Source of the DNA: Cytophagaceae bacterium
GTDB taxonomy: Bacteria; Bacteroidota; Bacteroidia; Cytophagales; Spirosomataceae
Direction of reading: 5' to 3'
Length of the DNA: 64,000 nt
Assembly (NCBI GenBank): GCA_027488335.1
Contig: JAIYBU010000050.1
Location: 1 to 64,000 of the forward strand
Shown here: one piece after another, positions 1-64,000 of the stretch
Numbering within the stretch: the stretch's first letter is position 1
Layout: each line of letters begins with the position of its first letter
The notes under the pieces: generated by a model
Seen by the model: the letters and a program-made list of their open reading frames with translations, nothing else
Told to the model about the DNA's origin: nothing
Database searches by the model: none
Made by a program: the position numbers and the translations under genes

Positions 1-872
1 AAATTCTCTACGAAAAATACTTCGATGGCTACACTAAAGATAGTATCAGTGGTTCGTTTTCGGCAGCGAAAAGTATCATCTCAATGCTCGTAGGCATTGG
101 CGTAAGTGAAGGCAAAATAAAGTCGCTCGATGAACCCGTGGGGAATTACGTTCCACATTTCAAAGAAGGAGATTTGGCAAAAATCAGAATCAAAGATTTG
201 CTAACGATGAGTTCGGGAACAAACTACAAAGAAGGTGACCAAAGCTACATGGGTCTTGCTGCAAAAATGTATTACGCCGACGACCAAGAGTATGTAGTAA
301 ATATAATGGAAGCCAAAGAACCAGCAGGCGTAAATTGGGAATACCGTAGTGGCGATACACAAGTGTTGGGGCTTGTGGTTGAAAAAGCTTTTGGAAAAAA
401 CATTTCAGAACTAACCTCTGAGTATTTTATGAAACCGATGGGTGCCGAAAACGATGCCAAATGGCTTTTGGATGGCGAAAGCAAGCACGAAAAAGCGTTT
501 TGTTGTTTCAACGGAGTGGCTCGTGACTACGCTCGTTTCGGAGAATTGATGCGTACGAATGGTAGGTGGAAAGAAAAACAACTTGTGCCCGAAGCGTATA
601 TGAAAGCTGCAACCTCGCCTGCCAGTTATTTGAAAGACCCAACCGAAGGCGGTAAACCAGTTGATTATTACGGGTATCAGTTTTGGGTATTTAATCACCG
701 AGGTTTTTCGATTCCGACCATGAATGGCCTTTTTGGACAATACGTATATACTATTCGAGAAAAAAATGCTATAATTGTACGCTTAGGCGAAACAAAAGTA
801 GAGAAACACGTGCATCATTTCCAGCCCGAAAACTTTACTTACATTGACGCTGCTTTCTCAATATTGAAATAA
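1..872 (+). CDS. serine hydrolase, beta-lactamase class C family (5' end missing)
   Basis: The gene enters from the left edge; the open frame runs back to base 3, well before the first in-frame ATG at 84. That upstream part contains Ser-Ala-Ala-Lys (Ser codon 60-62, Lys codon 69-71) in the context GSFSAAKS, which fits the SxxK nucleophile motif of class C beta-lactamase/DD-peptidase-like enzymes. A Tyr-Arg-Ser near codons 345-353 may stand for the YxN element. The rest has the usual helical lid and a GLFGQYVYT strand near the C-terminus. Members hydrolyse esters, amides or peptidoglycan-related substrates in the periplasm; the substrate here cannot be told. The N-terminus and any signal peptide lie outside the window. 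Confidence 0.85.
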   Translation, partial: ILYEKYFDGYTKDSISGSFSAAKSIISMLVGIGVSEGKIKSLDEPVGNYVPHFKEGDLAKIRIKDLLTMSSGTNYKEGDQSYMGLAAKMYYADDQEYVVNIMEAKEPAGVNWEYRSGDTQVLGLVVEKAFGKNISELTSEYFMKPMGAENDAKWLLDGESKHEKAFCCFNGVARDYARFGELMRTNGRWKEKQLVPEAYMKAATSPASYLKDPTEGGKPVDYYGYQFWVFNHRGFSIPTMNGLFGQYVYTIREKNAIIVRLGETKVEKHVHHFQPENFTYIDAAFSILK

Positions 873-960
873 TTTTTCGAGCAAAATTCTAAACAGTATG
901 TTTCTTAATTGGGCATCATTCGTCTAACAAGTAATTTGTAAATCGTAAATTCAATAAATC

Positions 961-1761
961 ATGCAGTCTTCTGGTTTAAAATTCAGACTTCTTATCGGTA
1001 TCGTCATGGCGATTGTGGCTTTGATAAGCTATTATAGCAAAAACCAAGTAAACCCAATAACAGGCGAGAAACAGCATATTGACCTAACTCCCGAGCAAGA
1101 AGTGGCCATGGGTTTGCAGTCGGCTCCGCAAATGGCTCAAGAATACGGAGGCCTATATAATGATAATGAAGTGCAGCAGCAAGCAAAAGCTGTAGGGTAT
1201 AAATTAGTAAAACAAGTCGATGATGAAGCCAAATCAAAAGGGCTAAATATCCCTTATCAATTTGATTTCCATGTCTTGGCCGATGACCAAACCATTAATG
1301 CTTTTGCATTACCTGGTGGACAAATATTTATTACAGTTGGGCTTTTAAAGCGTCTGAAATCGGAAGACCAACTTGCGGGTGTACTTGGTCACGAAGTTGG
1401 TCACGTCATTCACCGCCATTCGGCACAACAAATGGCCAAATCTGACTTTTATAATGGTTTGGTAGGGGCAGTAGCAACGGCAACTTCTGATGGAACAGGC
1501 ATGGGTGGTGGGCAAATCGCTCAGTATGTAGCACAAATACAGCAGATGAAGTTTGGCCGTAACGATGAACTCCAATCTGACGAATTTGGCGTAAAATACA
1601 TGATACAGGCAGGCTATGACCCTAATGCGATGATTCAGGTAATGAAAATCTTAGAAGAAGCCACTGGTGGGCAACGTCAAGATGAATTTATGAGTACACA
1701 CCCAAGTCCCGAAAATCGTATTGCTAAAATTAAAGAACACATTGCCAAATACGGTAAGTAA
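961..1761 (+). CDS. M48 family zinc metallopeptidase
   Basis: A 266-residue protein with one N-terminal hydrophobic segment (about residues 8-24), suggesting a membrane anchor or signal, followed by a periplasmic M48 peptidase domain. The zinc motif HEVGH is at residues 144-148, followed by IHRHS. The third ligand is probably Glu203 in ELQSD, matching the ExxxD element of M48. The family includes HtpX, BepA and LoiP, which degrade or assist misfolded envelope proteins. It is short and lacks TPR repeats, so it is closer to the LoiP-like stand-alone type. It has its own terminator hairpin downstream, so it is probably monocistronic. Confidence 0.88.
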   Translation: MQSSGLKFRLLIGIVMAIVALISYYSKNQVNPITGEKQHIDLTPEQEVAMGLQSAPQMAQEYGGLYNDNEVQQQAKAVGYKLVKQVDDEAKSKGLNIPYQFDFHVLADDQTINAFALPGGQIFITVGLLKRLKSEDQLAGVLGHEVGHVIHRHSAQQMAKSDFYNGLVGAVATATSDGTGMGGGQIAQYVAQIQQMKFGRNDELQSDEFGVKYMIQAGYDPNAMIQVMKILEEATGGQRQDEFMSTHPSPENRIAKIKEHIAKYGK

Positions 1762-1791
1762 ATTTCAGTAAGATTTTTAAATCTTCTGCTG

Positions 1792-1839
1792 CCGCAAGGA
1801 TACATACATGAATGTTTTGTGTCCTTGCGGTAACTTTTT
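1792..1839 (+). terminator. intrinsic terminator after the M48 peptidase gene
   Basis: A 13-bp stem, CCGCAAGGATACA pairing with TGTGTCCTTGCGG (one G-U pair), is followed by a short T-run. It lies 30 bases after the M48 stop and separates that gene from the arsenosugar-type cluster. Confidence 0.75.
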
Positions 1840-1918
1840 GGAACATATTTGAAACCCAATGAACATTTATTCACGTATGTTGTTTAAATAACTGTAAGAA
1901 AAGCTTAACCAAAAACCA

Positions 1919-2611
1919 TTGTCAACATCTACTGCCATATTGATTTTTACGCAAGAAGCATCGACAGAAGCAACTCGTAAAATGCTGACTCCCTCAAAAA
2001 ATCAAGGAGTCAATCGTATGGTATTTGACAAGTTGAATCATTTTGTGGAGCGAACTGCTGCGTCAGCTGCTTCCAAGGCCGAAAATCTACAAGTTTTTCA
2101 TTCAAACCAATTAATCAAGCCAAACAGCAATAGCTTCGGGAAACAACTTTCTTTGGCCATTCAGGCAGTTTTTGAGAAAGGTTTTGAAAAAGTAATTTGT
2201 GTTGGAAACGATTGCCCCGCACTTGATAAGAATCGAATTTTAGCGGCTATTGAGAAACTCCAAACAACCGATACCGTGCTTGGTCCCGATAATCGTGGCG
2301 GGGTATATCTGCTTGGTATCTCTCAAAAAGATTTTAAGCCCGAAGTTTTTGAAAATCTTGCTTGGCAGAGCGAAAAAATGCTGGAAAGTTTTATGAAACA
2401 ATACACTCAAAAAGCTGTATTGTTGCTCGAAACTTTATCAGATATTCATACTTTTCAAGAGCTTCAGACCTACACAACATCAAGGGGTTTTATTGCTTTT
2501 CTAATCCAACTAATTGAGCAAATAACAATAAAATTTCAGCATTATTATTGCTTTTTTGTAGAAAATCGCTCCATTCGCTCATTATCACTACGAGCACCCC
2601 CATTCGTTTAA
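1919..2611 (+). CDS. DUF2064 / TIGR04282-type glycosyltransferase-like protein, arsenosugar cluster
   Basis: A 230-residue protein of the GT-A-like nucleotidyl/glycosyl transferase fold. The motif VGNDCPAL followed by TVLGPDNRGGVYLLG corresponds to the GSDCP...LGPaxDGGYYLIG signature of DUF2064. Family members are recurrent neighbours of the radical SAM protein ArsS, and annotation pipelines name them as arsenosugar biosynthesis glycosyltransferases. The start is TTG at 1919, since no ATG is available before the conserved first strand (TAILIFTQ). The C-terminal 45 residues after about residue 188 are not recognisably conserved. It starts a one-direction run with the AhpD-like gene and arsS. 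Its exact donor and acceptor are unknown. Confidence 0.78.
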   Translation: MSTSTAILIFTQEASTEATRKMLTPSKNQGVNRMVFDKLNHFVERTAASAASKAENLQVFHSNQLIKPNSNSFGKQLSLAIQAVFEKGFEKVICVGNDCPALDKNRILAAIEKLQTTDTVLGPDNRGGVYLLGISQKDFKPEVFENLAWQSEKMLESFMKQYTQKAVLLLETLSDIHTFQELQTYTTSRGFIAFLIQLIEQITIKFQHYYCFFVENRSIRSLSLRAPPFV

Positions 2612-2646
2612 ATCAATCATTTATTGTTTAAAGTTTAAATCATAAA

Positions 2647-2663
2647 CGGACTTCGTACGTCCG
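2647..2663. repeat. small hairpin between the DUF2064 and AhpD-like genes
   Basis: CGGAC and GTCCG pair around a 7-base loop in the 92-base spacer. No T-run follows, so it may be an mRNA processing or stability element rather than a terminator. Confidence 0.4.
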
Positions 2664-2703
2664 CTATATAACGCTGTATTTCTATTTCAAAACGCATACA
2701 ATT

Positions 2704-3039
2704 ATGAAGACATATTATAACCCCGACGACCTCGCCAAATTTGGTAAAATCGGAGAGTTCGGGGGGCAAGATTTAGCCAAAAAATTTTTTGATTATTATG
2801 GCGGAACATTCAAAGATGGAGCATTAACCGAGCGAGAAAAATCATTGATTGCTCTGGCAGTTGCCCACACCATGCAATGCCCGTATTGCATAGATGCCTA
2901 CACAGCCGATACATTGGCAAAAGGCTGCACCGAAGATGAAATGATGGAAGCCGTACATGTTTCGGCGGCAATGGCAGCGGGGGTAAAACTCGTACACAGC
3001 GTACAGATGATTAATAAAGCCAAAGAATTAATGATGTAA
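2704..3039 (+). CDS. AhpD/carboxymuconolactone decarboxylase-like protein of arsenosugar clusters
   Basis: A 111-residue alpha-helical protein of the alkylhydroperoxidase D-like fold. It has the redox CxxC at residues 59-62 (MQCPYCIDAYT), preceded by an acidic residue in the EREKSLIALAVA helix and followed by the conserved VSAAMAAGV helix. Related proteins are called arsenosugar-biosynthesis-associated peroxidase-like in databases because they sit beside ArsS. Direct enzymatic evidence for them is not known to me; thiol-disulfide reduction of an arsenic intermediate is a reasonable guess. It lies between the DUF2064 gene and arsS, all in the same direction. Confidence 0.82.
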   Translation: MKTYYNPDDLAKFGKIGEFGGQDLAKKFFDYYGGTFKDGALTEREKSLIALAVAHTMQCPYCIDAYTADTLAKGCTEDEMMEAVHVSAAMAAGVKLVHSVQMINKAKELMM

Positions 3040-3052
3040 AAAATAAATTTGA

Positions 3053-3139
3053 ATAATTGAGTGAATGATAGAATAAAAATACACTACTCATTCCATTATT
3101 CACTCGTTCTATCAGTCATTCATTCGCTCACTCATTCAA
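3053..3139. repeat. ATTCA/CACTC-rich imperfect inverted repeat
   Basis: The spacer before arsS is built from short repeats such as ATTCACTC, CATTCATTC and CACTCATTC. Its left part (TGAAT, GAGTG, AATGA, TAGAA) is complementary to its right part (TTCTA, TCATT, CACTC, ATTCA), so it could fold into a long imperfect hairpin. A similar CATTC-rich stretch lies at 42306-42336. Confidence 0.45.
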
Positions 3140-3150
3140 CATTACAATAA

Positions 3151-4215
3151 ATGTCAAATCCAGTCAAGAGTTTAAAGGCCCAGAAAAGTCAATTAGGAGA
3201 ATCGGCTTTCCAACTAAAAGTGCTTAACGATAAAGAACTTTTAGGCAGCAACGTGCCTTTGTTTCGAGATAAATTAGAGGATATAAACTTGTTTCCACTA
3301 AAACCTACCAAGCTTGAAATTTTTCAGATAAACGTAGGTAAAATGTGTAATCAAGTATGCAAACATTGCCACGTTGATGCAGGTCCTGACCGTAAGGAAA
3401 TCATGACCCGTGAAACCATGCAACAGTGCGTTGATATTATTGCAAAATACAAGTTCACAACCCTTGATTTAACGGGCGGAGCTCCCGAAATGAACAATAA
3501 TTTCAGATGGTTTATCGAAGAAATTCGTAAAGTTGATGCCGACATCAAGATAATTGTCCGTTGTAATCTGACCATTATTTTGGCCAATCCGAAGTACCAC
3601 GATTTACCCGATTTTTTCAAGAAAAACCGCATCGAAGTGGTTTCTTCTCTACCCGCAACAAGTGCTAATCGTACCGATTCACAGCGTGGCGATGGCGTTT
3701 TTGAAGATTCGATAAAAGCCTTACAAATGCTTAATGCCGTAGGCTATGGTATTGAAGGCTCAGGACTAACGCTCAACTTGGTGTATAATCCTGCGGGAGC
3801 ATTTTTGCCATCAAGCCAAGCGGGTCTTGAAAAAGAATTTAAACGAGTATTAAAATCAAAATTCGATATTGAGTTTAATTCGCTTTTTGCCATTACTAAT
3901 ATTCCAATTAGCCGTTATCTTGATTATTTGTTGGTCAGTGGCAATTACGCTGCCTACATGGAAAAACTCGTAGCGGCTTATAATCCAGTGGCTGCAACGA
4001 ATGTAATGTGTCGAAATACGCTCTCAATTGGCTGGGATGGCTATCTCTATGACTGTGACTTTAATCAGATGCTCGAACTAAAGGTGGCGGCAACAGGCAA
4101 ACACATCAGCGAGTTTGATTACGACGAACTCAGCAATCGCTCAATCATTGTCAATCAGCATTGTTATGGCTGCACGGCAGGAGCAGGTAGCTCATGTGGA
4201 GGCGAAGTTGCCTAA
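3151..4215 (+). CDS. arsS: arsenosugar biosynthesis radical SAM protein ArsS
   Basis: A 354-residue radical SAM enzyme. The 4Fe-4S cluster motif CxxxCxxC is at Cys66, Cys70 and Cys73 (MCNQVCKHCHVDAGP), followed by LDLTGGAPEMN, the SAM-binding GGxPE-like element. The C-terminal part is the DUF3641-type Cys-rich domain: a CRNTLSIGWDG...DCDFNQML stretch and a final CYGC...SSCGGEVA. This two-domain layout is that of ArsS, which transfers a 5'-deoxyadenosyl group to dimethylarsinite to give the arsenosugar precursor. All cysteine positions are Cys codons, with no in-frame TGA. The arsenite methyltransferase arsM is not next to it, so the substrate must come from elsewhere. Confidence 0.9.
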   Translation: MSNPVKSLKAQKSQLGESAFQLKVLNDKELLGSNVPLFRDKLEDINLFPLKPTKLEIFQINVGKMCNQVCKHCHVDAGPDRKEIMTRETMQQCVDIIAKYKFTTLDLTGGAPEMNNNFRWFIEEIRKVDADIKIIVRCNLTIILANPKYHDLPDFFKKNRIEVVSSLPATSANRTDSQRGDGVFEDSIKALQMLNAVGYGIEGSGLTLNLVYNPAGAFLPSSQAGLEKEFKRVLKSKFDIEFNSLFAITNIPISRYLDYLLVSGNYAAYMEKLVAAYNPVAATNVMCRNTLSIGWDGYLYDCDFNQMLELKVAATGKHISEFDYDELSNRSIIVNQHCYGCTAGAGSSCGGEVA

Positions 4216-4324
4216 AATGTACCTTAAATCTAATAATTTTCTGCAACACCTTCAAATGATAGTCATTTACGAAGGCTGAAAATTGTTTTGCTCAAATTTT
4301 ATCAATCTACTTTTATAAGATTTC

Positions 4325-7300
4325 ATGGAAAAAATATTTACGAAAGTTTGTGGCCTTCTATGGCTTATCGGACTGATGTTTTCGGTTTCGACTTTCGCAC
4401 AGCAAACCCGAAAAATAACGGGACAAATCCTTGATGCCGAAACCAATCAAGGCATCATAGGTGCCAGCATTAGTGCCAACAATGGCAAAAAAACTATCGG
4501 AACTGTTTCTGACGAAAAAGGTAGTTTCTCATTGACAATTTCCGAAAAAACGCAACAAATTACTATTTCATCGGTAGGTTATAAAAGCCAAACAATAGTA
4601 TTGAACGGCCAAACTCAACTGACTATTTCTCTGCAAAGTGGTGAAGTTTTAAACGAAGTTGTCGTTACGGCTCTCGGTTTGGAGCGTCAGTCGAAAAACT
4701 TAGGGTATGCCGTACAGCAAATTGATGCTAAAGAAGTTAGCCGAGTAAAATCGACCAATTTTTTGGATAATTTGGCGGGCCGAGTAGCGGGCGTAACCAT
4801 TACGGGAGGCTCTACTGGCGTAGGTTCAACCACACGTATAAGTATAAGGGGCGAATCGTCTTTTACCAATGCCAACCCACTTTTTGTGGTTGATGGAATT
4901 CCGATTAATAATAACACCGTAGTAAATAACGTAAACGATGATGCCAACGGCTTCATGGAGGTTGATTTCGGGAACGGTGCAATGGAAGTAAATCCCGATG
5001 ATATTGAATCGGTTACGGTGTTGAAAGGTCCATCGGCAGCAGCACTTTATGGCACTCGTGCCTCGAATGGAGTCTTGATTATTAAGACAAAATCAGGAGC
5101 AAAATCTAAAGGTTTAGGAGTATCGTTTAACACTTCAAACTATCTTGAAACCCCTTTTCAATTACCTGTTTTTCAAAATTCTTACGGTTTAGGAAATAGC
5201 GGGCAATATGCTTACAAAGACGGCCTCGGTGGCGGTATCAACGATAATATTACTTATAGTTTTGGACCTAAGCTAAATGCTGGGCTTATGATTCCGCAAT
5301 ATGATAGCCCCGTAACTTTGCCAAACGGACAAACTGTAAGAGCGGGCGATGTGGCTATTCACGGAGGCTTGCCTATTACGCCAACGCCTTTTGTAGCTTA
5401 CCCCAATAACCTCAAAGATTTCTACGGAACTGGCCGCACTTCAATCAATAATTTAGCCATTTCAGCAGGTAATGAAAAAGGTAACTTCCGCCTTTCAATG
5501 ACCGATTTGAATAGCCAATCTTATATTCCAGGAGTGGATTTGAAGCGTCGAACGGTTTCTACAGCTCTTAATTTTACGCCTATTTCAAAACTAAAAATTA
5601 CCTCAAATATTAGTTATATCAATTCGGGAAGTAGCAATCGCCCTGCCACCAAATATGGTTCTGAAAATATCAACTATGCTTTGGTCGGTTGGTTTGGACG
5701 CTCAAATAATATTGAGCCGCTGAAAGATTACTGGCAGCCAGGTTTAGAAAATGTGCAACAATTTTCTTATAACTACACATTTTTTGATAATCCTTATTTT
5801 ACACTTTACGAAAACCGCAACGCCTTCAATCGTGACCGTGTTTTTGGCAATCTCTCGGCTCGTTATGAATTTACCCCCGAATTATCGCTTTCGGTTCGTA
5901 CGGGTATGGACTACCAAAACGAAGACCGAACTTTCCGTCGTGCATATAGTTCAAACCGTTTTAAAACTGGTGCGTATTCCGAACAAAACGTTTTCTATCG
6001 TGAAATCAATTCCGACTTTTTGTTGAATTACACCAAAAACGTGGGTAATTTGAGCATAGATGTATCGGCTGGTGGTAATAGAATGGACCAAAGAGCGGCT
6101 AACGAACAAGTACAAACGCTTTCATTGGCACAACCTGGGGTTTATTCATTATCGAATGCGGCTTCGCCTTTAGAATATTTCCAAGCGGCTGGTACGAAAC
6201 GCATCAATAGTTTGTACGGTATCGCTAAATTTGGTTTCAAAGATTTCCTGTTTGTAGATATTACTGGCCGTAACGACTGGTCGAGTGCGTTGGCAACAGC
6301 TACTTCTTCGGCCAATACTTCATTCTTTTATCCTTCAGTTTCGGCAGGTTTAGTGGTTTCAAATTTGGTCAAATTACCAACGGCCATTTCATTCTTGAAA
6401 CTTCGTGCGAGTTATGCACAAGTTGGAAATGATACTAATCCTTTCCAAACCATCGGAACATTTGTGGCACGTACACCCGTAGGTGGTTTACCAACTTTCA
6501 GTGACCAAAATCAAATCTCAAATGCTAATTTGAAACCCGAAAGCATTAGTTCGACCGAATTTGGTGCCGATGTGCGATTCTTGAATGATAAAATTAAGCT
6601 CGACGTAACGTATTTCAATGCTTTGAATAAAAATCAGATTATTTCATTACCGATTGCGGTTTCTTCGGGTTATGGTCAGCAAAGTATCAACGGCGGAGCC
6701 GTTAGAAGCAAAGGCGTTGAAGTAGTGCTTGATTTAACACCAATTCGTACGAACGTTTTTTCGTGGAGAAGCACTTTCAATTTCTCGACGTATCAGAATA
6801 TCGTAGAGAAATTGCCGATTCCAGGGCAAACCATCACGTTGGCTTATAACCGAATTTATGATAACGTCAATCAAACGGTTTGGTACCAAGTAAAAGAAGG
6901 TGGCCGCATGGGCGATATGTACGGAACGGGCTATTTGAAAAACGATAAAGGCGAGTTTATCATTGGAAAAGATGGTCGATATATTGTAGATAATACGCTC
7001 AAAAAGTTGGGCAATTATACCCCTGATTTTATGGTAGGTTTTAATAATACGTTGAGTTATAAAAATTTCCAGATGAGCTTCTTATTCGATTGGCGTCAAG
7101 GCGGAAAAGTTGTTTCTCGTACTTTAGCATTGGCCGCTGTGGGTGGACAACTTATCGAAACCGAAGACCGTCCAACAGCAGGAATTGTGGCCAAAGGTGT
7201 GGTAAACATGGGCACGGCAGAAACTCCTAATTACCAACCAAATACCACTGCCGTAAGTGCCGAAACGTATTACAGAATGTATTACGACCGCAACCACGAG

Positions 7301-7561
7301 GAAAATAATACTTATGATGCTTCATATTTGAAACTCCGTGAGGTTTTGATTGGCTACGAACTGCCAAAAGGTTGGTTCAAAAATCGAATAGAGAGCATCA
7401 ATGTTTCGTTGATTGGCCGTAATCTCTACGCTTTCAGTAAAATACCGCACTTCGACCCCGAGCAGTTTGGTTTTCAAGGACAAAAGCTGATGTCGGGCGT
7501 GGAAGACATGAGCTACCCAACTACTCGTAGTTTTGGTGTGAAATTGGGCATTACATTCTAA
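4325..7561 (+). CDS. SusC/RagA family TonB-dependent outer-membrane transporter
   Basis: A 1078-residue protein with a signal peptide ending near FAQQ (about residue 26), a carboxypeptidase-regulatory-like beta domain (about 30-110), the LNEVVVTALG segment that marks SusC-family plugs, a TonB plug (about 115-255, ending ALYGTRASNGVLIIKT) and a beta-barrel ending in GITF with a terminal Phe. SusC proteins form the barrel of a pedal-bin importer closed by a SusD lipoprotein, powered by TonB. The matching susD begins 21 bases downstream. No glycan-degrading enzymes are nearby, so the ligand may not be a polysaccharide. It follows arsS by 109 bases in the same direction. Confidence 0.93.
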   Translation: MEKIFTKVCGLLWLIGLMFSVSTFAQQTRKITGQILDAETNQGIIGASISANNGKKTIGTVSDEKGSFSLTISEKTQQITISSVGYKSQTIVLNGQTQLTISLQSGEVLNEVVVTALGLERQSKNLGYAVQQIDAKEVSRVKSTNFLDNLAGRVAGVTITGGSTGVGSTTRISIRGESSFTNANPLFVVDGIPINNNTVVNNVNDDANGFMEVDFGNGAMEVNPDDIESVTVLKGPSAAALYGTRASNGVLIIKTKSGAKSKGLGVSFNTSNYLETPFQLPVFQNSYGLGNSGQYAYKDGLGGGINDNITYSFGPKLNAGLMIPQYDSPVTLPNGQTVRAGDVAIHGGLPITPTPFVAYPNNLKDFYGTGRTSINNLAISAGNEKGNFRLSMTDLNSQSYIPGVDLKRRTVSTALNFTPISKLKITSNISYINSGSSNRPATKYGSENINYALVGWFGRSNNIEPLKDYWQPGLENVQQFSYNYTFFDNPYFTLYENRNAFNRDRVFGNLSARYEFTPELSLSVRTGMDYQNEDRTFRRAYSSNRFKTGAYSEQNVFYREINSDFLLNYTKNVGNLSIDVSAGGNRMDQRAANEQVQTLSLAQPGVYSLSNAASPLEYFQAAGTKRINSLYGIAKFGFKDFLFVDITGRNDWSSALATATSSANTSFFYPSVSAGLVVSNLVKLPTAISFLKLRASYAQVGNDTNPFQTIGTFVARTPVGGLPTFSDQNQISNANLKPESISSTEFGADVRFLNDKIKLDVTYFNALNKNQIISLPIAVSSGYGQQSINGGAVRSKGVEVVLDLTPIRTNVFSWRSTFNFSTYQNIVEKLPIPGQTITLAYNRIYDNVNQTVWYQVKEGGRMGDMYGTGYLKNDKGEFIIGKDGRYIVDNTLKKLGNYTPDFMVGFNNTLSYKNFQMSFLFDWRQGGKVVSRTLALAAVGGQLIETEDRPTAGIVAKGVVNMGTAETPNYQPNTTAVSAETYYRMYYDRNHEENNTYDASYLKLREVLIGYELPKGWFKNRIESINVSLIGRNLYAFSKIPHFDPEQFGFQGQKLMSGVEDMSYPTTRSFGVKLGITF

Positions 7562-7582
7562 GGTTTTCAAATTAGTAAAGAC

Positions 7583-9025
7583 ATGAAAAAATTTAATAAA
7601 TATATCATTGCTATCTTGTGCGTAAGCAGCTTGAGCTGTACACAGGATTTCGAGAAACTCAACATTAATCCAACTGCCCCAGTTGATGTACAACCCGAAC
7701 TTTTACTCCGCAAAGAGTTGTTCGATTTTGCCGACCAGATGTCGTACGAAGGCTTTGTGGCGGGCAATTTATTAGGACAACAATTCACGGCCATCGACTT
7801 TAATTTATTCGACCGCCACAGCTTAACCGAGCCTCAATATGGCGGAAATCCGTGGCCGTTTTTGTACGAAAACCTCCGTGATAATGAGATTTTATTGGCA
7901 AAATCAAGAGCAAATGCCGCTTTTGGTGTGTATGAAGGCCCAGCTTTGATTTATAAGGCGTATTTGACAGGAGTGTTGACCGACCTTTATGGCGATGTAC
8001 CTTACTCAGAAGCCTTGAAAGGAAAAAGTGGAAACGTAACCCCAAAATACGATGCTCAACGAGATATTTATTTAGGAAAAGATGGTATCATTGATAACCT
8101 AAACTCGGCAATTACGGCCATTACGAATTATAAAGGAGCAACACGCCTTCAAGGAGATATTATCTTCAACGGTGATTTGACGAAATGGAGAAGATTTGCT
8201 AACTCGTTGAAATTCAAGTATTTAATGCGTGCGTCGGCCAAAGAAAATGTGGCAGACCAATTGAAGCAAATTTTTGCAGGCGGAGATTATATCAAAGATG
8301 CTACTCAAAATGCAGTGTATGCCTTTACTGCTTCACAACCCAATAATTTTAGAATGGCAACAGCTCGTATTGGCGACTTTAACTTATTCATCATGTCGGA
8401 AACAATGGACGAAATTCTGACCAAACTCGACGACCCACGTAAGCAAGTATTATTCCGCCCAACGGCTAATAACGCCAATGTTTATAAAGGTTTGTTGAAT
8501 GGGCCAGATGCTTCAAAGCTCTCTATTTCGGTCGGAAATTATTCGTTTTCAGGAAGAATTTTTAGAGAAGATGCTGGTCGTTTGAAGGCCAATTTCTTGA
8601 CAAGTTTTGAGATGAATTTCTTACTGGCCGAAGCTGCCGAAAAAGGTTTCATCAGTGCCGATGCCAAGACTTTCTACGAAACAGGCGTAAAACAAGCCTT
8701 CGATTATTGGTATTCGGTTTTACCAGAAAATTATCTAAAAACTGGTCCAGCGGCATACAAAGTGGCAAACGCCAACCCGATTGAGCAAATTATTACGCAA
8801 AAATGGATTGCTAATGTTATCAACGGATACGAGGGCTGGAACGAATATCGACGTACGGGTTTCCCGAAACTTAAAACCATTTCGGCAAGTTTAAATCAAA
8901 ACTTAATTCCTGTTCGCATGCCATACCCAACCACCGAAGATGCCCTAAACAACGCAAACTTCAAGGCAGCAGCTGAGAAAACCAATAAAAATAGTATCAA
9001 TTCGCCAGTTTGGTGGGATAATTAG
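7583..9025 (+). CDS. SusD/RagB family outer-membrane lipoprotein (SusD-like type 2)
   Basis: A 480-residue lipoprotein with a signal peptide and lipobox SSLSC (Cys19). The mature start DFEKLNINPTAP and inner segments such as LTDLYGDVPYSEALKG, LTKWRRFANSLKFKYLMR and the C-terminal EGWNEYRRTGFPKL are hallmark features of SusD-like_2 proteins. It should cap the SusC barrel encoded just upstream and bind the imported ligand at the cell surface. The 21-base spacing to susC indicates co-transcription. A very stable hairpin follows the stop codon. Confidence 0.92.
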   Translation: MKKFNKYIIAILCVSSLSCTQDFEKLNINPTAPVDVQPELLLRKELFDFADQMSYEGFVAGNLLGQQFTAIDFNLFDRHSLTEPQYGGNPWPFLYENLRDNEILLAKSRANAAFGVYEGPALIYKAYLTGVLTDLYGDVPYSEALKGKSGNVTPKYDAQRDIYLGKDGIIDNLNSAITAITNYKGATRLQGDIIFNGDLTKWRRFANSLKFKYLMRASAKENVADQLKQIFAGGDYIKDATQNAVYAFTASQPNNFRMATARIGDFNLFIMSETMDEILTKLDDPRKQVLFRPTANNANVYKGLLNGPDASKLSISVGNYSFSGRIFREDAGRLKANFLTSFEMNFLLAEAAEKGFISADAKTFYETGVKQAFDYWYSVLPENYLKTGPAAYKVANANPIEQIITQKWIANVINGYEGWNEYRRTGFPKLKTISASLNQNLIPVRMPYPTTEDALNNANFKAAAEKTNKNSINSPVWWDN

Positions 9026-9038
9026 TAGTCCAAGGGCA

Positions 9039-9089
9039 ATAATCGACAACTTTTAATTGACTGTAAAACAATTAAAAGTTGTCGATTAT
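9039..9089 (+). terminator. 21-bp perfect hairpin after susD
   Basis: A perfect 21-bp inverted repeat with a 9-base loop starts 13 bases after the susD stop (arms 9039-9059 and 9069-9089). There is no clear T-run, so it may act as a transcript end stabiliser or as a weak terminator. Confidence 0.6.
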
Positions 9090-9221
9090 ACTCATGTCAA
9101 TGCTTATGAGTTAAAAATCCCGAATAGGTGAAATAAGTTTATAATGTCGCTTAGGCAGTCTATAACTCTGTCACTCATTCGAGGTTTAGTTTTTCAAAAT
9201 ACACCGTTAAATATAAACTTT

Positions 9222-10580
9222 ATGAGTACACTTACGTGGCAATGGATAATCTTGATAGCGGTCAATATCGTGCTGTTTTGGGTATCTCCGTGGTCGAATA
9301 AAGTCAATGATTTTTTTAGAGGAAGCCACAACGACCAACCGCCCAGTGCTTTTTTGCTTACGAGTAGCTTGGTTATCTGTTGGTTATTTGCCAAATCCAT
9401 CACCAATGCCGCCGATTTAGGCTATCAGTTTGGGATTGTGGGCGGAGTGGCCTACGCTGGTTATTACTTGTCGTTTTTAGTAGCGGGAGTTATCATTTAC
9501 CGAATGCGAACCAAAGGGCAATACAAAAGCATTCATCATTTCTTACAGACTAAATACGGAAAAGGGGCAATTATTCTTTTCACAATTCTGATAGGCTTCC
9601 GATTACTCAACGAAATTTGGTCGAATACCATGATAGTTGGGAGTTATTTTGGTGAAAAAGGCAGTATGCCTTATTTCGCTTCGCTCACAGTTTTTACCTT
9701 ACTTACGCTCGCTTACACACTCAAAGGCGGAATGCGAACTTCTATCATTACTGACCTTATTCAAATGGCATTTTTTGTGCTGTTGATGGTCATGATTTTA
9801 GGAATCATCATTCCAGAAACTGACGGAGGCGTAAAAACCTTCGTTCAAAGCGGCGACTGGTCGATGGCTCAAGGAGTGAACCTACTTTTGGTAGCTTTGA
9901 TTCAAGTATTAAGTTACCCTTTTCACGACCCCATTCTTACTGACCGAGGATTTATTTCGAGTCCAAAAACTACGCTTAAATCGTATTTGTGGGCAACAGT
10001 CATCGGGGCGAGTTGTATTATACTTTTTAGTTTTGTAGGAATTTTTGCTAAAATGAGAGGTTTAGAAGCTCCTGCAACCATTGGTGTGGCTAAGTTTTTC
10101 GGCACAATTCTGCTTTTAGTCATGAACACCATCATGCTAACCTCGGCCGCCGCTACGATTGACTCTACGTTTACTTCAACCGCCAAATTGGTGCATATAG
10201 ATTTACTCAACGAAGAAGGCATCAGCGTTTCAAAAGCACGTCTAACAATGATTACCATTGCGGTCTTTGGTACAATTCCGATTTTCTTTAATCCCGAAAT
10301 ATTATCGGCTACCACCATTAGCGGTACAATGGTAATGGGTTTAGCTCCTATATTTGTATTTTGGAATTTGGACGCACCTAAGATTTCTTATTTTGCCTCA
10401 GTAATCTTGGGCGTAGTGTTCGGATTTTGGTTAGTTTTTTATCCTGTACCATCATTTATGCTCTTGTCAGAAGGAAAATATGCCGATTTATTGAGCATCA
10501 ACCTTTTAGGTACAATTTCGTGTTTTATTGTCTTTTTATTACCGATTTTATTCAAAAAGAAAATTGAGTCAACTAACTAA
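9222..10580 (+). CDS. sodium:solute symporter family protein
   Basis: A very hydrophobic protein of 452 residues with about 12-13 membrane helices. Features of the SSS/LeuT-fold family are visible: GIVGGVAYAGYYLSFLVAG, the FHHFLQTKYGKG-type loop (SIHHFLQTKYGKG), LTLAYTLKGGMRTSIITDLIQ and the DRGFISS segment. The ATG at 9222 is chosen because it starts directly at the first helix; an in-frame start at 9144 would add 26 unconserved residues. Family members import sugars, nucleosides, amino acids or ions with Na+. The substrate is not evident, though its position after SusCD suggests inner-membrane uptake of what SusCD brings into the periplasm. It overlaps the next gene. Confidence 0.8.
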   Translation: MSTLTWQWIILIAVNIVLFWVSPWSNKVNDFFRGSHNDQPPSAFLLTSSLVICWLFAKSITNAADLGYQFGIVGGVAYAGYYLSFLVAGVIIYRMRTKGQYKSIHHFLQTKYGKGAIILFTILIGFRLLNEIWSNTMIVGSYFGEKGSMPYFASLTVFTLLTLAYTLKGGMRTSIITDLIQMAFFVLLMVMILGIIIPETDGGVKTFVQSGDWSMAQGVNLLLVALIQVLSYPFHDPILTDRGFISSPKTTLKSYLWATVIGASCIILFSFVGIFAKMRGLEAPATIGVAKFFGTILLLVMNTIMLTSAAATIDSTFTSTAKLVHIDLLNEEGISVSKARLTMITIAVFGTIPIFFNPEILSATTISGTMVMGLAPIFVFWNLDAPKISYFASVILGVVFGFWLVFYPVPSFMLLSEGKYADLLSINLLGTISCFIVFLLPILFKKKIESTN

Positions 10581-11391
10581 AAATATTGGTCGATTAAGCG
10601 GAAAAATTTTGGTTTTTGGTGGAGTTTATTCCAATTACCAATCCTTGGAAGAACTGTATCGCATTGCCCAAACCGCAGGAATAAAACCCAGCAATATTAT
10701 CTCTACGGGTGATATAGTGGGCTATTGTGCTTCGCCCAGCGAGTGCATTGACTTTATAGAAAAATGGGGTATTTTGGGCATTCAAGGCAATGTTGAGCAG
10801 AATCTCATTAATGGGACAGATGATTGCGGTTGTAATTTTGAGGAAGGTAGTCGCTGCGATATTTTCTCGAAACAATGGTTTCCGTTTGCCGTGATGCAAA
10901 TGACCGAGCAGAACTTAAATTACCTCACACAACTCCCCGAACGCATCAGTTTTGAGTACGCTGATAAGAAAATCGATGTTATTCACGGTTCTTATAATAA
11001 TATTTCTGAGTTTGTATTTAAATCGACAAGCTGGGATATTAAATCACAAAACTTTACCAAAACCGATGCTGATGTAGTATTGGCTGGGCATTGTGGTTTA
11101 CCATTTGCTGATGTGCGTGAAGGCAAATATTGGCTTAATGCGGGCGTAATCGGAATGCCCGCCAACGATGGTACCGCCCGAGTGTGGTATATGATTTTGG
11201 ACGATGCCGATGGACAGTTTTCGTATGAATTTCACAACTACGAATACGAATCTTTTGAAGCTAATCAGTTAATGCTCGAAAATGGTTTACCGTATTCTTA
11301 TTCAGAAACCTTACTGACAGGAATTTGGGATAACAACGAAATTTTACCCGATGAAGAAACCGCTCTTGAAGGTATTCCGATTGAATTTTGA
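10564..11391 (+). CDS. calcineurin-like metallophosphoesterase family protein with degenerate first motif
   Basis: About 275 residues. The fold is suggested by GKILVFGGVYSN, STGDIVGYCASP, QGNVEQNL, DVIHGSY and LAGHCGLPFA, which line up with motifs I-V of calcineurin-like phosphoesterases. Motif I normally carries DxH but here reads GGVYSN, and the His of GNHE/D is Val. The Cys cluster DCGCNFEEGSRCD is a feature I associate with a subfamily of FGGxYSN proteins, so the change is probably subfamily-wide and not decay. No ATG fits; TTG at 10564 (or 10528) overlaps the end of the symporter gene, implying translational coupling. Substrate unknown. Confidence 0.68.
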   Translation: MSQLTKNIGRLSGKILVFGGVYSNYQSLEELYRIAQTAGIKPSNIISTGDIVGYCASPSECIDFIEKWGILGIQGNVEQNLINGTDDCGCNFEEGSRCDIFSKQWFPFAVMQMTEQNLNYLTQLPERISFEYADKKIDVIHGSYNNISEFVFKSTSWDIKSQNFTKTDADVVLAGHCGLPFADVREGKYWLNAGVIGMPANDGTARVWYMILDDADGQFSYEFHNYEYESFEANQLMLENGLPYSYSETLLTGIWDNNEILPDEETALEGIPIEF

Positions 11392-11419
11392 GTTTTGTAA
11401 CCATCCAAAAATATCTCGT

Positions 11420-11448
11420 AGGGCAATTATGAAAATTGCCCTATTTTT
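11420..11448 (+). terminator. intrinsic terminator after the phosphoesterase gene
   Basis: AGGGCAATT pairs with AATTGCCCT around a 5-base loop and is followed by ATTTTTG. It closes the run of same-strand genes that begins at 1919. Confidence 0.75.
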
Positions 11449-11478
11449 GTACCTTCTCTGTACATAATCGTACATTTG
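11446..11478 (+). promoter_or_regulatory. Bacteroidota-type promoter of the cvpA-like gene
   Basis: TTTG at 11446-11449 and TACATTTG at 11471-11478 match the -33/-7 consensus (TTTG, then TAnnTTTG) with a 21-base spacer. The downstream ATG is 20 bases after the -7 box. Confidence 0.65.
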
Positions 11479-11498
11479 CAGAATAATATTCGATTTTT

Positions 11499-12023
11499 AT
11501 GAACGTGCTTGACCTTATTTTTATCCTTCCACTACTTTACGGGGCTTATCGTGGCTACCAAAAAGGACTTTTTATCGAAATCATCGGAGTTGCTGCTTTT
11601 ATTGTTGCGATTGTCATTGGATTTAAGTTTTTGAGCTTCGGAATGAACATGATTGCACCCGTTATTGGCGAAAGCCTTGCCAATCGTTTTTTACCTTATT
11701 TGAGTTTTACGGTTATCTTTTTCCCGACAATTTTCTTGATAAACAAAATGGGTTGGATGCTCCGCCGTGCATTACGTTTTACGATTCTCGGCACGATTGA
11801 TGGCTTTGCAGGAGCATTAGTAGGCGTTTTTACATGGCTTTTCGGAATCAGCACGTTTTTGTGGTTGATGTCGAGCATTGATATTAATTTACCTAAAAAG
11901 CTAACCGATGAGTCTTTGACTTATCCAGTCATGAAAAAAGTAGCTCCGACCGTTATCTCAAAAGTCTCCGATTGGATTCCGACGGGCGGAAATATGATAA
12001 AGGAGTGGACGAAAGAGAAATAA
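11499..12023 (+). CDS. CvpA family membrane protein
   Basis: A 174-residue protein with four predicted membrane helices. It begins MNVLDLIFILPLLYGAYRGY, the typical start of CvpA proteins, followed by a GLFIEIIGVAAFIVAIVIG helix and a FGAL-type glycine-rich turn (DGFAGALVGVFTWLFG). CvpA was found through colicin V production in Escherichia coli and relates to envelope homeostasis. In Bacteroidota it is an ordinary chromosomal gene. It has its own promoter (11446-11478) and no close same-strand partner. Confidence 0.85.
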   Translation: MNVLDLIFILPLLYGAYRGYQKGLFIEIIGVAAFIVAIVIGFKFLSFGMNMIAPVIGESLANRFLPYLSFTVIFFPTIFLINKMGWMLRRALRFTILGTIDGFAGALVGVFTWLFGISTFLWLMSSIDINLPKKLTDESLTYPVMKKVAPTVISKVSDWIPTGGNMIKEWTKEK

Positions 12024-12416
12024 GCTAACAAAAGATAATATCGTAGATTAGCAAAAAAGGATTTATAAAATCCAACAAGACGAATTGAACTTACGGCAAA
12101 ATTAATGGTGTCAGCCTCGAAATCATGATGAAAACGATACATGGCGAAGTGCTAATTGGTAAGATAAAACAATAAAAAACACCCAGTTGAAATTCAGCTG
12201 GGTGCATACGTTTTCAGTTTAGGGTAGGTAAAAAAAGTTTTTTAGGGTTAGGGTTTAATAATTTCGCTGTAATATTAAATTTTTTATTGGATAAATACAA
12301 ATTTAAAGAAGTGTAATTTATCAAAATACGTATATTTTCATTTAGATACTCGTTATTTTACAAGTAACAATTCGCCATGAAAACCGTTATTATAGTGAAA
12401 ATATACTCGTTAAACT
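12024..12416. other. intergenic region of 393 bases
   Basis: No gene is apparent. It contains a strong hairpin at 12180-12204 and a low-complexity stretch at 12228-12255. The rest is AT-rich and may hold the promoter of the flavin reductase gene, but no good TAnnTTTG box was seen. Confidence 0.6.
12180..12204. terminator. hairpin with flanking A-run
   Basis: CACCCAGTTGAA pairs with TTCAGCTGGGTG (one G-U pair) around a single central A, preceded by AATAAAAAA. The A-run would be the U-tract for leftward transcription, but no leftward gene is present; for the rightward cvpA transcript the tract after the hairpin is weak. Confidence 0.5.
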
Positions 12417-12890
12417 ATGCCAAGGTCTTTACTGAAATATAAAAACTACGACATTCACTCCATAACAACTGTATATGATGGAAACACAAATGCCAATATT
12501 GCAACGTGGGTAATGCAAACGGCCATGGGGGGAAAAACGGTCTGCGTCGCTCTTTACAAAATTGATTACACCATCGAACTCGTAAGAGCATCTAAGCTAT
12601 TAAATATCAACCTATTACACACAGGTCAAACTAATTTGATTACTAAACTGGGGCGGCGTAGCGGAAAAGATAACGATAAGTTTAAAAACCTAAAATTTGA
12701 GTTAGACAATAGAGGTTGCCCATTTCTGACTGAAGCCATTGGCTATATTCAATGTAAAGTTCTACACTCGACTGATGCTGGCGACCATGAACTTTTTGTC
12801 TGTGAAGTATTAAAACAGGTGGTTTTAAATCCAGAAAAAGAGGTATTGACCAATAATTTTTTACGAGAAAAGGGTTTGGTGCGTGGATAA
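12417..12890 (+). CDS. flavin reductase-like (FMN-binding split-barrel) protein
   Basis: A 157-residue protein resembling the flavin reductase/split-barrel family: an early TTVYDGNTNANIATWVMQTAMGG segment, where the family binds FMN through a TAxTxxPP-like loop; VRASKLLNINLL; FKNLKFELDNRGCPFL, which matches the K-F-x-G...G-x-P-x-L-xx-A pattern; and IGYIQCKVLHSTDAGDHELFVCEV, the GDH element typical of these barrels. Such proteins reduce flavin with NAD(P)H or bind FMN to reduce other substrates. It stands alone, with a bidirectional terminator directly downstream. Confidence 0.75.
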   Translation: MPRSLLKYKNYDIHSITTVYDGNTNANIATWVMQTAMGGKTVCVALYKIDYTIELVRASKLLNINLLHTGQTNLITKLGRRSGKDNDKFKNLKFELDNRGCPFLTEAIGYIQCKVLHSTDAGDHELFVCEVLKQVVLNPEKEVLTNNFLREKGLVRG

Positions 12891-12891
12891 A

Positions 12892-12931
12892 CAAAAATGC
12901 CATTCAAAACTAATTTTGAATGGCATTTTTG
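12892..12931. terminator. bidirectional terminator between convergent genes
   Basis: A near-perfect stem with arms from CAAAAATGCCATTC to GAATGGCATTTTTG. It has A-run and T-run flanks on both strands and lies between a rightward gene ending at 12890 and a leftward gene ending at 12944. Confidence 0.85.
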
Positions 12932-12943
12932 TTGTAAAATATT

Positions 12944-13804
12944 TTACTTACAATCATACGTAAATGTACTGTTTCCTTCATATTTATCCATACCATCGGT
13001 TTGCAGGTAGGTCATTTTTGATGGTAAATTTTCTTTTGTGTATTCATATTTATAAGTTGTTGTGATTGGTTCTCCTGTAAATACCCCTATGACTTTATCA
13101 GTCAGAATATTATTGGCATTCATGTAATAAGTGAGGTTTTGGCCAAAAAACAAACCTATAATTACTTCTGGGATATTTGCTTTTGCCAATGATGTGTTGG
13201 TATAGGCTCCTATCTTAGTATCAAAAGTTAAATTCTCTAATAATGTTTCTTTCATTCCATTATCACTTACTAATACTTTCTTTACATTATTTTTATCATA
13301 TTCAAACAAAAAATCAAGATTACCATCCTCGGTTACGGCCGTTACCTGTGTTACTTGTCCAGTTGTGTTTGTGGTAAGTTTAAACTCTGACACCAAAAAT
13401 GTTATGGGAGTATTTTTTGATGCGTATTTTATATTACTCACGTTTCCTTTAGAGTCATAAGAATACGTAAATGTTTCGACAGCTGCTCCATCAACAATTA
13501 TGAGTTTCGTGACACGGTTATTGGCATCATATTCGAAGGTCGATAATCTTCCATCTTGGTTTGATGTTGTGAGTTGATTATTGGTGTTATAGGTCAACTT
13601 GGTATTATAAGTATCCCCATCCTCTACCTCAACTACTTCTTTTACATAACATTTTGTGGTCGTTGTACCTGTATTGGTTCCAGTTGAAGGATTATTAGTT
13701 CCTGTGTTGCCACTTGCCCCAGTAATAAGATTTTCATCTTCACAAGAATTTAGCGTAAACAATAAAACAGTTGAAAGTGACAGCAGTGATAGAAGTTTTC
13801 TCAT
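12944..13804 (-). CDS. lipoprotein with YD/RHS-like beta repeats, function unknown
   Basis: A 286-residue lipoprotein with lipobox TLNSC near residue 20, followed by a Gly/Thr/Asn-rich linker (about 28-50) of the kind that extends surface lipoproteins from the membrane. The mature part has repeated motifs of the kind YNTNNQLT, FEYDANNRVTKL, YSYDSKGNVSNI and FEYDKNNVKKV, which resemble short beta-strand YD repeats seen in RHS-like proteins and in DUF4595-type Bacteroidota lipoproteins. No catalytic motif was seen. It is transcribed leftward toward a bidirectional terminator; the neighbour upstream is the large sugar-dehydrogenase-like gene, 48 bases away. Confidence 0.7.
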   Translation of the reverse strand: MRKLLSLLSLSTVLLFTLNSCEDENLITGASGNTGTNNPSTGTNTGTTTTKCYVKEVVEVEDGDTYNTKLTYNTNNQLTTSNQDGRLSTFEYDANNRVTKLIIVDGAAVETFTYSYDSKGNVSNIKYASKNTPITFLVSEFKLTTNTTGQVTQVTAVTEDGNLDFLFEYDKNNVKKVLVSDNGMKETLLENLTFDTKIGAYTNTSLAKANIPEVIIGLFFGQNLTYYMNANNILTDKVIGVFTGEPITTTYKYEYTKENLPSKMTYLQTDGMDKYEGNSTFTYDCK

Positions 13805-13852
13805 TTAATGTGTATGATTTTTGATTTTATACACAAATTTACAAAAAAACAA

Positions 13853-16800
13853 TTAATTATCACATCCTTGAATACGCCCTGTAAATACACTTCCAGCACT
13901 TACCTCAAACCCTGGCAAAAGCACAATATTATTGTTGGCTTGATAATTAACCTTTGATGCTCCTGAGATTACATTGGTAGCATTAATCGAATCAGACGCT
14001 TTTAGCGTTAGCTTGGTACTCGTGTAATTATCCGAAGGTGTTAGGTTCATCGTCGTAACGCAAGGAGTATACGTAATAGCCAACGACTTACTCACGGCCC
14101 TATTATTGGCTTGGTCTTTGGCTTGCACAGCTACTATGTATGTACCTGAAGCTAAGACTGGTAATCTATAATCGAGATTAGTAGTACTATCAATCGCTAC
14201 ACCATTGACGATTATCTCATAGGTAGGAATAGTGTCTATATTATCGGTAGAAGGATTCCAAAATAGTTGATAATTATTCATAATCGGAGCTACGGCAGTT
14301 ACGTTGCTTGGCGTTGTTGGAGGCTCAATATCGCCACCCGACGATAAAAGTTTGGCATCAGCCCAATCTCCGTGGTCACAGAAATTGTTATCATCCGCTT
14401 TATCTACAATTAATTTTAACTGGCTCGTGTTACTTATGTCAATATTGACCTCAATCGTAGCCGATGATGGAATTAAGGTCGGACTTGTATAAGCCTCCAC
14501 ATTATCTTTATAAACTTTAAAAACCACGCTTCCACAGTTTCCGTCGGGTACTTCATCGTCAATACCAATTTTTGCTTTAAATATACTGTACTGATTGGCC
14601 GTTAGATTATAAATAATTTCTGAACTCGCATGAGTGCCAATCCCTTTTGCAAAAGTTACACCATTGAGCGTTAAGGTTCTTCCATCTCCGACGGCACCTT
14701 CGCCATTACTCTTATCTATTTCTATTGGGCCCAAACCGTTAATGCTTGATACTGGTATAAGGTCTGAAATATATGCTTGTGTGCTTACTCCAGCGTTAGC
14801 CTTTGCCACAAAATTAAGTTTAGAGCTGGGTGTTGAATTACCTGCCAAATCAATGGCTTTTACATAGCATTCAAATGCTTGATTGATTATACTTGACGGT
14901 GAAGAATATTCATACGAAAGCGTTTGAGCATTCAAAAGTGCTTTTGGTACTCCATTTATAAATACTTCATACGAACTAACCCCAACGTTATCAGCTACAC
15001 TATTCCATGATAAATTGAAACTATTATTACCAATATTATATGATTTGATGAGTGGCTCATCTGGAGGAGTTGTATCGCCCGAATTACAATTTGGAAAAAT
15101 ATCTTTGGAAAAAGTTGCTGATAAGCCATACGAGTCTGTTACTCTTAAAGTAACTCTAAAAAAATACAGGTGCCCATCGCACGGAACTGCCTCCAGATTC
15201 ACTTGCGAAGTAGGGCTTATTACGTCAAGTGCAGGGTGTGAATGTTCGTCATGATGCAATCGCACTGTCCAATGATAAGTAAGTTGACTACTGGCTTCTT
15301 CATTATCAGAGGCTTGTGCTGATAAATAAATAGTATCAGAGCCATTATTGTTAAAGAAATTAATATTATCAACACTTGTTGAATTGATTACTGGGGGCGT
15401 ATTATTAAGCGAAATAATCGTTGAAGTGGTATCAGTTAACCCACCTTCATCAGTAACTGTAAGCAAAACCTTAAAAGCCTGCGGATTTGATGAGCCATTA
15501 TTGAATGTATGCGATGGATTTATGCCACTGCCAGTGTGTCCGTCACCAAAATCCCACGAATAAGTAAGTGTACTTGTATTTTCATAATCCGTCGAAGATA
15601 CTGCGTCAAAGGTAATACTTAGAGGGGAAGCCCCATTTTTAGTACTTGATGTAAACCTTGCGACAGGAGCAATATTAGTTCCTGAAACATAAGAAATCTT
15701 GCGAACTTCCATAGGGTCTCCTTCATTAAAACCCAATTTTACATAATAAATCGACTGCTCAACGGGGTTATAAGCCAAAGAAACAACGCCAGTAGCCAAA
15801 GTGTTTAAATCTCTGAAAGATGTCGGATTTTGCGAATTATCGAATGAAAAACTTTTAATCCAACCTGGGGTAAAGTCAGCAAAAATATAGGTATTTCGAT
15901 ATTCTTCGGGAAAAGCAGTTCCCGTGTACCAAACTCCACCGATTGAGCAAGTTCCCGTAAAATTATTACCTGGAAACTCCTCTGAACCAATAGTATGAGT
16001 CAATCCATTGATTATTACTCTGGCAGAAAGGTCTTCTTGCGAACCCTCGTGAATCCATTCAACGGTTGGTTTTTTATAGCTCGTAGGTACATACAACGGA
16101 TTTTCCCAAGGTGTGGGTCTGCCGTTACCCTCATAAATCGGCCAGCCAAAATTTTGTCCGCCAGTTGTTATTATATTTAACTCTTCTCTATTATTCCAAC
16201 CAACTTCACCAATGTATAAAGTTCCTGGGTGGCCAGAATTAGGTCTAACTGAAAGTCTGAAAGGATTCCGAAAACCCAAAGCCCATACCCGTGATTTTGC
16301 CGAACGAGGTGCATTTGCCTCAAAAAACGGATTATCAGCAAATCCATCTCCATTCATAGCATTGATTCTAATAATTTTCCCGTTAAGCGAGTTTAGCATC
16401 TGGCAACGATAAACCCTGTCTTCAACGTTTTCAGCTTCCGAAATGATTCCATCCGCCAGTGCATCTCCATCATAATCAGCACCAAGTCCACCATCTCCAC
16501 TACCAATAAACAAAGAGCCATCATTGCCAAAAGCCATTCCTCCACCCGCATGATTTGTACCTGTAATCGGTATTCCTGTTGATTTTGTTTCTCCCACAAG
16601 TACTAATCTCGAACTATAATCAACCGTAGTAGGCGTTTCAGGTGTAGGTGTGGTATATCTTGTTACACGAGCAATGGTTGCTCCTTCAAGCGAAGTATTT
16701 GGGTCATAGCCTTCTGTTCCAAAATTTAGTAAATAGTGTCTATCAACAACATAGTATAAGTAAACATGGCCATTATTGATAAAATTAGGGTCTAACGCAA

Positions 16801-17059
16801 AACCTAAAATACCATAATCGCCATACGTAGCTACCTCTTCCGAAATATCAAGAAAGAGGGTTTTTACATTATTTTCAACTACGTAAACTTTTCCATCTTT
16901 TTCCCAAACATACATTTTTCCGTTTGAGTCAAATACAAGTCCTGTCGGATTTTGCCAATTACCCGAATGCACTTGGTCAACAAAGCCATTGGGTACTTGA
17001 GCTTTAGCAACAAAAGTTATGAGTGTAAATATAATAATAAGACGTATTGCTGTACTCAT
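13853..17059 (-). CDS. secreted PQQ-dependent sugar dehydrogenase-like protein with PKD, Fn3 and NPCBM domains
   Basis: A 1068-residue secreted protein. The signal peptide ends near AKAQ. Residues about 25-460 form a six-bladed glucose/sorbosone dehydrogenase-like propeller (NPTGLVFDSNGKMYV, GILGFALDPNF, GLGADYDGDA, ALGFRNPFRLS, EVGWNNREELN, NFGWP). Then come a PKD domain (TYSWDFGDGHTGSG...VTDEGGLTD), a second Ig/PKD-like module, an Fn3 domain, an NPCBM-like carbohydrate-binding module (VTFAKGIGTHASSEIIYNL) and another Fn3. The C-terminus (SINATNVISG...LLPGFEVSAGSVF) is a short beta motif common at the end of secreted Cytophagales proteins. It is probably an extracellular sugar-oxidising or sugar-binding enzyme; PQQ dependence is by family only. 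Confidence 0.85.
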   Translation of the reverse strand: MSTAIRLIIIFTLITFVAKAQVPNGFVDQVHSGNWQNPTGLVFDSNGKMYVWEKDGKVYVVENNVKTLFLDISEEVATYGDYGILGFALDPNFINNGHVYLYYVVDRHYLLNFGTEGYDPNTSLEGATIARVTRYTTPTPETPTTVDYSSRLVLVGETKSTGIPITGTNHAGGGMAFGNDGSLFIGSGDGGLGADYDGDALADGIISEAENVEDRVYRCQMLNSLNGKIIRINAMNGDGFADNPFFEANAPRSAKSRVWALGFRNPFRLSVRPNSGHPGTLYIGEVGWNNREELNIITTGGQNFGWPIYEGNGRPTPWENPLYVPTSYKKPTVEWIHEGSQEDLSARVIINGLTHTIGSEEFPGNNFTGTCSIGGVWYTGTAFPEEYRNTYIFADFTPGWIKSFSFDNSQNPTSFRDLNTLATGVVSLAYNPVEQSIYYVKLGFNEGDPMEVRKISYVSGTNIAPVARFTSSTKNGASPLSITFDAVSSTDYENTSTLTYSWDFGDGHTGSGINPSHTFNNGSSNPQAFKVLLTVTDEGGLTDTTSTIISLNNTPPVINSTSVDNINFFNNNGSDTIYLSAQASDNEEASSQLTYHWTVRLHHDEHSHPALDVISPTSQVNLEAVPCDGHLYFFRVTLRVTDSYGLSATFSKDIFPNCNSGDTTPPDEPLIKSYNIGNNSFNLSWNSVADNVGVSSYEVFINGVPKALLNAQTLSYEYSSPSSIINQAFECYVKAIDLAGNSTPSSKLNFVAKANAGVSTQAYISDLIPVSSINGLGPIEIDKSNGEGAVGDGRTLTLNGVTFAKGIGTHASSEIIYNLTANQYSIFKAKIGIDDEVPDGNCGSVVFKVYKDNVEAYTSPTLIPSSATIEVNIDISNTSQLKLIVDKADDNNFCDHGDWADAKLLSSGGDIEPPTTPSNVTAVAPIMNNYQLFWNPSTDNIDTIPTYEIIVNGVAIDSTTNLDYRLPVLASGTYIVAVQAKDQANNRAVSKSLAITYTPCVTTMNLTPSDNYTSTKLTLKASDSINATNVISGASKVNYQANNNIVLLPGFEVSAGSVFTGRIQGCDN

Positions 17060-17141
17060 ACTATATAATAGGTGGTTACTGTAAATCTGCAGTTAGATAT
17101 AGTTGTCAGATGAAGGTTTAAAAAGATAAGTTGCTTTTAGC

Positions 17142-17924
17142 TTATTTTCCCTTAAAACTTGGTTTACGTTTTTGCAAAAAAGCCATCACTCCTTCGGCGA
17201 AATCATGCGTTTTACCCAAAATATCTTGATTTTCGGCCTCTTGTTCTAATATTTCTTCAACAGTACTATTAAATGATTGATTCAAGACTTTTTTCATCAA
17301 TCCAATCGACTTTGTTGGAGCGTTTTTATAATATTCTGTCAGCTCGTTTATAGCTTCGTCGAGTGCTTCATAAGGCACTATTTTAGTCACTAAACCTATA
17401 TGTAGTGCTTCGTCCATATAGATTTTGCGGCCAGTACTGCATAATTCAAATGCCTTTTGCATACCCACAATTCGAGGCAAAAAATACATCGAACCTGCAT
17501 CTGGCATCAAGCCAATTCCTACAAAAAGCTCACTCATGTAAGCATCTTTATTAGCAATAATCATATCACAGGCCAAAGCCAACGACATACCTGCCCCTGC
17601 TGCTATGCCATTCATTCGGCAAATAACTGGTTTTTCAGTATTTCTGATGGCACAAATCATCGGATTATAATTTTTGCGAAGCGAATCACCCAATGATGCC
17701 ATTCCTTCATCCATCCCAGCCTTTAAATCAGCACCCGAGCAAAAAGCTTTATCACCCCCTCCTGTAATGACGATTACTCTGACTGACGAATCGGCAGAAG
17801 ATACTTCAACAGCCTGCGTTATTTCATTAATAAGAGCTGTACTGAGTGCATTATATACTTGTGGGCGGTTGAGTGTAATGGTCGAAACACCAGCAGATAT
17901 TTCTAAGATTATGTTTTCGTACAT
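17142..17924 (-). CDS. enoyl-CoA hydratase/isomerase, PaaG-like
   Basis: A 260-residue crotonase-fold protein. The oxyanion-hole segments FCSGADLKAG and GIAAGAGMSLALACDMII are clear. The acidic position in GLMPDAGSMYFLPRIVG matches the PDAG motif of PaaG, the ring-1,2-epoxyphenylacetyl-CoA isomerase, and differs from the double-Glu pattern of classic hydratases. This points to an isomerase or a related beta-oxidation role. No other paa genes are present, so a general fatty-acid or aromatic-CoA function is open. It is leftward, with an 82-base gap to the PQQ-type gene, and divergent from kup. Confidence 0.85.
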   Translation of the reverse strand: MYENIILEISAGVSTITLNRPQVYNALSTALINEITQAVEVSSADSSVRVIVITGGGDKAFCSGADLKAGMDEGMASLGDSLRKNYNPMICAIRNTEKPVICRMNGIAAGAGMSLALACDMIIANKDAYMSELFVGIGLMPDAGSMYFLPRIVGMQKAFELCSTGRKIYMDEALHIGLVTKIVPYEALDEAINELTEYYKNAPTKSIGLMKKVLNQSFNSTVEEILEQEAENQDILGKTHDFAEGVMAFLQKRKPSFKGK

Positions 17925-18053
17925 GATTGACTATCAATTATTTGGTTTTGTTGTAAATTGTAATTTTTGAAGTGTTCTTATTTATACACAGCAAATAAAC
18001 ACACAAATTTGGGAAGGAAAGTGACTTAATAAAACATTTTTATTTAAAATTTC

Positions 18054-18083
18054 TTTGAATTGTTTCTGAAACTCTATATTTGC
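18054..18083 (+). promoter_or_regulatory. Bacteroidota-type promoter of kup
   Basis: TTTG at 18054-18057 and TATATTTG at 18076-18083, separated by 18 bases, match the -33/-7 consensus. The -7 box covers the upstream candidate start (TTG at 18080), so translation must begin farther downstream. Confidence 0.6.
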
Positions 18084-18115
18084 AAACTTTTTTTACAAAT
18101 AATCAAAAAATTGAA

Positions 18116-20161
18116 GTGAGTCAACTGGGAAATGAGCATGGGAGTGGGCATAATCACCACCATCTCGACAAAATATCTGCTGCTGGACTATTAATTGCAC
18201 TGGGAATAGTTTTTGGAGACATCGGGACATCACCACTCTACGTTTTAAAAGCAATTGCAGGGAACGAAGTTATCAGTGAAGAAATCATTTTTGGGGCATT
18301 ATCCTGTGTTTTCTGGACACTTACACTACAAACAACAGCCAAGTATGTAATCTTGATTTTAAGAGCCGATAACCGTGGTGAAGGTGGAATTTTTGCCTTA
18401 TACACTCTCGTTAGGCGACACGCTCGCTGGCTTACGATTCCTGCCATTATTGGCGGTAGTACCATGATTGCAGATAGTATCATTACTCCTCCTATTTCAG
18501 TATCATCGGCCGTCGAAGGTTTATTGATTTTATACCCCAACATTCAAGTTGTACCGATTGTCATTACCATTATTTCGGGTCTATTTTTTGTACAAATCTT
18601 AGGTACAAATGCCGTAGGAAAGGCTTTCGGGCCTATCATGACTGTTTGGTTTTTGATGCTCGGTACTTTTGGAGCAATAAGTGTATTTCAAGACTTTTCG
18701 GTTTTTAAGGCACTCAATCCTTATTATGCTTATCAATTATTAGCACATCACCCTGGTGGATTCTTCTTGCTGGGTTCGGTTTTTCTTTGCACAACTGGTG
18801 CCGAAGCTCTTTACTCTGATATGGGTCACGTTGGACGTGGAAATATTCGTATCAGTTGGATTCTTGTAAAGGTTTGCTTACTTCTGAATTATTTCGGACA
18901 AGGTGTTTATGTAATGAATCTTAACGGACAAAAACTGGGTACTCGCAATCCATTTTATGATATTATGCCTCAGTGGTTTTTGCCGATTGGTATCATAATT
19001 GCCGCAATGGCTACCGTGATTGCCAGTCAAGCCATGCTTACAGGGGTTTTTACACTCGTTTCAGAAGCCATTCGCTTGAACTTTTGGCCAAAAATCAAAA
19101 TCAATTTCCCTTCTGACCAAAAAGGACAAATTTATATTCCGAGTGTAAATATAATGCTCTACATAGGCTGTATTGGTGTTATTACTTATTTCAGTCGAGT
19201 AGCCGATGAAATGACAATTAAAGAAGGACATAAAGTACTGGTTTCGACGGCGATGGAGGCAGCTTATGGCTTAGCTATCGTACTGACGATGCTTATGAAT
19301 ACCTTTTTGTTTAGCTATTATCTTTATGCAAAAAAATCAAGATTTGCGTGGGTGGTTGTTTATTTCTGCCTTTTCTTCTTCATAGAATGTTGTTTCTTGA
19401 TTGCCAATCTACAAAAATTCATGCACGGAGGTTGGGTTTCGATGCTCATTGCACTCGCAATGATTGGCATTATGTATATTTGGCTGAGTGCCTCAAAAAT
19501 CAAAGCAAGGTTAACAGAATACGAAAAACTAAGCAAATATACCGACTCATTAAAAGAACTTAGTGCCGATATTACCGTTCCAAAATATGCCACTCACTTA
19601 GTATTTTTGAGCAATGCAGGCCGTGCTTCAGAGATTGAAAATAAGATTATTTACTCTATTTTTCAAAAACGCCCCAAACGTGCCGATGTCTATTGGTTTG
19701 TACATATAGATACCGTCGATGACCCTTACACAATGGAGTATAAGGTAATGACCGTAGCCGATGACGATGTGTATAAAGTAAATTTCCGCTTAGGATTTCG
19801 AGTACCAAATAAGATTAACTTATATTTCAGAAGAGTACTTGAAGATATGGTAAAAAATGGTGAAGTTGATATTCGTAGTCGTTATGAATCATTAAACCGA
19901 CATAATGTAATCGGAGATTTTAGATTTGTTGTTCTCGAAAAATTCTTGTCGTACGATAACCAGCTTTCGTTTTTCGAGAATCTCATTATGAAAGCCTATT
20001 TCTTTATCAAAGCTTTCACACCTTCGGAAGATAAATGGTTTGGTCTTGATAGCAGTGCAGTAAAAGTCGAAAAAGTACCATTAGTTATTCGTCCAACCGA
20101 AAATATCAACCTCAAGCGTATCCCGTGGACGGTGAATGGAACCTCTAATACTGGGCATTGA
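18116..20161 (+). CDS. kup: KUP/HAK/KT family potassium uptake protein
   Basis: About 681 residues: twelve membrane helices followed by a cytosolic C-terminal domain. The family signature GIVFGDIGTSPLYVLKAI is complete, as are GEGGIFALYTLVRR, DSIITPPISVSSAVEGL and the TGAEALYSDMGHVG segment. Kup proteins import K+ with protons. The N-terminus has a His-rich stretch (GHNHHHL) before the first helix. GTG at 18116 is preferred as start because an in-frame TTG at 18080 overlaps the promoter -7 box. The epimerase gene follows after 48 bases and could be co-transcribed. Confidence 0.93.
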   Translation: MSQLGNEHGSGHNHHHLDKISAAGLLIALGIVFGDIGTSPLYVLKAIAGNEVISEEIIFGALSCVFWTLTLQTTAKYVILILRADNRGEGGIFALYTLVRRHARWLTIPAIIGGSTMIADSIITPPISVSSAVEGLLILYPNIQVVPIVITIISGLFFVQILGTNAVGKAFGPIMTVWFLMLGTFGAISVFQDFSVFKALNPYYAYQLLAHHPGGFFLLGSVFLCTTGAEALYSDMGHVGRGNIRISWILVKVCLLLNYFGQGVYVMNLNGQKLGTRNPFYDIMPQWFLPIGIIIAAMATVIASQAMLTGVFTLVSEAIRLNFWPKIKINFPSDQKGQIYIPSVNIMLYIGCIGVITYFSRVADEMTIKEGHKVLVSTAMEAAYGLAIVLTMLMNTFLFSYYLYAKKSRFAWVVVYFCLFFFIECCFLIANLQKFMHGGWVSMLIALAMIGIMYIWLSASKIKARLTEYEKLSKYTDSLKELSADITVPKYATHLVFLSNAGRASEIENKIIYSIFQKRPKRADVYWFVHIDTVDDPYTMEYKVMTVADDDVYKVNFRLGFRVPNKINLYFRRVLEDMVKNGEVDIRSRYESLNRHNVIGDFRFVVLEKFLSYDNQLSFFENLIMKAYFFIKAFTPSEDKWFGLDSSAVKVEKVPLVIRPTENINLKRIPWTVNGTSNTGH

Positions 20162-20209
20162 TTGAAATTAAAAAAGTAAAAAATATCCTTCAAGGAAAAT
20201 CAATAGTTT

Positions 20210-21274
20210 ATGAAAATACTCATTACAGGCGGAGCGGGATTTGTGGGTTCGGCTTTAGCACTTACACTCAAAGCAAATTACCCATCTTACGAAATTTATT
20301 GCTTAGATAATCTTCGTCGTAAAGGTTCAGAATTAAACGTTGCTCGCTTGGGTAAAGCAGGAATCACATTTGTACATGGCGATATTCGTAGTAAAGAAGA
20401 TTTCGATGCTCTTCCCATTGTTGACACCGTAATTGAGGCTTCGGCAGAACCTTCTGTTTTGGCAGGAATCAATGGCGGAACGCCCGATTATCTGATTAAC
20501 ACCAATCTTTTCGGAACTGTTAATTGCTTAAATTATGCTGTAAAATGTAACGCTAAGTTCGTTTTTCTTTCTACAAGCCGAGTTTATCCAATCAAAACCA
20601 TCGAAACTCTCGATTTTGAAGAAAAAGAAACTCGTTTCGTATTGACTGATAATCAACCAGTTAAAGGAGTTTCATCCAAAGGAATTGCCGAAGATTTTCC
20701 GCTCGATGGCGTTCGCTCGCTTTATGGTACAACTAAATTGGCTTCTGAATTAATCATTCAAGAATACAACGAATTTTATAAACTTCCGACTGTTATCAAT
20801 CGTTGTGGTGTACTTACTGGCCCGTGGCAAATGGGAAAAGTTGACCAGGGTGTAATGGTGCTTTGGATTGCAAAACACTTCTTTGAGCAAAAACTCTCTT
20901 ATATTGGTTATGGTGGCGAAGGCAAACAAACCCGTGATATTCTGCACGTAGCCGACCTTTGTCGCTTAGTTGATTGGCAAATACATAACTTCGAGAAAGT
21001 AAATGGCGAAATTCTAAACGCTGGTGGAGGGGTTGATGTAAGTGTTTCGTTACAAGAATTGACCGAAATTTGCCAACGAATAACTGGCAAAACAATTCCG
21101 ATTACGAAAATCAAGGAAAACCGCCCTGCGGATATTCGTTTGTACGTAACCGATAACTCGAAAGTAACTGCCCTAACAGGTTGGAAACCAGAAATCGGTG
21201 TAGAAGAAATCGTAAAAGATATTACACAATGGTTATCAGATAATCGTGCTGATTTAGAGCCGATTCTGAAATAA
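20210..21274 (+). CDS. NAD-dependent epimerase/dehydratase, CDP-paratose 2-epimerase-like
   Basis: A 354-residue extended short-chain dehydrogenase. It has the nucleotide motif TGGAGFVG near the N-terminus, CLDNLRRKGSELN (acidic residue for NAD ribose), a serine before VYP in LSTSRVYP and YGTTK as YxxxK. The LRRKGSELNVARL element, RVYPI and the LTGPWQMGKVDQG segment resemble CDP-paratose 2-epimerase (RfbE) and its relatives more than GalE. It probably changes a nucleotide-sugar for surface glycans, but no other glycan genes are adjacent, so the substrate is uncertain. A strong hairpin follows. Confidence 0.83.
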   Translation: MKILITGGAGFVGSALALTLKANYPSYEIYCLDNLRRKGSELNVARLGKAGITFVHGDIRSKEDFDALPIVDTVIEASAEPSVLAGINGGTPDYLINTNLFGTVNCLNYAVKCNAKFVFLSTSRVYPIKTIETLDFEEKETRFVLTDNQPVKGVSSKGIAEDFPLDGVRSLYGTTKLASELIIQEYNEFYKLPTVINRCGVLTGPWQMGKVDQGVMVLWIAKHFFEQKLSYIGYGGEGKQTRDILHVADLCRLVDWQIHNFEKVNGEILNAGGGVDVSVSLQELTEICQRITGKTIPITKIKENRPADIRLYVTDNSKVTALTGWKPEIGVEEIVKDITQWLSDNRADLEPILK

Positions 21275-21316
21275 AAACGTAGTTTCCGTGGCTCGCTGTG
21301 CGTGGCACGGATAAGC

Positions 21317-21367
21317 AAAAATGTGGCACACCTGTTTATCGCTGATAATAAGGTGTGTCACATTTTT
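21317..21367. terminator. bidirectional terminator between convergent genes
   Basis: A 17-bp stem with one mismatch (arms AAAAATGTGGCACACCT and AGGTGTGTCACATTTTT) lies between the rightward epimerase gene and the leftward S9 peptidase gene. A- and T-runs at its edges suit both strands. Confidence 0.85.
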
Positions 21368-21376
21368 ATGTAAAAA

Positions 21377-23734
21377 TCACTTCAACTTTTCCTCAAATAA
21401 CTTCAAGATACGTTTATATTCATCCATCCATGAAGTTGGCTCAACGAAACCATGGTCTTCCATCGGGTAGCTGGCCATTTCCCAATTTTCTTTTTTCAAT
21501 TCAATGAGGCGTTGCACTAAGCGATACGAATCTTGAATATGCACATTGACGTCAACCATGCCATGACAAATCAATAAATGTCCTTTCAAACCCGCTGCGT
21601 GGTAAATTGGCGAACTTTTGCGGTAAGCCAAACTATCGGTCTGTGGTTCGTTCAAAATATTAGCCGTATAGCCATGATTATAAGCTGCCCAGTCGGTCAC
21701 GGGGCGAAGTGCCGCACCTGCCGAAAAAACATCAGGCGTTGTAAACATGGCCATCAAAGTAATAAAACCGCCATACGAACCACCATAAATACCTATTTTT
21801 TTAGGGTCAATACCATACTTTGCAACCAACAGTTTAGCTCCATCAACGTTATCTTCCAAATCCTTACCACCCATAAAACGATAGATTCCTGTACGGTGGT
21901 CACGGCCGTAACCCGCACTCGCACGGTAATCAATATCCAACACTGTATAGCCTTTATCAACCAATAAATTATGGAACATATACTCTCTCGAATATTGGCT
22001 CCACCATTTATGAGCATTTTGTAAATATCCCGCTCCGTGTACGAATATGACCGCTTTTTTGTTCTTTAATTTGGTAGTTGGTTCATAGATTCGGGCAAAA
22101 ACTTCTACACCATCACGAGCTGTAAATGAAATCAATTTGGCATCTTTCCAAGCGTAAGCTTTAAATTCATCGGTCAATGAATTGGTCAACTGCTCGGCTT
22201 TGGCATTTAGTTTATTTTCTTGCAAAAACAACTCCCACGGCTTATTGATGTATGAATAACGAATCGCCAACGTTGATTCATCAGGCGAAAGCGTTACATC
22301 GTTTGCACCAACCATGCTTGTCAATTTTACTCTTTCGCCACCTTCGACTGACATTTTATAAAAATGCTGCTCTCCTGGGTGAACTTCATTGGTAGTCAAG
22401 TAAAACGATTTTTTATCTCTTGAAAGTTGAGCTTGCTGAACCTCAAATTTGCCTTTCGTAAGTTGCTTTTTTTCGCCTGTTACTAAATTCATTGTGTAGA
22501 GATGAGAATATCCATCAGCTTCTGACTGAAAATAAAGCGTTTGCGAATCTACCCAACCTAAACCTCCGCCACCGAAATTAAAACCGATTCCTGGGCCACC
22601 AACCCATGCTTCGTCGTGTTGGCGGTCGAGTAATTTTAGTTTTCCAGTTGCTGGGTCGAGTTGCATAATCCAGCGGTCTTTGTTATCAACCGAACGAATA
22701 TTTACGACCGCATACGAGCCATCAGGCGACCAAATCGGGCCTAAAACGATTACTTTACGAGCTGTTGCTTTCTTCTTAGTTGTATCTTTCTTGGCATAAT
22801 CTTTCAAGAACTCTGGTTGGTCCATAATTCCTGGAATATCCTTCGTAACTATCTGATAGACAGTATCCTTTTTAATATCATAAACAAAATTCTCATAAGT
22901 AGCCAAAGGCGAACCAACTTTTGTACGAGCGGCAATATCTTCCGTAAAACCCGACTCGGTTACGTAGCTTGGTACAATCGTAGTTTTAGCGTTTTTCGGC
23001 TGCACCGAAAGTCGATAAGTGATGTATCGTAAATCTGGGCTGATTTGTGGTTGTTCCAGCGTTTTATCTTCGGTGTAAATCTCTTTCGGGCGTTTGGCTT
23101 GGTCAAGTTTAGCCAGTTTATCAGCTTCATCTTTCTTTTCTTTGCGTTCTTTCAAAACCTCAAACATAGCCAATTGGTCAGCTTTTAACCATTTTTCTTC
23201 ATCATTGGCAGGTTTTGCTTCAGCTCGTTTGCTACCAGTCAAGAAATTAGACAATTGCGAGACCGAACCATCTTCTAAGCTCAAACTGTATAAATTATTA
23301 CTTCTTCCAAAAATAATCTTAGTTTCATCGCCACTAAAATACGGGTTTGATTCACGCTCAATAGTATTGGTTAGTTGCTTGATTTTCAAGGTTTTGGTAT
23401 AAAGCAAATATAGTTCACCTTGCTTTTCGTACACTTTCATTGAGCGACTTGGGCTATAAGTCCCCGACTGAGCAGGTAAGGCTCGGCGTTCTTTAGGAGT
23501 AACTTTTACGGGCGTTCGGTCGGGCAATACAAATTTATAAAGCGAATCGCCTTTATTTTTATCGGGATTCCACGAAAAATAAAGCGTTTTTCCATCTTCC
23601 GACCAAAAAATATTACTCGGTGAAGTACCAATCCATTTCGATTGGTCTTGCATGATTTTTTCGACCGTAAGAACTTGACCGAAAGCGATTTGAACAATAA
23701 ATTGAATAACAATTAGGAGAGATATTTTTCTCAT
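21377..23734 (-). CDS. S9 family prolyl oligopeptidase-type peptidase (DPP IV-like)
   Basis: A 785-residue secreted serine peptidase. The signal peptide is MRKISLLIVIQFIVQIAFGQ. An N-terminal beta-propeller contains repeated WSEDGKTLYFSW, FSGDETKI, WSPDGSYAVV and LSPDESTLAI segments. The C-terminal alpha/beta hydrolase domain has the nucleophile motif GGSYGG in KIGIYGGSYGGF, the Asp in MVDVNVHIQDS and the His in MEDHGF. These mark the S9B/DPP IV branch, which cleaves dipeptides, often after Pro, in the periplasm. It is complete in length. A charged, Lys-rich insert (about 170-215) in the propeller is longer than usual. Confidence 0.92.
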   Translation of the reverse strand: MRKISLLIVIQFIVQIAFGQVLTVEKIMQDQSKWIGTSPSNIFWSEDGKTLYFSWNPDKNKGDSLYKFVLPDRTPVKVTPKERRALPAQSGTYSPSRSMKVYEKQGELYLLYTKTLKIKQLTNTIERESNPYFSGDETKIIFGRSNNLYSLSLEDGSVSQLSNFLTGSKRAEAKPANDEEKWLKADQLAMFEVLKERKEKKDEADKLAKLDQAKRPKEIYTEDKTLEQPQISPDLRYITYRLSVQPKNAKTTIVPSYVTESGFTEDIAARTKVGSPLATYENFVYDIKKDTVYQIVTKDIPGIMDQPEFLKDYAKKDTTKKKATARKVIVLGPIWSPDGSYAVVNIRSVDNKDRWIMQLDPATGKLKLLDRQHDEAWVGGPGIGFNFGGGGLGWVDSQTLYFQSEADGYSHLYTMNLVTGEKKQLTKGKFEVQQAQLSRDKKSFYLTTNEVHPGEQHFYKMSVEGGERVKLTSMVGANDVTLSPDESTLAIRYSYINKPWELFLQENKLNAKAEQLTNSLTDEFKAYAWKDAKLISFTARDGVEVFARIYEPTTKLKNKKAVIFVHGAGYLQNAHKWWSQYSREYMFHNLLVDKGYTVLDIDYRASAGYGRDHRTGIYRFMGGKDLEDNVDGAKLLVAKYGIDPKKIGIYGGSYGGFITLMAMFTTPDVFSAGAALRPVTDWAAYNHGYTANILNEPQTDSLAYRKSSPIYHAAGLKGHLLICHGMVDVNVHIQDSYRLVQRLIELKKENWEMASYPMEDHGFVEPTSWMDEYKRILKLFEEKLK

Positions 23735-23782
23735 TTTTGATGAATTAGGGTTGATGAATGCCTTAGAAAGCAGTAAATATAA

Positions 23783-24370
23783 TCAACCTATTCCAAAAAT
23801 TCTTTGATTGATTAGCTGTTTTTCTACACCCACAAAGAAATTGGGCAAAAGTGGATAACAAGGTAAAAGAGGAGTAAGACAAACGGACGGACGAGCGTCT
23901 TTAAAAATTAGCTTGAAGTAGCCTTGTGTGAGTTTATCGGTAGCAACGTAATATTCAATTATTTGAATATCATCCAACGAAAAAGTATCGGTAAGTTCAC
24001 CAGAGATTGTTATTTTTTTAGAAACTGGGTCGAAAGTATAATCTTTTCGACCATTTTGCTGCCAATATTTATATTTCATTCGGAAATATAAATATGGTAT
24101 AAGCAAAGAAGCAATAGCTACGAAAGCGACCAAAAACTGAGCAATTGAATCATTTTTAATACTGAAACTAATCGAAAAAATTGCAGTTGCTAAAAAAATC
24201 AAAGCATAGATAAGGATATCTGCCAATGAAAAAAACTTAGCACGATAAGTTCGAGGAATTTTCAACATAGAATTTTCTCCGTGCAAGTCAAGAGAATCTC
24301 GATGTAATGAAAAAATGCCTGTAAAAAAATACAGAAACAAAATTCCAAATAATACGAGTACGGCAATCAT
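23783..24370 (-). CDS. membrane protein of unknown function
   Basis: A 195-residue protein with an N-terminal helix (about 2-22) and two further helices (about 50-95), followed by a soluble region (YTFDPVSKKITISGEL...FSLDDIQIIEYY...YFKLIFKD) with alternating strands of a PH-like or bPH domain feel. No known motif was recognised. It sits 4 bases after the LON-domain gene in the same direction, suggesting co-transcription with it, and upstream of the S9 peptidase gene by 48 bases. Confidence 0.62.
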   Translation of the reverse strand: MIAVLVLFGILFLYFFTGIFSLHRDSLDLHGENSMLKIPRTYRAKFFSLADILIYALIFLATAIFSISFSIKNDSIAQFLVAFVAIASLLIPYLYFRMKYKYWQQNGRKDYTFDPVSKKITISGELTDTFSLDDIQIIEYYVATDKLTQGYFKLIFKDARPSVCLTPLLPCYPLLPNFFVGVEKQLINQRIFGIG

Positions 24371-24374
24371 TTTC

Positions 24375-25004
24375 CTAAAAATTCAAAGGGTCGAGTTCTT
24401 TAAAATGACCATTCATAGCAATACGCTCTTTAGTTCGCTCGACTTCGGTCACAACTGGAATAATTCTTTCGAGGTGGTCAATCAAAATTTCTTGTCTGAC
24501 TTTTTCACTGTAAGTTGTCAGAATCTCGTATTCTTCTTGCATAGAAACACCAATTTTATGAGCAATTCGGTAGCTAAAAGGCATATATTCTGGCTTTTCG
24601 TAGTCAACTTTTACTTTCAAAAGTCGGTACAGTTTTTCGACTAAACTTAGCAAATATGGATTCACTAATTCGCTCAAATCTTCATTTTCTATAAAAACCA
24701 CTTCTCCACCTGCGTATAATTTATCTTTGGCAGGATTCTGAAAATCAACAATTCTGAAAATGCGTAAACCTTTAGTTTTAATATCCATTCGGCCGTCTCC
24801 GTAGCGTTTCGAGAGTTGTTTTACTTCTACTTCTGTGCCGTAGCCGAGTAATTTGTTATTCACAAAAGAAGGAATTCCAAAAGTTTTTTTTTCATCGAAG
24901 CACTCGTTAATTAATTGACGATAACGAGGCTCAAATATATGGAGATTCAGGTCTTCGTGCGGAAAGACCACTAAATTTAGCGGAAATAGAGGTAAAAAGT
25001 TCAT
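24375..25004 (-). CDS. LON peptidase substrate-binding domain protein
   Basis: A 209-residue stand-alone LON N-domain. The start MNFLPLFPLNLVVFPHEDLNLHIFEPRY is the standard beginning of this domain (LPLFPL...VLFPG..LPLHIFEPRY), followed by GTEVEVKQ, DGRMDIKTKGLRIFRI and a helical end. No ATPase or protease domain follows. Such single-domain proteins are widespread and are thought to bind proteins or, as in cereblon relatives, small ligands; their roles in bacteria are poorly known. The gene is second in a leftward set after gldH, 96 bases away. Confidence 0.85.
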   Translation of the reverse strand: MNFLPLFPLNLVVFPHEDLNLHIFEPRYRQLINECFDEKKTFGIPSFVNNKLLGYGTEVEVKQLSKRYGDGRMDIKTKGLRIFRIVDFQNPAKDKLYAGGEVVFIENEDLSELVNPYLLSLVEKLYRLLKVKVDYEKPEYMPFSYRIAHKIGVSMQEEYEILTTYSEKVRQEILIDHLERIIPVVTEVERTKERIAMNGHFKELDPLNF

Positions 25005-25100
25005 TAAGTTCTTAGTTTTAACAGGATTCCCTGTAATATGCTGAGTTATTTAATTTAAAACTCATAACTCAAGTTTAAACTTCAAACTTCAAATAATAGC

Positions 25101-25619
25101 TTATTGTTTTGGTGGCAAAGGCTTTTCAACACTTACACCAACCGACATCACATAAGGGAGTGGGTCTTGACGCATGTATTGCTTCAATTTAATAGTATAT
25201 TTTCCTTTTTTCGGAAACATATAATTACGAGTTGAAAGCACTTTATGGTCCCAGATATCGCCCAATCCTTCGCCCAATGGCTTACCTGTTTTGGGATTGA
25301 AAAGCGTTACTTCTTCGAGGCGATTACTGATTTGTTTGCCATCTGGCCCGTAGATGTAGCGAGTCACGTAAAGGTTATTATAAGGATACTGCGAAGCATT
25401 ACGAATCAAGAGATAAATATCGTAAGGCACCGTTTCGTCTTTCACTTCAAACGTAAACGAAGGAATATTTTTTACGTACCAATTGGTATCTTTCAAATCT
25501 TCGTAAGATTTAAAAATGGCATTACTATCGCACGATAACACCCACACCGAAAGCACGAGCATGGAGCTAATAGTCAATGATTTTTTAAAGAACTTCACCA
25601 ATTTTTGCTTCTTATTCAT
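25101..25619 (-). CDS. gldH: gliding motility lipoprotein GldH
   Basis: A 172-residue lipoprotein with a lipobox ending VWVLSC near residue 30. The mature region (TNWYVKNIPSFTFEVKD, YDIYLLIRNASQYPYNNLYV, EGLGDIWDH, GKYTIKLKQYMRQDPLPYVMSVGVSVEK) matches GldH, one of the lipoproteins needed for gliding motility in Flavobacterium johnsoniae and kept in many non-gliding Bacteroidota. It follows a ricT-like gene on the same strand, an order common in this phylum. Confidence 0.9.
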   Translation of the reverse strand: MNKKQKLVKFFKKSLTISSMLVLSVWVLSCDSNAIFKSYEDLKDTNWYVKNIPSFTFEVKDETVPYDIYLLIRNASQYPYNNLYVTRYIYGPDGKQISNRLEEVTLFNPKTGKPLGEGLGDIWDHKVLSTRNYMFPKKGKYTIKLKQYMRQDPLPYVMSVGVSVEKPLPPKQ

Positions 25620-25650
25620 CTATCTAATTTTTAGACTGTTCCTATCTTGA

Positions 25651-25696
25651 AACGGACGTGATACCCATTTTATGTTTATCACGTCCGTTTTTTATT
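25651..25696. terminator. 13-bp hairpin with T-run between ricT-like gene and gldH
   Basis: AACGGACGTGATA pairs perfectly with TATCACGTCCGTT. The T-run is on the plus strand side, while both flanking genes are leftward, so for them it acts as a hairpin with a weak U-tract. It may partly separate the two transcripts. Confidence 0.6.
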
Positions 25697-25699
25697 TAA

Positions 25700-27586
25700 T
25701 TATTGTTGCTCAGTATTGGGCTTATTGGGCGGGGTTGGTTTTTCGCCACCTTGTTTATTCTGAGAGTTACTGTTTGGCCCACCGCCTTTTTTATGCTGAG
25801 GGTGATGCGGTTTCCCTTGGTTTCCTCCTTGGCTATTCGGACGATTTTGATTCTGCTGCGGATTTGATTTTCCTCCTTGCGGTGAAGCCTGAGGATTATT
25901 TGGTTGTTTTCCTCCTTGCGAGTTTCCATTTACACCCTGCGGAGAGCCGCCCTGCGGAGAGCCGCCCTGCGATTTATTTGGCTGGTTGCCTTGTTTATTA
26001 GGGTTTTGTCCGCCTTGCTGTTGTGGCTTTTGCTGCTGATTGCCGTGTTTTTGCTGGTTATTCGGCTGCCCACCTTGCTGATTCGGATTTCCGCCTTGTT
26101 TATTTGGATTTGCTTGGTTTTTTCCTTGATTTTGCGGAGAGCCACCTTGTTGTAGCTTTGGTCCGCCTTGTGGTGAACCACCCTGTTGCGGGCCACCCTG
26201 TTGTGAGTTATTTGGTTGAACCGTGTTGTTACGATTCTGATTATTTGCCCCTTGTTGGTTATTTTTTTGCTGATTATTACCTTGCTTCTGCGGAGAGCCA
26301 CCCTGTTGATTTCCTCCCTTATTTTGAGGTTGGTTATTATTTTTAGAGGCATTGGCTTCTTGCTTAGCCGCTTCTGGACTATTATTTCCTCGATTTTGCT
26401 GCGGCTGATTCGAGCGATTTTGTTGATTTTTATTACCCGAATTATGCTGAGGTTTCTTGCCTTTATCCGTATATTTTTTGTCCAGACGGTCTAAATCTGA
26501 GTTTCTTGGAGCATTTTTATCAACCACTACCGAGTCAATTAGATTCAAATCTTCCAACGAATTTGGCAAAATCCCTTTTTCATTCATCTTCATGATTTCT
26601 ACCACTTGATGAATCGGTAATGAATGCCAGTTGATATCGTTGTTGTAGCTAAACCACATAATACGACGGAAGATGTCGGTTTTTTGTAAAACGGCAATTC
26701 CTTTTTCGGTTTTGAGTGGTTTTTCTACGGTTGGTATATCGCTTAATGCATCAAGATATGTCTCTAATTCGTAATTTAAACAGCATTTCAAACGCCCGCA
26801 CTGACCCGAAAGTTTGGCAGGATTGAGCGAAAGATTCTGATAACGAGCCGCCGAAGTGGGAATAGCACGAAAATCGGTGAGCCACGTCGAGCAACATAAT
26901 TCACGACCACACGAACCAATACCACCCACACGAGCAGCTTCTTGACGCAAACTGATTTGCTTCATTTCGACTCTGATTTTGAATTCAGAAGCCAAAAGTT
27001 TAATCATTTCACGAAAATCAACACGGTCGTCGGCTGAATAATAGAACGTAGCTTTGGTGTTATCGGACTGAAACTCTACGTCCGACATCTTCATTTGTAG
27101 CTTTAATTCTTTGGCAATCTCACGCACTCGATACATCGTAGGCATATCACGTGCAATGGCTTGCTGGTGTTTTTCGAGGTCACGCTCGGTGCTTACTCGG
27201 AGAATTTTTCGGAGTTCGTCGTTGTCTTTGAGACCTTTCTTAATCATTTGCAGACGAACTAATTCGCCTTGCAACGAAACACTACCAATATGGTAGCCCG
27301 AAGCCATTTCGCAAACCACGAAATCGCCCGTGTAGAGGTCAAGACTATTGGTATTACGAAAATATTCTTTTCGTCCGCCCTTAAATTTCACTTCTACTAC
27401 ATCATAACGCATCGAGCGTGGTACGTCCATATTAGACAACCAGTCGTAAGCGTTCATTTTATTGCATCCACCCGTCGAGCAGCCCCCAGAAGAGCATCCT
27501 GCTACGGTTTTATGATTCGATTTTTCGGTTTGGCCTATTGCTTTAACTGCTCCACAACCTCCCGATGAACATTGTCCACAGCCCAT
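25700..27586 (-). CDS. ricT: PSP1 / RicT (YaaT)-like iron-sulfur complex subunit with long disordered tail
   Basis: A 628-residue protein. The first 45 residues are Cys-rich (MGCGQCSSGGCG, AGCSSGGCSTGGC). The PSP1 core (about 50-330) includes VVEVKFKGGRKEYF, DFVVCEMASGYHIG, CGRELCCSTWL and GQCGRLKCCLNYE. In Bacillus the RicT/YaaT protein belongs to an Fe-S complex that acts on mRNA maturation and development. From about residue 380 the protein is a 250-residue Gln/Asn/Gly/Pro/Lys tail with repeats such as QGGSPQGG and NQQ, clearly low complexity and disordered. Upstream is a palindrome-rich spacer; downstream is gldH. The core call is firm, the tail's role is unknown. Confidence 0.85.
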   Translation of the reverse strand: MGCGQCSSGGCGAVKAIGQTEKSNHKTVAGCSSGGCSTGGCNKMNAYDWLSNMDVPRSMRYDVVEVKFKGGRKEYFRNTNSLDLYTGDFVVCEMASGYHIGSVSLQGELVRLQMIKKGLKDNDELRKILRVSTERDLEKHQQAIARDMPTMYRVREIAKELKLQMKMSDVEFQSDNTKATFYYSADDRVDFREMIKLLASEFKIRVEMKQISLRQEAARVGGIGSCGRELCCSTWLTDFRAIPTSAARYQNLSLNPAKLSGQCGRLKCCLNYELETYLDALSDIPTVEKPLKTEKGIAVLQKTDIFRRIMWFSYNNDINWHSLPIHQVVEIMKMNEKGILPNSLEDLNLIDSVVVDKNAPRNSDLDRLDKKYTDKGKKPQHNSGNKNQQNRSNQPQQNRGNNSPEAAKQEANASKNNNQPQNKGGNQQGGSPQKQGNNQQKNNQQGANNQNRNNTVQPNNSQQGGPQQGGSPQGGPKLQQGGSPQNQGKNQANPNKQGGNPNQQGGQPNNQQKHGNQQQKPQQQGGQNPNKQGNQPNKSQGGSPQGGSPQGVNGNSQGGKQPNNPQASPQGGKSNPQQNQNRPNSQGGNQGKPHHPQHKKGGGPNSNSQNKQGGEKPTPPNKPNTEQQ

Positions 27587-27921
27587 TTTTGTATGTATAT
27601 ATATAGTTCAACCCACGAATGGGTTTAATGAAAACTTAGGCTTTAAGCCTAATGACTATTTGTTATTTTTGATGAAATAACAAATCTGTATCAATATTCC
27701 GTTAGGCATTAAATATTGGTAAAATACAGAATAACAGGTTTTTCATGCCATAGGTATGAAACATCAGTCATCTATAAAATTTCAATACTATCAATGACCG
27801 TGAGTATGAAATTATTCTACCATAGCGAAAAACGCTACTATTTTTACCCCAAATGAGATTAGATTTTTTCATGTTTCGGATAAAATATTAGTCACTTATC
27901 CTGACAAGTTTCACACCCATC
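27587..27921. repeat. palindrome-rich intergenic region
   Basis: A 335-base spacer between leftward purD and ricT. I see at least six stem-loops: 27610-27625 (AACCCA/TGGGTT), 27636-27652 (TTAGGC/GCCTAA), 27658-27685 (11-bp perfect), 27741-27760 (TTTCATGCC/GGTATGAAA), 27779-27813 (one bulge) and 27823-27837 (TAGCG/CGCTA). It resembles clustered REP-like elements. No ORF or RNA gene was recognised. Confidence 0.6.
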
Positions 27922-29214
27922 TTACGATTCGAGATACTTTAATAAATCTTTCCCGATATCGTTTCGGAAATATTTTCCGTCAAATATAATCTTTTTTTTT
28001 TTTTTTTTCGACTTTTTACGTGCAGAATTTAGCGTACGGGCCATTCCTGTCGTTACGATTACTCGACCACCGTTGGTTTGTACTGAACCATCCGTAGCGA
28101 TTTTTGTGCCAGCATGGAAAATAATCGTATCTTTTTCAGCTTCTGGAATCGTCATTACATCGCCTTTGCGATAATCTTCGGGATAACCCTTTGCCACCGA
28201 AACCGTTGCGATAGCCACTTTTGGGTTCACCGAAAGTTTGATTTTATCGAGTTTCCCATCAGCCGTTGCCTTCATTAATTTTACCATATCAGTCTTGATT
28301 CTTGGTAAAACTACCTCAGTTTCGGGGTCTCCCATGCGAGCATTGTACTCAATTACGTAAGGTTCACCATCAACGTTCATCAATCCAACGAAAATAAATC
28401 CTACATATTTGATGCCTTCGGCTTGTAGGCCTTCAAGTGTAGGTTTCACGATTCGTTCATCAACTTTGGCCAAAAAGTCGGCATCAGCAAAAGGCACTGG
28501 CGACACCGCCCCCATTCCACCTGTATTTAGGCCTTTATCATTTACGCCAATTCGCTTATAATCTTTGGCTTCGGGTAAAATCTTGTAGTTTTTACCATCA
28601 GTCAATACAAAAACCGAAAGTTCAATTCCCGATAAATACTGTTCGATAAGTACTTTGCTACTGGCATCACCAAATTTGGCCTCGGCGAGCATTTCATGAA
28701 GTGTCGTTTTGGCATCGGCCATTGATTCTGCAATGATTACACCTTTTCCTGCCGCCAAACCATCGGCTTTCAAAACGATTGGCAAAGATTGAGTTTCGAG
28801 ATAAGCCAAACCTTCCACAAGTGTGTCTTTCGTGAAAGTTTTTGAGGCTCCAGCAGGAATGTTGTATTTCTGCATAAAGGCTTTTGAGAAATCTTTACTT
28901 CCTTCAAGTCTTGCTCCTGAAGCATCAGGGCCAACGATTTTTATTTTTTTAAGAGCTTTATCTTTTCTAAAATAATCAACCACACCACGCACCAATGGCT
29001 CTTCGGGGCCTACGATTACCATTTCGATTTTGTGCTCTTTCACGGCATTACCAATGGCTTCAAAATCGTTTACACCAATTGGCAGATTGGTAGCGATTTG
29101 TGCTGTTCCAGCATTTCCTGGAGCAACAAAAAGATTTGTACAGTTTTTTGATTGTGCAATTTTCCAAGCAAAAGTATGCTCACGTCCGCCCGAACCAAGT
29201 ATTAGAATATTCAT
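27922..29214 (-). CDS. purD: phosphoribosylamine--glycine ligase
   Basis: A 430-residue ATP-grasp ligase of purine biosynthesis, joining glycine to phosphoribosylamine. The start MNILILGSGGREHTFAWKIAQS, the VGPEEPLVRG segment, LKADGLAAGKGVIIAE (ATP-grasp), NARMGDPETEVVLPR (metal/ATP site) and the C-terminal IIFDGKYFRNDIGKDLL are all PurD signatures. Near residues 402-408 a run of six Lys is encoded by 17 consecutive A on the coding strand (27992-28008 as T on the plus strand). The frame and spacing on both sides are normal, so the gene is intact as written. Confidence 0.93.
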   Translation of the reverse strand: MNILILGSGGREHTFAWKIAQSKNCTNLFVAPGNAGTAQIATNLPIGVNDFEAIGNAVKEHKIEMVIVGPEEPLVRGVVDYFRKDKALKKIKIVGPDASGARLEGSKDFSKAFMQKYNIPAGASKTFTKDTLVEGLAYLETQSLPIVLKADGLAAGKGVIIAESMADAKTTLHEMLAEAKFGDASSKVLIEQYLSGIELSVFVLTDGKNYKILPEAKDYKRIGVNDKGLNTGGMGAVSPVPFADADFLAKVDERIVKPTLEGLQAEGIKYVGFIFVGLMNVDGEPYVIEYNARMGDPETEVVLPRIKTDMVKLMKATADGKLDKIKLSVNPKVAIATVSVAKGYPEDYRKGDVMTIPEAEKDTIIFHAGTKIATDGSVQTNGGRVIVTTGMARTLNSARKKSKKKKKKIIFDGKYFRNDIGKDLLKYLES

Positions 29215-29378
29215 TGAAATTAGAATCTTTGTATTTTGAACTCGTAAAGTTCGTCAAGTTTTTTGTAAAATAATATTTTTCTATGCCAATCCTACATTTT
29301 AAAAAGACATATTAACACATAAATAACTCATATTCAATTATTTACAATTCTTATAAACTTTTATTTTGAATATATTCA

Positions 29379-29386
29379 TACATTTG
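29379..29386 (+). promoter_or_regulatory. -7 box upstream of the PQQ dehydrogenase gene
   Basis: TACATTTG fits TAnnTTTG, 45 bases before the ATG. No convincing -33 element at the expected spacing was seen, so this is weak. Confidence 0.35.
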
Positions 29387-29431
29387 TTTTAGCTATTCAA
29401 AGTTCGTAATATTGGTATTATTTTTCAGAAA

Positions 29432-31582
29432 ATGTCACGTTATTCTTCGACAATGCAAAAGTCATTCAGAAAACGATACTTGACTACTATTAGTGTTTTA
29501 GTAGTTTTTTTTGTATCATTTTTTCTTTTTTCCAATACAGAAAATATTGGTATAAACGATTGGCCAAGTTACAATGGTGGCAACGATTGCAATCATTATT
29601 CAGCACTCACACAAATTACACGAGAGAACGTTTCATCCTTGAAATTGGCTTGGGTTTACAGTTCGGGAGGAGCCGATACCCTAAAAAACACTACTCAAAT
29701 CCAATGTAATCCATTAATTATTAAAGGTATTCTTTATGGTGTTTCGGCTGGCTCACAAGCATTTGCCATAGATGCTGCATCGGGTAAAGAAATATGGAAA
29801 ACCGAGCTGAAAGATAATACTTTCAGTATGACCAGCCGAGGTGTAAGTTATTGGACAGACGGGCGTGATGAAAGAATATTTTTTGGTTACGGAGCTTTTC
29901 TATTCGCCTTGAATGCCAAAAATGGGCAGCCGATTGTATCGTTTGGTACGAAGGGAAAAATTCATCTAATTGATGGAATTAAACGCCCAGGTGCCGATGA
30001 ATACGTAGTTTTAAACACACCGCCTGCAATCTATAAAAATACGTTGATTGTAGGTATGAGAGTATCGGAAAGTGCCACAGCTTTGCTTGGTGATATTAGG
30101 GCTTTTGATGCACGAACAGGGAAAAAACTTTGGACATTTCATACGATTCCTCACCCTAATGAGTTTGGGTACAAGACATGGGAGAAAGATAATTATAAAA
30201 ATGTAGGCGGAGCGAATAATTGGATGGGAATGGCTATCGACCAAAAACGAGGGATTGTATATGCTCCAACTGGCTCAGCAGCATTTGATTTTTATGGGGG
30301 CAATCGAAAAGGAGACAATCTTTTTGCTAATTGTTTATTGGCTTTAGATGCCAATACAGGTAAAAGACTATGGCATTTTCAGACAGTACACCACGACATT
30401 TGGGATAGAGATATTCCTGCTCCACCAAACTTATTTACCATAACTCAACATGGAAAAAAAATTGATGTTGTGTCGGTATTGAGTAAGCAAGGGTTCACTT
30501 TTGTCTTTGACCGAGTAAGTGGTAAACCTATTTTTCCAATTGAAGAACGGGCGGTTATGGCTTCTACTATTAAGGGAGAGCAGACATCACCTACACAGCC
30601 GTTTCCAGTTTTGCCCGAGCCATTTACTCGACAAAGCTTTACTATTAACGATATAAACTCGTTTGCATCGAACAGAGAACAAATAGTTGAACAAATGAAG
30701 GAAGCCTCTACTGGTCAGGCTTTTATTCCATTAGGCAAAAATCGAACGGTTTTCTTTCCTGGAACCGATGGCGGAGCTCAATGGGGTGGTGCAGCGGTTG
30801 ATGAAAATAGTATTATGTATGTTCCTGCCAAAGAAAACCCGGTGTATAGTGCGTTGGTCGATGTAACTCCAATTAATAATAGCCCATCCAATTCTTCGGG
30901 TAAAAAGCTCTATCAAACCCATTGTATGACTTGTCATGGAGTTAATCGTGAGGGAAACGAAGATGGAACATTTCCGTCACTCCAAAACATTGAAACAAAA
31001 TATAATGAAACGGCTATTCTACAACTCATATCAAAAGGCCGTGGGCGTATGCCAGCCCTGACCCATATCAAAGCCGAAGAAAGCAAAGCAATTATTCAGT
31101 TTTTATTTGGCAAAGAGGCCTACATAAAAACAGTCAATAAGTCTAATCTTTCGGAAAGTCCATATAAAATTACGGGTTATAATCGCTGGTATGATAGTAA
31201 CGGTTATCCTGTAAGCACCCCACCTTGGGGAACACTCACAGCTATCAATATGAATAACGGGAAGCGTATTTGGCAAATTCCACTGGGAGAATATCCAGAA
31301 CTCACAGCAAAGGGAATTCCTGTAACTGGTACTGATAACTACGGAGGGCCAGCCGTTACGGCGGGAGGTATCCTTTTTATTGCAGCCACAAAAGACCATC
31401 AATTTAGAGCCATTGACCGAAAAACAGGGAAGATACTCTGGCAAGTAACACTACCAGCGGCGGGCTATGCTTCGCCAAGTGTTTATGTCGTTGGAGGGAA
31501 GCAATATGTGGTTATTGCCTGTGGTGGTGGTAAATTAAAAACACCATCAGGTGATAAATATTTGGCTTTTGCATTACCCTAA
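29432..31582 (+). CDS. membrane-anchored PQQ-dependent dehydrogenase with internal cytochrome c domain
   Basis: A 716-residue quinoprotein. One N-terminal helix (about 17-34) anchors or exports it. The propeller opens with DWPSYNGGNDCNHYSALTQI and LKLAWVYSSG, and contains AIDAASGKEIW, GDIRAFDARTGKKLW, YAPTGSAAFDFYGG, ALDANTGKRLWHFQ and WDRDIPAPPNL, as in glucose/quinate-type PQQ dehydrogenases. A c-type cytochrome is inserted at about 485-560: CMTCH at 498-502 and a likely Met ligand in GRGRMPAL. Propeller blades then resume (AIDRKTGKILWQV, GKQYVVIACGGG). It oxidises a sugar or alcohol in the periplasm and passes electrons to its own haem. Substrate unknown. Confidence 0.88.
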   Translation: MSRYSSTMQKSFRKRYLTTISVLVVFFVSFFLFSNTENIGINDWPSYNGGNDCNHYSALTQITRENVSSLKLAWVYSSGGADTLKNTTQIQCNPLIIKGILYGVSAGSQAFAIDAASGKEIWKTELKDNTFSMTSRGVSYWTDGRDERIFFGYGAFLFALNAKNGQPIVSFGTKGKIHLIDGIKRPGADEYVVLNTPPAIYKNTLIVGMRVSESATALLGDIRAFDARTGKKLWTFHTIPHPNEFGYKTWEKDNYKNVGGANNWMGMAIDQKRGIVYAPTGSAAFDFYGGNRKGDNLFANCLLALDANTGKRLWHFQTVHHDIWDRDIPAPPNLFTITQHGKKIDVVSVLSKQGFTFVFDRVSGKPIFPIEERAVMASTIKGEQTSPTQPFPVLPEPFTRQSFTINDINSFASNREQIVEQMKEASTGQAFIPLGKNRTVFFPGTDGGAQWGGAAVDENSIMYVPAKENPVYSALVDVTPINNSPSNSSGKKLYQTHCMTCHGVNREGNEDGTFPSLQNIETKYNETAILQLISKGRGRMPALTHIKAEESKAIIQFLFGKEAYIKTVNKSNLSESPYKITGYNRWYDSNGYPVSTPPWGTLTAINMNNGKRIWQIPLGEYPELTAKGIPVTGTDNYGGPAVTAGGILFIAATKDHQFRAIDRKTGKILWQVTLPAAGYASPSVYVVGGKQYVVIACGGGKLKTPSGDKYLAFALP

Positions 31583-32317
31583 TCAAAACTCAAACTTTCC
31601 GTCTTTTTCGGTTTTGTTGATGATGCTGAAAATTTCTTTTTTGCCTTTCAGAGAAATTCTGCGGGAAACTTCAACAGCCGAAGTAAAGTAGGCAATTTTA
31701 GTAAAAAGTTCGCCCTGCCCAAAAAAGTCTTTTTGAGTATTTAGTTCGCTAAGCGGAATCGGAATTGGGCTTAAATAGCTCAGTTCGGTTCGGTAGTCAA
31801 TGTAGCGTTGGATAGAATCTTGGCTACTTACAAAACGATAATCAAGCATTAGAGCCAAGCCTTCATCAAACCACGTCGGAATTTCTTGTTTGGTTTTCCA
31901 CCAGCCCAGTTTGGTCATGAGTTCATCGTGACACATTTCGTGGGCAATCACATCTATGTTTAAGCCATCTTGATTCAAGATTATCCACGAACCAAGGGGT
32001 GTTCCGATACTAAAACCCGCACCTTCAGTGGTTTTGGCGTATTTTTGGTAGGTTTCGGCATTTTTACAGAAAATAATTTTTGCTTTTCCGTTCTTACTTC
32101 CCCAAAAAGTCTTTAAACGTTTTTCGGCACTTTCTACATATTTTACTAACAAATCCTGTTGTTTTTTAGTGGTGTTTTGTTCAACAAAAATATTGGGTTT
32201 TATCTCTTGAAACGTATCATATTCTACGAAGAAGCAACGCATAAACTGCGGAAAAAACCATGCGAATAGCAAGGATAAAGTAATTACTGTATAAAGAAAG
32301 TATTTCAGAAACTTCAT
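31583..32317 (-). CDS. membrane-anchored putative zinc metallopeptidase (peptidase MA-like)
   Basis: A 244-residue protein with an N-terminal helix (KFLKYFLYTVITLSLLFAWF). The motif HEMCHDE (HExxH) is followed about 25-30 residues later by WFDEGLALML, the downstream Glu pattern of gluzincin/MA-like peptidases. A preceding IFCKNAETYQKYA and GTPLGSWIILNQDGLNIDVIAHE are typical of DUF-type collagenase-like MA domains. The start is set at 32317, where the signal anchor begins; an upstream ATG at 32371 adds 18 unlikely residues and lies in the promoter zone. Its stop abuts the end of the convergent PQQ gene exactly. The substrate is unknown. Confidence 0.7.
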   Translation of the reverse strand: MKFLKYFLYTVITLSLLFAWFFPQFMRCFFVEYDTFQEIKPNIFVEQNTTKKQQDLLVKYVESAEKRLKTFWGSKNGKAKIIFCKNAETYQKYAKTTEGAGFSIGTPLGSWIILNQDGLNIDVIAHEMCHDELMTKLGWWKTKQEIPTWFDEGLALMLDYRFVSSQDSIQRYIDYRTELSYLSPIPIPLSELNTQKDFFGQGELFTKIAYFTSAVEVSRRISLKGKKEIFSIINKTEKDGKFEF

Positions 32318-32358
32318 TTGATTGTTCTTGATATTTAGGTGAACTGAAAGTTCGCCCC

Positions 32359-32422
32359 ACAGGTATAACAAAACCTGTATCTGCGAAGTTATGTTATTCA
32401 GCGTTTATAACGTAACTTCGCA
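32359..32422. promoter_or_regulatory. two nested inverted repeats in a divergent promoter region
   Basis: ACAGGT (32359-32364) pairs with ACCTGT (32373-32378), and a 16-bp repeat with one mismatch runs from TGCGAAGTTATGTTAT (32382-32397) to ATAACGTAACTTCGCA (32407-32422). Both arms of the larger repeat contain TAACTTCG, which resembles the TAnnTTTG -7 box, one reading toward each of the divergent genes. Confidence 0.5.
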
Positions 32423-32459
32423 CAAAATTTTAATAATCTTACTTACAAAACTTATAAAT

Positions 32460-32897
32460 ATGTACTCAATCATCCAACCAATTCACTCATATTTGGCCTT
32501 TGCAGCATTGGCATTATTGGCAGCAGCTACTATCAACGGAATTATTGGCTCGACAAGCGAAAAAAGCTTTGAAGGTTCGCACCTCAAAATCAATAAATTT
32601 GCTTTGATAACAACACATACAATGTTTTTATTGGGCTTAATTTTACTATTTGTTTCACCAGGAGCTCAAGCAGCATTTGCTGACATGAAACTAACAATGA
32701 AAGATAGCATTTTAAGAAAAGCTTATATCGAACACCCTACTACAAATATTATAGCTGTGGCTTTAGTGACAATCGGCAATGCTCGTGTAAAACGTGCCGT
32801 TGGTAATGGTCGTAAATTTAAGCAAACTGCCATTTTCTTTGGTTTGGCATTGGTTTTAATTCTTAGCCGTATTCCTTGGTCAACTTGGTTAGGTTAA
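32460..32897 (+). CDS. small four-helix membrane protein (cytochrome b-like annotation in relatives), function unknown
   Basis: A 145-residue protein with four membrane helices (about 10-28, 45-66, 95-112 and 120-142). It contains His residues in or near helices (IQPIHSYLAF, ITTHTMFLLG, YIEHPTTNIIAVALVTIG), which would suit haem binding or a DUF-type membrane oxidoreductase subunit. The start at 32460 puts the first helix at the N-terminus; an earlier in-frame ATG at 32391 lies inside the inverted repeat. It precedes the CcmF-type haem lyase gene by 145 bases on the same strand, which fits a respiratory link. Confidence 0.6.
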   Translation: MYSIIQPIHSYLAFAALALLAAATINGIIGSTSEKSFEGSHLKINKFALITTHTMFLLGLILLFVSPGAQAAFADMKLTMKDSILRKAYIEHPTTNIIAVALVTIGNARVKRAVGNGRKFKQTAIFFGLALVLILSRIPWSTWLG

Positions 32898-33042
32898 TAT
32901 TTTTTTAGTCCACGGTTTACAGTCGATAGGCCGCAGTGGGAACTTCTAAGTTCTTAGATGTTTGCTATCTTCAATACAAACTAAACATAATTAATTTTGG
33001 TGTAAAATCGTTTTGATTCTATACCCGATTACGACATTTATC

Positions 33043-35583
33043 ATGTTAAGACCATACGTTGGAAATATCGGACATATTTCCGTGATTATCTCTTTTGTAG
33101 CTGCCCTTGTCTCGACTTATGCTTATTGGCAAGCTACTCGTCCGCAAGTTTTAAGTAGCAAACAAGTAACTGACCAATGGCTCAAATTTGCTCGTGGAGC
33201 ATTTTATGTGCATACGTTGGCCATTTTTACTATTTGTGCTTCTTTATTGAGTATTATTTTTAATCATTATTTTGAATATCATTACGCTTGGGACAACTCT
33301 TCGTGGAGTTTACCTTTTGGCTATGCTATTTCGTGTTTTTGGCAAGACCAGGAAGGTAGTTTCTTGCTGTGGATGTTCTGGAATGTTGTTTTAGGTGTTT
33401 TATTAATCAATACTACACTTCGTAAAACTCGCAATGCCAGTATTGAAGCTCCAACCATGACAATTTTTGCCTTGGTGCAAGTCTTCTTGGCTTCAATGAT
33501 TTTGGGTGTGGTACTTTGGGGAGATTTTAAGATTGGAAGTTCGCCGTTTTTGACTCTGAAAGAATCAATGCCGAATATTCCGATTTGGAAAACCAACCCT
33601 GATTTTGTACCAAAAGATGGCAATGGTTTGAATCCTTTGCTCCAAAACTATTGGATGGTGATTCACCCTCCTACCCTATTTTTGGGTTTTGCGATGACCC
33701 TCGTTCCATTTGCCTTTTGTATGGCTGGACTTTGGAAAAAACAATACACCGAATGGATAAAACCTGCATTACCGTGGACTCTGACAGCATCGGTTGTATT
33801 AGGAACAGGAATCATGATGGGTGGAATTTGGGCCTACGAAACACTAAATTTTGGCGGTTATTGGAACTGGGACCCCGTTGAAAATGCCGTTTATGTGCCG
33901 TGGTTAGTTTTGGTAGGAAGTTTCCACACCATGCTTATGGCTCGTAAGAATAGTACAGCTCTGAAATACACCATTATTTTGGTTATTGCTCAATTTATAT
34001 TGATTGTTTACTCAACGTTTTTGGCTCGTAGTGGTATTCTTGGCAATGCCTCGGTTCACTCATTTACTGATTTAGGACTTTCGGGGCAATTATTGATTTA
34101 TTTGTTAACTTTCATCGTTGTTTCGGTTGTACTTTCTACAATTCGTTGGAAACATTTACCACAAGATGAAGCCGAAATCTCGACTTTTTCTCGTGAATTT
34201 TGGGTATTTTCGGGCGTTTTGATGCTTTGCTTGGCGAGTTTTCAAGTAATTGTTACAACTTCGATTCCTGTTTATAATAAAGTAGGCGAAATTTTTGGAG
34301 CAAAACTCAACATGGCTTTACCCACTAATCAAGTCGAACACTTCACACAGTTTCAGATGTGGTTCTTCGTATTGATTACCGCACTTACGGGCGTTGCACA
34401 GTTTTTCTGGTGGAAACGTGTGCAGAAAGACAGCCTCAATAAATTGATTAACCCGCTTGTAATCAGCCTTTTAGTTTCGGCTTTAATTATCACTTTTGGA
34501 AAAGTAAATAACTGGAAATATATTATTTTACTAACATCAGCCATGTTTAGCATTGTGGCCAATGGCAGTATTTTATTAGATATTCTGAAAGGTAAATTTA
34601 AAGTTGCGGGCGGTGCCATCACACACATTGGTTTGGCCGTAATGCTTATTGGAATCATGTTTTCGTCGGGCTACTCAAAAGTGGTTTCTTTGAATTTTTC
34701 GGGAGCAAAAATCTTTACCAACGAAAGCGATAATAAAGAGAATGCGTTGTTGTGGCTCAATCGCCCAACTGAACTGAGTGAGTTTTCATTTACTTACAAA
34801 GGTCAGTTTGTTGATGTAAGAAATGCACCAGGTTATATCGAGAAGAAATATGTTTGGCCAGTTCCAGGTAGTAATTATAAAGGAATTGCCCGTGCAGATG
34901 TAGTTGATGGCGATAAAACGTATTTCAAACGTGGCGATACACTCGAATATGAAGCCGAAAATACGTATTTCCAAATTGAATATTCGGACAAAGACGGCAA
35001 GAAATTTAACCTTTACCCTCGTGTGCAAGACAACGAAAAAATGGGAACGGTGCTTTCACCCGATATTAAGAAATTTTGGAACAAAGACATCTATGCGTTT
35101 GTTTCTGGCCCACCAGTGGCCGAAGATGAGCGTGATTGGGGTCGCCCCGAAGAATTTGCGGTAGCCGTTGGTGATACTTTCTTTATCAATGATTACGTAG
35201 CGATTCTTGAAAACGTAGAAGGAATTAGAGAAGTAGATGGTATACAATTGGCCGAAGGCGATGCAGCGGCTCGTGCAACGGTAAAGGTTTTGGATAGAAA
35301 CGTAGCAGTTACGATGCGTCCAGTTTTTGCGATTCGTAACCGTGAAGTTTGGAGCAAACCCGAAGTAAACAACGAAATGGGACTTCGCTTACAACTATCT
35401 AAAATCGACCCAGTTTCGGGCAAATTTGCCTTTACCGTGAGTCGAGGCCAGCGAGAGTTCCTCGTGCTAAAAGCCACCGAAAAACCGCATATTAACCTCC
35501 TTTGGATAGGTTTCTTCATGATAATTGTGGGTATTACACTGGCAGCGGTTCGTCGTTTTCAGATTGTGGCGGCCGAAGGATAA
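33043..35583 (+). CDS. ccmF: cytochrome c-type biogenesis haem lyase CcmF/CcsA-like
   Basis: An 846-residue membrane protein with roughly 14 helices. The haem-handling motif NFGGYWNWDPVENAVYVPWL (WGxxWxWDxxE type) is present, with the paired His in VIHPPTLFLGFAM and LVGSFHTMLM as in CcmF. FWQDQEGSFLLWMFW is the typical CcmF first periplasmic segment. The last third is a large periplasmic domain, ending in a final helix (INLLWIGFFMIIVGITLAAV). CcmF attaches haem to apocytochrome c. ATG at 33043 is chosen; the frame extends to a TTG at 33013. Nearby cytochrome-bearing genes fit. Confidence 0.88.
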   Translation: MLRPYVGNIGHISVIISFVAALVSTYAYWQATRPQVLSSKQVTDQWLKFARGAFYVHTLAIFTICASLLSIIFNHYFEYHYAWDNSSWSLPFGYAISCFWQDQEGSFLLWMFWNVVLGVLLINTTLRKTRNASIEAPTMTIFALVQVFLASMILGVVLWGDFKIGSSPFLTLKESMPNIPIWKTNPDFVPKDGNGLNPLLQNYWMVIHPPTLFLGFAMTLVPFAFCMAGLWKKQYTEWIKPALPWTLTASVVLGTGIMMGGIWAYETLNFGGYWNWDPVENAVYVPWLVLVGSFHTMLMARKNSTALKYTIILVIAQFILIVYSTFLARSGILGNASVHSFTDLGLSGQLLIYLLTFIVVSVVLSTIRWKHLPQDEAEISTFSREFWVFSGVLMLCLASFQVIVTTSIPVYNKVGEIFGAKLNMALPTNQVEHFTQFQMWFFVLITALTGVAQFFWWKRVQKDSLNKLINPLVISLLVSALIITFGKVNNWKYIILLTSAMFSIVANGSILLDILKGKFKVAGGAITHIGLAVMLIGIMFSSGYSKVVSLNFSGAKIFTNESDNKENALLWLNRPTELSEFSFTYKGQFVDVRNAPGYIEKKYVWPVPGSNYKGIARADVVDGDKTYFKRGDTLEYEAENTYFQIEYSDKDGKKFNLYPRVQDNEKMGTVLSPDIKKFWNKDIYAFVSGPPVAEDERDWGRPEEFAVAVGDTFFINDYVAILENVEGIREVDGIQLAEGDAAARATVKVLDRNVAVTMRPVFAIRNREVWSKPEVNNEMGLRLQLSKIDPVSGKFAFTVSRGQREFLVLKATEKPHINLLWIGFFMIIVGITLAAVRRFQIVAAEG

Positions 35584-35644
35584 CTTGGAATATTAGTTAT
35601 TTTACGGGCGACGTTCCACCCACTGATTATCAGTTCATAGTCTT

Positions 35645-35678
35645 TCCCTTTTTGCTCATTGCAGAAAGGGATTTTTTT
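35645..35678 (+). terminator. intrinsic terminator after ccmF
   Basis: TCCCTTTTTGC pairs with GCAGAAAGGGA (one G-U pair), followed by seven T. It lies about 60 bases after the ccmF stop. Confidence 0.85.
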
Positions 35679-35841
35679 ATGCTTATATTTCTTCAAAAGC
35701 ATTTCTAACAGTACGCATAATTGAACCTTTCTACGATTCACTTATACTTTTATTTTAAATCAAATTAAATTCTCTGCATGGGGTATTGTGGCATACTTTT
35801 TGGAAAAGCATATTTTAGAAAATGATTAAGCGGTGACATTT

Positions 35842-37260
35842 ATGAATCTTTACATCAAAACCCATAACATCCTAATTCCATCAGACGCCATAAAAAAGTT
35901 AATCTTAGTGGCATTCCTGTGCCTTACGACACAAGTTTTTGCTCAAGGTGAGCGAGGAATAGATTTTATTAGAGGAACCTTTGAAAATGCTAAAAAACTT
36001 GCCAAACAACAGGGCAAATTAGTTTTTATATCGTACGAAAACTACGGTGGAAATAGCCGTTGGATGAATCAAAACGTATTTCCAACTTCGGAAGTTGGTG
36101 TTTTTTTTACTGAAAACTTTGTGAGTTTAAAAATTAATTCTGAGTCGCTCAGAGATAAATCGGCCAATAGTGATTTTAAATATTACGGAGCTTCATCGGC
36201 GTATTTTTTCTTTACTGCCGATGGCGAACTTATCTATAAATCGCATTTTGCATCGAACTCCAAAGAATTATTGGCCGATGCCAATCGTGCTATTAAGGTA
36301 AACGAAAACTTTTTATCGTTGGAACACCTTGACAAAACTTTTAATAAAGGCGAACAAAGCCCCGAAATGTTTTATCTGTACTCACTCCGACGCTTGCAAG
36401 TTGCTCACACAGGAAGCAATAAAGAGCGTGAAAAAAGTATTAAAGAATTGGATAAAGCCATCAGAGGCTATGCTTTTGGATTGGACAAGAAAAGTTTAGG
36501 TTCCGAACAAAATATGCTACTCTTGTGCGAATATCTTTATCAAACTAATAAGACTTCTGAAGATGAATTATTTAAGATTTTAGTAAGTAATTCTGCAAAT
36601 TTAAAGAATTTCAACGAAGAAAATGCCAACGGTATTCGCCAACGAGTGAGCCGCATCATTGACCGCTCGTTTAACCAAGCTATTTTGAGTAAAAACGAAG
36701 ATTTGATGCACTCGTCGGTAGCGGCTATTTCGCCTTTTTGGTACGAACGTAGCACACCACTTTATAACAAAGAAATGCTCATGACAAGTTATAAAATTGA
36801 GTTTTATGAAATCACCAAAAACTGGGAAAGTTACAGTCAAAGCATTACATCCTACCTTAATTATATTGATGTCATTGATACCGAAGTGCTTACCAATCAA
36901 TCAATGACTGAATTTAAGAAATTTGAAGACAAGTCGAAGTTTACACCCGAAGAATGGAATATGCTTCGTGATGATATTTTAAGTGGTTATAATGAAGAAG
37001 TTGCCTACCAACTACGCCTTTACGGTTGGAGATTTGCTCAGAATATTACGGATAAAGAGCAGTTAAAATTACCATTGAAATGGTTGAGCAAATCGCTTAG
37101 AATTTCAGAAAATCCAATTGCCATGAAAACATATTCTCAATTATTATATAAGGTTGGACGTGAAGAAGAAGCGAAGAAATATGCCGAAAATGCCATAAAA
37201 GTAGCTAAAGGACAGGTAATTGCCAGAGATTTCAGAGAAGAAGACTCAAAAAATAAATAA
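35842..37260 (+). CDS. secreted thioredoxin-fold protein lacking the CxxC, with helical repeat tail
   Basis: About 472 residues with a signal peptide ending TTQVFAQ. Residues about 40-150 follow the pattern of secreted thioredoxin-fold proteins of this phylum (AKKLAKQQGKLVFISYENYGG, WMNQNVFPTSEVGVFFTENFVSLKIN, SSAYFFFTADGELIYKSHF). The catalytic WCxxC is replaced by a Cys-free NYGGNSRWM stretch, so it cannot act as a disulfide enzyme. The C-terminal 300 residues are helical, with a TPR-like end (LKWLSKSLRIS, YSQLLYKVGREEEAKKYAENAIK). ATG at 35842 is favoured over GTG at 35833. It could be a scaffold or a chaperone. Confidence 0.7.
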   Translation: MNLYIKTHNILIPSDAIKKLILVAFLCLTTQVFAQGERGIDFIRGTFENAKKLAKQQGKLVFISYENYGGNSRWMNQNVFPTSEVGVFFTENFVSLKINSESLRDKSANSDFKYYGASSAYFFFTADGELIYKSHFASNSKELLADANRAIKVNENFLSLEHLDKTFNKGEQSPEMFYLYSLRRLQVAHTGSNKEREKSIKELDKAIRGYAFGLDKKSLGSEQNMLLLCEYLYQTNKTSEDELFKILVSNSANLKNFNEENANGIRQRVSRIIDRSFNQAILSKNEDLMHSSVAAISPFWYERSTPLYNKEMLMTSYKIEFYEITKNWESYSQSITSYLNYIDVIDTEVLTNQSMTEFKKFEDKSKFTPEEWNMLRDDILSGYNEEVAYQLRLYGWRFAQNITDKEQLKLPLKWLSKSLRISENPIAMKTYSQLLYKVGREEEAKKYAENAIKVAKGQVIARDFREEDSKNK

Positions 37261-37290
37261 GACTTTGCAAACCAAAAGTACACAACTAAG

Positions 37291-37322
37291 AAAGACCATT
37301 CCCCAACAGGAATGGCTTTTTT
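37291..37322 (+). terminator. intrinsic terminator after the thioredoxin-fold gene
   Basis: CCATTCC and GGAATGG form a stem around CCAACA, extended by an A-rich and T-rich flank with six T. It lies about 30 bases past the stop. Confidence 0.75.
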
Positions 37323-37402
37323 AGTTTTATCTTATTTTGTTTGAATAACGTTTTTAGTTAGTTTTATGCAGAAATAAATTTACCACAAATATACTTATTA
37401 CA

Positions 37403-38041
37403 ATGATTCACCGACTTCTGTTGTTATTACTCTTTAAAACGTTATTTTTCAATACTAAAGCTCAAAACCTTGATTCAATCAGAGTTGACCGACACGAGAG
37501 TATTCCTTTGACTGTAAGTACTCCCATTGTAATTAAAGCGATTCCTAACTCAACCGACAAAAGTCTTCAGTTACTTGACCGACAACTGGCCATTGTCTTC
37601 TTGGATAACATTACTTGTGCAACCTACATTGGCGAGGCACAATATAAGCTCACTCCCGAAACTTATAACATCAGTATTTCATTAATTAAAGATAGGCTTG
37701 GAAAAGTTATCGGAATGACAAAAAAATACGAGAACGTACACTTAATACGCTTGGGTAAGAAAATATACAAATTTGAATACCTGAAAAGTGGCAAAAATAT
37801 CCTGACCGAACTAAGCGATGCCGAAACAGATGCAGGTAGTCCGAACAAAATCATGACAATAAGTGGCTATGGGCAAAATATGGAAATTTTCCATAATCTT
37901 GATTCTGTTCCAATTGCCTTGATTCCGATTATACTCAATACTCGCAAAATTAATAAACAAATCAATACTAAGGCAGTGGCAGGCATTTTAGTTCCTTTGG
38001 CTGTCTTGGCACTTCGTATTTTTATTCAAAATAACATTTAA
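37403..38041 (+). CDS. secreted/membrane protein of unknown function
   Basis: A 212-residue protein starting with a signal peptide (MIHRLLLLLLFKTLFFNTKAQ). The central part is beta-rich (IYKFEYLKSGKNIL) and a C-terminal hydrophobic segment (AVAGILVPLAVLALRIFI, about 188-207) may be a membrane anchor. No family was recognised. It lies 12 bases before the TraB/GumN gene, so the two are likely co-transcribed and may act together at the envelope. Confidence 0.6.
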   Translation: MIHRLLLLLLFKTLFFNTKAQNLDSIRVDRHESIPLTVSTPIVIKAIPNSTDKSLQLLDRQLAIVFLDNITCATYIGEAQYKLTPETYNISISLIKDRLGKVIGMTKKYENVHLIRLGKKIYKFEYLKSGKNILTELSDAETDAGSPNKIMTISGYGQNMEIFHNLDSVPIALIPIILNTRKINKQINTKAVAGILVPLAVLALRIFIQNNI

Positions 38042-38053
38042 AAATCCCATACA

Positions 38054-38926
38054 ATGCTAAAAAAACTATTCATTTTATATATTTTAGGAACATTTCAAGT
38101 ACTTTCAGCACAAACGGGCAACTCCCTTCTGTGGGAAATTTCGGGTAATGGACTTACCACTCCTTCTTATTTATACGGGACTATCCACCAAGTCTGTAAA
38201 GAAAGTGTAGTTATTTCTGACAAATTTGAAAACATCATTAAAAACGCAGACAGAGTGTATCTCGAAATAAATTTTGATGAAATTCACAACGATTTCCAAG
38301 CACACTATGATAGTTTCAATAAGTCAGGAAAAAAATTAAATTCTTATTTCACCAAAGAAGAATACCAAATTTTAGAAAAGAATTTCAATAAAAAACATAA
38401 AAGCCTAAAAATAACTCTTTCTCAATTTTCAGATTACAAGCCTGATAAAATATTGCCAATGATATTGCCAAGACTTATTACTTGTAAGCTAACTTCGTAT
38501 GAAGAAGAAATTTCAAGAATAGCCAAAAAAGCCAAAAAGCCAATCTTAGGAATAGAAAGTTACGACGAACACAACTCTTTTGAAGAAGAAAGCGACAGCA
38601 CAATTAAGATGGAAGCTCAACGTCTGTTTACTATTTTATCAGACGAAAAAGCTTCGAGTGATGCCCTCGAAACTTACAATACAACTTTTAATCTTTACCA
38701 AAGCCAAGACGTAGAAAAGCTTTATAATTTTGTAAAAGAAAAGAATTCGCCCGAAGAAAATTATAAGCTTTTAGATTTTCGGAATAAACTTTGGATTCCT
38801 CGCATCGAAAAACAATCAAAATCAGGGACAATACTCTATGCCGTTGGTGCTGCTCATTTAGGTGGCGAAAACGGAGTTATAAATCTACTAAAGCAACGGG
38901 GCTTCACGCTAAAACCCGTATTATAA
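38054..38926 (+). CDS. TraB/GumN family protein
   Basis: A 290-residue protein with a signal peptide ending LSAQ. It has NSLLWEISGNGLTTPSYLYGTIHQV, the conserved N-terminal segment of TraB/GumN, DRVYLEINFDE, LGIESYDEH and the final LYAVGAAHLGGENGVINLL, with the G.H...G..G pattern. These conserved acidic and His residues suggest a metal-dependent hydrolase related to Tiki-type proteases. GumN is linked to xanthan operons elsewhere, but there is no polysaccharide cluster here. It is co-transcribed with the unknown gene just upstream. Confidence 0.87.
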   Translation: MLKKLFILYILGTFQVLSAQTGNSLLWEISGNGLTTPSYLYGTIHQVCKESVVISDKFENIIKNADRVYLEINFDEIHNDFQAHYDSFNKSGKKLNSYFTKEEYQILEKNFNKKHKSLKITLSQFSDYKPDKILPMILPRLITCKLTSYEEEISRIAKKAKKPILGIESYDEHNSFEEESDSTIKMEAQRLFTILSDEKASSDALETYNTTFNLYQSQDVEKLYNFVKEKNSPEENYKLLDFRNKLWIPRIEKQSKSGTILYAVGAAHLGGENGVINLLKQRGFTLKPVL

Positions 38927-39194
38927 ATGTTAGAGTCAGATACTCGATTGAAACCATAACTACTTTATTGGGCAAACAAAAATACCCTACTCATTCAAGC
39001 AGTATGACTAAGAAATCAAAAACGAAGACAACCTTGCCATCGTTAAAAGTAAGTTTTAAACCGTTTATCAAAATAAAAACCACGTTCCTCTTCCGAGCAA
39101 CATGGCTGATAGTTTTTAGTATTTAGTTTTAGATGGATAGTATTGCGATAAACAGTAAAAGTTAGTGGACTTAGCTTATCTATTCAACCTTAAA
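38927..39194. other. 268-base spacer between convergent genes
   Basis: No supported gene or clear terminator hairpin was found. A frame crossing it is a shadow of the TraB gene. Confidence 0.5.
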
Positions 39195-40301
39195 TTAACT
39201 TGAAACCTTTGATAGTTTCAGATACGTTTTTGATTTCTTCAAAGCATGTGGAGCAAGCCCTAAACCCGTAAAAATCAAGCCTGCAACTAATAACGTACTG
39301 GTATGAGCAAAAAACTCACCCGATGCTAAAATTCCCATCACCAAAATGGTTGATAATGGCAGCGAAAAGGCTAAAATCAGTACCGCTAAGTTCATATCAA
39401 AAGTCTTTCTCTCTTTTGTGTAGTTTTTGTCTTCTTCTTTGATATTAATCGCCGAAATATGGGCAAAAGGCCAAAAACTACACGAGCTTAACGGTACTAC
39501 AACTGCCAATAAAATTAGGTTAGGGGTATTGATGTTAAAGATATTGATAATTAGAACACTGAAAAGTATCGTGATTCCCGCTCTGAATAATAGAATCGAA
39601 CTAACGAGTTTGATTTTTCCTTCTTTGAATTGCACTGCCAAACCAATATATATCAATACCAATGGTGTCATGAGGCTACTCGCACGATTAAATAATTCGG
39701 AAATTGCCGTTGGTAAAGACTTCATATTTAACCCTGCCGAAAGAAAGATAATAGCCAAAAGCATAATAATATTGATGGGTTCTTTAACGAGACTCAACAA
39801 TAAACTCTTCACTTTTCCTTTATCTTCCACCTCCTCAGTTTGGTTATTTCTAAGATACATTTTCATGGCTACAAAGTAGAGGAAATTGAGGGCAAAGAAC
39901 TTATTTCCGACATCACCCATGGCAGCTAAAGCCAATGATTCATCGCCAAGAAATTCATTGATAAACGGAAAACTCGATAAACCAGGGGCAAGCGAAGGCA
40001 ACAACATTGTGAGTGTACGCCCAGCCGAACTATCTTTTTCGATTCCGAAAATAGGCAAAAAATAAGGAGCTGATAAGAAAATAAAAAAGTTAAACGCAAG
40101 AACAAGTATGGGGTAAATAAGTAAAGACGCACTAATTTTAATACCCATCAATGCAATAAAAACCGTTGAAGGTAATGCGATTGACAAGATAATTTCTTTG
40201 ACACCATTTATTTCGGTTTTGTTTTTTATTTTACTCCTCAGAGCTAATCCCAGTCCAATAAGAAGGAGGAGGATAAGCGTTTTTTGTACAGCCTCAACCA
40301 T
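39195..40301 (-). CDS. AEC (auxin efflux carrier) family permease
   Basis: A 368-residue membrane protein with about ten helices. The pattern of AEC transporters is visible: an N-terminal MVEAVQKTLILLLLIGLGLALR, GVKEIILSIALPSTVFIAL (the G..P kink), the LAPGLSSFPFINEFLGDESL crossover-type segment, and MTPLVLIYIGLAVQFKEG in the second half. Members transport small organic acids or unknown solutes with ions. ATG at 40301 is chosen; an earlier in-frame ATG at 40361 would add 20 non-conserved residues. It stands alone, with no metabolic neighbour naming its substrate. Confidence 0.75.
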   Translation of the reverse strand: MVEAVQKTLILLLLIGLGLALRSKIKNKTEINGVKEIILSIALPSTVFIALMGIKISASLLIYPILVLAFNFFIFLSAPYFLPIFGIEKDSSAGRTLTMLLPSLAPGLSSFPFINEFLGDESLALAAMGDVGNKFFALNFLYFVAMKMYLRNNQTEEVEDKGKVKSLLLSLVKEPINIIMLLAIIFLSAGLNMKSLPTAISELFNRASSLMTPLVLIYIGLAVQFKEGKIKLVSSILLFRAGITILFSVLIINIFNINTPNLILLAVVVPLSSCSFWPFAHISAINIKEEDKNYTKERKTFDMNLAVLILAFSLPLSTILVMGILASGEFFAHTSTLLVAGLIFTGLGLAPHALKKSKTYLKLSKVSS

Positions 40302-40380
40302 AATAATTAAGAATTTAGACGGGGTCGCCCGTGCGATTAAGAATGCAGAGTGCGGTAGCACTCATATAGAAACCTAAAGG

Positions 40381-40422
40381 GAAAAAAGATAAAAATTTGG
40401 AGAAGTTATTAACTTCCCCAAA
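40381..40422 (-). terminator. terminator of the aminotransferase gene
   Basis: On the minus strand a 13-bp stem (TTTGGGGAAGTTA with TAACTTCTCCAAA, one G-U pair) is followed by a T-rich tract. It lies just past the aminotransferase stop. Confidence 0.75.
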
Positions 40423-40446
40423 TCGCTCTAACCTATGACAAAAAAA

Positions 40447-41634
40447 CTAAGATAATTCGCCCAATGCTTTCACAAATTGCTTCATTTCGTCCATAGTTCC
40501 CATACTCACACGGCACCAAGGCTTATTTTGAATATCGAAGGCACGTATCAAAATCCCTTTGGCTGCCATTTTCGCCAAGAAGTCTTTTCCACTCATATTA
40601 ATCGGAAAAATGACAAAATTTGTATAAGAAGGAATGTATTTGTACCCCATTTTCGTAAGGTTTTCGTATAAATACTCTTTGCAAGCTGTATTTTGCTTCT
40701 TAGTCATTGCTTGGAATTCGGTATCTTCAAAGCTGGCAATAGCACCCAACACCGAAGTATGCGAAATACCCATTCCACCACGAGTAATTTTCTGGATTTT
40801 ATCCAAAAACTCTGGTTGAGCCACGGCATAACCTACACGTAAACCAGCCATACCCATAATCTTCGAGAACGTACGAGCAATGATTACGTTTTTCTTTTGA
40901 GCCAATAACGAAACCATACTTTCTGTACCTGTTCCTTCGGCCAATTCGAGGTAAGCCTCATCAACAAAAATTGGCACTTTTTCAGAAACACGTGAACAGA
41001 AATCTAATAAATCCTTTCCTGCCGTAATGCTACCAACTGGGTTGTTCGGATTACAGATATACACCATTTTGGTATCTTTATCAATGGCTGCTTCCATTGC
41101 TTTTAGGTCGTGCGACCAATCTGCTTTACACGGAATTGCTTTCCAAGTTGCACCAACGGCTTCCGCCACACGAATCAACGACATATACGTTGGGTCGGCC
41201 GAAACGATGTTTCCACCATTCATAAACAATACTAAGGCTACTTTTTCGAGTAAATCAGACGAACCTGGTCCCATCATGATGTGCTTGTCGGTTACGCCTT
41301 CTTTCTTAGCCAATTTGTCAACCAATGTTGCCAATTCTTTCCACGAATAACGGTTTCCGCCAGCAACGGCCTCAGCAACGGCTTTTCTTGTGCTTTCTGG
41401 TGGCCCATAAGGGTTTTCGTTGGCATTCAAACGAGCCGCCATCGCCATTACGTCTGGTCTTTCATCCAAAAAATGTTCTCTTAAAAGCGGGCTGTAATAA
41501 AGTCTGCTTTTTTCGTCAAGGCTGAAATTTGCCGCCGAAAATGCACCCATCGAAATGTGCGGAGCCAGTGCCATTCCACCGATTGTCATTAAACCTGTCT
41601 TTAAAAGACTACGTCTGTTAATCATGTTGCTCAT
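40447..41634 (-). CDS. histidinol-phosphate-type PLP aminotransferase with Tat signal
   Basis: A 395-residue fold-type I aminotransferase of the HisC-like class: LNANENPYGPPESTRKAV, GSSDLLEKVALVLF, YICNPNNPVGSITAG, FVDEAYLEL and the PLP Lys in RTFSKIMGMAGLRVGYAVA. Unlike cytosolic HisC it begins with MSNMINRRSLLKTGLMTIGGMALAPH, a twin-arginine export signal (RRSLLKTG), so it should be folded with PLP and then exported to the periplasm. Cytosolic histidine synthesis is therefore unlikely. It lies downstream of the second SusCD-lipoprotein set, 94 bases away across a hairpin, and may act on the imported ligand. Confidence 0.85.
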   Translation of the reverse strand: MSNMINRRSLLKTGLMTIGGMALAPHISMGAFSAANFSLDEKSRLYYSPLLREHFLDERPDVMAMAARLNANENPYGPPESTRKAVAEAVAGGNRYSWKELATLVDKLAKKEGVTDKHIMMGPGSSDLLEKVALVLFMNGGNIVSADPTYMSLIRVAEAVGATWKAIPCKADWSHDLKAMEAAIDKDTKMVYICNPNNPVGSITAGKDLLDFCSRVSEKVPIFVDEAYLELAEGTGTESMVSLLAQKKNVIIARTFSKIMGMAGLRVGYAVAQPEFLDKIQKITRGGMGISHTSVLGAIASFEDTEFQAMTKKQNTACKEYLYENLTKMGYKYIPSYTNFVIFPINMSGKDFLAKMAAKGILIRAFDIQNKPWCRVSMGTMDEMKQFVKALGELS

Positions 41635-41694
41635 TGTATTCTTAGTTTTTTTGTTATTTGAATAGAGACTTTTCTTGAATTGAGAATTAAAATT

Positions 41695-41723
41695 TGTAGA
41701 ACAATTTAGAAAATTGTTCTACA
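41695..41723. repeat. TGTAG-type palindromic repeat, copy 1
   Basis: A perfect 13-bp inverted repeat (TGTAGAACAATTT / AAATTGTTCTACA) with a 3-base centre between the lipoprotein stop and the aminotransferase start. It shares nearly all of its right arm with the terminator at 55982-56039. It may act as a partial terminator of the SusCD operon. Confidence 0.65.
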
Positions 41724-41728
41724 GACAT

Positions 41729-42199
41729 TTATTTTGTTGCTGTCAATCTGAAATACTTTGTAAATGCGACATCTTTGTAAGTAGCCGAACAGGCTAACTG
41801 CACCGATGAACCAACGGCAGGCGTAGCTATACCAAGAGATTTCCAAGCGATTTTTAGTGTCGAACGACCAGTACCATCAGTGGTCACATCTGAAATTTTT
41901 GTTCCGTTTCTAAGTTTGAATGTTACAGGAACAGCCGTAGCTGCAATGCTGTCAATACCTACTTTATAATCAAGCAAACCATCTTTGTTGAGTGCTAACA
42001 AGCGTACTGTGATTGAAGCATCAGCCGATGCTGAAGAAACCACCGATGGTTCAGTTGTAAGACCATTTGATTTACCCGCAGGGTCTTCAAAAATCACTAA
42101 AACTGGTGCAGTAATTCTGTCAACAAATGGGTCGTCAACTTTGCACGAGGTTGCTACAAATCCTAAAATTATGGTGCTAAAAAATAGTATTTTCTTCAT
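41729..42199 (-). CDS. SusCD-operon lipoprotein with Ig-like domain, function unknown
   Basis: A 156-residue lipoprotein with lipobox FVATSC (about residue 19). The mature part is a single beta-sandwich-like domain of about 130 residues (ASITVRLLALNKDGLLDYKVGID, VTFKLRNGTKISDVTTDGTGRSTLKI), of Ig or macroglobulin-repeat type. It follows susD on the minus strand by 138 bases, where SusE/SusF-like surface lipoproteins normally lie, and may add binding capacity at the cell surface. ATG at 42199 starts the signal peptide directly. A G-rich repeat lies 8 bases upstream. Confidence 0.72.
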   Translation of the reverse strand: MKKILFFSTIILGFVATSCKVDDPFVDRITAPVLVIFEDPAGKSNGLTTEPSVVSSASADASITVRLLALNKDGLLDYKVGIDSIAATAVPVTFKLRNGTKISDVTTDGTGRSTLKIAWKSLGIATPAVGSSVQLACSATYKDVAFTKYFRLTATK

Positions 42200-42207
42200 G
42201 ATAAACA

Positions 42208-42230
42208 CCCCCCTGCCCCTAAAGGGGGGA
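42208..42230. repeat. G-rich dispersed palindrome, copy A
   Basis: CCCCTAAAGGGG core flanked by a C-run, lying directly upstream of the lipoprotein start codon. It differs from copy B (49436-49461) by one base over about 19. Confidence 0.65.
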
Positions 42231-42337
42231 TTTTGTTTTTTGAATATGCTAAGGGTATCTTTTTAGCATAGTGAAAAAATATTTGCTTCGAAAAAGAATA
42301 AATTTTGTTCAATCATTCTCTCATTCAATCATTGATT

Positions 42338-43807
42338 TTATTCCGTCCACCAAAGTTTGGTTTTCATATTATCCGCCCCATTAATCTTAATTCCTTCGTC
42401 AAGTTTTGCTTTATTCAACGAATATTCAGTAGTTGGATACGGCAAACGAGTTGGTACAATACCATCATTTTCAAATACCGCTCTGGCATCACGTGGAGAG
42501 AATTTTGGAAAACCCGTGCGACGGAATTCTGTCCAAGCCTCAACGCCTTGTCCGAAAAGAGCTATCCATTTTTGTTCGATGATTTTTTCTTTAGAAATAG
42601 TCCCAACTGTAGTCAAATAATTAGCTGGAGTATTAATACCAAATTGCGTAAATGAAGCATCAATGCCTTTTTTGAAATAATCGTCGGCTTTACCAATGGT
42701 GATGTCTCCGTCAAACGCAGCTTCGGCCAAAATGAAATTCAATTCGCTGAAAGTCATAATTACACTCGGAGCATTGGCCTTTGTGAAGTAATCAGTCAAC
42801 ACCGAAGCTGAACTCAAATACGTAGTAGCGATTGCATCAGGCAAACCATTTGGAATACCTTCGTAGGCTCCTGCTTTATTTTTGGTTGCAAAAACACCCA
42901 AACGAGTATCGCCCAAATCCGTTAATTTATCAACTACTGTTTTGCTGATACTCCAGTCAGTACGGCTACCCACAATCATTACCTCATTCCACTCGTTATT
43001 GCTTGGGCGAGAAGTTGTATTGGCCAAAAGTGCGTTATCGGCATTGCTCGTAAAAATCGGATATTTGGCAGCATCCGAAAGGATTTCGTTCATGATTGCC
43101 TTAGATTCAGCCGATTTCTTAGCTGCCTGACGATTCGCCAAACGTAAACGAAGTGAATTGGCAAATTTCTTCCATTTCAAAATATCGCCACCATAAATAA
43201 TATCACCCGAAATAGCTGGCCCACCAACGGTCAATTTTTCGTTGGCAAGTTTCAAATCGGCCAAGATTCCTGCGTAAACTTTATCCATTGAGTCGTAAGC
43301 AGGTGTATAAATGGGTTTTTCAGCCGTTCCTTTGATAGATTCTGTGTAAGGAATTGCACCGTATAAATCTGTCAAGAGTGAGAATGTCCACGAACGCATT
43401 ACCAGAGCAGCACCTTCGTAATTTTTATTCGGACTTTTACCTGTCTCACCTGATTCCGTGATGATTCTCTGGAAATTCAATAAACCATCATTATAAAGCG
43501 ATTTCCAAGTATTGTTATAAAACGTTGGCGTTATACCGTAGTTATCGCCCTCGTTTGAGTAAATATTACGGGCTAAATATTGCACCCAGAGCATAGCACC
43601 GTCAAGGTTTAAACGCTCAAAACGAACATTGCCACCCCAATATCTATCAACTGCTTTTTCGGTAGCATACGGAAACAAATATTGAGCTCCGATAGCCGTT
43701 GGGTTATTGGGGTCGGTATTCATTTCATCGAAATCTTTCGTACAAGAACTAACCGATGAAAGCAAACCAACAAATGCGAATGAATATATAATCTTATTGA
43801 GTTTCAT
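42338..43807 (-). CDS. SusD/RagB family outer-membrane lipoprotein
   Basis: A 489-residue SusD-like_2 protein with lipobox SSVSSC. Conserved segments include DFDEMNTDPNNPTAIG, LTDLYGAIPYTESIKG, LKWKKFANSLRLRLANRQA, ELNFILAEAAFDGDI and EAWTEFRRTGFPKF. It should form the lid of the SusC barrel encoded upstream. The gap between the two is 102 bases and holds a nested hairpin. ATG at 43807 is chosen as it begins the signal peptide (MKLNKIIYSFAFVGLL). Its sequence resembles the first SusD of the window in type, but they are clearly different proteins. Confidence 0.92.
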   Translation of the reverse strand: MKLNKIIYSFAFVGLLSSVSSCTKDFDEMNTDPNNPTAIGAQYLFPYATEKAVDRYWGGNVRFERLNLDGAMLWVQYLARNIYSNEGDNYGITPTFYNNTWKSLYNDGLLNFQRIITESGETGKSPNKNYEGAALVMRSWTFSLLTDLYGAIPYTESIKGTAEKPIYTPAYDSMDKVYAGILADLKLANEKLTVGGPAISGDIIYGGDILKWKKFANSLRLRLANRQAAKKSAESKAIMNEILSDAAKYPIFTSNADNALLANTTSRPSNNEWNEVMIVGSRTDWSISKTVVDKLTDLGDTRLGVFATKNKAGAYEGIPNGLPDAIATTYLSSASVLTDYFTKANAPSVIMTFSELNFILAEAAFDGDITIGKADDYFKKGIDASFTQFGINTPANYLTTVGTISKEKIIEQKWIALFGQGVEAWTEFRRTGFPKFSPRDARAVFENDGIVPTRLPYPTTEYSLNKAKLDEGIKINGADNMKTKLWWTE

Positions 43808-43843
43808 ATCTGTCAAAATTTTAGGTAGATAATAAAGTTGTTG

Positions 43844-43902
43844 GCGATTAGCTTTTAGCTTAATTATTTCCTCTAAAAAGCTAAAGATTAATTGCTAATC
43901 GC
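43844..43902. repeat. nested stem-loop between susC and susD
   Basis: An outer 9-bp stem (GCGATTAGC / GCTAATCGC) encloses an inner 8-bp stem (TTTAGCTT / AAGCTAAA). It lies between the susC stop and the susD start within one operon. Confidence 0.6.
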
Positions 43903-43909
43903 TTTTCAC

Positions 43910-46900
43910 TTAAAAACTAATCGAAAGGTTTGCACCTACACTTCTTGAATTTGGTAATTCGCCATAAGCAAAACCTTGTTGGTTAGCACCGAAACGGTCA
44001 ACCTCTGGGTCGATGTGTGGCGTATTTTTGAATAAAATAGCTAAATTTCTACCTACAATCGAAAGTTTTGCATTCTGTAAGTGTAGTTTCGATAAAACCG
44101 ATTTAGGAATAGTATATCCAAATGAAACTTCACGTAATTTGACAAAAGAAGCATCGAAAATAGCCGCCTCATGGTAACGACGAGGGTTGTTATAACCAAT
44201 CAATTGGTTGGTTGCCACAATCACGTCGTTTGGTACATACTGAGGGTTTTCGGTAGTTCCGATATTCATTACCCCTTTTCCGATGATACCTTCTTCACGA
44301 CCAACGGCTGTTTCGGCATATTGGCCTGTCCAACGAGCAGTACCCGTACCTTCGTCGAAAATATCTCCGCCAATTTTGGCATCAATCAAAGCTGTTAATG
44401 TAAATTTCTTGTAAGTGAAAGTATTCGAGATACCACCCATCCAATCTGGTTGGATATTACCCAAAATTCTTGGAGTAGTTTCTACTACTGGCAAGCCATT
44501 GGCGTAAACAATTTGTCCGTCAGGAGCGTGTTTGAAACCAATACCAAACAACGAACCGTAAGGCATTCCTACTTGGGCAATTGAAGTCAAACCTCTACGC
44601 TCTTGGAGTGTGTAGGTTGTCAGACCTTCGGCCAAAGCGATTACTTTATTGCGATTACGAGAATAATTCACAGCCACATCCCACTTGAAAGCATTGGCTT
44701 CCATTACTTTTCCTGAGAGCATAATCTCGATGCCTTGATTCGTGATTTGACCTGCGTTTAAGATACGTTTGTCGTAGCCACTGGCTTTCGAGATTTCTAC
44801 TCCAAGAATTTGGTTTTTGGTTGATTGGTTATAGTAAGTGAAGTCTAATCCGAAGCGATTTTTCAAGAATTTCAAGTCTAAACCTAATTCAATACCCGTT
44901 GTAATTTCAGGTTTCAGAGTAGCGTTTGAAATTGTTAAATTTTCATAATAGGCTGGTAATGTGCTATTCCACGAACCACCTGCACGGAAAGTTTGTGCTA
45001 ATTGATACGGGTCGGCATCGTTTCCTACTTGAGCCCAGCTTGCTCTAACTTTTCCGTAAGAAAGAATCGTTTTAGGGAAATTTATTAAATCTGTAACAAC
45101 GCCGCTCAATGAAACTGAAGGATAAAAATACGAACGAGCATTGGATGGAAGCGTACTCGACCAGTCATTACGTGCTGTTGCATCTAAAAACAAAGCATTC
45201 AAATAACCTAATTGTACTGAGCCATACACACTTTGTACTTCGGCTTTTTCGATACGGCTATCAATGGTATTTTGGCTTGGATTTGAGTTTGCCAAGTTAT
45301 AAACGCCATCTACAACTAACTCGGCTACATTAGCAAAATTACGTTTGTAATAATTGCTTCTTTGAGCGGCACCAGCCGAAGCTACCAAATGAAAATCTTT
45401 GGTAATTGATTTTTCGTAAGATAACAAGGCATCATGATTGGTTTCTTGGCGACGTAAAACCTCTTCTGAATAACGGCCTGGTGTACGGTTTCCGTTACGA
45501 ACTCTATCGAAATTAACGATATTGATGCGAGTATCAGACCACATATCCGTACCGCTTCTAATCATCAATTTCAATTCTGGCGAAATCGTAAAGTTTAAGG
45601 CAATATTTCCAACTAAACGGTCTTTATCATTGGTGTAAGGTAGTTTTTCACTTGTATAAAACGGATTCGTAAAGAATGTATGTTGCCAGTTAGCAGGGTC
45701 ATTGTCAGGTAATTTTCCTGCAACTGCTCGTTGAATATGCACATCGGCATAATCGGCATAATTGGCAAGTTGGTCCCACGAAACGTGGCGATGCGACCAG
45801 ATAAATTGGTCACCATTTTGGTACGTACGATTTCCACCCGATTTCACGTATTCGCCCGCAACTACAGCCGAAATGAATTTTGAAACCTTATAATTTGAGT
45901 TGATTTTGAAGTTATTTCTATAGAAATCATTAAAAGCCATCAAACCTTTTTGGTCGAGACGACCCACGCTCAATCGGAAACTTCCTTTGTCGTTTCCACC
46001 CGAAAGAGCTAAATTATTGGTTAAAGTTGTACCCGTTTGCCAGTATTCGTCCCAGTTATTGGGTTGTGGCGTAAGCGGAGCAACATCTTTTCCTGTAAAC
46101 CATTGTCTTACTAAGCGACCATCCATTGGGGCTCCCCAACTTTCGTCCGTACCTTCAGTACCAGTGGTAGAACCTGGCTTAACCGACCCGTAAGCTGCTT
46201 TGTATTGGTCATACGCATCAGGCGTAATTACCCCACTCCATCCATCCGAATACCATGTTGTATAACCTGAGCCACCACCATAAGTATTTTGAAAGTTTGG
46301 TTTAACCAATGGGCGTTCGGCCGTAAAGTTTGAGTTATATTCAATACCTAAACCCTTTGTGCCAGCACCGTCTTTGGTTGTAATCAAGATTACACCATTG
46401 GCAGCACGAGAACCATAAAGAGCAGCGGCGTTTGGTCCTTTCAACACCGAAATATCTTTAATGTTATCAGGGCTAACTTCTGAGATACCACCCCCGAATT
46501 GTTTGTCGAATTGTTGTTGAATCGGCACGCCATCCACTACGATAAGTGGCTGATTATTGCCCGAAACCGATGAAGCACCACGAATCTGAATAGTTGAGCC
46601 ACTTCCTGGGCCACCGTTGGCAGCGATACGAACACCCGCCATTTTACCAGCAAGCCCGTTAGCAATATTATTTGAGCGAGCCTCGACCAAGCTTTCACCT
46701 TTAAGTTCTTGTTGCGAATAGCCGAGCGATTTTTTCTCTCTCGAAATACCCAAAGCCGTTACCACAACTTCATTTAAAGTCTTTGTATCGGGCTGTAATA
46801 TAATATCAAACGTAGTTTTATTGTCAATTTTAATGTCGATAGTAACATATCCGATGGCACTAAACGTAAGCATACTACCACTTGCAGGGACTTTCAACGA

Positions 46901-47074
46901 AAATTTCCCATTGGCATCCGTGACCGTTCCAAATGAAGTTCCTTTTACAGTAACCGAAGTTCCAGGCAAAACGCCCTCGCTTTCAGAGCCAACAACTCCC
47001 GTGATGACCTTGTCTTGTGCCATTATCGCCGACGATAACAGCAAGCAAACTAATAAGTAGAAATTCTTCATCAT
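43910..47074 (-). CDS. SusC/RagA family TonB-dependent outer-membrane transporter
   Basis: A 1054-residue protein. The signal peptide MMKNFYLLVCLLLSSAIMAQ is followed by a carboxypeptidase-regulatory-like domain (about 22-100), TLNEVVVTALGIS, a TonB plug (about 110-235, ending ALYGSRAANGVILITTK) and a beta-barrel ending LSISF. ATG at 47074 or 47071 begins the signal peptide; a longer frame starting at 47122 would add a charged N-terminus without sense. SusD, a lipoprotein and a Tat aminotransferase follow on the same strand. The ligand is unknown; no glycoside hydrolase is nearby. Confidence 0.93.
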   Translation of the reverse strand: MMKNFYLLVCLLLSSAIMAQDKVITGVVGSESEGVLPGTSVTVKGTSFGTVTDANGKFSLKVPASGSMLTFSAIGYVTIDIKIDNKTTFDIILQPDTKTLNEVVVTALGISREKKSLGYSQQELKGESLVEARSNNIANGLAGKMAGVRIAANGGPGSGSTIQIRGASSVSGNNQPLIVVDGVPIQQQFDKQFGGGISEVSPDNIKDISVLKGPNAAALYGSRAANGVILITTKDGAGTKGLGIEYNSNFTAERPLVKPNFQNTYGGGSGYTTWYSDGWSGVITPDAYDQYKAAYGSVKPGSTTGTEGTDESWGAPMDGRLVRQWFTGKDVAPLTPQPNNWDEYWQTGTTLTNNLALSGGNDKGSFRLSVGRLDQKGLMAFNDFYRNNFKINSNYKVSKFISAVVAGEYVKSGGNRTYQNGDQFIWSHRHVSWDQLANYADYADVHIQRAVAGKLPDNDPANWQHTFFTNPFYTSEKLPYTNDKDRLVGNIALNFTISPELKLMIRSGTDMWSDTRINIVNFDRVRNGNRTPGRYSEEVLRRQETNHDALLSYEKSITKDFHLVASAGAAQRSNYYKRNFANVAELVVDGVYNLANSNPSQNTIDSRIEKAEVQSVYGSVQLGYLNALFLDATARNDWSSTLPSNARSYFYPSVSLSGVVTDLINFPKTILSYGKVRASWAQVGNDADPYQLAQTFRAGGSWNSTLPAYYENLTISNATLKPEITTGIELGLDLKFLKNRFGLDFTYYNQSTKNQILGVEISKASGYDKRILNAGQITNQGIEIMLSGKVMEANAFKWDVAVNYSRNRNKVIALAEGLTTYTLQERRGLTSIAQVGMPYGSLFGIGFKHAPDGQIVYANGLPVVETTPRILGNIQPDWMGGISNTFTYKKFTLTALIDAKIGGDIFDEGTGTARWTGQYAETAVGREEGIIGKGVMNIGTTENPQYVPNDVIVATNQLIGYNNPRRYHEAAIFDASFVKLREVSFGYTIPKSVLSKLHLQNAKLSIVGRNLAILFKNTPHIDPEVDRFGANQQGFAYGELPNSRSVGANLSISF

Positions 47075-47120
47075 AAATTCTTGGTTTAAGTTAGTTTGTT
47101 GTTCCCTTTTCAGCCGAATC

Positions 47121-47152
47121 ATTACGAGACTCCGACCGCTCGGTTTCGTAAT
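47121..47152 (-). promoter_or_regulatory. hairpin in the likely 5' leader of the second susC
   Basis: ATTACGA pairs with TCGTAAT and inside it CCGA pairs with TCGG. It lies about 50 bases upstream of the susC start and could be a leader structure. Confidence 0.4.
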
Positions 47153-47782
47153 AATCGGCCTAAAGGGAAATTATTATAGGGTCCAGTTTGGATAAAGTGT
47201 ATCTTCCAAGTCGAAAATTCTGAGTGTAGAAAATCCAACTTTCTAAGCAATGTTAATATTTTTTGAGTCGATGGTTTCCTGCCATCAGTTTAAGTCAAGA
47301 ATGTGAAGAGCACATTCGAGAGTCCGCATTTTAAGCGTAGTATTTATGAATTTCAAGCACCTTCCCTATTGCGGTCGGAAAAGAAGAGCTTGATGAAGAA
47401 TTGTTGTACTTATCTAAGAATCAATAACTAAAAGTAGTGTGTGTATTTCTAATAAAAAAATATTTTTCAAAAAAAATTAAATAAACATTAAAAATAATTC
47501 ATTTTTTTAAAATAAATATTCGATAAATCCAATTAAAAACTCTTTTTTGGTTCTATATCGAAAATATGGTTAACTTTTTTTTCAAAATATAATATGTTTC
47601 ATTTTTCTGTATTTATTATTAAAAAATTAACTTTCACTCAATTATATGTTATAAAAAATAATATTATTGAGTAAAAAAATGAAAATTATCAATTTTTAGG
47701 TTAAATTAATTTATTTAAAAACATTATAAATAATTGTAATATTCTAATTTTAAGCATTTTGCTCAAACAAATAAAAAAGAAG

Positions 47783-47817
47783 AAAGCACCCAAACTTTGT
47801 TGTCTGAGTGCTTTTTT
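47783..47817. terminator. terminator downstream of the 47875-49509 gene
   Basis: AAAGCAC and GTGCTTT form a stem, with an A-rich flank on the left (U-tract for leftward transcription) and T-run on the right. It follows the leftward gene ending at 47875. Confidence 0.7.
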
Positions 47818-47874
47818 GAAATGAATAAATTCAATCTAATTAATGTACTATATCTTGAAAAATTTTTGTAAAAA

Positions 47875-49509
47875 TCAAATCACGTTAGCATCAAAAACAC
47901 CCGTCAAGATTTTGTCTTCTCGCTTTACTTGTAGCCAAATACGGTAATGCCCAGCCTTCGGGAAAACATACGGAAAAGTAACCTGTCCGCCATGATGTCC
48001 GTTGGCCTCGTGTAGCATATTTCCCATCAATAATTTATCTCGTTCGGCTTCACTCATTGATTGAAGATTGGCCAATACATTATCAACACTATCTCGAAAT
48101 TTCTTTGCATTAGTTAAGTTCGGACGTTTATTACTTGTCTCGTCGATACGTTTTTGCAAAACCTGCACAGCCGTTGACGAGTACGTGCCATTAGGATGCA
48201 AATGAATATACACACTTGCATCGTCTTTAATAACGGCAGCATGGCCCATCATACCCAAATACGTTTGCAAGTTGGCAGGTTTACCATCGGGTGCAAGCAC
48301 CGAGAATTTCAAATTATAAACTTTCCCAGCCATGAGTTTCTGGTTTGGTTTTTCTTCCCAAATAATGCTTGAACCATCTTGTAGCTTGGTTTTTACCCCT
48401 GGCGTCCCACAAATCGTGATGCTTTCATCAACTACCGAATTGGCAGTTTTATTAAGGGCATTTGTCACCACAAACGTATCATCAGAGTCACCCGTAAGCG
48501 TTGGCATTACATTTACTTTAGGTGTTTGCGGAATCTCCACCGTATCAGCAATCGTATTTTGCAAGCTATGATAACGCAACACATCGGCAAAAATCAAGTA
48601 CTTTCCTGCAGGCATATTGGGTAGCGGAGCCTCAAACGTAAGCGTATCTTTGCGAGAAGGGTGCAAATGAGCAAACACTTCCATTGAACCTTCTTTTACC
48701 AGAAACATGTGCATCAACTTCCCGTGGTCAGGAATAATAAAACTTAATGAACGTCCATTGACCGAGGCCGAATCTATCTTGAAATTCAAGATTCGCTGCC
48801 CATTTCTCAAACTAATACTCGATGTAGCGGTGTAAGGCCGATAGATATTTCGCTGATAATCAGCCGTTTCGGCATTCCACCACATATTTCCACCAAACAA
48901 AAGCAATCCACAAAATGAGGCCCCAATCGTTGAGCCAACGATACGTCGCTTTTTGGTTGAATTGTTTTCAGACTCTCCTACTTTCAGTAAACTATCGCCC
49001 GTACTTGCACCAATAATCGTAGTCATAATTCCAACCAAAAGCAAAGCCAAACCTGCCAAAATCCAACCCAACGAACTCGGCAGTTGGCGTTGAGCTGTGG
49101 AAAGGGCTGCAATCGGAACTAACACCTCACCTTTTCCTCTTGCTCCTTCAATGATAATTTTTACACTGGCCGCTCCATTTTCCATAAGCCAAATTTTACC
49201 TTCGTATTTACCCGCTTCTGTCATCATGCCCTCGTCAGAACGCGGCGAACCTTCATCACCAGTCCAATAATAAATCGGACTCATTTTTACACTTTTTATA
49301 TCGATTCCATCAACCATCACCGACACTTTGGCCGTTCCTGGAATCACATCGGGTGGCTCAACATATACTTGTACGCTATAATTTCCAGCTTTTCCTTCAT
49401 GCACAACGCCTGCACTGCCGATGTGAGCAAATAATCGCCCCCCCGCCCCTAAAGGGGAACTAAGGAGAAGGATTAAAATGTATTTTAAAAAAATATTTAG
49501 TTTTTTCAT
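47875..49509 (-). CDS. membrane protein with two YtkA-like His motifs, possibly copper related
   Basis: A 544-residue envelope protein with a signal peptide, a periplasmic domain (about 30-140), a helix at about 147-168, a second at about 190-208, and a large C-terminal periplasmic part. Two similar His motifs stand out: DHGKLMHMFLV...EVFAHLHP (His262, His267, His281, His283) and LGMMGHAAVI...VYIHLHPNG. The latter is the pattern of YtkA-like and copper-handling proteins (GxMGHxxxx...HxHP). The signal peptide is partly encoded by a G-rich dispersed repeat. It follows a polytopic protein gene by 42 bases, likely one operon. The metal role is inference from motifs. Confidence 0.65.
   Translation of the reverse strand: MKKLNIFLKYILILLLSSPLGAGGRLFAHIGSAGVVHEGKAGNYSVQVYVEPPDVIPGTAKVSVMVDGIDIKSVKMSPIYYWTGDEGSPRSDEGMMTEAGKYEGKIWLMENGAASVKIIIEGARGKGEVLVPIAALSTAQRQLPSSLGWILAGLALLLVGIMTTIIGASTGDSLLKVGESENNSTKKRRIVGSTIGASFCGLLLFGGNMWWNAETADYQRNIYRPYTATSSISLRNGQRILNFKIDSASVNGRSLSFIIPDHGKLMHMFLVKEGSMEVFAHLHPSRKDTLTFEAPLPNMPAGKYLIFADVLRYHSLQNTIADTVEIPQTPKVNVMPTLTGDSDDTFVVTNALNKTANSVVDESITICGTPGVKTKLQDGSSIIWEEKPNQKLMAGKVYNLKFSVLAPDGKPANLQTYLGMMGHAAVIKDDASVYIHLHPNGTYSSTAVQVLQKRIDETSNKRPNLTNAKKFRDSVDNVLANLQSMSEAERDKLLMGNMLHEANGHHGGQVTFPYVFPKAGHYRIWLQVKREDKILTGVFDANVI
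49436..49461. repeat. G-rich dispersed palindrome, copy B, inside a coding sequence
   Basis: The plus strand reads CCCC, GCCCCTAAAGGGG, AACT. It covers codons about 17-25 of the gene above, giving SSPLGAGGR in its signal peptide. It is nearly identical to copy A. Confidence 0.65.
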
Positions 49510-49535
49510 TGATTTACGTTTTACTGTTGTTGAAA

Positions 49536-49556
49536 AGCTCCCCTCGGGGGGCTATC
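49536..49556. repeat. G-rich dispersed palindrome, variant copy C
   Basis: AGCTCCCCTCGGGGGGCT lies in the spacer between the two genes and supplies the stop codon of the upstream gene. It belongs to the same pattern (AGYTCCCCTnnnGGGG) as copies A, B and D. Confidence 0.5.
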
Positions 49557-50775
49557 TCTGCACTTGTTTCATCCAATTACCCCAAGCAAGACCAATACGT
49601 GTCGATAAAAAACTAAGAACAAATGAAAGCGAAATACCTACTAACCATTCATTCAATGATTTATTACTCCAAGGGCCAAACTTAAAGCGATATTCCCAGT
49701 CGGCATCGTTCTGAAACGACCAAGAGTTACTACCAAAAAACCAATTTCGAGCCAATGGCGATTCGTGCAAAAATGTACCAAACGGATAATGTGTGAGTAA
49801 TAAAACAAGCGTATAAGCTCCGCCCAAAATGAATGCTAAAGTCCAATCGTTTTTAGTCGAAAACCTATCTCGTAACCAATCGGTGACAAACGCTGGAATA
49901 AATAAAAGCAGCGGAAAGCCGAGTGTTTGATAGGTACTGATTTTATTATGAATAGGCCCTAACAGAGGTTCGGCAGGCAAAAGCCTCAGCGTGGCATTAA
50001 CAGCCCAGTGGAAAATCAAAAATATGATACATATATAGGTAGTTCCCCATTTTTTGTTTGAAGCTCGACCCGCTGCAAATAAGATAAATGGAAATGCTCC
50101 ACTCGCAACTTCATAAAACGATGGCTCGTGCATAGCCCAACGTCCCAACGATTCCGAAAGAAATGTAAAAATAGAAGTGATTAGAAAAGCTGCTGTAAAA
50201 ATAAACATCCATTGCAAACGATTCGTACGTTTAGTATTTTCTTCGGCCGAAAGCGAGCTTATTTTTTCGCTTCTATTCAGAAATGCTAAAACGGCAATCA
50301 TAGCTCCCATTTGTACGCTCATTAACCCCAAGAGCAAAACTGTATGTGGTGGAGAAAGAATCTGCACGTCAAGCCCATAGGTATTGTGCCACCAATCATC
50401 AAAAGGTGCAGAGGTAAGCGAAGCGATTCCGCCCCAAATACAGAAAAGTCCACCCAATGAACTGTAAAAAATACCCCAAAACTTTACCATTTTGCCTTTT
50501 TCGAGTTGATTTCCCCAAAACGAAGTTTTCAAAACCTGATAACCCGAAAAAATACCTGCGACTGCCGCTCCAATGTACGTTACTACGTGCGGGGCTGAAA
50601 AAAGCCCATCGCGGCCGATGCTCATGTGCCAAGCAATATCCCATAAGATTCCGAGAATCACGCACATAGAAGCAATCACGCTCACATATACATAGAGCGG
50701 AATAGCCAATAAGATTTTTGAAAATAAAGAAACCTCTTTTTCGGCTGTAATAGACTGATTAATAGTCGTTTCCAT
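49552..50775 (-). CDS. polytopic membrane protein with duplicated D-WH-G-D-S-PH motif, unknown function
   Basis: A 407-residue protein with about 9-10 membrane helices. Two copies of one motif are visible: Asp46-Trp49-His50-Gly54-Asp56-Ser60-Pro62-His63, and Asp126-Trp129-His130-Gly134-Asp136-Ser141-Pro143-His144. Each stands between helices, so two His/Asp sets could form a metal or haem site. More His lie in the C-terminal half (MHEPSF, LTHYPFGTFLHES). No named family was recognised. It is followed by the YtkA-motif protein, probably in one operon, which supports a metal or respiratory role without proving it. Confidence 0.6.
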   Translation of the reverse strand: METTINQSITAEKEVSLFSKILLAIPLYVYVSVIASMCVILGILWDIAWHMSIGRDGLFSAPHVVTYIGAAVAGIFSGYQVLKTSFWGNQLEKGKMVKFWGIFYSSLGGLFCIWGGIASLTSAPFDDWWHNTYGLDVQILSPPHTVLLLGLMSVQMGAMIAVLAFLNRSEKISSLSAEENTKRTNRLQWMFIFTAAFLITSIFTFLSESLGRWAMHEPSFYEVASGAFPFILFAAGRASNKKWGTTYICIIFLIFHWAVNATLRLLPAEPLLGPIHNKISTYQTLGFPLLLFIPAFVTDWLRDRFSTKNDWTLAFILGGAYTLVLLLTHYPFGTFLHESPLARNWFFGSNSWSFQNDADWEYRFKFGPWSNKSLNEWLVGISLSFVLSFLSTRIGLAWGNWMKQVQR

Positions 50776-50828
50776 TGATTATTGATTAGTTTGTGTAATG
50801 ACATTTCTATTGACTTCTACCCCTAAAA

Positions 50829-50848
50829 TTTAAGGAAATATCCTTAAA
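50829..50848. terminator. small hairpin overlapping the ogt stop codon
   Basis: TTTAAGGA pairs with TCCTTAAA around AATA. It covers the ogt stop and stands before the next leftward gene. Confidence 0.4.
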
Positions 50849-51347
50849 ACAGACCTAATTGAGCCTGTCTGGGCAAACTTCCCTCGTGTCGAAGTAAACA
50901 TTCTTTTCGCCAAAGGTCGCCTCCGTAGCCTACCAAACTGCCATCTGAGCCAATAACTCGGTGGCACGGCAAAATTATTGTCAACGGATTATTGCCATTG
51001 GCTGTCCCTACTGCTCGAATAGCTTTTTCATTACCAATCCTTCGAGAGAATTCAAGATACGAAATCGTTTTGCCGTAAGGAATAGTTTTTAAATATTCCC
51101 ACACATTTCGTTGAAAATCAGTTCCTTGCGGCTGTAGAGGTAAGTCGAAATCTCTAAGTTTTTTATCAAAATAAGCATCAAATTGCCTAATACATTCATC
51201 AATGATTGGCGAATTTTCGAGCGTTTCATCTAACTGACTGCTGGGTTTCTTTTGGGCTTCCCGAAACAATACGTGCGTCAGAAAATCATCATTGGCGATA
51301 ATCTCCAAAACACCAATCGGTGATGTATAATGCTTAATGTATTGCAT
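50844..51347 (-). CDS. ogt: methylated-DNA--protein-cysteine methyltransferase
   Basis: A 167-residue DNA repair protein that removes O6-alkyl groups from guanine by transfer to a Cys. The active site is LTIILPCHRVIGSDGSLVGYGGDLWRKECLLRHE, with the PCHRV core. The helix-turn-helix FQRNVWEYLKTIPYGKTISYLEFSRRIG precedes it. The N-terminal part is a short ribonuclease-like domain. No Ada regulatory domain is fused. It is divergent from the ubiE-type gene. Confidence 0.93.
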   Translation of the reverse strand: MQYIKHYTSPIGVLEIIANDDFLTHVLFREAQKKPSSQLDETLENSPIIDECIRQFDAYFDKKLRDFDLPLQPQGTDFQRNVWEYLKTIPYGKTISYLEFSRRIGNEKAIRAVGTANGNNPLTIILPCHRVIGSDGSLVGYGGDLWRKECLLRHEGSLPRQAQLGLF

Positions 51348-51440
51348 AAATTATGTTCTTCTTTATTCGATTTCAAATATATAAAAAGTATCTCGCAAAA
51401 ACTTTTCTGATAATCAATCAGTTATCAAATAGTAGTTTTG

Positions 51441-51448
51441 TAATTTTG
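51441..51448 (+). promoter_or_regulatory. -7 box upstream of menG
   Basis: TAATTTTG fits TAnnTTTG and stands 51 bases before the ATG at 51500. It supports the shorter start. The -33 element is not clear. Confidence 0.4.
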
Positions 51449-51499
51449 TGGAATTATTTTAAATTTATACGAGCGATTCAGAAGAATCACTCTACTGAT

Positions 51500-52225
51500 A
51501 TGGTAGTACCTTACAAAGAAAAAGACAGCAGCAAGCGTGAGCAAATTGCCGAAATGTTTGATAATGTTTCGCCTAAATATGATTTCTTGAACCATTTGCT
51601 CAGTGGTGGAATTGATTTTTGGTGGAGAAAAAAGGCTATCTCGATGTTGCGTGCCGAAAAACCACAATTGATTTTAGATATTGCCACAGGTACGGGCGAC
51701 TTGGCCGTTGAAGCCGTGAAACAACTCAAACCCGAAAAAGTTATTGGCGTTGATATTTCGGAAGGAATGTTATCGTTCGGGCGTGAAAAAATGAAGAAAT
51801 TAGGTTTGGAAAACAAAATCGAACTTCAAATGGGAGATTCAGAGAAATTACAGTTTGAAAACAATACTTTCGATGCTGTTATCGTTTCTTTTGGAGTACG
51901 TAACTTTGAAAATCTCGAAAAAGGCCTTACTGATATGTGCCGAGTAACTAAGTCGGGCGGAACGTGCATGGTCATGGAATTTTCGAATCCTAAAACTCCC
52001 GTTATTAAGCAATTATACAATTTTTACAACGCAACAATCCTGCCTTTCATTGGCCGATTAGTATCAAATGATAGTTCGGCTTACAGCTATTTGCCCGAAT
52101 CGGTAAAGGCTTTTCCAGAAGGTGAAAATTTCTTGAAAGTGTTTGAAAAAGCAGGATTCCGTCAAACAAAATGTATTCCGCTTACCTTTGGCGTTTGCTC
52201 AATATACATTGGTAAAAAGCCATGA
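51500..52225 (+). CDS. menG: demethylmenaquinone methyltransferase, UbiE/MenG
   Basis: A 241-residue SAM-dependent methyltransferase for the last step of menaquinone synthesis. REQIAEMFDNVSPKYDFLNHLLSGGIDFWWRKKAI is the family's first signature, followed by ILDIATGTGDLAVEA (SAM site), GVDISEGML, VSFGVRNFENLEKGL and MEFSNPKTPVIKQLYNFY. The start at 51500 matches family length; an in-frame ATG at 51353 would add 49 residues of non-coding look and overlap the promoter. The porT gene follows 24 bases later, an order seen in many Bacteroidota. Confidence 0.93.
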   Translation: MVVPYKEKDSSKREQIAEMFDNVSPKYDFLNHLLSGGIDFWWRKKAISMLRAEKPQLILDIATGTGDLAVEAVKQLKPEKVIGVDISEGMLSFGREKMKKLGLENKIELQMGDSEKLQFENNTFDAVIVSFGVRNFENLEKGLTDMCRVTKSGGTCMVMEFSNPKTPVIKQLYNFYNATILPFIGRLVSNDSSAYSYLPESVKAFPEGENFLKVFEKAGFRQTKCIPLTFGVCSIYIGKKP

Positions 52226-52249
52226 CGAGTTTTATCTTTAAAATTGTTT

Positions 52250-52984
52250 ATGAAAAACGTTCCTTTTCTTAGATTTGCAATTAGTCTTTTTTTAGTAGCC
52301 ATCCTTTCAAAAAGTGTGCTTGCACAACAAACTCGCCGCCATTTTCAGGCCGACTATGATGCCAAAGCATTAAGATTTGGCTATTTTTTGGGACTAACAA
52401 GTACTTATTACAACGTTAAGTTCAATAATTATTTTGTCAATAAAGATAACTATTATAGCATTACTTCTCCTTCTACTTTTGGGCTAAAAATGGGAGGGTT
52501 GGCTAATTTTAGGCTCAACGATTATTTTGATTTTAGATTCTTACCTACGGTATCTATTTACGGAAGAAGATTAGGATACAAATACATAGACACAGCACTA
52601 CCAGACAGCGACCCAAATAAGTTTAAAGAAAATACTGATTTACGAGAGACTGCTTGGTTTGAAGTTCCTATGATGCTCAAGTACAAATCCGAAAGACGTG
52701 GAAATGTACGAATGTATGTTTTCGGCGGACTTCGTTACGGAGTGGAAACAAACCCCAACAGCAGAAGAAATAAGTCGAAATTCATCACAAAAACCAGTGA
52801 TTTCAGTATCGAATATGGCACAGGAATTGAGTTTTTTAGAGAATATTTCAAGTTTTCGCCTGAAATACATTTCTCTCATGGACTTAAAAACTTGGTTGAC
52901 CCTGTAAATAACAAAAATACACCCCTTCAAGGCGTTGACCGCCTGACAACACATACGGTTACGCTCTACCTTTTATTTGAGTAA
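52250..52984 (+). CDS. porT: type IX secretion/gliding protein PorT-like outer-membrane beta-barrel
   Basis: A 244-residue protein with a signal peptide ending SVLAQQ. The mature part is a small beta-barrel: LRFGYFLGLTSTYYNVKF, LKMGGLANFRLNDYFDFRFLPTVS, ETAWFEVPMMLKYKSERRGNVRMYVFGGLRYG, FSIEYGTGIEFFREYFKFSPEIHFSHGLKN, ending in LYLLFE. These match PorT (SprT), needed for the type IX secretion system. The position directly after ubiE is typical of the phylum. ATG at 52250 begins the signal peptide. A hairpin follows. Confidence 0.85.
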   Translation: MKNVPFLRFAISLFLVAILSKSVLAQQTRRHFQADYDAKALRFGYFLGLTSTYYNVKFNNYFVNKDNYYSITSPSTFGLKMGGLANFRLNDYFDFRFLPTVSIYGRRLGYKYIDTALPDSDPNKFKENTDLRETAWFEVPMMLKYKSERRGNVRMYVFGGLRYGVETNPNSRRNKSKFITKTSDFSIEYGTGIEFFREYFKFSPEIHFSHGLKNLVDPVNNKNTPLQGVDRLTTHTVTLYLLFE

Positions 52985-53007
52985 GGATACCACAAGCAAC
53001 CAATTTT

Positions 53008-53061
53008 AGACAAAAGTTGTTAGGTCTGTAAAAGCAGATTTTCACGACTTTTGTCTATTTA
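53008..53061 (+). terminator. terminator-like hairpin after porT
   Basis: AGACAAAAGTTGT pairs with ACGACTTTTGTCT (one G-U pair) around a 23-base loop, followed by ATTTATT. It lies 24 bases past the porT stop. Confidence 0.65.
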
Positions 53062-53067
53062 TTATCA

Positions 53068-53280
53068 ATGAAATACATTGCCATTTTTCTCGTAAGACTC
53101 TACCAAGCAGGTATTTCGCCTTGGTTTCCACCATCGTGCCGTTATACGCCTACTTGTTCACAATATTCGGTGGAAGCCTTCCAAAAACACGGCTTTTTCA
53201 AAGGTTTTTGGCTAACTGCCAAACGTATTGCACGCTGCGGCCCGTGGAGTCATACCCACGGCTACGACCCCGTTCCTTAA
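53068..53280 (+). CDS. yidD: membrane protein insertion efficiency factor YidD
   Basis: A 70-residue protein with the whole YidD signature: [31 protein letters not shown] and [15 protein letters not shown]. The three conserved Cys are present. YidD assists the insertase YidC at the inner membrane. Full length for the family. It starts 7 bases after the hairpin region that ends the porT transcript. Confidence 0.93.
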
Positions 53281-53471
53281 TGTGTAATTAGTTTATTAGT
53301 TACTGACAAATGGGTTATCAGAGAACTAATTTCCCAATAACGAATTTACCAATTTCCCAACAACTAATCATAAATAACTAATTTTCGCAAAATATTCTTC
53401 TGTTTTTAGGACTATTCAAAGAACTTTATTCACTATTTGTTTATTTCTATAAAATCAGTAGTCTTTCTAAC

Positions 53472-53500
53472 TTGTTGTTCTAAAATAGTCCGTAAATTTG
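53472..53500 (+). promoter_or_regulatory. Bacteroidota-type promoter of the DinB-like gene
   Basis: TTG at 53472-53474 and TAAATTTG at 53493-53500, 18 bases apart. The ATG at 53527 is 26 bases downstream, which rules against the longer frame beginning at 53437. Confidence 0.6.
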
Positions 53501-53526
53501 GATTTACAACAAAACCTTTTTCGGCA

Positions 53527-54036
53527 ATGACACTCGAACAACGACAGTATCCTATCGGAAAGTGGACACCTAAAAGAAGTTATTCGGCCAAAGAAATCGA
53601 ACGCAACATCGGTATCATTGAGAAGTATCCTGCTAAGTATAAGCGACTTACCAAGAAACTTTCAGACGAAGAGTTGAACAAAACCTACCGTGAAGGTGCA
53701 TGGAATATACGCCAACTACTGACTCATATTTCGGATATGCACATCATGCACTACGCCCGTTTTAAACAAGCACTTTCTGAAGAAAATCCAGTTGGATTTA
53801 TAGCCAACATCAATGCTTGGAACGCTACCGCCGAAATACTCAGTACGCCACCAGTCGATGCTTTATTATTGCTGGAAGCTACACACAAAAGATGGGTTCT
53901 CTTAATGAGAAATATGTCAGAAAGTGATTTCGATAAAACTTTTTTTCATGCACTACGTCAGTTAAATCTTACGTTAGCACAGGCTCTAAGCATGGCCAAA
54001 CATCATTTTGAGCATATCAGAATAGCGTTACAATAA
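53527..54036 (+). CDS. DinB family protein, bacillithiol transferase BstA/YfiT-like
   Basis: A 169-residue four-helix-bundle protein. The segments KLSDEELNKTYREGAWNIRQLLTHISDMHIMHYARFKQAL and MAKHHFEHIRIAL match the YfiT/BstA branch of DinB-like proteins (TYRPGGWTVRQ..HH..DSH..Y.RFK.AL and the final HHxxHI), with three His able to bind a metal. BstA links thiols such as bacillithiol to electrophiles. The thiol used here is not shown. It has its own promoter and lies before the serine biosynthesis fusion by 48 bases. Confidence 0.82.
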   Translation: MTLEQRQYPIGKWTPKRSYSAKEIERNIGIIEKYPAKYKRLTKKLSDEELNKTYREGAWNIRQLLTHISDMHIMHYARFKQALSEENPVGFIANINAWNATAEILSTPPVDALLLLEATHKRWVLLMRNMSESDFDKTFFHALRQLNLTLAQALSMAKHHFEHIRIALQ

Positions 54037-54056
54037 AATATTATTTCATTTAAAAT

Positions 54057-54084
54057 AGCTCTCCTTATAGGGCTGGGGGTTTTC
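54057..54084. repeat. G-rich dispersed palindrome, degenerate copy D
   Basis: AGCTCTCCTTATAGGGCTGG, then GGG and TTTT, stands directly before the ATG of the SerB-SerA gene. It is a diverged member of the A/B pattern in the sense orientation. Confidence 0.5.
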
Positions 54085-55974
54085 ATGAACAATACCTATT
54101 ATATCATAGATTTCGATAGCACTTTTACGAAAGTAGAAGGCCTTGACGAATTAGCCAATATTGCATTGGCAGGAAGTGCCAATCAAGAAAAAGTAGTTGC
54201 TCAAATTAGAAGTCTGACCGAGCAGGGCATGAATGGAGAAATTACTTTTTCGGAAGCACTCAGTCGCCGAATCGAATTATTGAAGGCTAATCGTTCGCAT
54301 ATCAGTCAATTAGTTGATTTTCTTCATACACAAGTTTCGGAGTCGTTCCAACGCAATGAAAAATTCTTGCGTGAATTTGCCGACCATATCTTAATTGTTT
54401 CAGGCGGTTTCAAAGAATTCATTGTGCCAATCGTAACGTCGATGGGCTTGAAAGAAGAAAACGTATATGCCAATACTTTCGTTTTTGATGCCGAAGATAA
54501 TATCATTGGTGTTGACCAAGAGAATGTTTTGGCTCACGAAAAAGGTAAGGTAAAATTGTTAGGTTCTCTAAAGCTCGATGGCGATGTTTATGCCATCGGC
54601 GATGGCTATACCGACTACGAACTTCGTGCTTCGGGGCTGGCCAATCGTTTTTATGCGTTTACCGAAAACGTTGAGCGTGAGAAAGTTACCTCAAAAGCCG
54701 ACCATATTGTGCCGTCGCTCGATGAATTTTTATATCTGAATAAACTACCTCGCAGTCAGTCATATCCAAAAAGCCGTATCAAGGTACTTTTACTCGAAAA
54801 CGTTCACTCAGTGGCTATCGAGGCATTCAAACGTGAAGGTTTTGATGTAGAAACGCATAAAGGTGCAATGGATGAGGATGAATTATCAGAGAAAATCAAA
54901 GGAGTTTCGATTTTAGGACTTCGTTCAAAAACTAATTTGACGAAAAAAGTCCTCGAAAATGCCGATAAACTCATCACAGTGGGTGCATTTTGTATCGGAA
55001 CTAACCAAATCGACCTTAAAACGTGTACTGAAAAAGGTATCGCAGTTTTCAATGCACCTTATAGCAATACCCGCTCTGTTGTAGAATTAGCCATTGGCGA
55101 AATGATTTTGTTGATTCGTAATGTGTTTACGAAAAGCAATCAAATGCACGCTGGTAAATGGGATAAATCTGCCAATAATAGTTTCGAGGTTCGTGGCAAA
55201 AAATTGGGTTTGATTGGTTACGGACACATCGGAACGCAGCTTTCGGTTATCGGTGAAGCCCTCGGTATGGAGGTTTATTTCTACGATATTGTCGATAAAA
55301 TGCCTATTGGAAATGCCAAGAAATGCCGCTCTTTAGAAGAAGTTCTGAGAGTTTCAGATGTGGTAAGTATGCACATTGATGGTCGTAAAGAAAATACCAA
55401 TGTGTTTGGCAAACGTGAGTTTGAAATGATGAAAGATGGCGTGATTTTTATGAATCTCGCTCGTGGACACGTGGTCGAAGTACCAGCATTGGTAGAAGCC
55501 ATCAAATCGGGCAAAGTTGCAGGTGCGGGTGTTGACGTATTTCCGTACGAACCAAAAACCAACAGCGAACCATTTGAGAACGAATTGCGTGGTTTACCAA
55601 ATGTAATCCTTACACCACACATCGGCGGTAGCACCGAAGAAGCTCAAGAAGGCATCGGACTTTACGTACCTGAGCGTTTGCTCGAATATATGAATAATGG
55701 TAGCACAACGGGTAGCGTGAACTTCCCAGAAGTACAATTACCATTGTTGCGTGATTCGCACCGTTTGTTGCATATTCACCAAAACGTACCAGGAATTTTG
55801 GCTAAAATCAATAATATTTTTGCGAAGCACCACATCAATATCATTGGTCAGTACCTAAAAACCAACGAAACAATTGGCTACGTGATTATGGATATTAGCA
55901 AGGGTTATACCAACGAATTTATCCAAGAAATCAAAGACATCGACGAAACGATTCGTTTCAGAATGTTGTATTAA
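54085..55974 (+). CDS. serA: phosphoserine phosphatase-like / D-3-phosphoglycerate dehydrogenase fusion
   Basis: A 629-residue fusion. Residues 1-225 form a HAD-family phosphatase of the SerB type: DFDST (Asp9, Asp11), LIVSGGFKEFI, and IGDGYTDYEL. Residues about 232-629 form 3-phosphoglycerate dehydrogenase: KVLLLENVHSVAI, GAFCIGTNQIDL, NTRSVVELAIGEM, LGLIGYGHIG (NAD site), MNLARGHVVE, GAGVDVFPYEP and LTPHIGGSTEEAQ (catalytic His), with an ACT-type domain at the end (HQNVPGILAKINNIFAKHHINI). It thus holds the first and last steps of serine synthesis in one chain. It is complete in both parts by motif. No serC is nearby. Confidence 0.9.
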   Translation: MNNTYYIIDFDSTFTKVEGLDELANIALAGSANQEKVVAQIRSLTEQGMNGEITFSEALSRRIELLKANRSHISQLVDFLHTQVSESFQRNEKFLREFADHILIVSGGFKEFIVPIVTSMGLKEENVYANTFVFDAEDNIIGVDQENVLAHEKGKVKLLGSLKLDGDVYAIGDGYTDYELRASGLANRFYAFTENVEREKVTSKADHIVPSLDEFLYLNKLPRSQSYPKSRIKVLLLENVHSVAIEAFKREGFDVETHKGAMDEDELSEKIKGVSILGLRSKTNLTKKVLENADKLITVGAFCIGTNQIDLKTCTEKGIAVFNAPYSNTRSVVELAIGEMILLIRNVFTKSNQMHAGKWDKSANNSFEVRGKKLGLIGYGHIGTQLSVIGEALGMEVYFYDIVDKMPIGNAKKCRSLEEVLRVSDVVSMHIDGRKENTNVFGKREFEMMKDGVIFMNLARGHVVEVPALVEAIKSGKVAGAGVDVFPYEPKTNSEPFENELRGLPNVILTPHIGGSTEEAQEGIGLYVPERLLEYMNNGSTTGSVNFPEVQLPLLRDSHRLLHIHQNVPGILAKINNIFAKHHINIIGQYLKTNETIGYVIMDISKGYTNEFIQEIKDIDETIRFRMLY

Positions 55975-55981
55975 AAATAGT

Positions 55982-56039
55982 TGTAGCACAATTTTCCAAA
56001 ATGTTACGATAAAGAAACAGTTTAGAAAATTGTGCTACA
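55982..56039. terminator. bidirectional terminator, TGTAG-type palindrome copy 2
   Basis: A perfect 15-bp stem (TGTAGCACAATTTTC / GAAAATTGTGCTACA) between the rightward serA fusion and the leftward TolC gene. Its right arm, with TTTA before it, matches copy 1 at 41695-41723 except for one base. Confidence 0.8.
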
Positions 56040-56043
56040 TTTC

Positions 56044-57348
56044 TTACCAAAACTTCACTCCCGATAGTCTACTGATTTCGAGTTTGGCTAAAAGTGCCTG
56101 ATAATCGTATTGTAATAAATTGAATTTTGCTTCTTCTAAACCTGTCTCGGCTGCTTGAATTTCGAGCGGCGTGCTTACACCATTCTCCAATCGTTTTTTT
56201 GCCAGTTTCAAGCTATATTCAGCTTGATAAATATTACTTGCCGCCAATTCTTTTTTCTGATTCGCTACTTTTATATCGTTATAGGCATTTTCAAGGTCAC
56301 GACTAATCTGTACTTTCTGCGACTCAGTACTTTGCTTCGCTGCATCAAGATTAATTTTAGCAATTTGGGTATTGTATGCTCCACGTTTTCCTGTATAAAT
56401 CGGAATAGATAATTTCACACCAATCAATGAGTTGGGTCTCAGCACCGAAATATCAGGCAAATAACCATTACGTACACCAAGCGAAGCATTGGCAGCTAAA
56501 GTTGGTAAACTGCTCATACTCGAAATTTTTACTTCTTGAGCCAAAACACTCTCTTTTGTAAGCAAACCTTTCAAGTCAACATTATTCTGAATTGCCTCAT
56601 TATAAGCATTTTGTAAATCAGTTTTTCCATAACCAAATTGCAATTCGGCATTTGCTGGAATTAGTTTTCTGGCATCAGAACCAATCAACGAACTCAAGAA
56701 AATAAATTGTCTTTCGAGTTGGCCTTGTAGGTCAATTACTCTCATTTCGGCATTTTTGTAGCGTACTTGTACCTGCACAGCATCATAATCAAGGGCATCA
56801 CCACTTTTTATGCGGTCGGCTATGATTTTACCATTTTCCTGCACCAATTTTACTTGGTCTTGCTGCACAACAATGGCTTTTTGCAAGTAAATAATGCTAT
56901 AATATAATTGTGAAACTTGATAAGCCAATGTATGTTTCAGCGTTTCGACTCCGCCCGTCTGTTGTTGGATTTCGAGAACCGTTTTCTTTACACCTTCTTT
57001 AAATCTTCCCCAGTCATAAATCACATACGATGCACTTACACCAACATTATAATTATTGTGCGGCTGAAACTGAATCACTCGTGGCTCGCCATTAACAGGC
57101 AACGTTGCCTTTGCAATTGGGTCAACCCTTGAGTAGCTTACATCGCCACTCACCTGCGGTTTAAGGCCCGTTTCTTGAACTTTTATGCGATAGTCGCCCG
57201 TACTGAGTAATTGCTGTTGCTCTTTTACTCTTGGCGAATATTCGAGGGCTTGATTAATGAGTTTAGAAAGTACTTGTTCGCTACTCTGAGCAAGCACTTC
57301 GTTCCCTAAAAACAAGCAAACAATGATTAATAACTTATTGATTTTCAT
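56044..57348 (-). CDS. TolC family outer-membrane efflux protein
   Basis: About 434 residues with a signal peptide ending EVLAQ. The TolC pattern is present: two related halves with long helices (YQVSQLYYSIIYLQKAIVVQQDQVKLVQENG; LKLAKKRLENGVSTPLEIQAAETGLEEAKFNL) and beta strands (VSGDVSYSRVDP, NVGVSASYVIYDW). It forms the outer-membrane channel of the efflux system encoded upstream. It is the last gene of a leftward operon hlyD-MFS-tolC, and ends at a bidirectional terminator. ATG at 57348 begins the signal peptide; the upstream frame to 57405 is unlikely. Confidence 0.9.
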   Translation of the reverse strand: MKINKLLIIVCLFLGNEVLAQSSEQVLSKLINQALEYSPRVKEQQQLLSTGDYRIKVQETGLKPQVSGDVSYSRVDPIAKATLPVNGEPRVIQFQPHNNYNVGVSASYVIYDWGRFKEGVKKTVLEIQQQTGGVETLKHTLAYQVSQLYYSIIYLQKAIVVQQDQVKLVQENGKIIADRIKSGDALDYDAVQVQVRYKNAEMRVIDLQGQLERQFIFLSSLIGSDARKLIPANAELQFGYGKTDLQNAYNEAIQNNVDLKGLLTKESVLAQEVKISSMSSLPTLAANASLGVRNGYLPDISVLRPNSLIGVKLSIPIYTGKRGAYNTQIAKINLDAAKQSTESQKVQISRDLENAYNDIKVANQKKELAASNIYQAEYSLKLAKKRLENGVSTPLEIQAAETGLEEAKFNLLQYDYQALLAKLEISRLSGVKFW

Positions 57349-57420
57349 TTTTTTAGTTTCGATATTTAAGGTATAGACTTGAGATAAAACACTCATAATC
57401 AGCACCTAAATTGATAATTA

Positions 57421-59022
57421 TTAATGCGATTCAGCGGCAGCTTTAGCGGCAGCAGCAATTTCTTGGGGCGACTTTTTCTTTGTTTTTAATAGTACCACCA
57501 ATGGCAGAACGCACAAGAAAAATATAGCCACAATTCTGAAAGTATCTAAATATGCCAAATAATACGATTGTCGGTCGAGCATCAACTCCAACTGCCGATA
57601 CGCTTGGGTTGAAGCCTGTGATATATCGCCCGAACGAGATAAAAATCCCATCTTGATAGCATTGAATTTTTCGAGAAACAGCGGATTATTGGGCGTATAA
57701 TTTGCCACCAAGTCAGAGCGGTGTTGAGCATATTGAATAGCCACGTAGTTATTAGCCAATGCAATACCAAATGCTCCTCCAAGCTGACGAATCATGTTGG
57801 TCAACGAAATACCCGACCCAAACTCGTTTGGTTTCAAACCAGCCACCGAAGCATTGATGAGCGGTAATTGTAGCATAACCGTACCTAAACCACGCAAAAC
57901 CTGTATCGGATAAAAATCCCAACGCCCCATATCAGCAGTGGCAGTTCCGCTATAAAAACCGAAGAAAGCAAAAATCAAGATTCCCGCAATGACAAAAGGA
58001 ATAGGCGATGCACCTGCCGACATTCTTTTACCCAAAATCGGAAAAAGTGGCAAAATCGTGAGCGTCGGGAAGAACAAGGATAAACCTGTTTCGTAAGGCG
58101 TAAAACCATTAATACGCTGCACCATTACTGGATACACAAAAACCGATGTAAACAATCCAACCCCCGAAACAAGCACAAAAATTGAAGAAAAAGCAAAATT
58201 TCGATTGGCAAACACTCGCAAATTTACTACTGGATGGTCAGTATTTAATTCTCGACTGATAAACCCAACGATTCCGAGTGCGGCAATCAAAGCCATCACC
58301 GAAATCTCTTTCGACTGAAACCAGTCTTTCGATTCGCCTTTTTCGAGAATATATTGTAGCGAACCAATTCCAATAATCAATAATATGATTCCGAAATAAT
58401 CAATCTTGATATTGGCTTTATTTTTCCCTTCGCCTTCTTTTCGTGGGATATACAAAATCGTCAGTACGGTAGCGATGATACAAATCGGCACATTGATATA
58501 AAAAATATCTCCCCACGTAAAGTTATCGACAATATATCCGCCCAAACTTGGCCCAAGTGTCGGCCCCAATACAATTCCCATTCCAAAAAGCCCCGAAGCC
58601 ATGCCTCGTTCTTTCCCTGGGAAAGCATCAAACAAAATGGCTTGTGAAGTAGAAAGTAATGCTCCTCCGCCTATTCCTTGAATAAATCTCCAAAAAACCA
58701 ATTCCCACAATGTATCTGAGTTCCCACACAAATAAGATGCAACTCCAAATAATATCATTGATGCCAAATAATAGTTTTTTCGACCAAAATATTCAGCCAA
58801 AAAGCCAGTCATCGGAATCACGATTACGTTGGCAATGGCATACGACGTAATTACCCAAGCTATGTCTTCAATCGTTGCCCCTAACGAACCCGCAATCTGA
58901 TTAAGAGCCACATTGACAATCGTTGTGTCGAGTAGCTCCATCACGGCGGCCGTTACGGTTGTCAGCACGATGATAAAGCGTGCTGCACCAGCGGGCTTGT
59001 GTATATTTTCTGTATTTTCCAT
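57421..59022 (-). CDS. DHA2 family multidrug efflux MFS transporter (EmrB-like)
   Basis: A 533-residue permease with 14 membrane helices. MELLDTTIVNVALNQIAGSLG is the DHA2 first-helix signature, GFLAEYFGRKNYYLASM is motif A, and GMGIVLGPTLGPSLGGYIVDNFTWGDIFYINVP is motif C of drug/H+ antiporters. EmrB partners with an HlyD/EmrA adaptor and TolC to push drugs across both membranes. All three genes are here in one leftward operon with 54- and about 70-base gaps. The substrates are not known. Confidence 0.92.
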   Translation of the reverse strand: MENTENIHKPAGAARFIIVLTTVTAAVMELLDTTIVNVALNQIAGSLGATIEDIAWVITSYAIANVIVIPMTGFLAEYFGRKNYYLASMILFGVASYLCGNSDTLWELVFWRFIQGIGGGALLSTSQAILFDAFPGKERGMASGLFGMGIVLGPTLGPSLGGYIVDNFTWGDIFYINVPICIIATVLTILYIPRKEGEGKNKANIKIDYFGIILLIIGIGSLQYILEKGESKDWFQSKEISVMALIAALGIVGFISRELNTDHPVVNLRVFANRNFAFSSIFVLVSGVGLFTSVFVYPVMVQRINGFTPYETGLSLFFPTLTILPLFPILGKRMSAGASPIPFVIAGILIFAFFGFYSGTATADMGRWDFYPIQVLRGLGTVMLQLPLINASVAGLKPNEFGSGISLTNMIRQLGGAFGIALANNYVAIQYAQHRSDLVANYTPNNPLFLEKFNAIKMGFLSRSGDISQASTQAYRQLELMLDRQSYYLAYLDTFRIVAIFFLCVLPLVVLLKTKKKSPQEIAAAAKAAAESH

Positions 59023-59076
59023 AATATCAACCCTGCAATTTCCCGCAGTTAAGGGTTTATCTTAGAAACCCTTACA

Positions 59077-60120
59077 TTATTTAATCTTCACTTCCACCTC
59101 TAAACTCATGCCTGCACGCAACTTATCACGAAGTTTATCAACACCATCAATGGCAATTTTCACTGGAATTTTCTGCGTTACTTTCACGAAGTTTCCGCTG
59201 GCATTATCGGGTGGAAGAAGAGCATATTTTGCACCTGTGGCATCTGAAAAATCAGCAATTTTTCCTTTCAATTCCATATCAGGAAAGGCATCTAACTTAA
59301 TATTAACTTCTTGACCAACTGCCAAACGACTGATTTGTGTTTCTTTGAAATTGGCTACAACCCAATAAAGCGAATCTTGCACAATTGTGGCCAACGTTTG
59401 CCCTGGTTGAATAAACTGCCCTGGCTCAACACTCTTACGACCAATTTTACCACTTTCTGAAGCGTAAATTTTCGAGTAGGTAAGTTTTAATTTTTGTTGT
59501 TCGATTTTTGCTCGTTGCACCGCCAAGGCTGCTTCGGCTTTGTGTAAATTTGATGTAAGCACATCCACACGAGATTTTGAGGCCGTCCAATCTTGTTTTT
59601 GGCTTTCGTATTGAGCATTCAACACTTCCAAATTAGATTTACTATCATCAACCTGACGCTTCGTAATGGCATTATCGGCAAATAATTTGGCATCACGCTC
59701 GGCATCTTTTTGGGCTTTTTCTTTGCGTAAAGCCGTTGTTTTAAGACCAGATTCGGCCGCACTAATAGTCATGTTAGCATTTTTGATACTTGCTTTGGCA
59801 CTTTCTACATCAGTAAGCATTTGTTGGTACATGGCTTCCATTTCGACCAATGCCAAGCGTTGTTCACTATCATCAATATCAACCAATAATTGCCCTTTCT
59901 TTACTTGCTCAAAATCTTTCATGTTTACGGCATTTACATAACCGCCGACCCTTGGTACAACTGGCACTGTGTACGTTTCGATTTGGGCATTATCAGTGGT
60001 TTCATAGCTTTGGTTGTATTTGTATTTCTGATAAGCATAAGTGGCTGCTCCAATCACAATCAATAAAAGTATGATGCGTGGAATGTAGTTTTTAAACGAT
60101 TTCTTAGAAGTATTTTCCAT
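59077..60120 (-). CDS. HlyD family periplasmic adaptor (EmrA-like)
   Basis: A 347-residue membrane fusion protein. One N-terminal helix (about 12-28) anchors it. VPVVPRVGGYVNAVNMKDFEQVKKGQLLVDID is the lipoyl-type beta domain, followed by a long coiled coil (about 75-205), then KIYASESGKIGRKSVEPGQFIQPGQTLATIV and the beta-barrel (WVVANFKETQISRLAVGQEVNIKLDAFPDMELKGKI). It links the MFS pump to TolC. It is the first gene of the operon, divergent from marR with shared regulatory DNA. Confidence 0.92.
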   Translation of the reverse strand: MENTSKKSFKNYIPRIILLLIVIGAATYAYQKYKYNQSYETTDNAQIETYTVPVVPRVGGYVNAVNMKDFEQVKKGQLLVDIDDSEQRLALVEMEAMYQQMLTDVESAKASIKNANMTISAAESGLKTTALRKEKAQKDAERDAKLFADNAITKRQVDDSKSNLEVLNAQYESQKQDWTASKSRVDVLTSNLHKAEAALAVQRAKIEQQKLKLTYSKIYASESGKIGRKSVEPGQFIQPGQTLATIVQDSLYWVVANFKETQISRLAVGQEVNIKLDAFPDMELKGKIADFSDATGAKYALLPPDNASGNFVKVTQKIPVKIAIDGVDKLRDKLRAGMSLEVEVKIK

Positions 60121-60196
60121 TTTAGTATTCAGTTTCTTGCGTTTATTTTAATTTTTTTGGTTGCTCTTTGGTTTGATTAATTTTAATTTGAAGGCA

Positions 60197-60262
60197 CAAA
60201 GTAAACTAAGTTTACTAAATTAGTCAAGCAAGTTGACAATTATTTTTTTTGTAGTACCTTTG
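60197..60262. promoter_or_regulatory. overlapping divergent promoters and MarR operator candidates
   Basis: Three palindromes lie here: GTAAACTAAGTTTAC (60201-60215), ACTAAATTAGT (60214-60224) and GTCAAGCAAGTTGAC (60223-60237). For marR, TTGAC (60233-60237) and TACCTTTG (60255-60262) fit -33/-7 at 17 bases. For the efflux operon on the minus strand, TTGAC (60227-60223) and TTACTTTG (60204-60197) fit at 18 bases. The palindromes overlap both promoters, so a dimeric repressor bound there would block both. Confidence 0.65.
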
Positions 60263-60335
60263 TAGTATATTTATCTTTTTAATTAGCATTTAATGTAGAA
60301 AGTTAGGGTTTCCTTGATTTATCTCACAAATAACA

Positions 60336-60872
60336 ATGAACGAAGAATTACTGGCAGAAGTAGCCAACATGAAAGCCAATAAAGCAAGGTTGTTTGGTAA
60401 ACTTCTCAACCGAACCTATCGCTACATGAGCGATTTAGCTGGCGATTACCTGAAAGGTATTGGCTACGAAAACTTCCGTGTGGGGCATATTGTGGCTTTA
60501 ATACACATCGAAGTCGAAGGTACCAGTATCAATACTTTAGCTGCGAGTGCGAGCATGACCAAGCAGGGCATGAGTAAACTCATCAAGGAATTACAAGAGC
60601 AAGGATTTGTAATGGTTGAAAAAGACCCAACCGATGCTCGTGCTTTGATAGTGAAATATACAGAAAAAGGCCTTCACGCAATGATTGATTGGCGGAACTG
60701 CACCAATTATATTAATCAAAAGTTTGGCGAGGTACTGGGTGAAAATAAACTCGAAATACTCAAAGACCTTCTGGGAGAATTGGTGCATGAATACGAAACG
60801 AATTATATAGGAAGTTCCAAAAATACGCTCAATCATCAGATGATGCAGCCTCATTGGATGACAACCAAATAA
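60336..60872 (+). CDS. MarR family transcriptional regulator
   Basis: A 178-residue winged-helix protein. The recognition region STNTLAASASMTKQGMSKLIKELQEQGFVMVEKDPTDARALIVKYTEKG (here interrupted for length) carries the MarR wing with DxRA. It should bind inverted repeats and release DNA when a ligand such as a phenolic or drug binds. It is divergent from the hlyD-MFS-tolC operon and followed 13 bases later by an alpha/beta hydrolase gene, so it probably regulates both sides and itself. Confidence 0.9.
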   Translation: MNEELLAEVANMKANKARLFGKLLNRTYRYMSDLAGDYLKGIGYENFRVGHIVALIHIEVEGTSINTLAASASMTKQGMSKLIKELQEQGFVMVEKDPTDARALIVKYTEKGLHAMIDWRNCTNYINQKFGEVLGENKLEILKDLLGELVHEYETNYIGSSKNTLNHQMMQPHWMTTK

Positions 60873-60885
60873 TTACCGTCTTGTG

Positions 60886-61779
60886 ATGGGTGCATCGCCA
60901 AAAATTGATAAATTCGCAGAATTTTTAAAGGATGCTCCCATGTCTGTTACCGAAATCATTGTTTTAGTGATAGTTTCGTATGTCATTATTTGCGTAGTGG
61001 CCTACAAAGTACAAGAGTATTTTATTTTTAAGCCCGAAAAACTTTCGCAAGATTTTGAGTTTCGGTACGACGACCATTTTGAAGAACTTTTTTTCGATAT
61101 GCCTGACGGAGCAAGAATCAACGGACTGTTATTCTATGATGTAGGCGAAGAAACTCGTGGTTTAGTTATTTATTTTCACGGAAACACTCGCAGTATCAAA
61201 GGCTGGGCAAAATATGCCAAAGATTTCATCTCGCATGACTATGATGTATTGATGATAGATTATCGAGGTTTCGGAAAAAGCACTGGAAAACGGCATGAAG
61301 AACGAATGTATGAAGACTCGCAAGTGGTTTATAATCAAATGCTTACGAAAGGATATGACGAAAAAAATATTGTCATTTACGGGCGTTCGCTGGGTTCGGG
61401 TTTTGCCTGTAAATTAGCTTCCAAAAATCACCCCAAAACCTTGATTCTTGATGCTCCTTATTACAGTTTTTCGCAATTGACGAATCGTTTTTTGCCCTTT
61501 TTGCCCGTTACGATGATTCTGCGGTTTTCTATCCGAACCGATAAATATATCAAGTTTGTGAAATGTCCAATTTACATCATTCATGGCACAAAAGACTTCT
61601 TGATACCGTTTCGTTCGAGTGTAAAGTTGGCCAAACTCGCCCCGCAAAAAACTCGTTTAATACCTATTTACGGCGGCGGCCACAATAATTTGCCATCTTT
61701 TCCCGAATATCATAAACACCTCGAAGAAATCTTACTCGATAGATTCGATTTGATTTTTGATAAACATATTTTACCATAA
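60886..61779 (+). CDS. membrane-anchored alpha/beta hydrolase
   Basis: A 297-residue protein with one N-terminal helix (about 17-38). The catalytic elements are GLVIYFHGNTRS (oxyanion), YGRSLGSGFA (Ser nucleophile), HGTKDFLIP (Asp) and GGGHNNL (His), as in the BEM46/DUF-type serine hydrolases. It probably faces the periplasm or is membrane-bound on the cytosolic side; the substrate is unknown. ATG at 60886 follows the marR stop by 13 bases. The next gene is a paralogue with the same layout. Confidence 0.85.
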   Translation: MGASPKIDKFAEFLKDAPMSVTEIIVLVIVSYVIICVVAYKVQEYFIFKPEKLSQDFEFRYDDHFEELFFDMPDGARINGLLFYDVGEETRGLVIYFHGNTRSIKGWAKYAKDFISHDYDVLMIDYRGFGKSTGKRHEERMYEDSQVVYNQMLTKGYDEKNIVIYGRSLGSGFACKLASKNHPKTLILDAPYYSFSQLTNRFLPFLPVTMILRFSIRTDKYIKFVKCPIYIIHGTKDFLIPFRSSVKLAKLAPQKTRLIPIYGGGHNNLPSFPEYHKHLEEILLDRFDLIFDKHILP

Positions 61780-61841
61780 AGTTGATTAATGAGCAAAACA
61801 ACCTTATAATTCATTAACTCATAATTCATAACTCTTTACCC

Positions 61842-62645
61842 GTGTTTAAACTAAAATACCTTCAAATTGCCCTTACAATTTATGCCGTGCTGATTGCAGG
61901 ATTGGTACTTTTTCAGCGATTTATTATTTTACACCCTAAAAAACTGGCAAAGGATTACCTCTATGAATTTCCGAAAGCCGAAGAATTTTATGTGGTTGTA
62001 GCTCCCGAAGTAAAACTCAATGCCCTTCGATTTGCATCGGAAGATAGCGTATCAAAAGGGGTAGTGCTTTATTATCACGGAAATGCCGATAATTTAGCTC
62101 GTTGGGGCGAATATGCCTCCGAATTTACGAAGCGTGGCTACGATGTAGTGATGTATGATTATAGAGGTTTTGGAAAAAGTAATGGTAGGCTTGACGAGCA
62201 GAACTTTTTATTCGATGCCCAATACATTTTTGATGATTTGAGCCGCCGATATAATCCAGATAAAATTGTACTTTACGGCCGTTCGTTGGGTTGCGGAGCA
62301 GCCATAAAAGTAGCATCTGAGAATGCAGTAAAGAAATTAATTCTCGAAACGCCTTATTATAGCTTACCCGATGTAGCTTTTAACCGTTTTCCGATTTTTC
62401 CGTTTAAGTATGTTTCTGAATTTAAACTAAATGCCTACGAATGGCTTACGAAAGTACATTGCGATGTCCACGTTTTTCATGGTACTGACGATGAAGTTAT
62501 TCCTTATAAACAAAGCCTCAAACTATTGGCCACTACAAACAGAAACCTTGACAAAACCCTCACTACATTGCAGGGGGGGCATCATCAAGGTCTTGATAAG
62601 TTTAAGGAGTATCAGACGAAATTAGATGAACTATTGGCTCAATAA
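61842..62645 (+). CDS. membrane-anchored alpha/beta hydrolase, paralogue of the preceding gene
   Basis: A 267-residue protein with an N-terminal helix (about 7-26) and the same catalytic set: GVVLYYHGNADN, YGRSLGCGAA, HGTDDEVIP and GGHHQGL. The two neighbours share layout and many segments (VLMIDYRGFGKS / VVMYDYRGFGKS; ILDAPYYS / ILETPYYS), so they arose by tandem duplication. Start is GTG at 61842, with no better ATG. A run of seven G (62573-62579) lies near the 3' end. A terminator lies inside the convergent gene downstream. Confidence 0.83.
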   Translation: MFKLKYLQIALTIYAVLIAGLVLFQRFIILHPKKLAKDYLYEFPKAEEFYVVVAPEVKLNALRFASEDSVSKGVVLYYHGNADNLARWGEYASEFTKRGYDVVMYDYRGFGKSNGRLDEQNFLFDAQYIFDDLSRRYNPDKIVLYGRSLGCGAAIKVASENAVKKLILETPYYSLPDVAFNRFPIFPFKYVSEFKLNAYEWLTKVHCDVHVFHGTDDEVIPYKQSLKLLATTNRNLDKTLTTLQGGHHQGLDKFKEYQTKLDELLAQ

Positions 62646-62709
62646 GTCTGAAAAATTGGTAGTCAGTTTAGTTCATAATAATAGGAAAAATACTTAAAAC
62701 ACACATTCA

Positions 62710-63720
62710 TTATAAACTCTTTCTACGAATGGTGTAGAAAGGGTTTTTTATTTTTATTTGCTTTTTATCAAGCAAAAGGGCAGCCGCAGTACGGCCCATT
62801 GTTTCGAAATCGGTCGTAATTACCGTGATTTCTAATAATTCTTTTAAAGTAGTTTCATTAAACGAAATAATACCAATATCATTTCCTAACTCTAAGTTCA
62901 ACTGGCGAGTTTTCTTTACGAGTTCGGCCAAATCGGTTTCTTCTACCACCAAATAGGCAGTTCCTGTATGTAATACTTCGTCGAGTGCATTTTCTTTAAT
63001 CTGAAATTCACGACCAAAATTTACACAAAACTGACGAAACCCCCGCACAATATCGCTCGGATAATTTCCATCACTCGGAAAAACCAGTACCATTCGACTA
63101 TATTTTTCAAGCAAATCACGGAGTTCGCCCAAAGCATCAAAAATATCTTTCTCGAAATCCTGATAGACACTCAAGCACGATTTGGTATATTCGGGAAAAT
63201 CTTTATCAAGCAAAATAAGTTCTTCCGAAGGAATTTTCTCCAGTGTCTTCATAGCCAACGCTTTGTCATTTTCGGGAAAGAAATGAGGCATAATCACGTA
63301 ATAATTATACTTCCCGATATTATTGGCTATTATTTCGGCAAAAATTCGAGCATCGTAATGATGAATCTGCAAATCGACATTGGCTTTATTACCCAAAACT
63401 TTCAAGAAAGCATAATAAATTAGTTTTTTATAAGAGCTTAACTTATTGAAAACCAACAAAATACGCATCTTATTATTATCGGTTCGGTTCACATAAAAGC
63501 CTTTTCCTTGCACCGATGATATAAAACCTCGCTCCTTCAATTCACGGTATGCTTTTTCAACGGTATCACGAGCCAAATAATACTCTTCGCTTAATTCACT
63601 AATAGATGGAAGCTGTTCATCTTTTTTCAAAACTGCCCGCTCAATATCAGCAACTATTGACTGTACGATTTGCTTATACTTAGGGGTTTTATCGTTGGGG
63701 TTGAATTGTAGTCTATACAT
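62710..63720 (-). CDS. GntR-type regulator with periplasmic-binding-protein-like sensor domain
   Basis: A 336-residue regulator. Residues 1-78 are a GntR winged helix (PKYKQIVQSIVADIERAVLKKDEQLPSISELSEEYYLARDTVEKAYRELKERGFI). The rest is a LacI-like sugar-sensor fold (MRILLVFNKLSSY, YYVIMPHFF, LILLDKDF, GIISFNETTL, TVITTDFETMGRTAAALLL). This combination is common in Bacteroidota regulators of sugar catabolism. It precedes the fragment of a sugar-type dehydrogenase gene at the window edge, suggesting control of deoxy-sugar use. The ligand is unknown. Confidence 0.87.
   Translation of the reverse strand: MYRLQFNPNDKTPKYKQIVQSIVADIERAVLKKDEQLPSISELSEEYYLARDTVEKAYRELKERGFISSVQGKGFYVNRTDNNKMRILLVFNKLSSYKKLIYYAFLKVLGNKANVDLQIHHYDARIFAEIIANNIGKYNYYVIMPHFFPENDKALAMKTLEKIPSEELILLDKDFPEYTKSCLSVYQDFEKDIFDALGELRDLLEKYSRMVLVFPSDGNYPSDIVRGFRQFCVNFGREFQIKENALDEVLHTGTAYLVVEETDLAELVKKTRQLNLELGNDIGIISFNETTLKELLEITVITTDFETMGRTAAALLLDKKQIKIKNPFYTIRRKSL
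62714..62749 (+). terminator. terminator within the 3' end of the convergent regulator gene
   Basis: AAACTCTTTCTAC pairs with GTAGAAAGGGTTT (one G-U pair) around a 7-base loop, followed by a T-run. It would end the rightward hydrolase transcript, while lying inside the last codons of the leftward GntR gene. Confidence 0.7.
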
Positions 63721-63798
63721 TTTTCAAACGAAATTATCGGTTCGACACCTAATCGAGTAGTTTTTGCTTGGCTTTATCAGTCCATCAAGTAAAGATAA

Positions 63799-63815
63799 AT
63801 GATTTTAAAAATCAT
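63799..63815. promoter_or_regulatory. 17-base perfect palindrome near the GntR gene
   Basis: ATGATTTTAAAAATCAT lies between the GntR gene and the next leftward gene. It could be an operator of the regulator or a weak terminator of the upstream gene. Confidence 0.35.
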
Positions 63816-63911
63816 ACAAGCCAAAATAAATATAAAATGAGTGAATTAAGCAATCCACTCATTCTGCTCTCATTTAAGTCGGCTAAACTTTTCCGACCAC
63901 TTAATCTTTCT

Positions 63912-64000
63912 TTATCTTACGAATGCTACCGCTACACCGCCATCAACATTCAGAATATTTCCTGTGGATTTTGCTAAGCTTCCATCCACAAATACTCTTA
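63912..64000 (-). CDS. C-terminal end of a short-chain dehydrogenase domain, probably of a sugar aldolase/dehydrogenase fusion (partial)
   Basis: The minus strand from the window edge reads about 28 residues, with SLAKSTGNILNVDGGVAVAF and then VR and a stop at 63912-63914. G-N-I-L-N-V-D-G-G is the conserved last strand of classical SDR proteins (the usual IxVDGG). The form STGNILNVDGGVA is one I associate with bifunctional rhamnulose-1-phosphate aldolase/dehydrogenases. The main part lies beyond the window. The GntR-type regulator just downstream fits a deoxy-sugar locus. Confidence 0.6.
   Translation of the reverse strand, partial: RVFVDGSLAKSTGNILNVDGGVAVAFVR

Follow-up and report, generated by a model that had tools for sequence, protein, structure and literature searches.

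Two adjacent genes in the 64,000-nucleotide stretch of DNA analysed here (the window) encode a polytopic membrane protein, B, and a partner, A. On balance, we take the two proteins to assemble in the inner membrane into a copper-binding complex with the architecture of the copper membrane monooxygenases (CuMMOs: pMMO, AMO), comprising a C-A fusion and a PmoB-like subunit and having a putative role in oxidation. B combines a PmoC-like part with a PmoA-like part and A has a PmoB-like layout, so that the two genes would keep the order of pmoCAB with C and A fused (Table 1). pMMO and AMO gate the oxidation of methane and ammonia, and their catalytic copper site is disputed.

The two genes are closely linked. 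A survey of co-occurrence, which had been suggested as a check on the pair, found A immediately 3' of B at 76 of the 80 named loci. Among the exceptions, three loci (L036, L088 and L091) stop at a contig edge, and L043 has no adjacent A, yet A is present elsewhere in the same genome. The hairpin 3' of A is a possible end of a two-gene unit; the whole window holds 6 such terminator-like sites, compared with 3.7 expected from shuffling. Its carriers are ordinary soil and water bacteria, among them named strains of the genera Dyadobacter, Runella, Spirosoma and Emticicia. Viral contigs scanned with the A4 profile yielded no relative, and weak matches in G477 and G772 were dropped, as their translations read as complex I subunit H. 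Across 81 loci, the 25 commonest clusters of neighbouring genes showed no recognisable substrate pathway. A repeated neighbour, in 6 loci, is an outer-membrane efflux protein.

Table 1. Features of the gene pair, with positions in the window
Feature	Positions	Strand	Description	Basis
Protein B	49552-50775	minus	407 aa, polytopic; PmoC-like core ~25-170 and predicted PmoA/AmoA-like fold 172-407	ORF, model (pLDDT 88.5), fold comparison, N-terminal profile
B site 1	50587-50640	minus	D46-x3-H50-x4-R55-D56-x6-H63, spacing of PmoC CuC	motif, conservation, PmoC comparison
B site 2	50344-50400	minus	D126-x3-H130-x13-H144, spacing of PmoC CuD, Asp for Asn	motif, conservation, PmoC comparison
Protein A	47875-49509	minus	544 aa; signal peptide, beta domain, two transmembrane helices, two further beta domains with HLHP motifs	ORF, model (pLDDT 84.3), conservation
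His29 of A	49423-49425	minus	candidate first mature residue, directly after a signal-peptidase-like site	invariant in 57/57
Transmembrane helices of A	48844-49080	minus	two helices, residues ~144-222	model helices 145-172, 183-220
First His set of A	48658-48729	minus	D261-H262, H267, H281-x-H283 (261-284)	five residues invariant in 57/57
Second His set of A	48193-48252	minus	M420, H423, H436-L-H438-P439 (420-439)	invariant in 57/57
Terminator-like hairpin 3' of A	47783-47814	minus	13 pairs, T-rich tail; possible end of two-gene unit	consensus match only

The earlier note had described duplicated D...H motifs in the polytopic protein, and both lie where it placed them. In the window they read D46-IAW-H50-MSIGRDGLFSAP-H63 (site 1) and D126-DWW-H130-NTYGLDVQILSPP-H144 (site 2), and the patterns D46-x3-H50-x12-H63 and D126-x3-H130-x13-H144 were each present in all 82 B ORFs from the window and the 80 named loci. 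As a control, we examined 1120 other ORFs of the same loci, where the first motif occurred in 4, the second in 6 and both in 0. In alignment A2, which comprises 62 B rows selected from the 80 loci and the window, D46, W49, H50, G54, D56 and H63 of the first site and D126, W129, H130, G134, D136 and H144 of the second are invariant. Conservation of the motif His and Asp residues, named at the outset as a test, was thus found throughout these rows and the 57 rows of A. In the predicted model, each site draws two of its ligands from close to the end of one helix and one from close to where the following helix begins. Judged from the sequence, the paired sites probably face the periplasm.

We compared these sites with the copper sites of PmoC. 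The CuC ligand set is Asp156, His160, Arg165 and His173 according to the available part of PMC12576850, and the CuD ligands are Asn227, His231 and His245 according to that text and part of PMC11194816. The CuC pattern Asp-x3-His-x12-His is found at D46/H50/H63 in 82 of 82 B, and the CuD spacing is likewise kept in 82 of 82, but with Asp at the Asn position; CuMMOs without the D site are reported in the accessible part of PMC9038741. Around site 1, W+3, R+9, D+10 and an aromatic residue at +21 are common to all 82 B and all 28 PmoC, as are an acid at +10 and P+16 around site 2, while W+2 of site 2 is shared by 82/82 B and 24/28 PmoC. Site 1 and site 2 are 80 apart in B versus 71-73 in PmoC, and the positions of PmoC Phe177, Phe240 and Phe248, residues named in PMC11194816, hold Tyr67, Ile139 and Leu147 in B. 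All 28 PmoC carry two different sites in tandem along one chain. The internal duplication once proposed for B stands as regards its two motif copies, but is better read as two different PmoC sites in tandem.

Profile comparisons suggest that the N-terminal part of B is a remote homologue, and only a remote one, of AmoC/PmoC. A profile of B 25-175 with distant relatives, searched against all PDB sequences, returned AmoC as its top three matches (E 0.02-0.07), and AmoC or PmoC accounted for 9 of the 11 matches at E<=10 (best E 0.02). This match emerged only once actinobacterial relatives were added; PDB sequence searches with the single B sequence and with the A1 profile, which has no actinobacterial rows, returned nothing. 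With hhalign, B aligned to PmoC in register at D46-H50-H63 with a score of 38.9 (P 3.5e-5), compared with a maximum of 22.7 for 200 column-shuffled decoys and 10.8 for the reversed one. The score was 36.2 for the B family alone, with actinobacterial rows left out, and 39.1 against a target of only 8 plasmid PmoC (decoy maximum 19.9); a forced global alignment put site 2 in register too. In the fold comparison of B, this part paired best with TRPML1 (Z up to 8.2), in a list whose single row for each entry would conceal a PmoC chain. The C/D ligand patterns, their conservation, the gene linkage and this remote homology are all read from sequence.

Curated models contributed little. The CuMMO models PF04896, PF02461, PF04744 and TIGR03078 gave no match in the window's A or B or in 25 B members (B and 24 relatives), PF04896 gave none in the window's own genome, and curated CuMMO models were absent among 25 of 29 families listed for A proteins. 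Two actinobacterial relatives reached CuMMO models at E 0.014-0.094, under the cut-off. Pfam and NCBIfam assigned no CuMMO or copper family to the window's A and B, and the scattered weak Pfam matches to PF02535 (Zip) and PF18916 in 1-4 of the 25 B members look like chance. Among the titles and abstract openings listed from open-access literature, none describes the pair or a fused CuMMO. The earlier note knew of no described system with this layout, which is right insofar as no curated model covers A or B and needs amending insofar as the pair resembles a CuMMO with C and A fused.

The lack of any score above a curated cut-off, the best PDB E-value of 0.02 and the ease with which helical folds reach middling Z would all agree with convergence, with B a membrane protein of separate origin and His motifs that are PmoC-like by chance. 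We regard this as very improbable, because AmoC heads the PDB-wide profile search, decoys score far lower, and a PmoA-like fold match provides an independent line.

That match concerns B 172-407, which is predicted to fold like PmoA/AmoA. The predicted fold pairs with 7ev9_B at Z 13.2 and rmsd 4.0, with 197 of 220 aligned. Rows 1-13 of the comparison are all pMMO or AMO chains, 12 at Z 12.2-13.2 and one at 8.3, and the first unrelated row follows at Z 8.2. For the PmoA-like half, as for the layout of A, it is the predicted fold that carries the assignment: this half had no sequence support, and the only PDB match of its profile was a designed protein (E 7.8). Foldseek alone gave no match for B at E<=0.001 and no PmoA/AmoA among the best 50 listed, and a fold search against a viral library returned nothing useful.

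Protein A is predicted to share the layout of PmoB (signal-peptidase-like site before a histidine, beta domain, two helices), with one extra domain. The residue preceding His29 is Ala, Ser or Gly in 77/77 A ORFs, and a signal-peptidase-like site also precedes the His of PmoB in the 5/5 PmoB examined. The two H...HLHP sets noted earlier in the partner are confirmed, as H262, H267, H281, H283, H423, H436 and H438 are invariant in A3, an alignment of 57 A rows in which P284 is conserved at 90% or more. Two H-x-H-P copies occur in 76 of 77 A ORFs and a single copy in the remaining one. The H-x-H-P of PmoB (5/5) was considered as a parallel to the HLHP of A and set aside as no evidence, since the local context differs. 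With respect to the CuB site (His33, His137, His139), the first domain of A keeps only the probable mature N-terminal His; CuB is not conserved across all pMMOs according to the portion of PMC12576850 available. A had no match to PmoB by hhalign or PDB sequence search, no PmoB row appeared among the best 50 listed in its fold comparison (drawn from the Foldseek top 1000), and Foldseek ranked 9leg_B 50th, behind numerous unrelated beta-sandwich chains. In its first domain, A is similar to the copper-resistance protein CrdA (fold Z 10.7; sequence E 0.16). The label 'YtkA type', given earlier to the HLHP motifs, is weak: PF13115 had no match in the window's A at E<=1, and its best E of 0.00094, in 4 of 57 A proteins, lies under the cut-off. 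The same applies to CopC (PF04234; best E 0.037, in 3 of 57).

Relatives also occur in actinobacteria as single-chain 'hypothetical proteins' (e.g., WP_138230750.1, WP_014805643.1, WP_185279132.1 and WP_024126299.1). Like B, they carry both D-x3-H...H sites followed by a membrane part, and in 5 of 6 an AxA site is followed by HDPGQG, after which come a beta-rich stretch and one final hydrophobic helix. This form is one gene of 475-496 aa, in contrast to the two genes here; the M. vanbaalenii protein has 616 aa and lacks HDPGQG, and, unlike A, 6/6 of these proteins lack H-x-H-P. In the one-gene form, the internal signal-peptidase-like site would free an N-terminal histidine. We tentatively propose, with some reserve, that the two-gene form of Spirosomaceae and the one-gene C-A-B form of Actinobacteria constitute a separate, unrecognised CuMMO branch in ordinary heterotrophs, tied to copper homeostasis.

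In four of seven actinobacterial plasmid regions, annotated copper genes were found within 6-8 kb of the relative: CopC (L233); a four-helix copper-binding protein, a multicopper oxidase and heavy-metal P-type ATPases (L245); a multicopper oxidase and a cupredoxin (L246); and a cupredoxin and a heavy-metal P-type ATPase (L247). L234 and L244 have ambiguous neighbours only (BlaI/MecI/CopY-family regulator, YHS, CcdA/TlpA), and the Rubrobacter region has no annotated copper gene near the relative. Homologues of the C-terminal part of A in Gloeocapsa and M. aubagnense adjoin a heavy-metal-associated domain protein and a heavy-metal P-type ATPase. The earlier suggestion of paired metal sites, probably copper, gains support from these four regions, from the CuC/CuD-like spacing and from the AmoC/PmoC top PDB matches; no result points to haem, which had been named beside copper for a suggested structure prediction.

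Because four of the seven regions place relatives beside annotated copper genes, copper handling is a live alternative to an oxygenase, although a less likely one. A complex on a CuMMO-like scaffold would then bind, oxidise or store copper, or pass it across the envelope, without oxygenating a substrate; A would capture the metal through its HLHP domains and N-terminal His, and the paired sites of B would hold or move it. The CrdA-like first domain and the heavy-metal neighbours of the C-terminal homologues of A are consistent with such a role. However, the PmoC second shell (Arg165, Trp, acid +10) is kept, beyond the needs of bare copper binding, and no copper gene was recognised in the 25 commonest neighbour clusters (81 loci). 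In the oxidising complex that we favour, A would supply copper via its HLHP domains and mature N-terminal His, the copper would sit in the paired sites of B at the periplasmic ends of the first four helices, and there it might drive O2-dependent oxidation of a substrate, the least certain step.

CuD is favoured as the active copper site in the part of PMC11194816 available, while CuC was an earlier candidate according to other literature. With an exact site C, a site D with Asp and no CuB histidines, such a relative would offer a natural experiment and might serve as a model protein. If the separate branch is real, methane and ammonia monooxygenases would be a single branch of a more ancient membrane machinery that binds copper; if the role is copper handling, the pair would hint at the origin of CuMMOs.

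Among named systems, anglerases (Ang-1/Ang-2) consist of an N-terminal His domain and a HupE/UreJ_2 permease according to the available part of PMC12537917, and share with the pair an N-terminal His after the signal peptide and a beta sandwich linked to a membrane-embedded portion. This similar layout, a secreted beta domain with a mature N-terminal His plus a polytopic membrane part, could indicate a metal permease acting with a partner that captures the metal, a reading that we consider quite improbable: the membrane protein is another one, with an N-terminal part related to PmoC, and HupE_UreJ_2 (PF13795) had no match in the window's A or B, in the 25 B members, in 5 of the 6 actinobacterial proteins scanned or among the families listed for A. 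The periplasmic copper proteins YtkA, CrdA and CopC are approached by the CrdA-like fold of the first domain of A and by the heavy-metal ATPases adjoining relatives of its HLHP part, but A is a membrane-anchored three-domain protein, and PF13115 and PF04234 stay under cut-off. From the CuMMOs (pMMO, AMO, HMO; xmoCAB), the pair differs in the fusion of C and A into one chain, the change of the CuD Asn to Asp, the unconserved CuB His137/His139, the extra HLHP domain of A and the lack of a curated family match. It resembles them in the CuC ligand set and spacing, the CuD spacing and several second-shell residues of B, in its predicted PmoA-like fold, in the C-A-B gene order, and in A as a B-like subunit with a probable mature N-terminal His, a beta domain and two helices.

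The best-supported reading of the gene pair B-A is a copper complex on the plan of the copper membrane monooxygenases (CuMMOs), in which B, the polytopic protein, corresponds to a fusion of C and A subunits, and its partner A, which carries the HLHP motifs, corresponds to a B-like subunit. This reading draws on ligand pattern, conservation, gene linkage and remote PmoC homology in the sequences, and on a predicted PmoA fold of B and a predicted layout of A. B and A would form a complex with copper at its sites and possibly O2 chemistry at that copper; we also infer the side of the membrane on which the sites lie.

Features of the B-A region (window coordinates)
Feature	Position	Strand	Remark
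B, 407 aa	50775-49552	minus	ORF
A, 544 aa	49509-47875	minus	ORF; 42 bp after B
TonB-dependent receptor and SusD-like gene	42338-47122	minus	directly downstream of the B-A pair
629-aa protein	54085-55974	plus	HAD-type domain fused to D-2-hydroxyacid dehydrogenase and ACT domain
Efflux set: outer-membrane efflux protein, MFS transporter, HlyD/CusB-type adaptor	56044-60120	minus	about 5 kb upstream of B

B is a single-copy gene in the host genome. Among 58 genomes of relatives it turned up in 24, namely 10 of 11 congeneric genomes (counting the host's own), 13 of 25 from other genera of the family and 1 of 22 from other families of the order. A phylum-wide sample contained it in 5 of 395 genomes, again including the host's own. 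A scan of GTDB contigs gave 380 stretches encoding a B relative, the best 80 of which, used as named loci, came mostly from Emticicia, Arcicella, Dyadobacter, Runella, Siphonobacter, Fibrella and Spirosoma. The co-occurrence of the two genes, on which the earlier note had made its proposal depend, held: A follows B in 76 of these best 80 of 380, three of the other four end at a contig edge, and L043 has A elsewhere in the genome. In the relative-genome search, A adjoins B in 23 of 26 loci (the window's own included), the exceptions being two contig ends (L006, L024) and L023, where a second B copy follows. Such tandem copies occur at L023/L025 (genome G014) and L091, and in G014 A comes after the second copy.

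Clustering the ORFs of the window and the 80 named loci gave only two general clusters, B (81 loci) and A (77 loci); the next largest covered 34 loci, in Dyadobacter and a few related genera, and no further gene was generally recurrent beside the pair. A terminator-like hairpin, recognized solely by consensus match, lies 3' of A, and the TonB receptor and SusD genes beyond read as a separate nutrient-uptake unit. The upstream flank encodes an O6-methylguanine DNA methyltransferase, and the outer-membrane efflux gene of the efflux set recurs in 6 of 81 loci. The 629-aa protein resembles a SerB-SerA fusion.

We then compared the paired sites of B with PmoC. As the earlier note's proposal required, the His/Asp residues are conserved: D46-x3-H50-x12-H63 (site 1) and D126-x3-H130-x13-H144 (site 2) are invariant, and both motifs together occur in 82/82 B ORFs and 0/1120 other ORFs of the same loci. 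According to the accessible text of PMC12576850, PmoC binds CuC through Asp156, His160 and His173 and CuD through Asn227, His231 and His245 (the accessible part of PMC11194816 gives the same CuD ligands), and by this numbering the spacings in B are identical to those of CuC and CuD. At site 1, D, W, H, R, D, H and an aromatic residue (Tyr in B, Phe in PmoC) are common to all of the 82 B and 28 dereplicated PmoC sequences; those common to all at site 2 are H, an acidic residue (Asp for B, Glu for PmoC), P and H. Where PmoC has Asn as the first ligand of site 2, B has Asp; the Trp at +2 occurs in 82/82 B and 24/28 PmoC, and the sites lie 80 residues apart in B and 71-73 in PmoC. Among residues described in those texts near the copper sites (Arg165 and Phe177; PMC12576850) or around CuD (Phe177, Phe240 and Phe248; PMC11194816), the positional counterparts are R55 for Arg165, Y67 for Phe177, I139 for Phe240 and L147 for Phe248. 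In the structure model of B, the D and first H lie near the end of helix 27-52 (site 1) or 107-133 (site 2), and the third ligand is close to where helix 61-87 or 142-168 begins, with confidence 77 and 64 for the two helix-loop-helix blocks.

Profile comparison by hhalign of the B N-terminal family plus its actinobacterial relatives with PmoC gave a score of 38.9 (P 3.5e-5, probability 72%), against a maximum of 22.7 for 200 column-shuffled PmoC decoys (mean 13.2, sd 2.5) and 10.8 for the reversed profile; B alone scored 36.2. Site 1 was in register over 25 columns, and a forced global alignment also brought site 2 into register. A motif pattern had been used to obtain 20 of the 28 PmoC sequences, so we repeated the comparison with 8 plasmid PmoC as target, which scored 39.1 (decoy maximum 19.9). 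The 9 comparison sequences that we checked (7 C, 1 A, 1 B) all belong to PF04896, PF02461 or PF04744. When a 16-row profile (window row, B residues 25-175) was searched against all 177,635 distinct PDB sequences, AmoC took ranks 1-3 (E 0.02, 0.033 and 0.07), and 9 of 11 matches at E<=10 were AmoC or PmoC, the other two being complex I subunits. Since these E-values are modest and PDB sequence searches without the actinobacterial rows gave no match, the sequence relationship to AmoC/PmoC is one of remote homology and does not amount to family membership.

In predicted fold, the rest of B pairs best with pMMO and AMO chains. Model residues 172-407 matched 7ev9_B with Z 13.2 (rmsd 4.0, 197 aligned of 220), a value that helical models can approach (about 13) by arrangement alone. 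Such chains fill rows 1-13 (twelve at Z >=12.2, one at 8.3); the first row with an unrelated protein has Z 8.2. In 7s4l, 6cxh, 3rfr and 9leg, the PDB profile search names chain C as subunit C, so the chains of these entries that pair with this half are not C; we take them to be the A subunit. Neither hhalign nor the PDB profile search gave a sequence match for this half. A PmoA/AmoA-like fold is nevertheless credible, given the gap in Z below these matches and the PmoC signal that immediately precedes this half in the chain. Residues 9-170 paired mostly with ion channels (Z <=8.2), in a comparison with one row per entry, where PmoC chains cannot show.

The model of protein A shows a beta domain at about 30-138, two helices (145-172 and 183-220) and more beta domains. 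All 57 alignment rows carry His29, and this residue is preceded by Ala (69), Ser (4) or Gly (4) in 77/77 A ORFs. The first pattern had captured 73 (Ala 66, Ser 4, Gly 3); the remaining four (Ala 3, Gly 1) were three with an upstream start in ORF calling and L047, whose sequence differs slightly. Position -3 holds A, S, T, L, V or G. Signal peptidase requires residues of this kind at the two positions, so mature A probably starts with His29. PmoB is similar, with alanine before HGE in 5/5 fetched sequences, and its CuB ligands in the available text of PMC12576850 are His33 (amino terminus and side chain), His137 and His139. No conserved counterparts of His137 and His139 were found in the first domain of A, which in fold comparison matched CrdA (Z 10.7) level with a carbohydrate-binding module (10.8). 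The CuB HxH of PmoB reads H-[LVI]-H-P in 5/5 (L237, L239, L240, L242, L243), resembling the HLHP of A but in a different local context. In Gloeocapsa and M. aubagnense, relatives of A's HLHP part have heavy-metal P-type ATPases as neighbors.

Distant relatives were found by tblastn, with B as query, on plasmids of Mycolicibacterium and Rubrobacter, and one of these matches as query also retrieved Leifsonia and Streptomyces. Both sites are present in 6/6 intact proteins (L233, L234, L244-L247), with a site 1 spacing of 14 instead of 12 in L233. In 5/6, an AxA site and HDPGQG come after the membrane part, and then a beta-rich stretch and a final hydrophobic helix, an order of parts that reads as a one-chain C-A-B arrangement; the beta-rich stretch gave no convincing match to A (hhalign P 0.1). 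Copper handling on a CuMMO-like scaffold, the main rival reading and a plausible one, rests on the genome context of these relatives: of the seven regions, four (L233, L245-L247) have copper-annotated genes within 6-8 kb, L234 and L244 have ambiguous neighbors only, and the Rubrobacter region has no copper-annotated gene near the relative. On the L234 plasmid, a heavy-metal ATPase and a multicopper oxidase lie about 17-23 kb away. The match in Rubrobacter marinus (L235), upstream of an annotated gene and with an interrupted frame, is probably a decayed copy. In Mycolicibacterium chubuense NBB4, a normal C-A-B monooxygenase operon (L239) and a single-chain B relative (L244) share one plasmid, pMYCCH.01. 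At least 120 viral-classed IMG/VR contig stretches, 80 of them kept as L113-L192, have the PmoC/AmoC motif, and the five scanned are full PF04896 members.

No description of the B-A pair appeared among the open-access literature matches listed. The available text of PMC6215863, which describes CuMMOs as three genes, usually xmoCAB, has no mention of "Bacteroid" or "fused", nor does that of PMC12533140 of "Bacteroid", "fused" or "fusion"; divergent archaeal CuMMOs are reported in the accessible part of PMC9038741. Because tests for the CuB site and the curated CuMMO models (PF04896, PF02461, PF04744, TIGR03078) found neither, we do not assign B-A to the CuMMOs, but it resembles them in anatomy.
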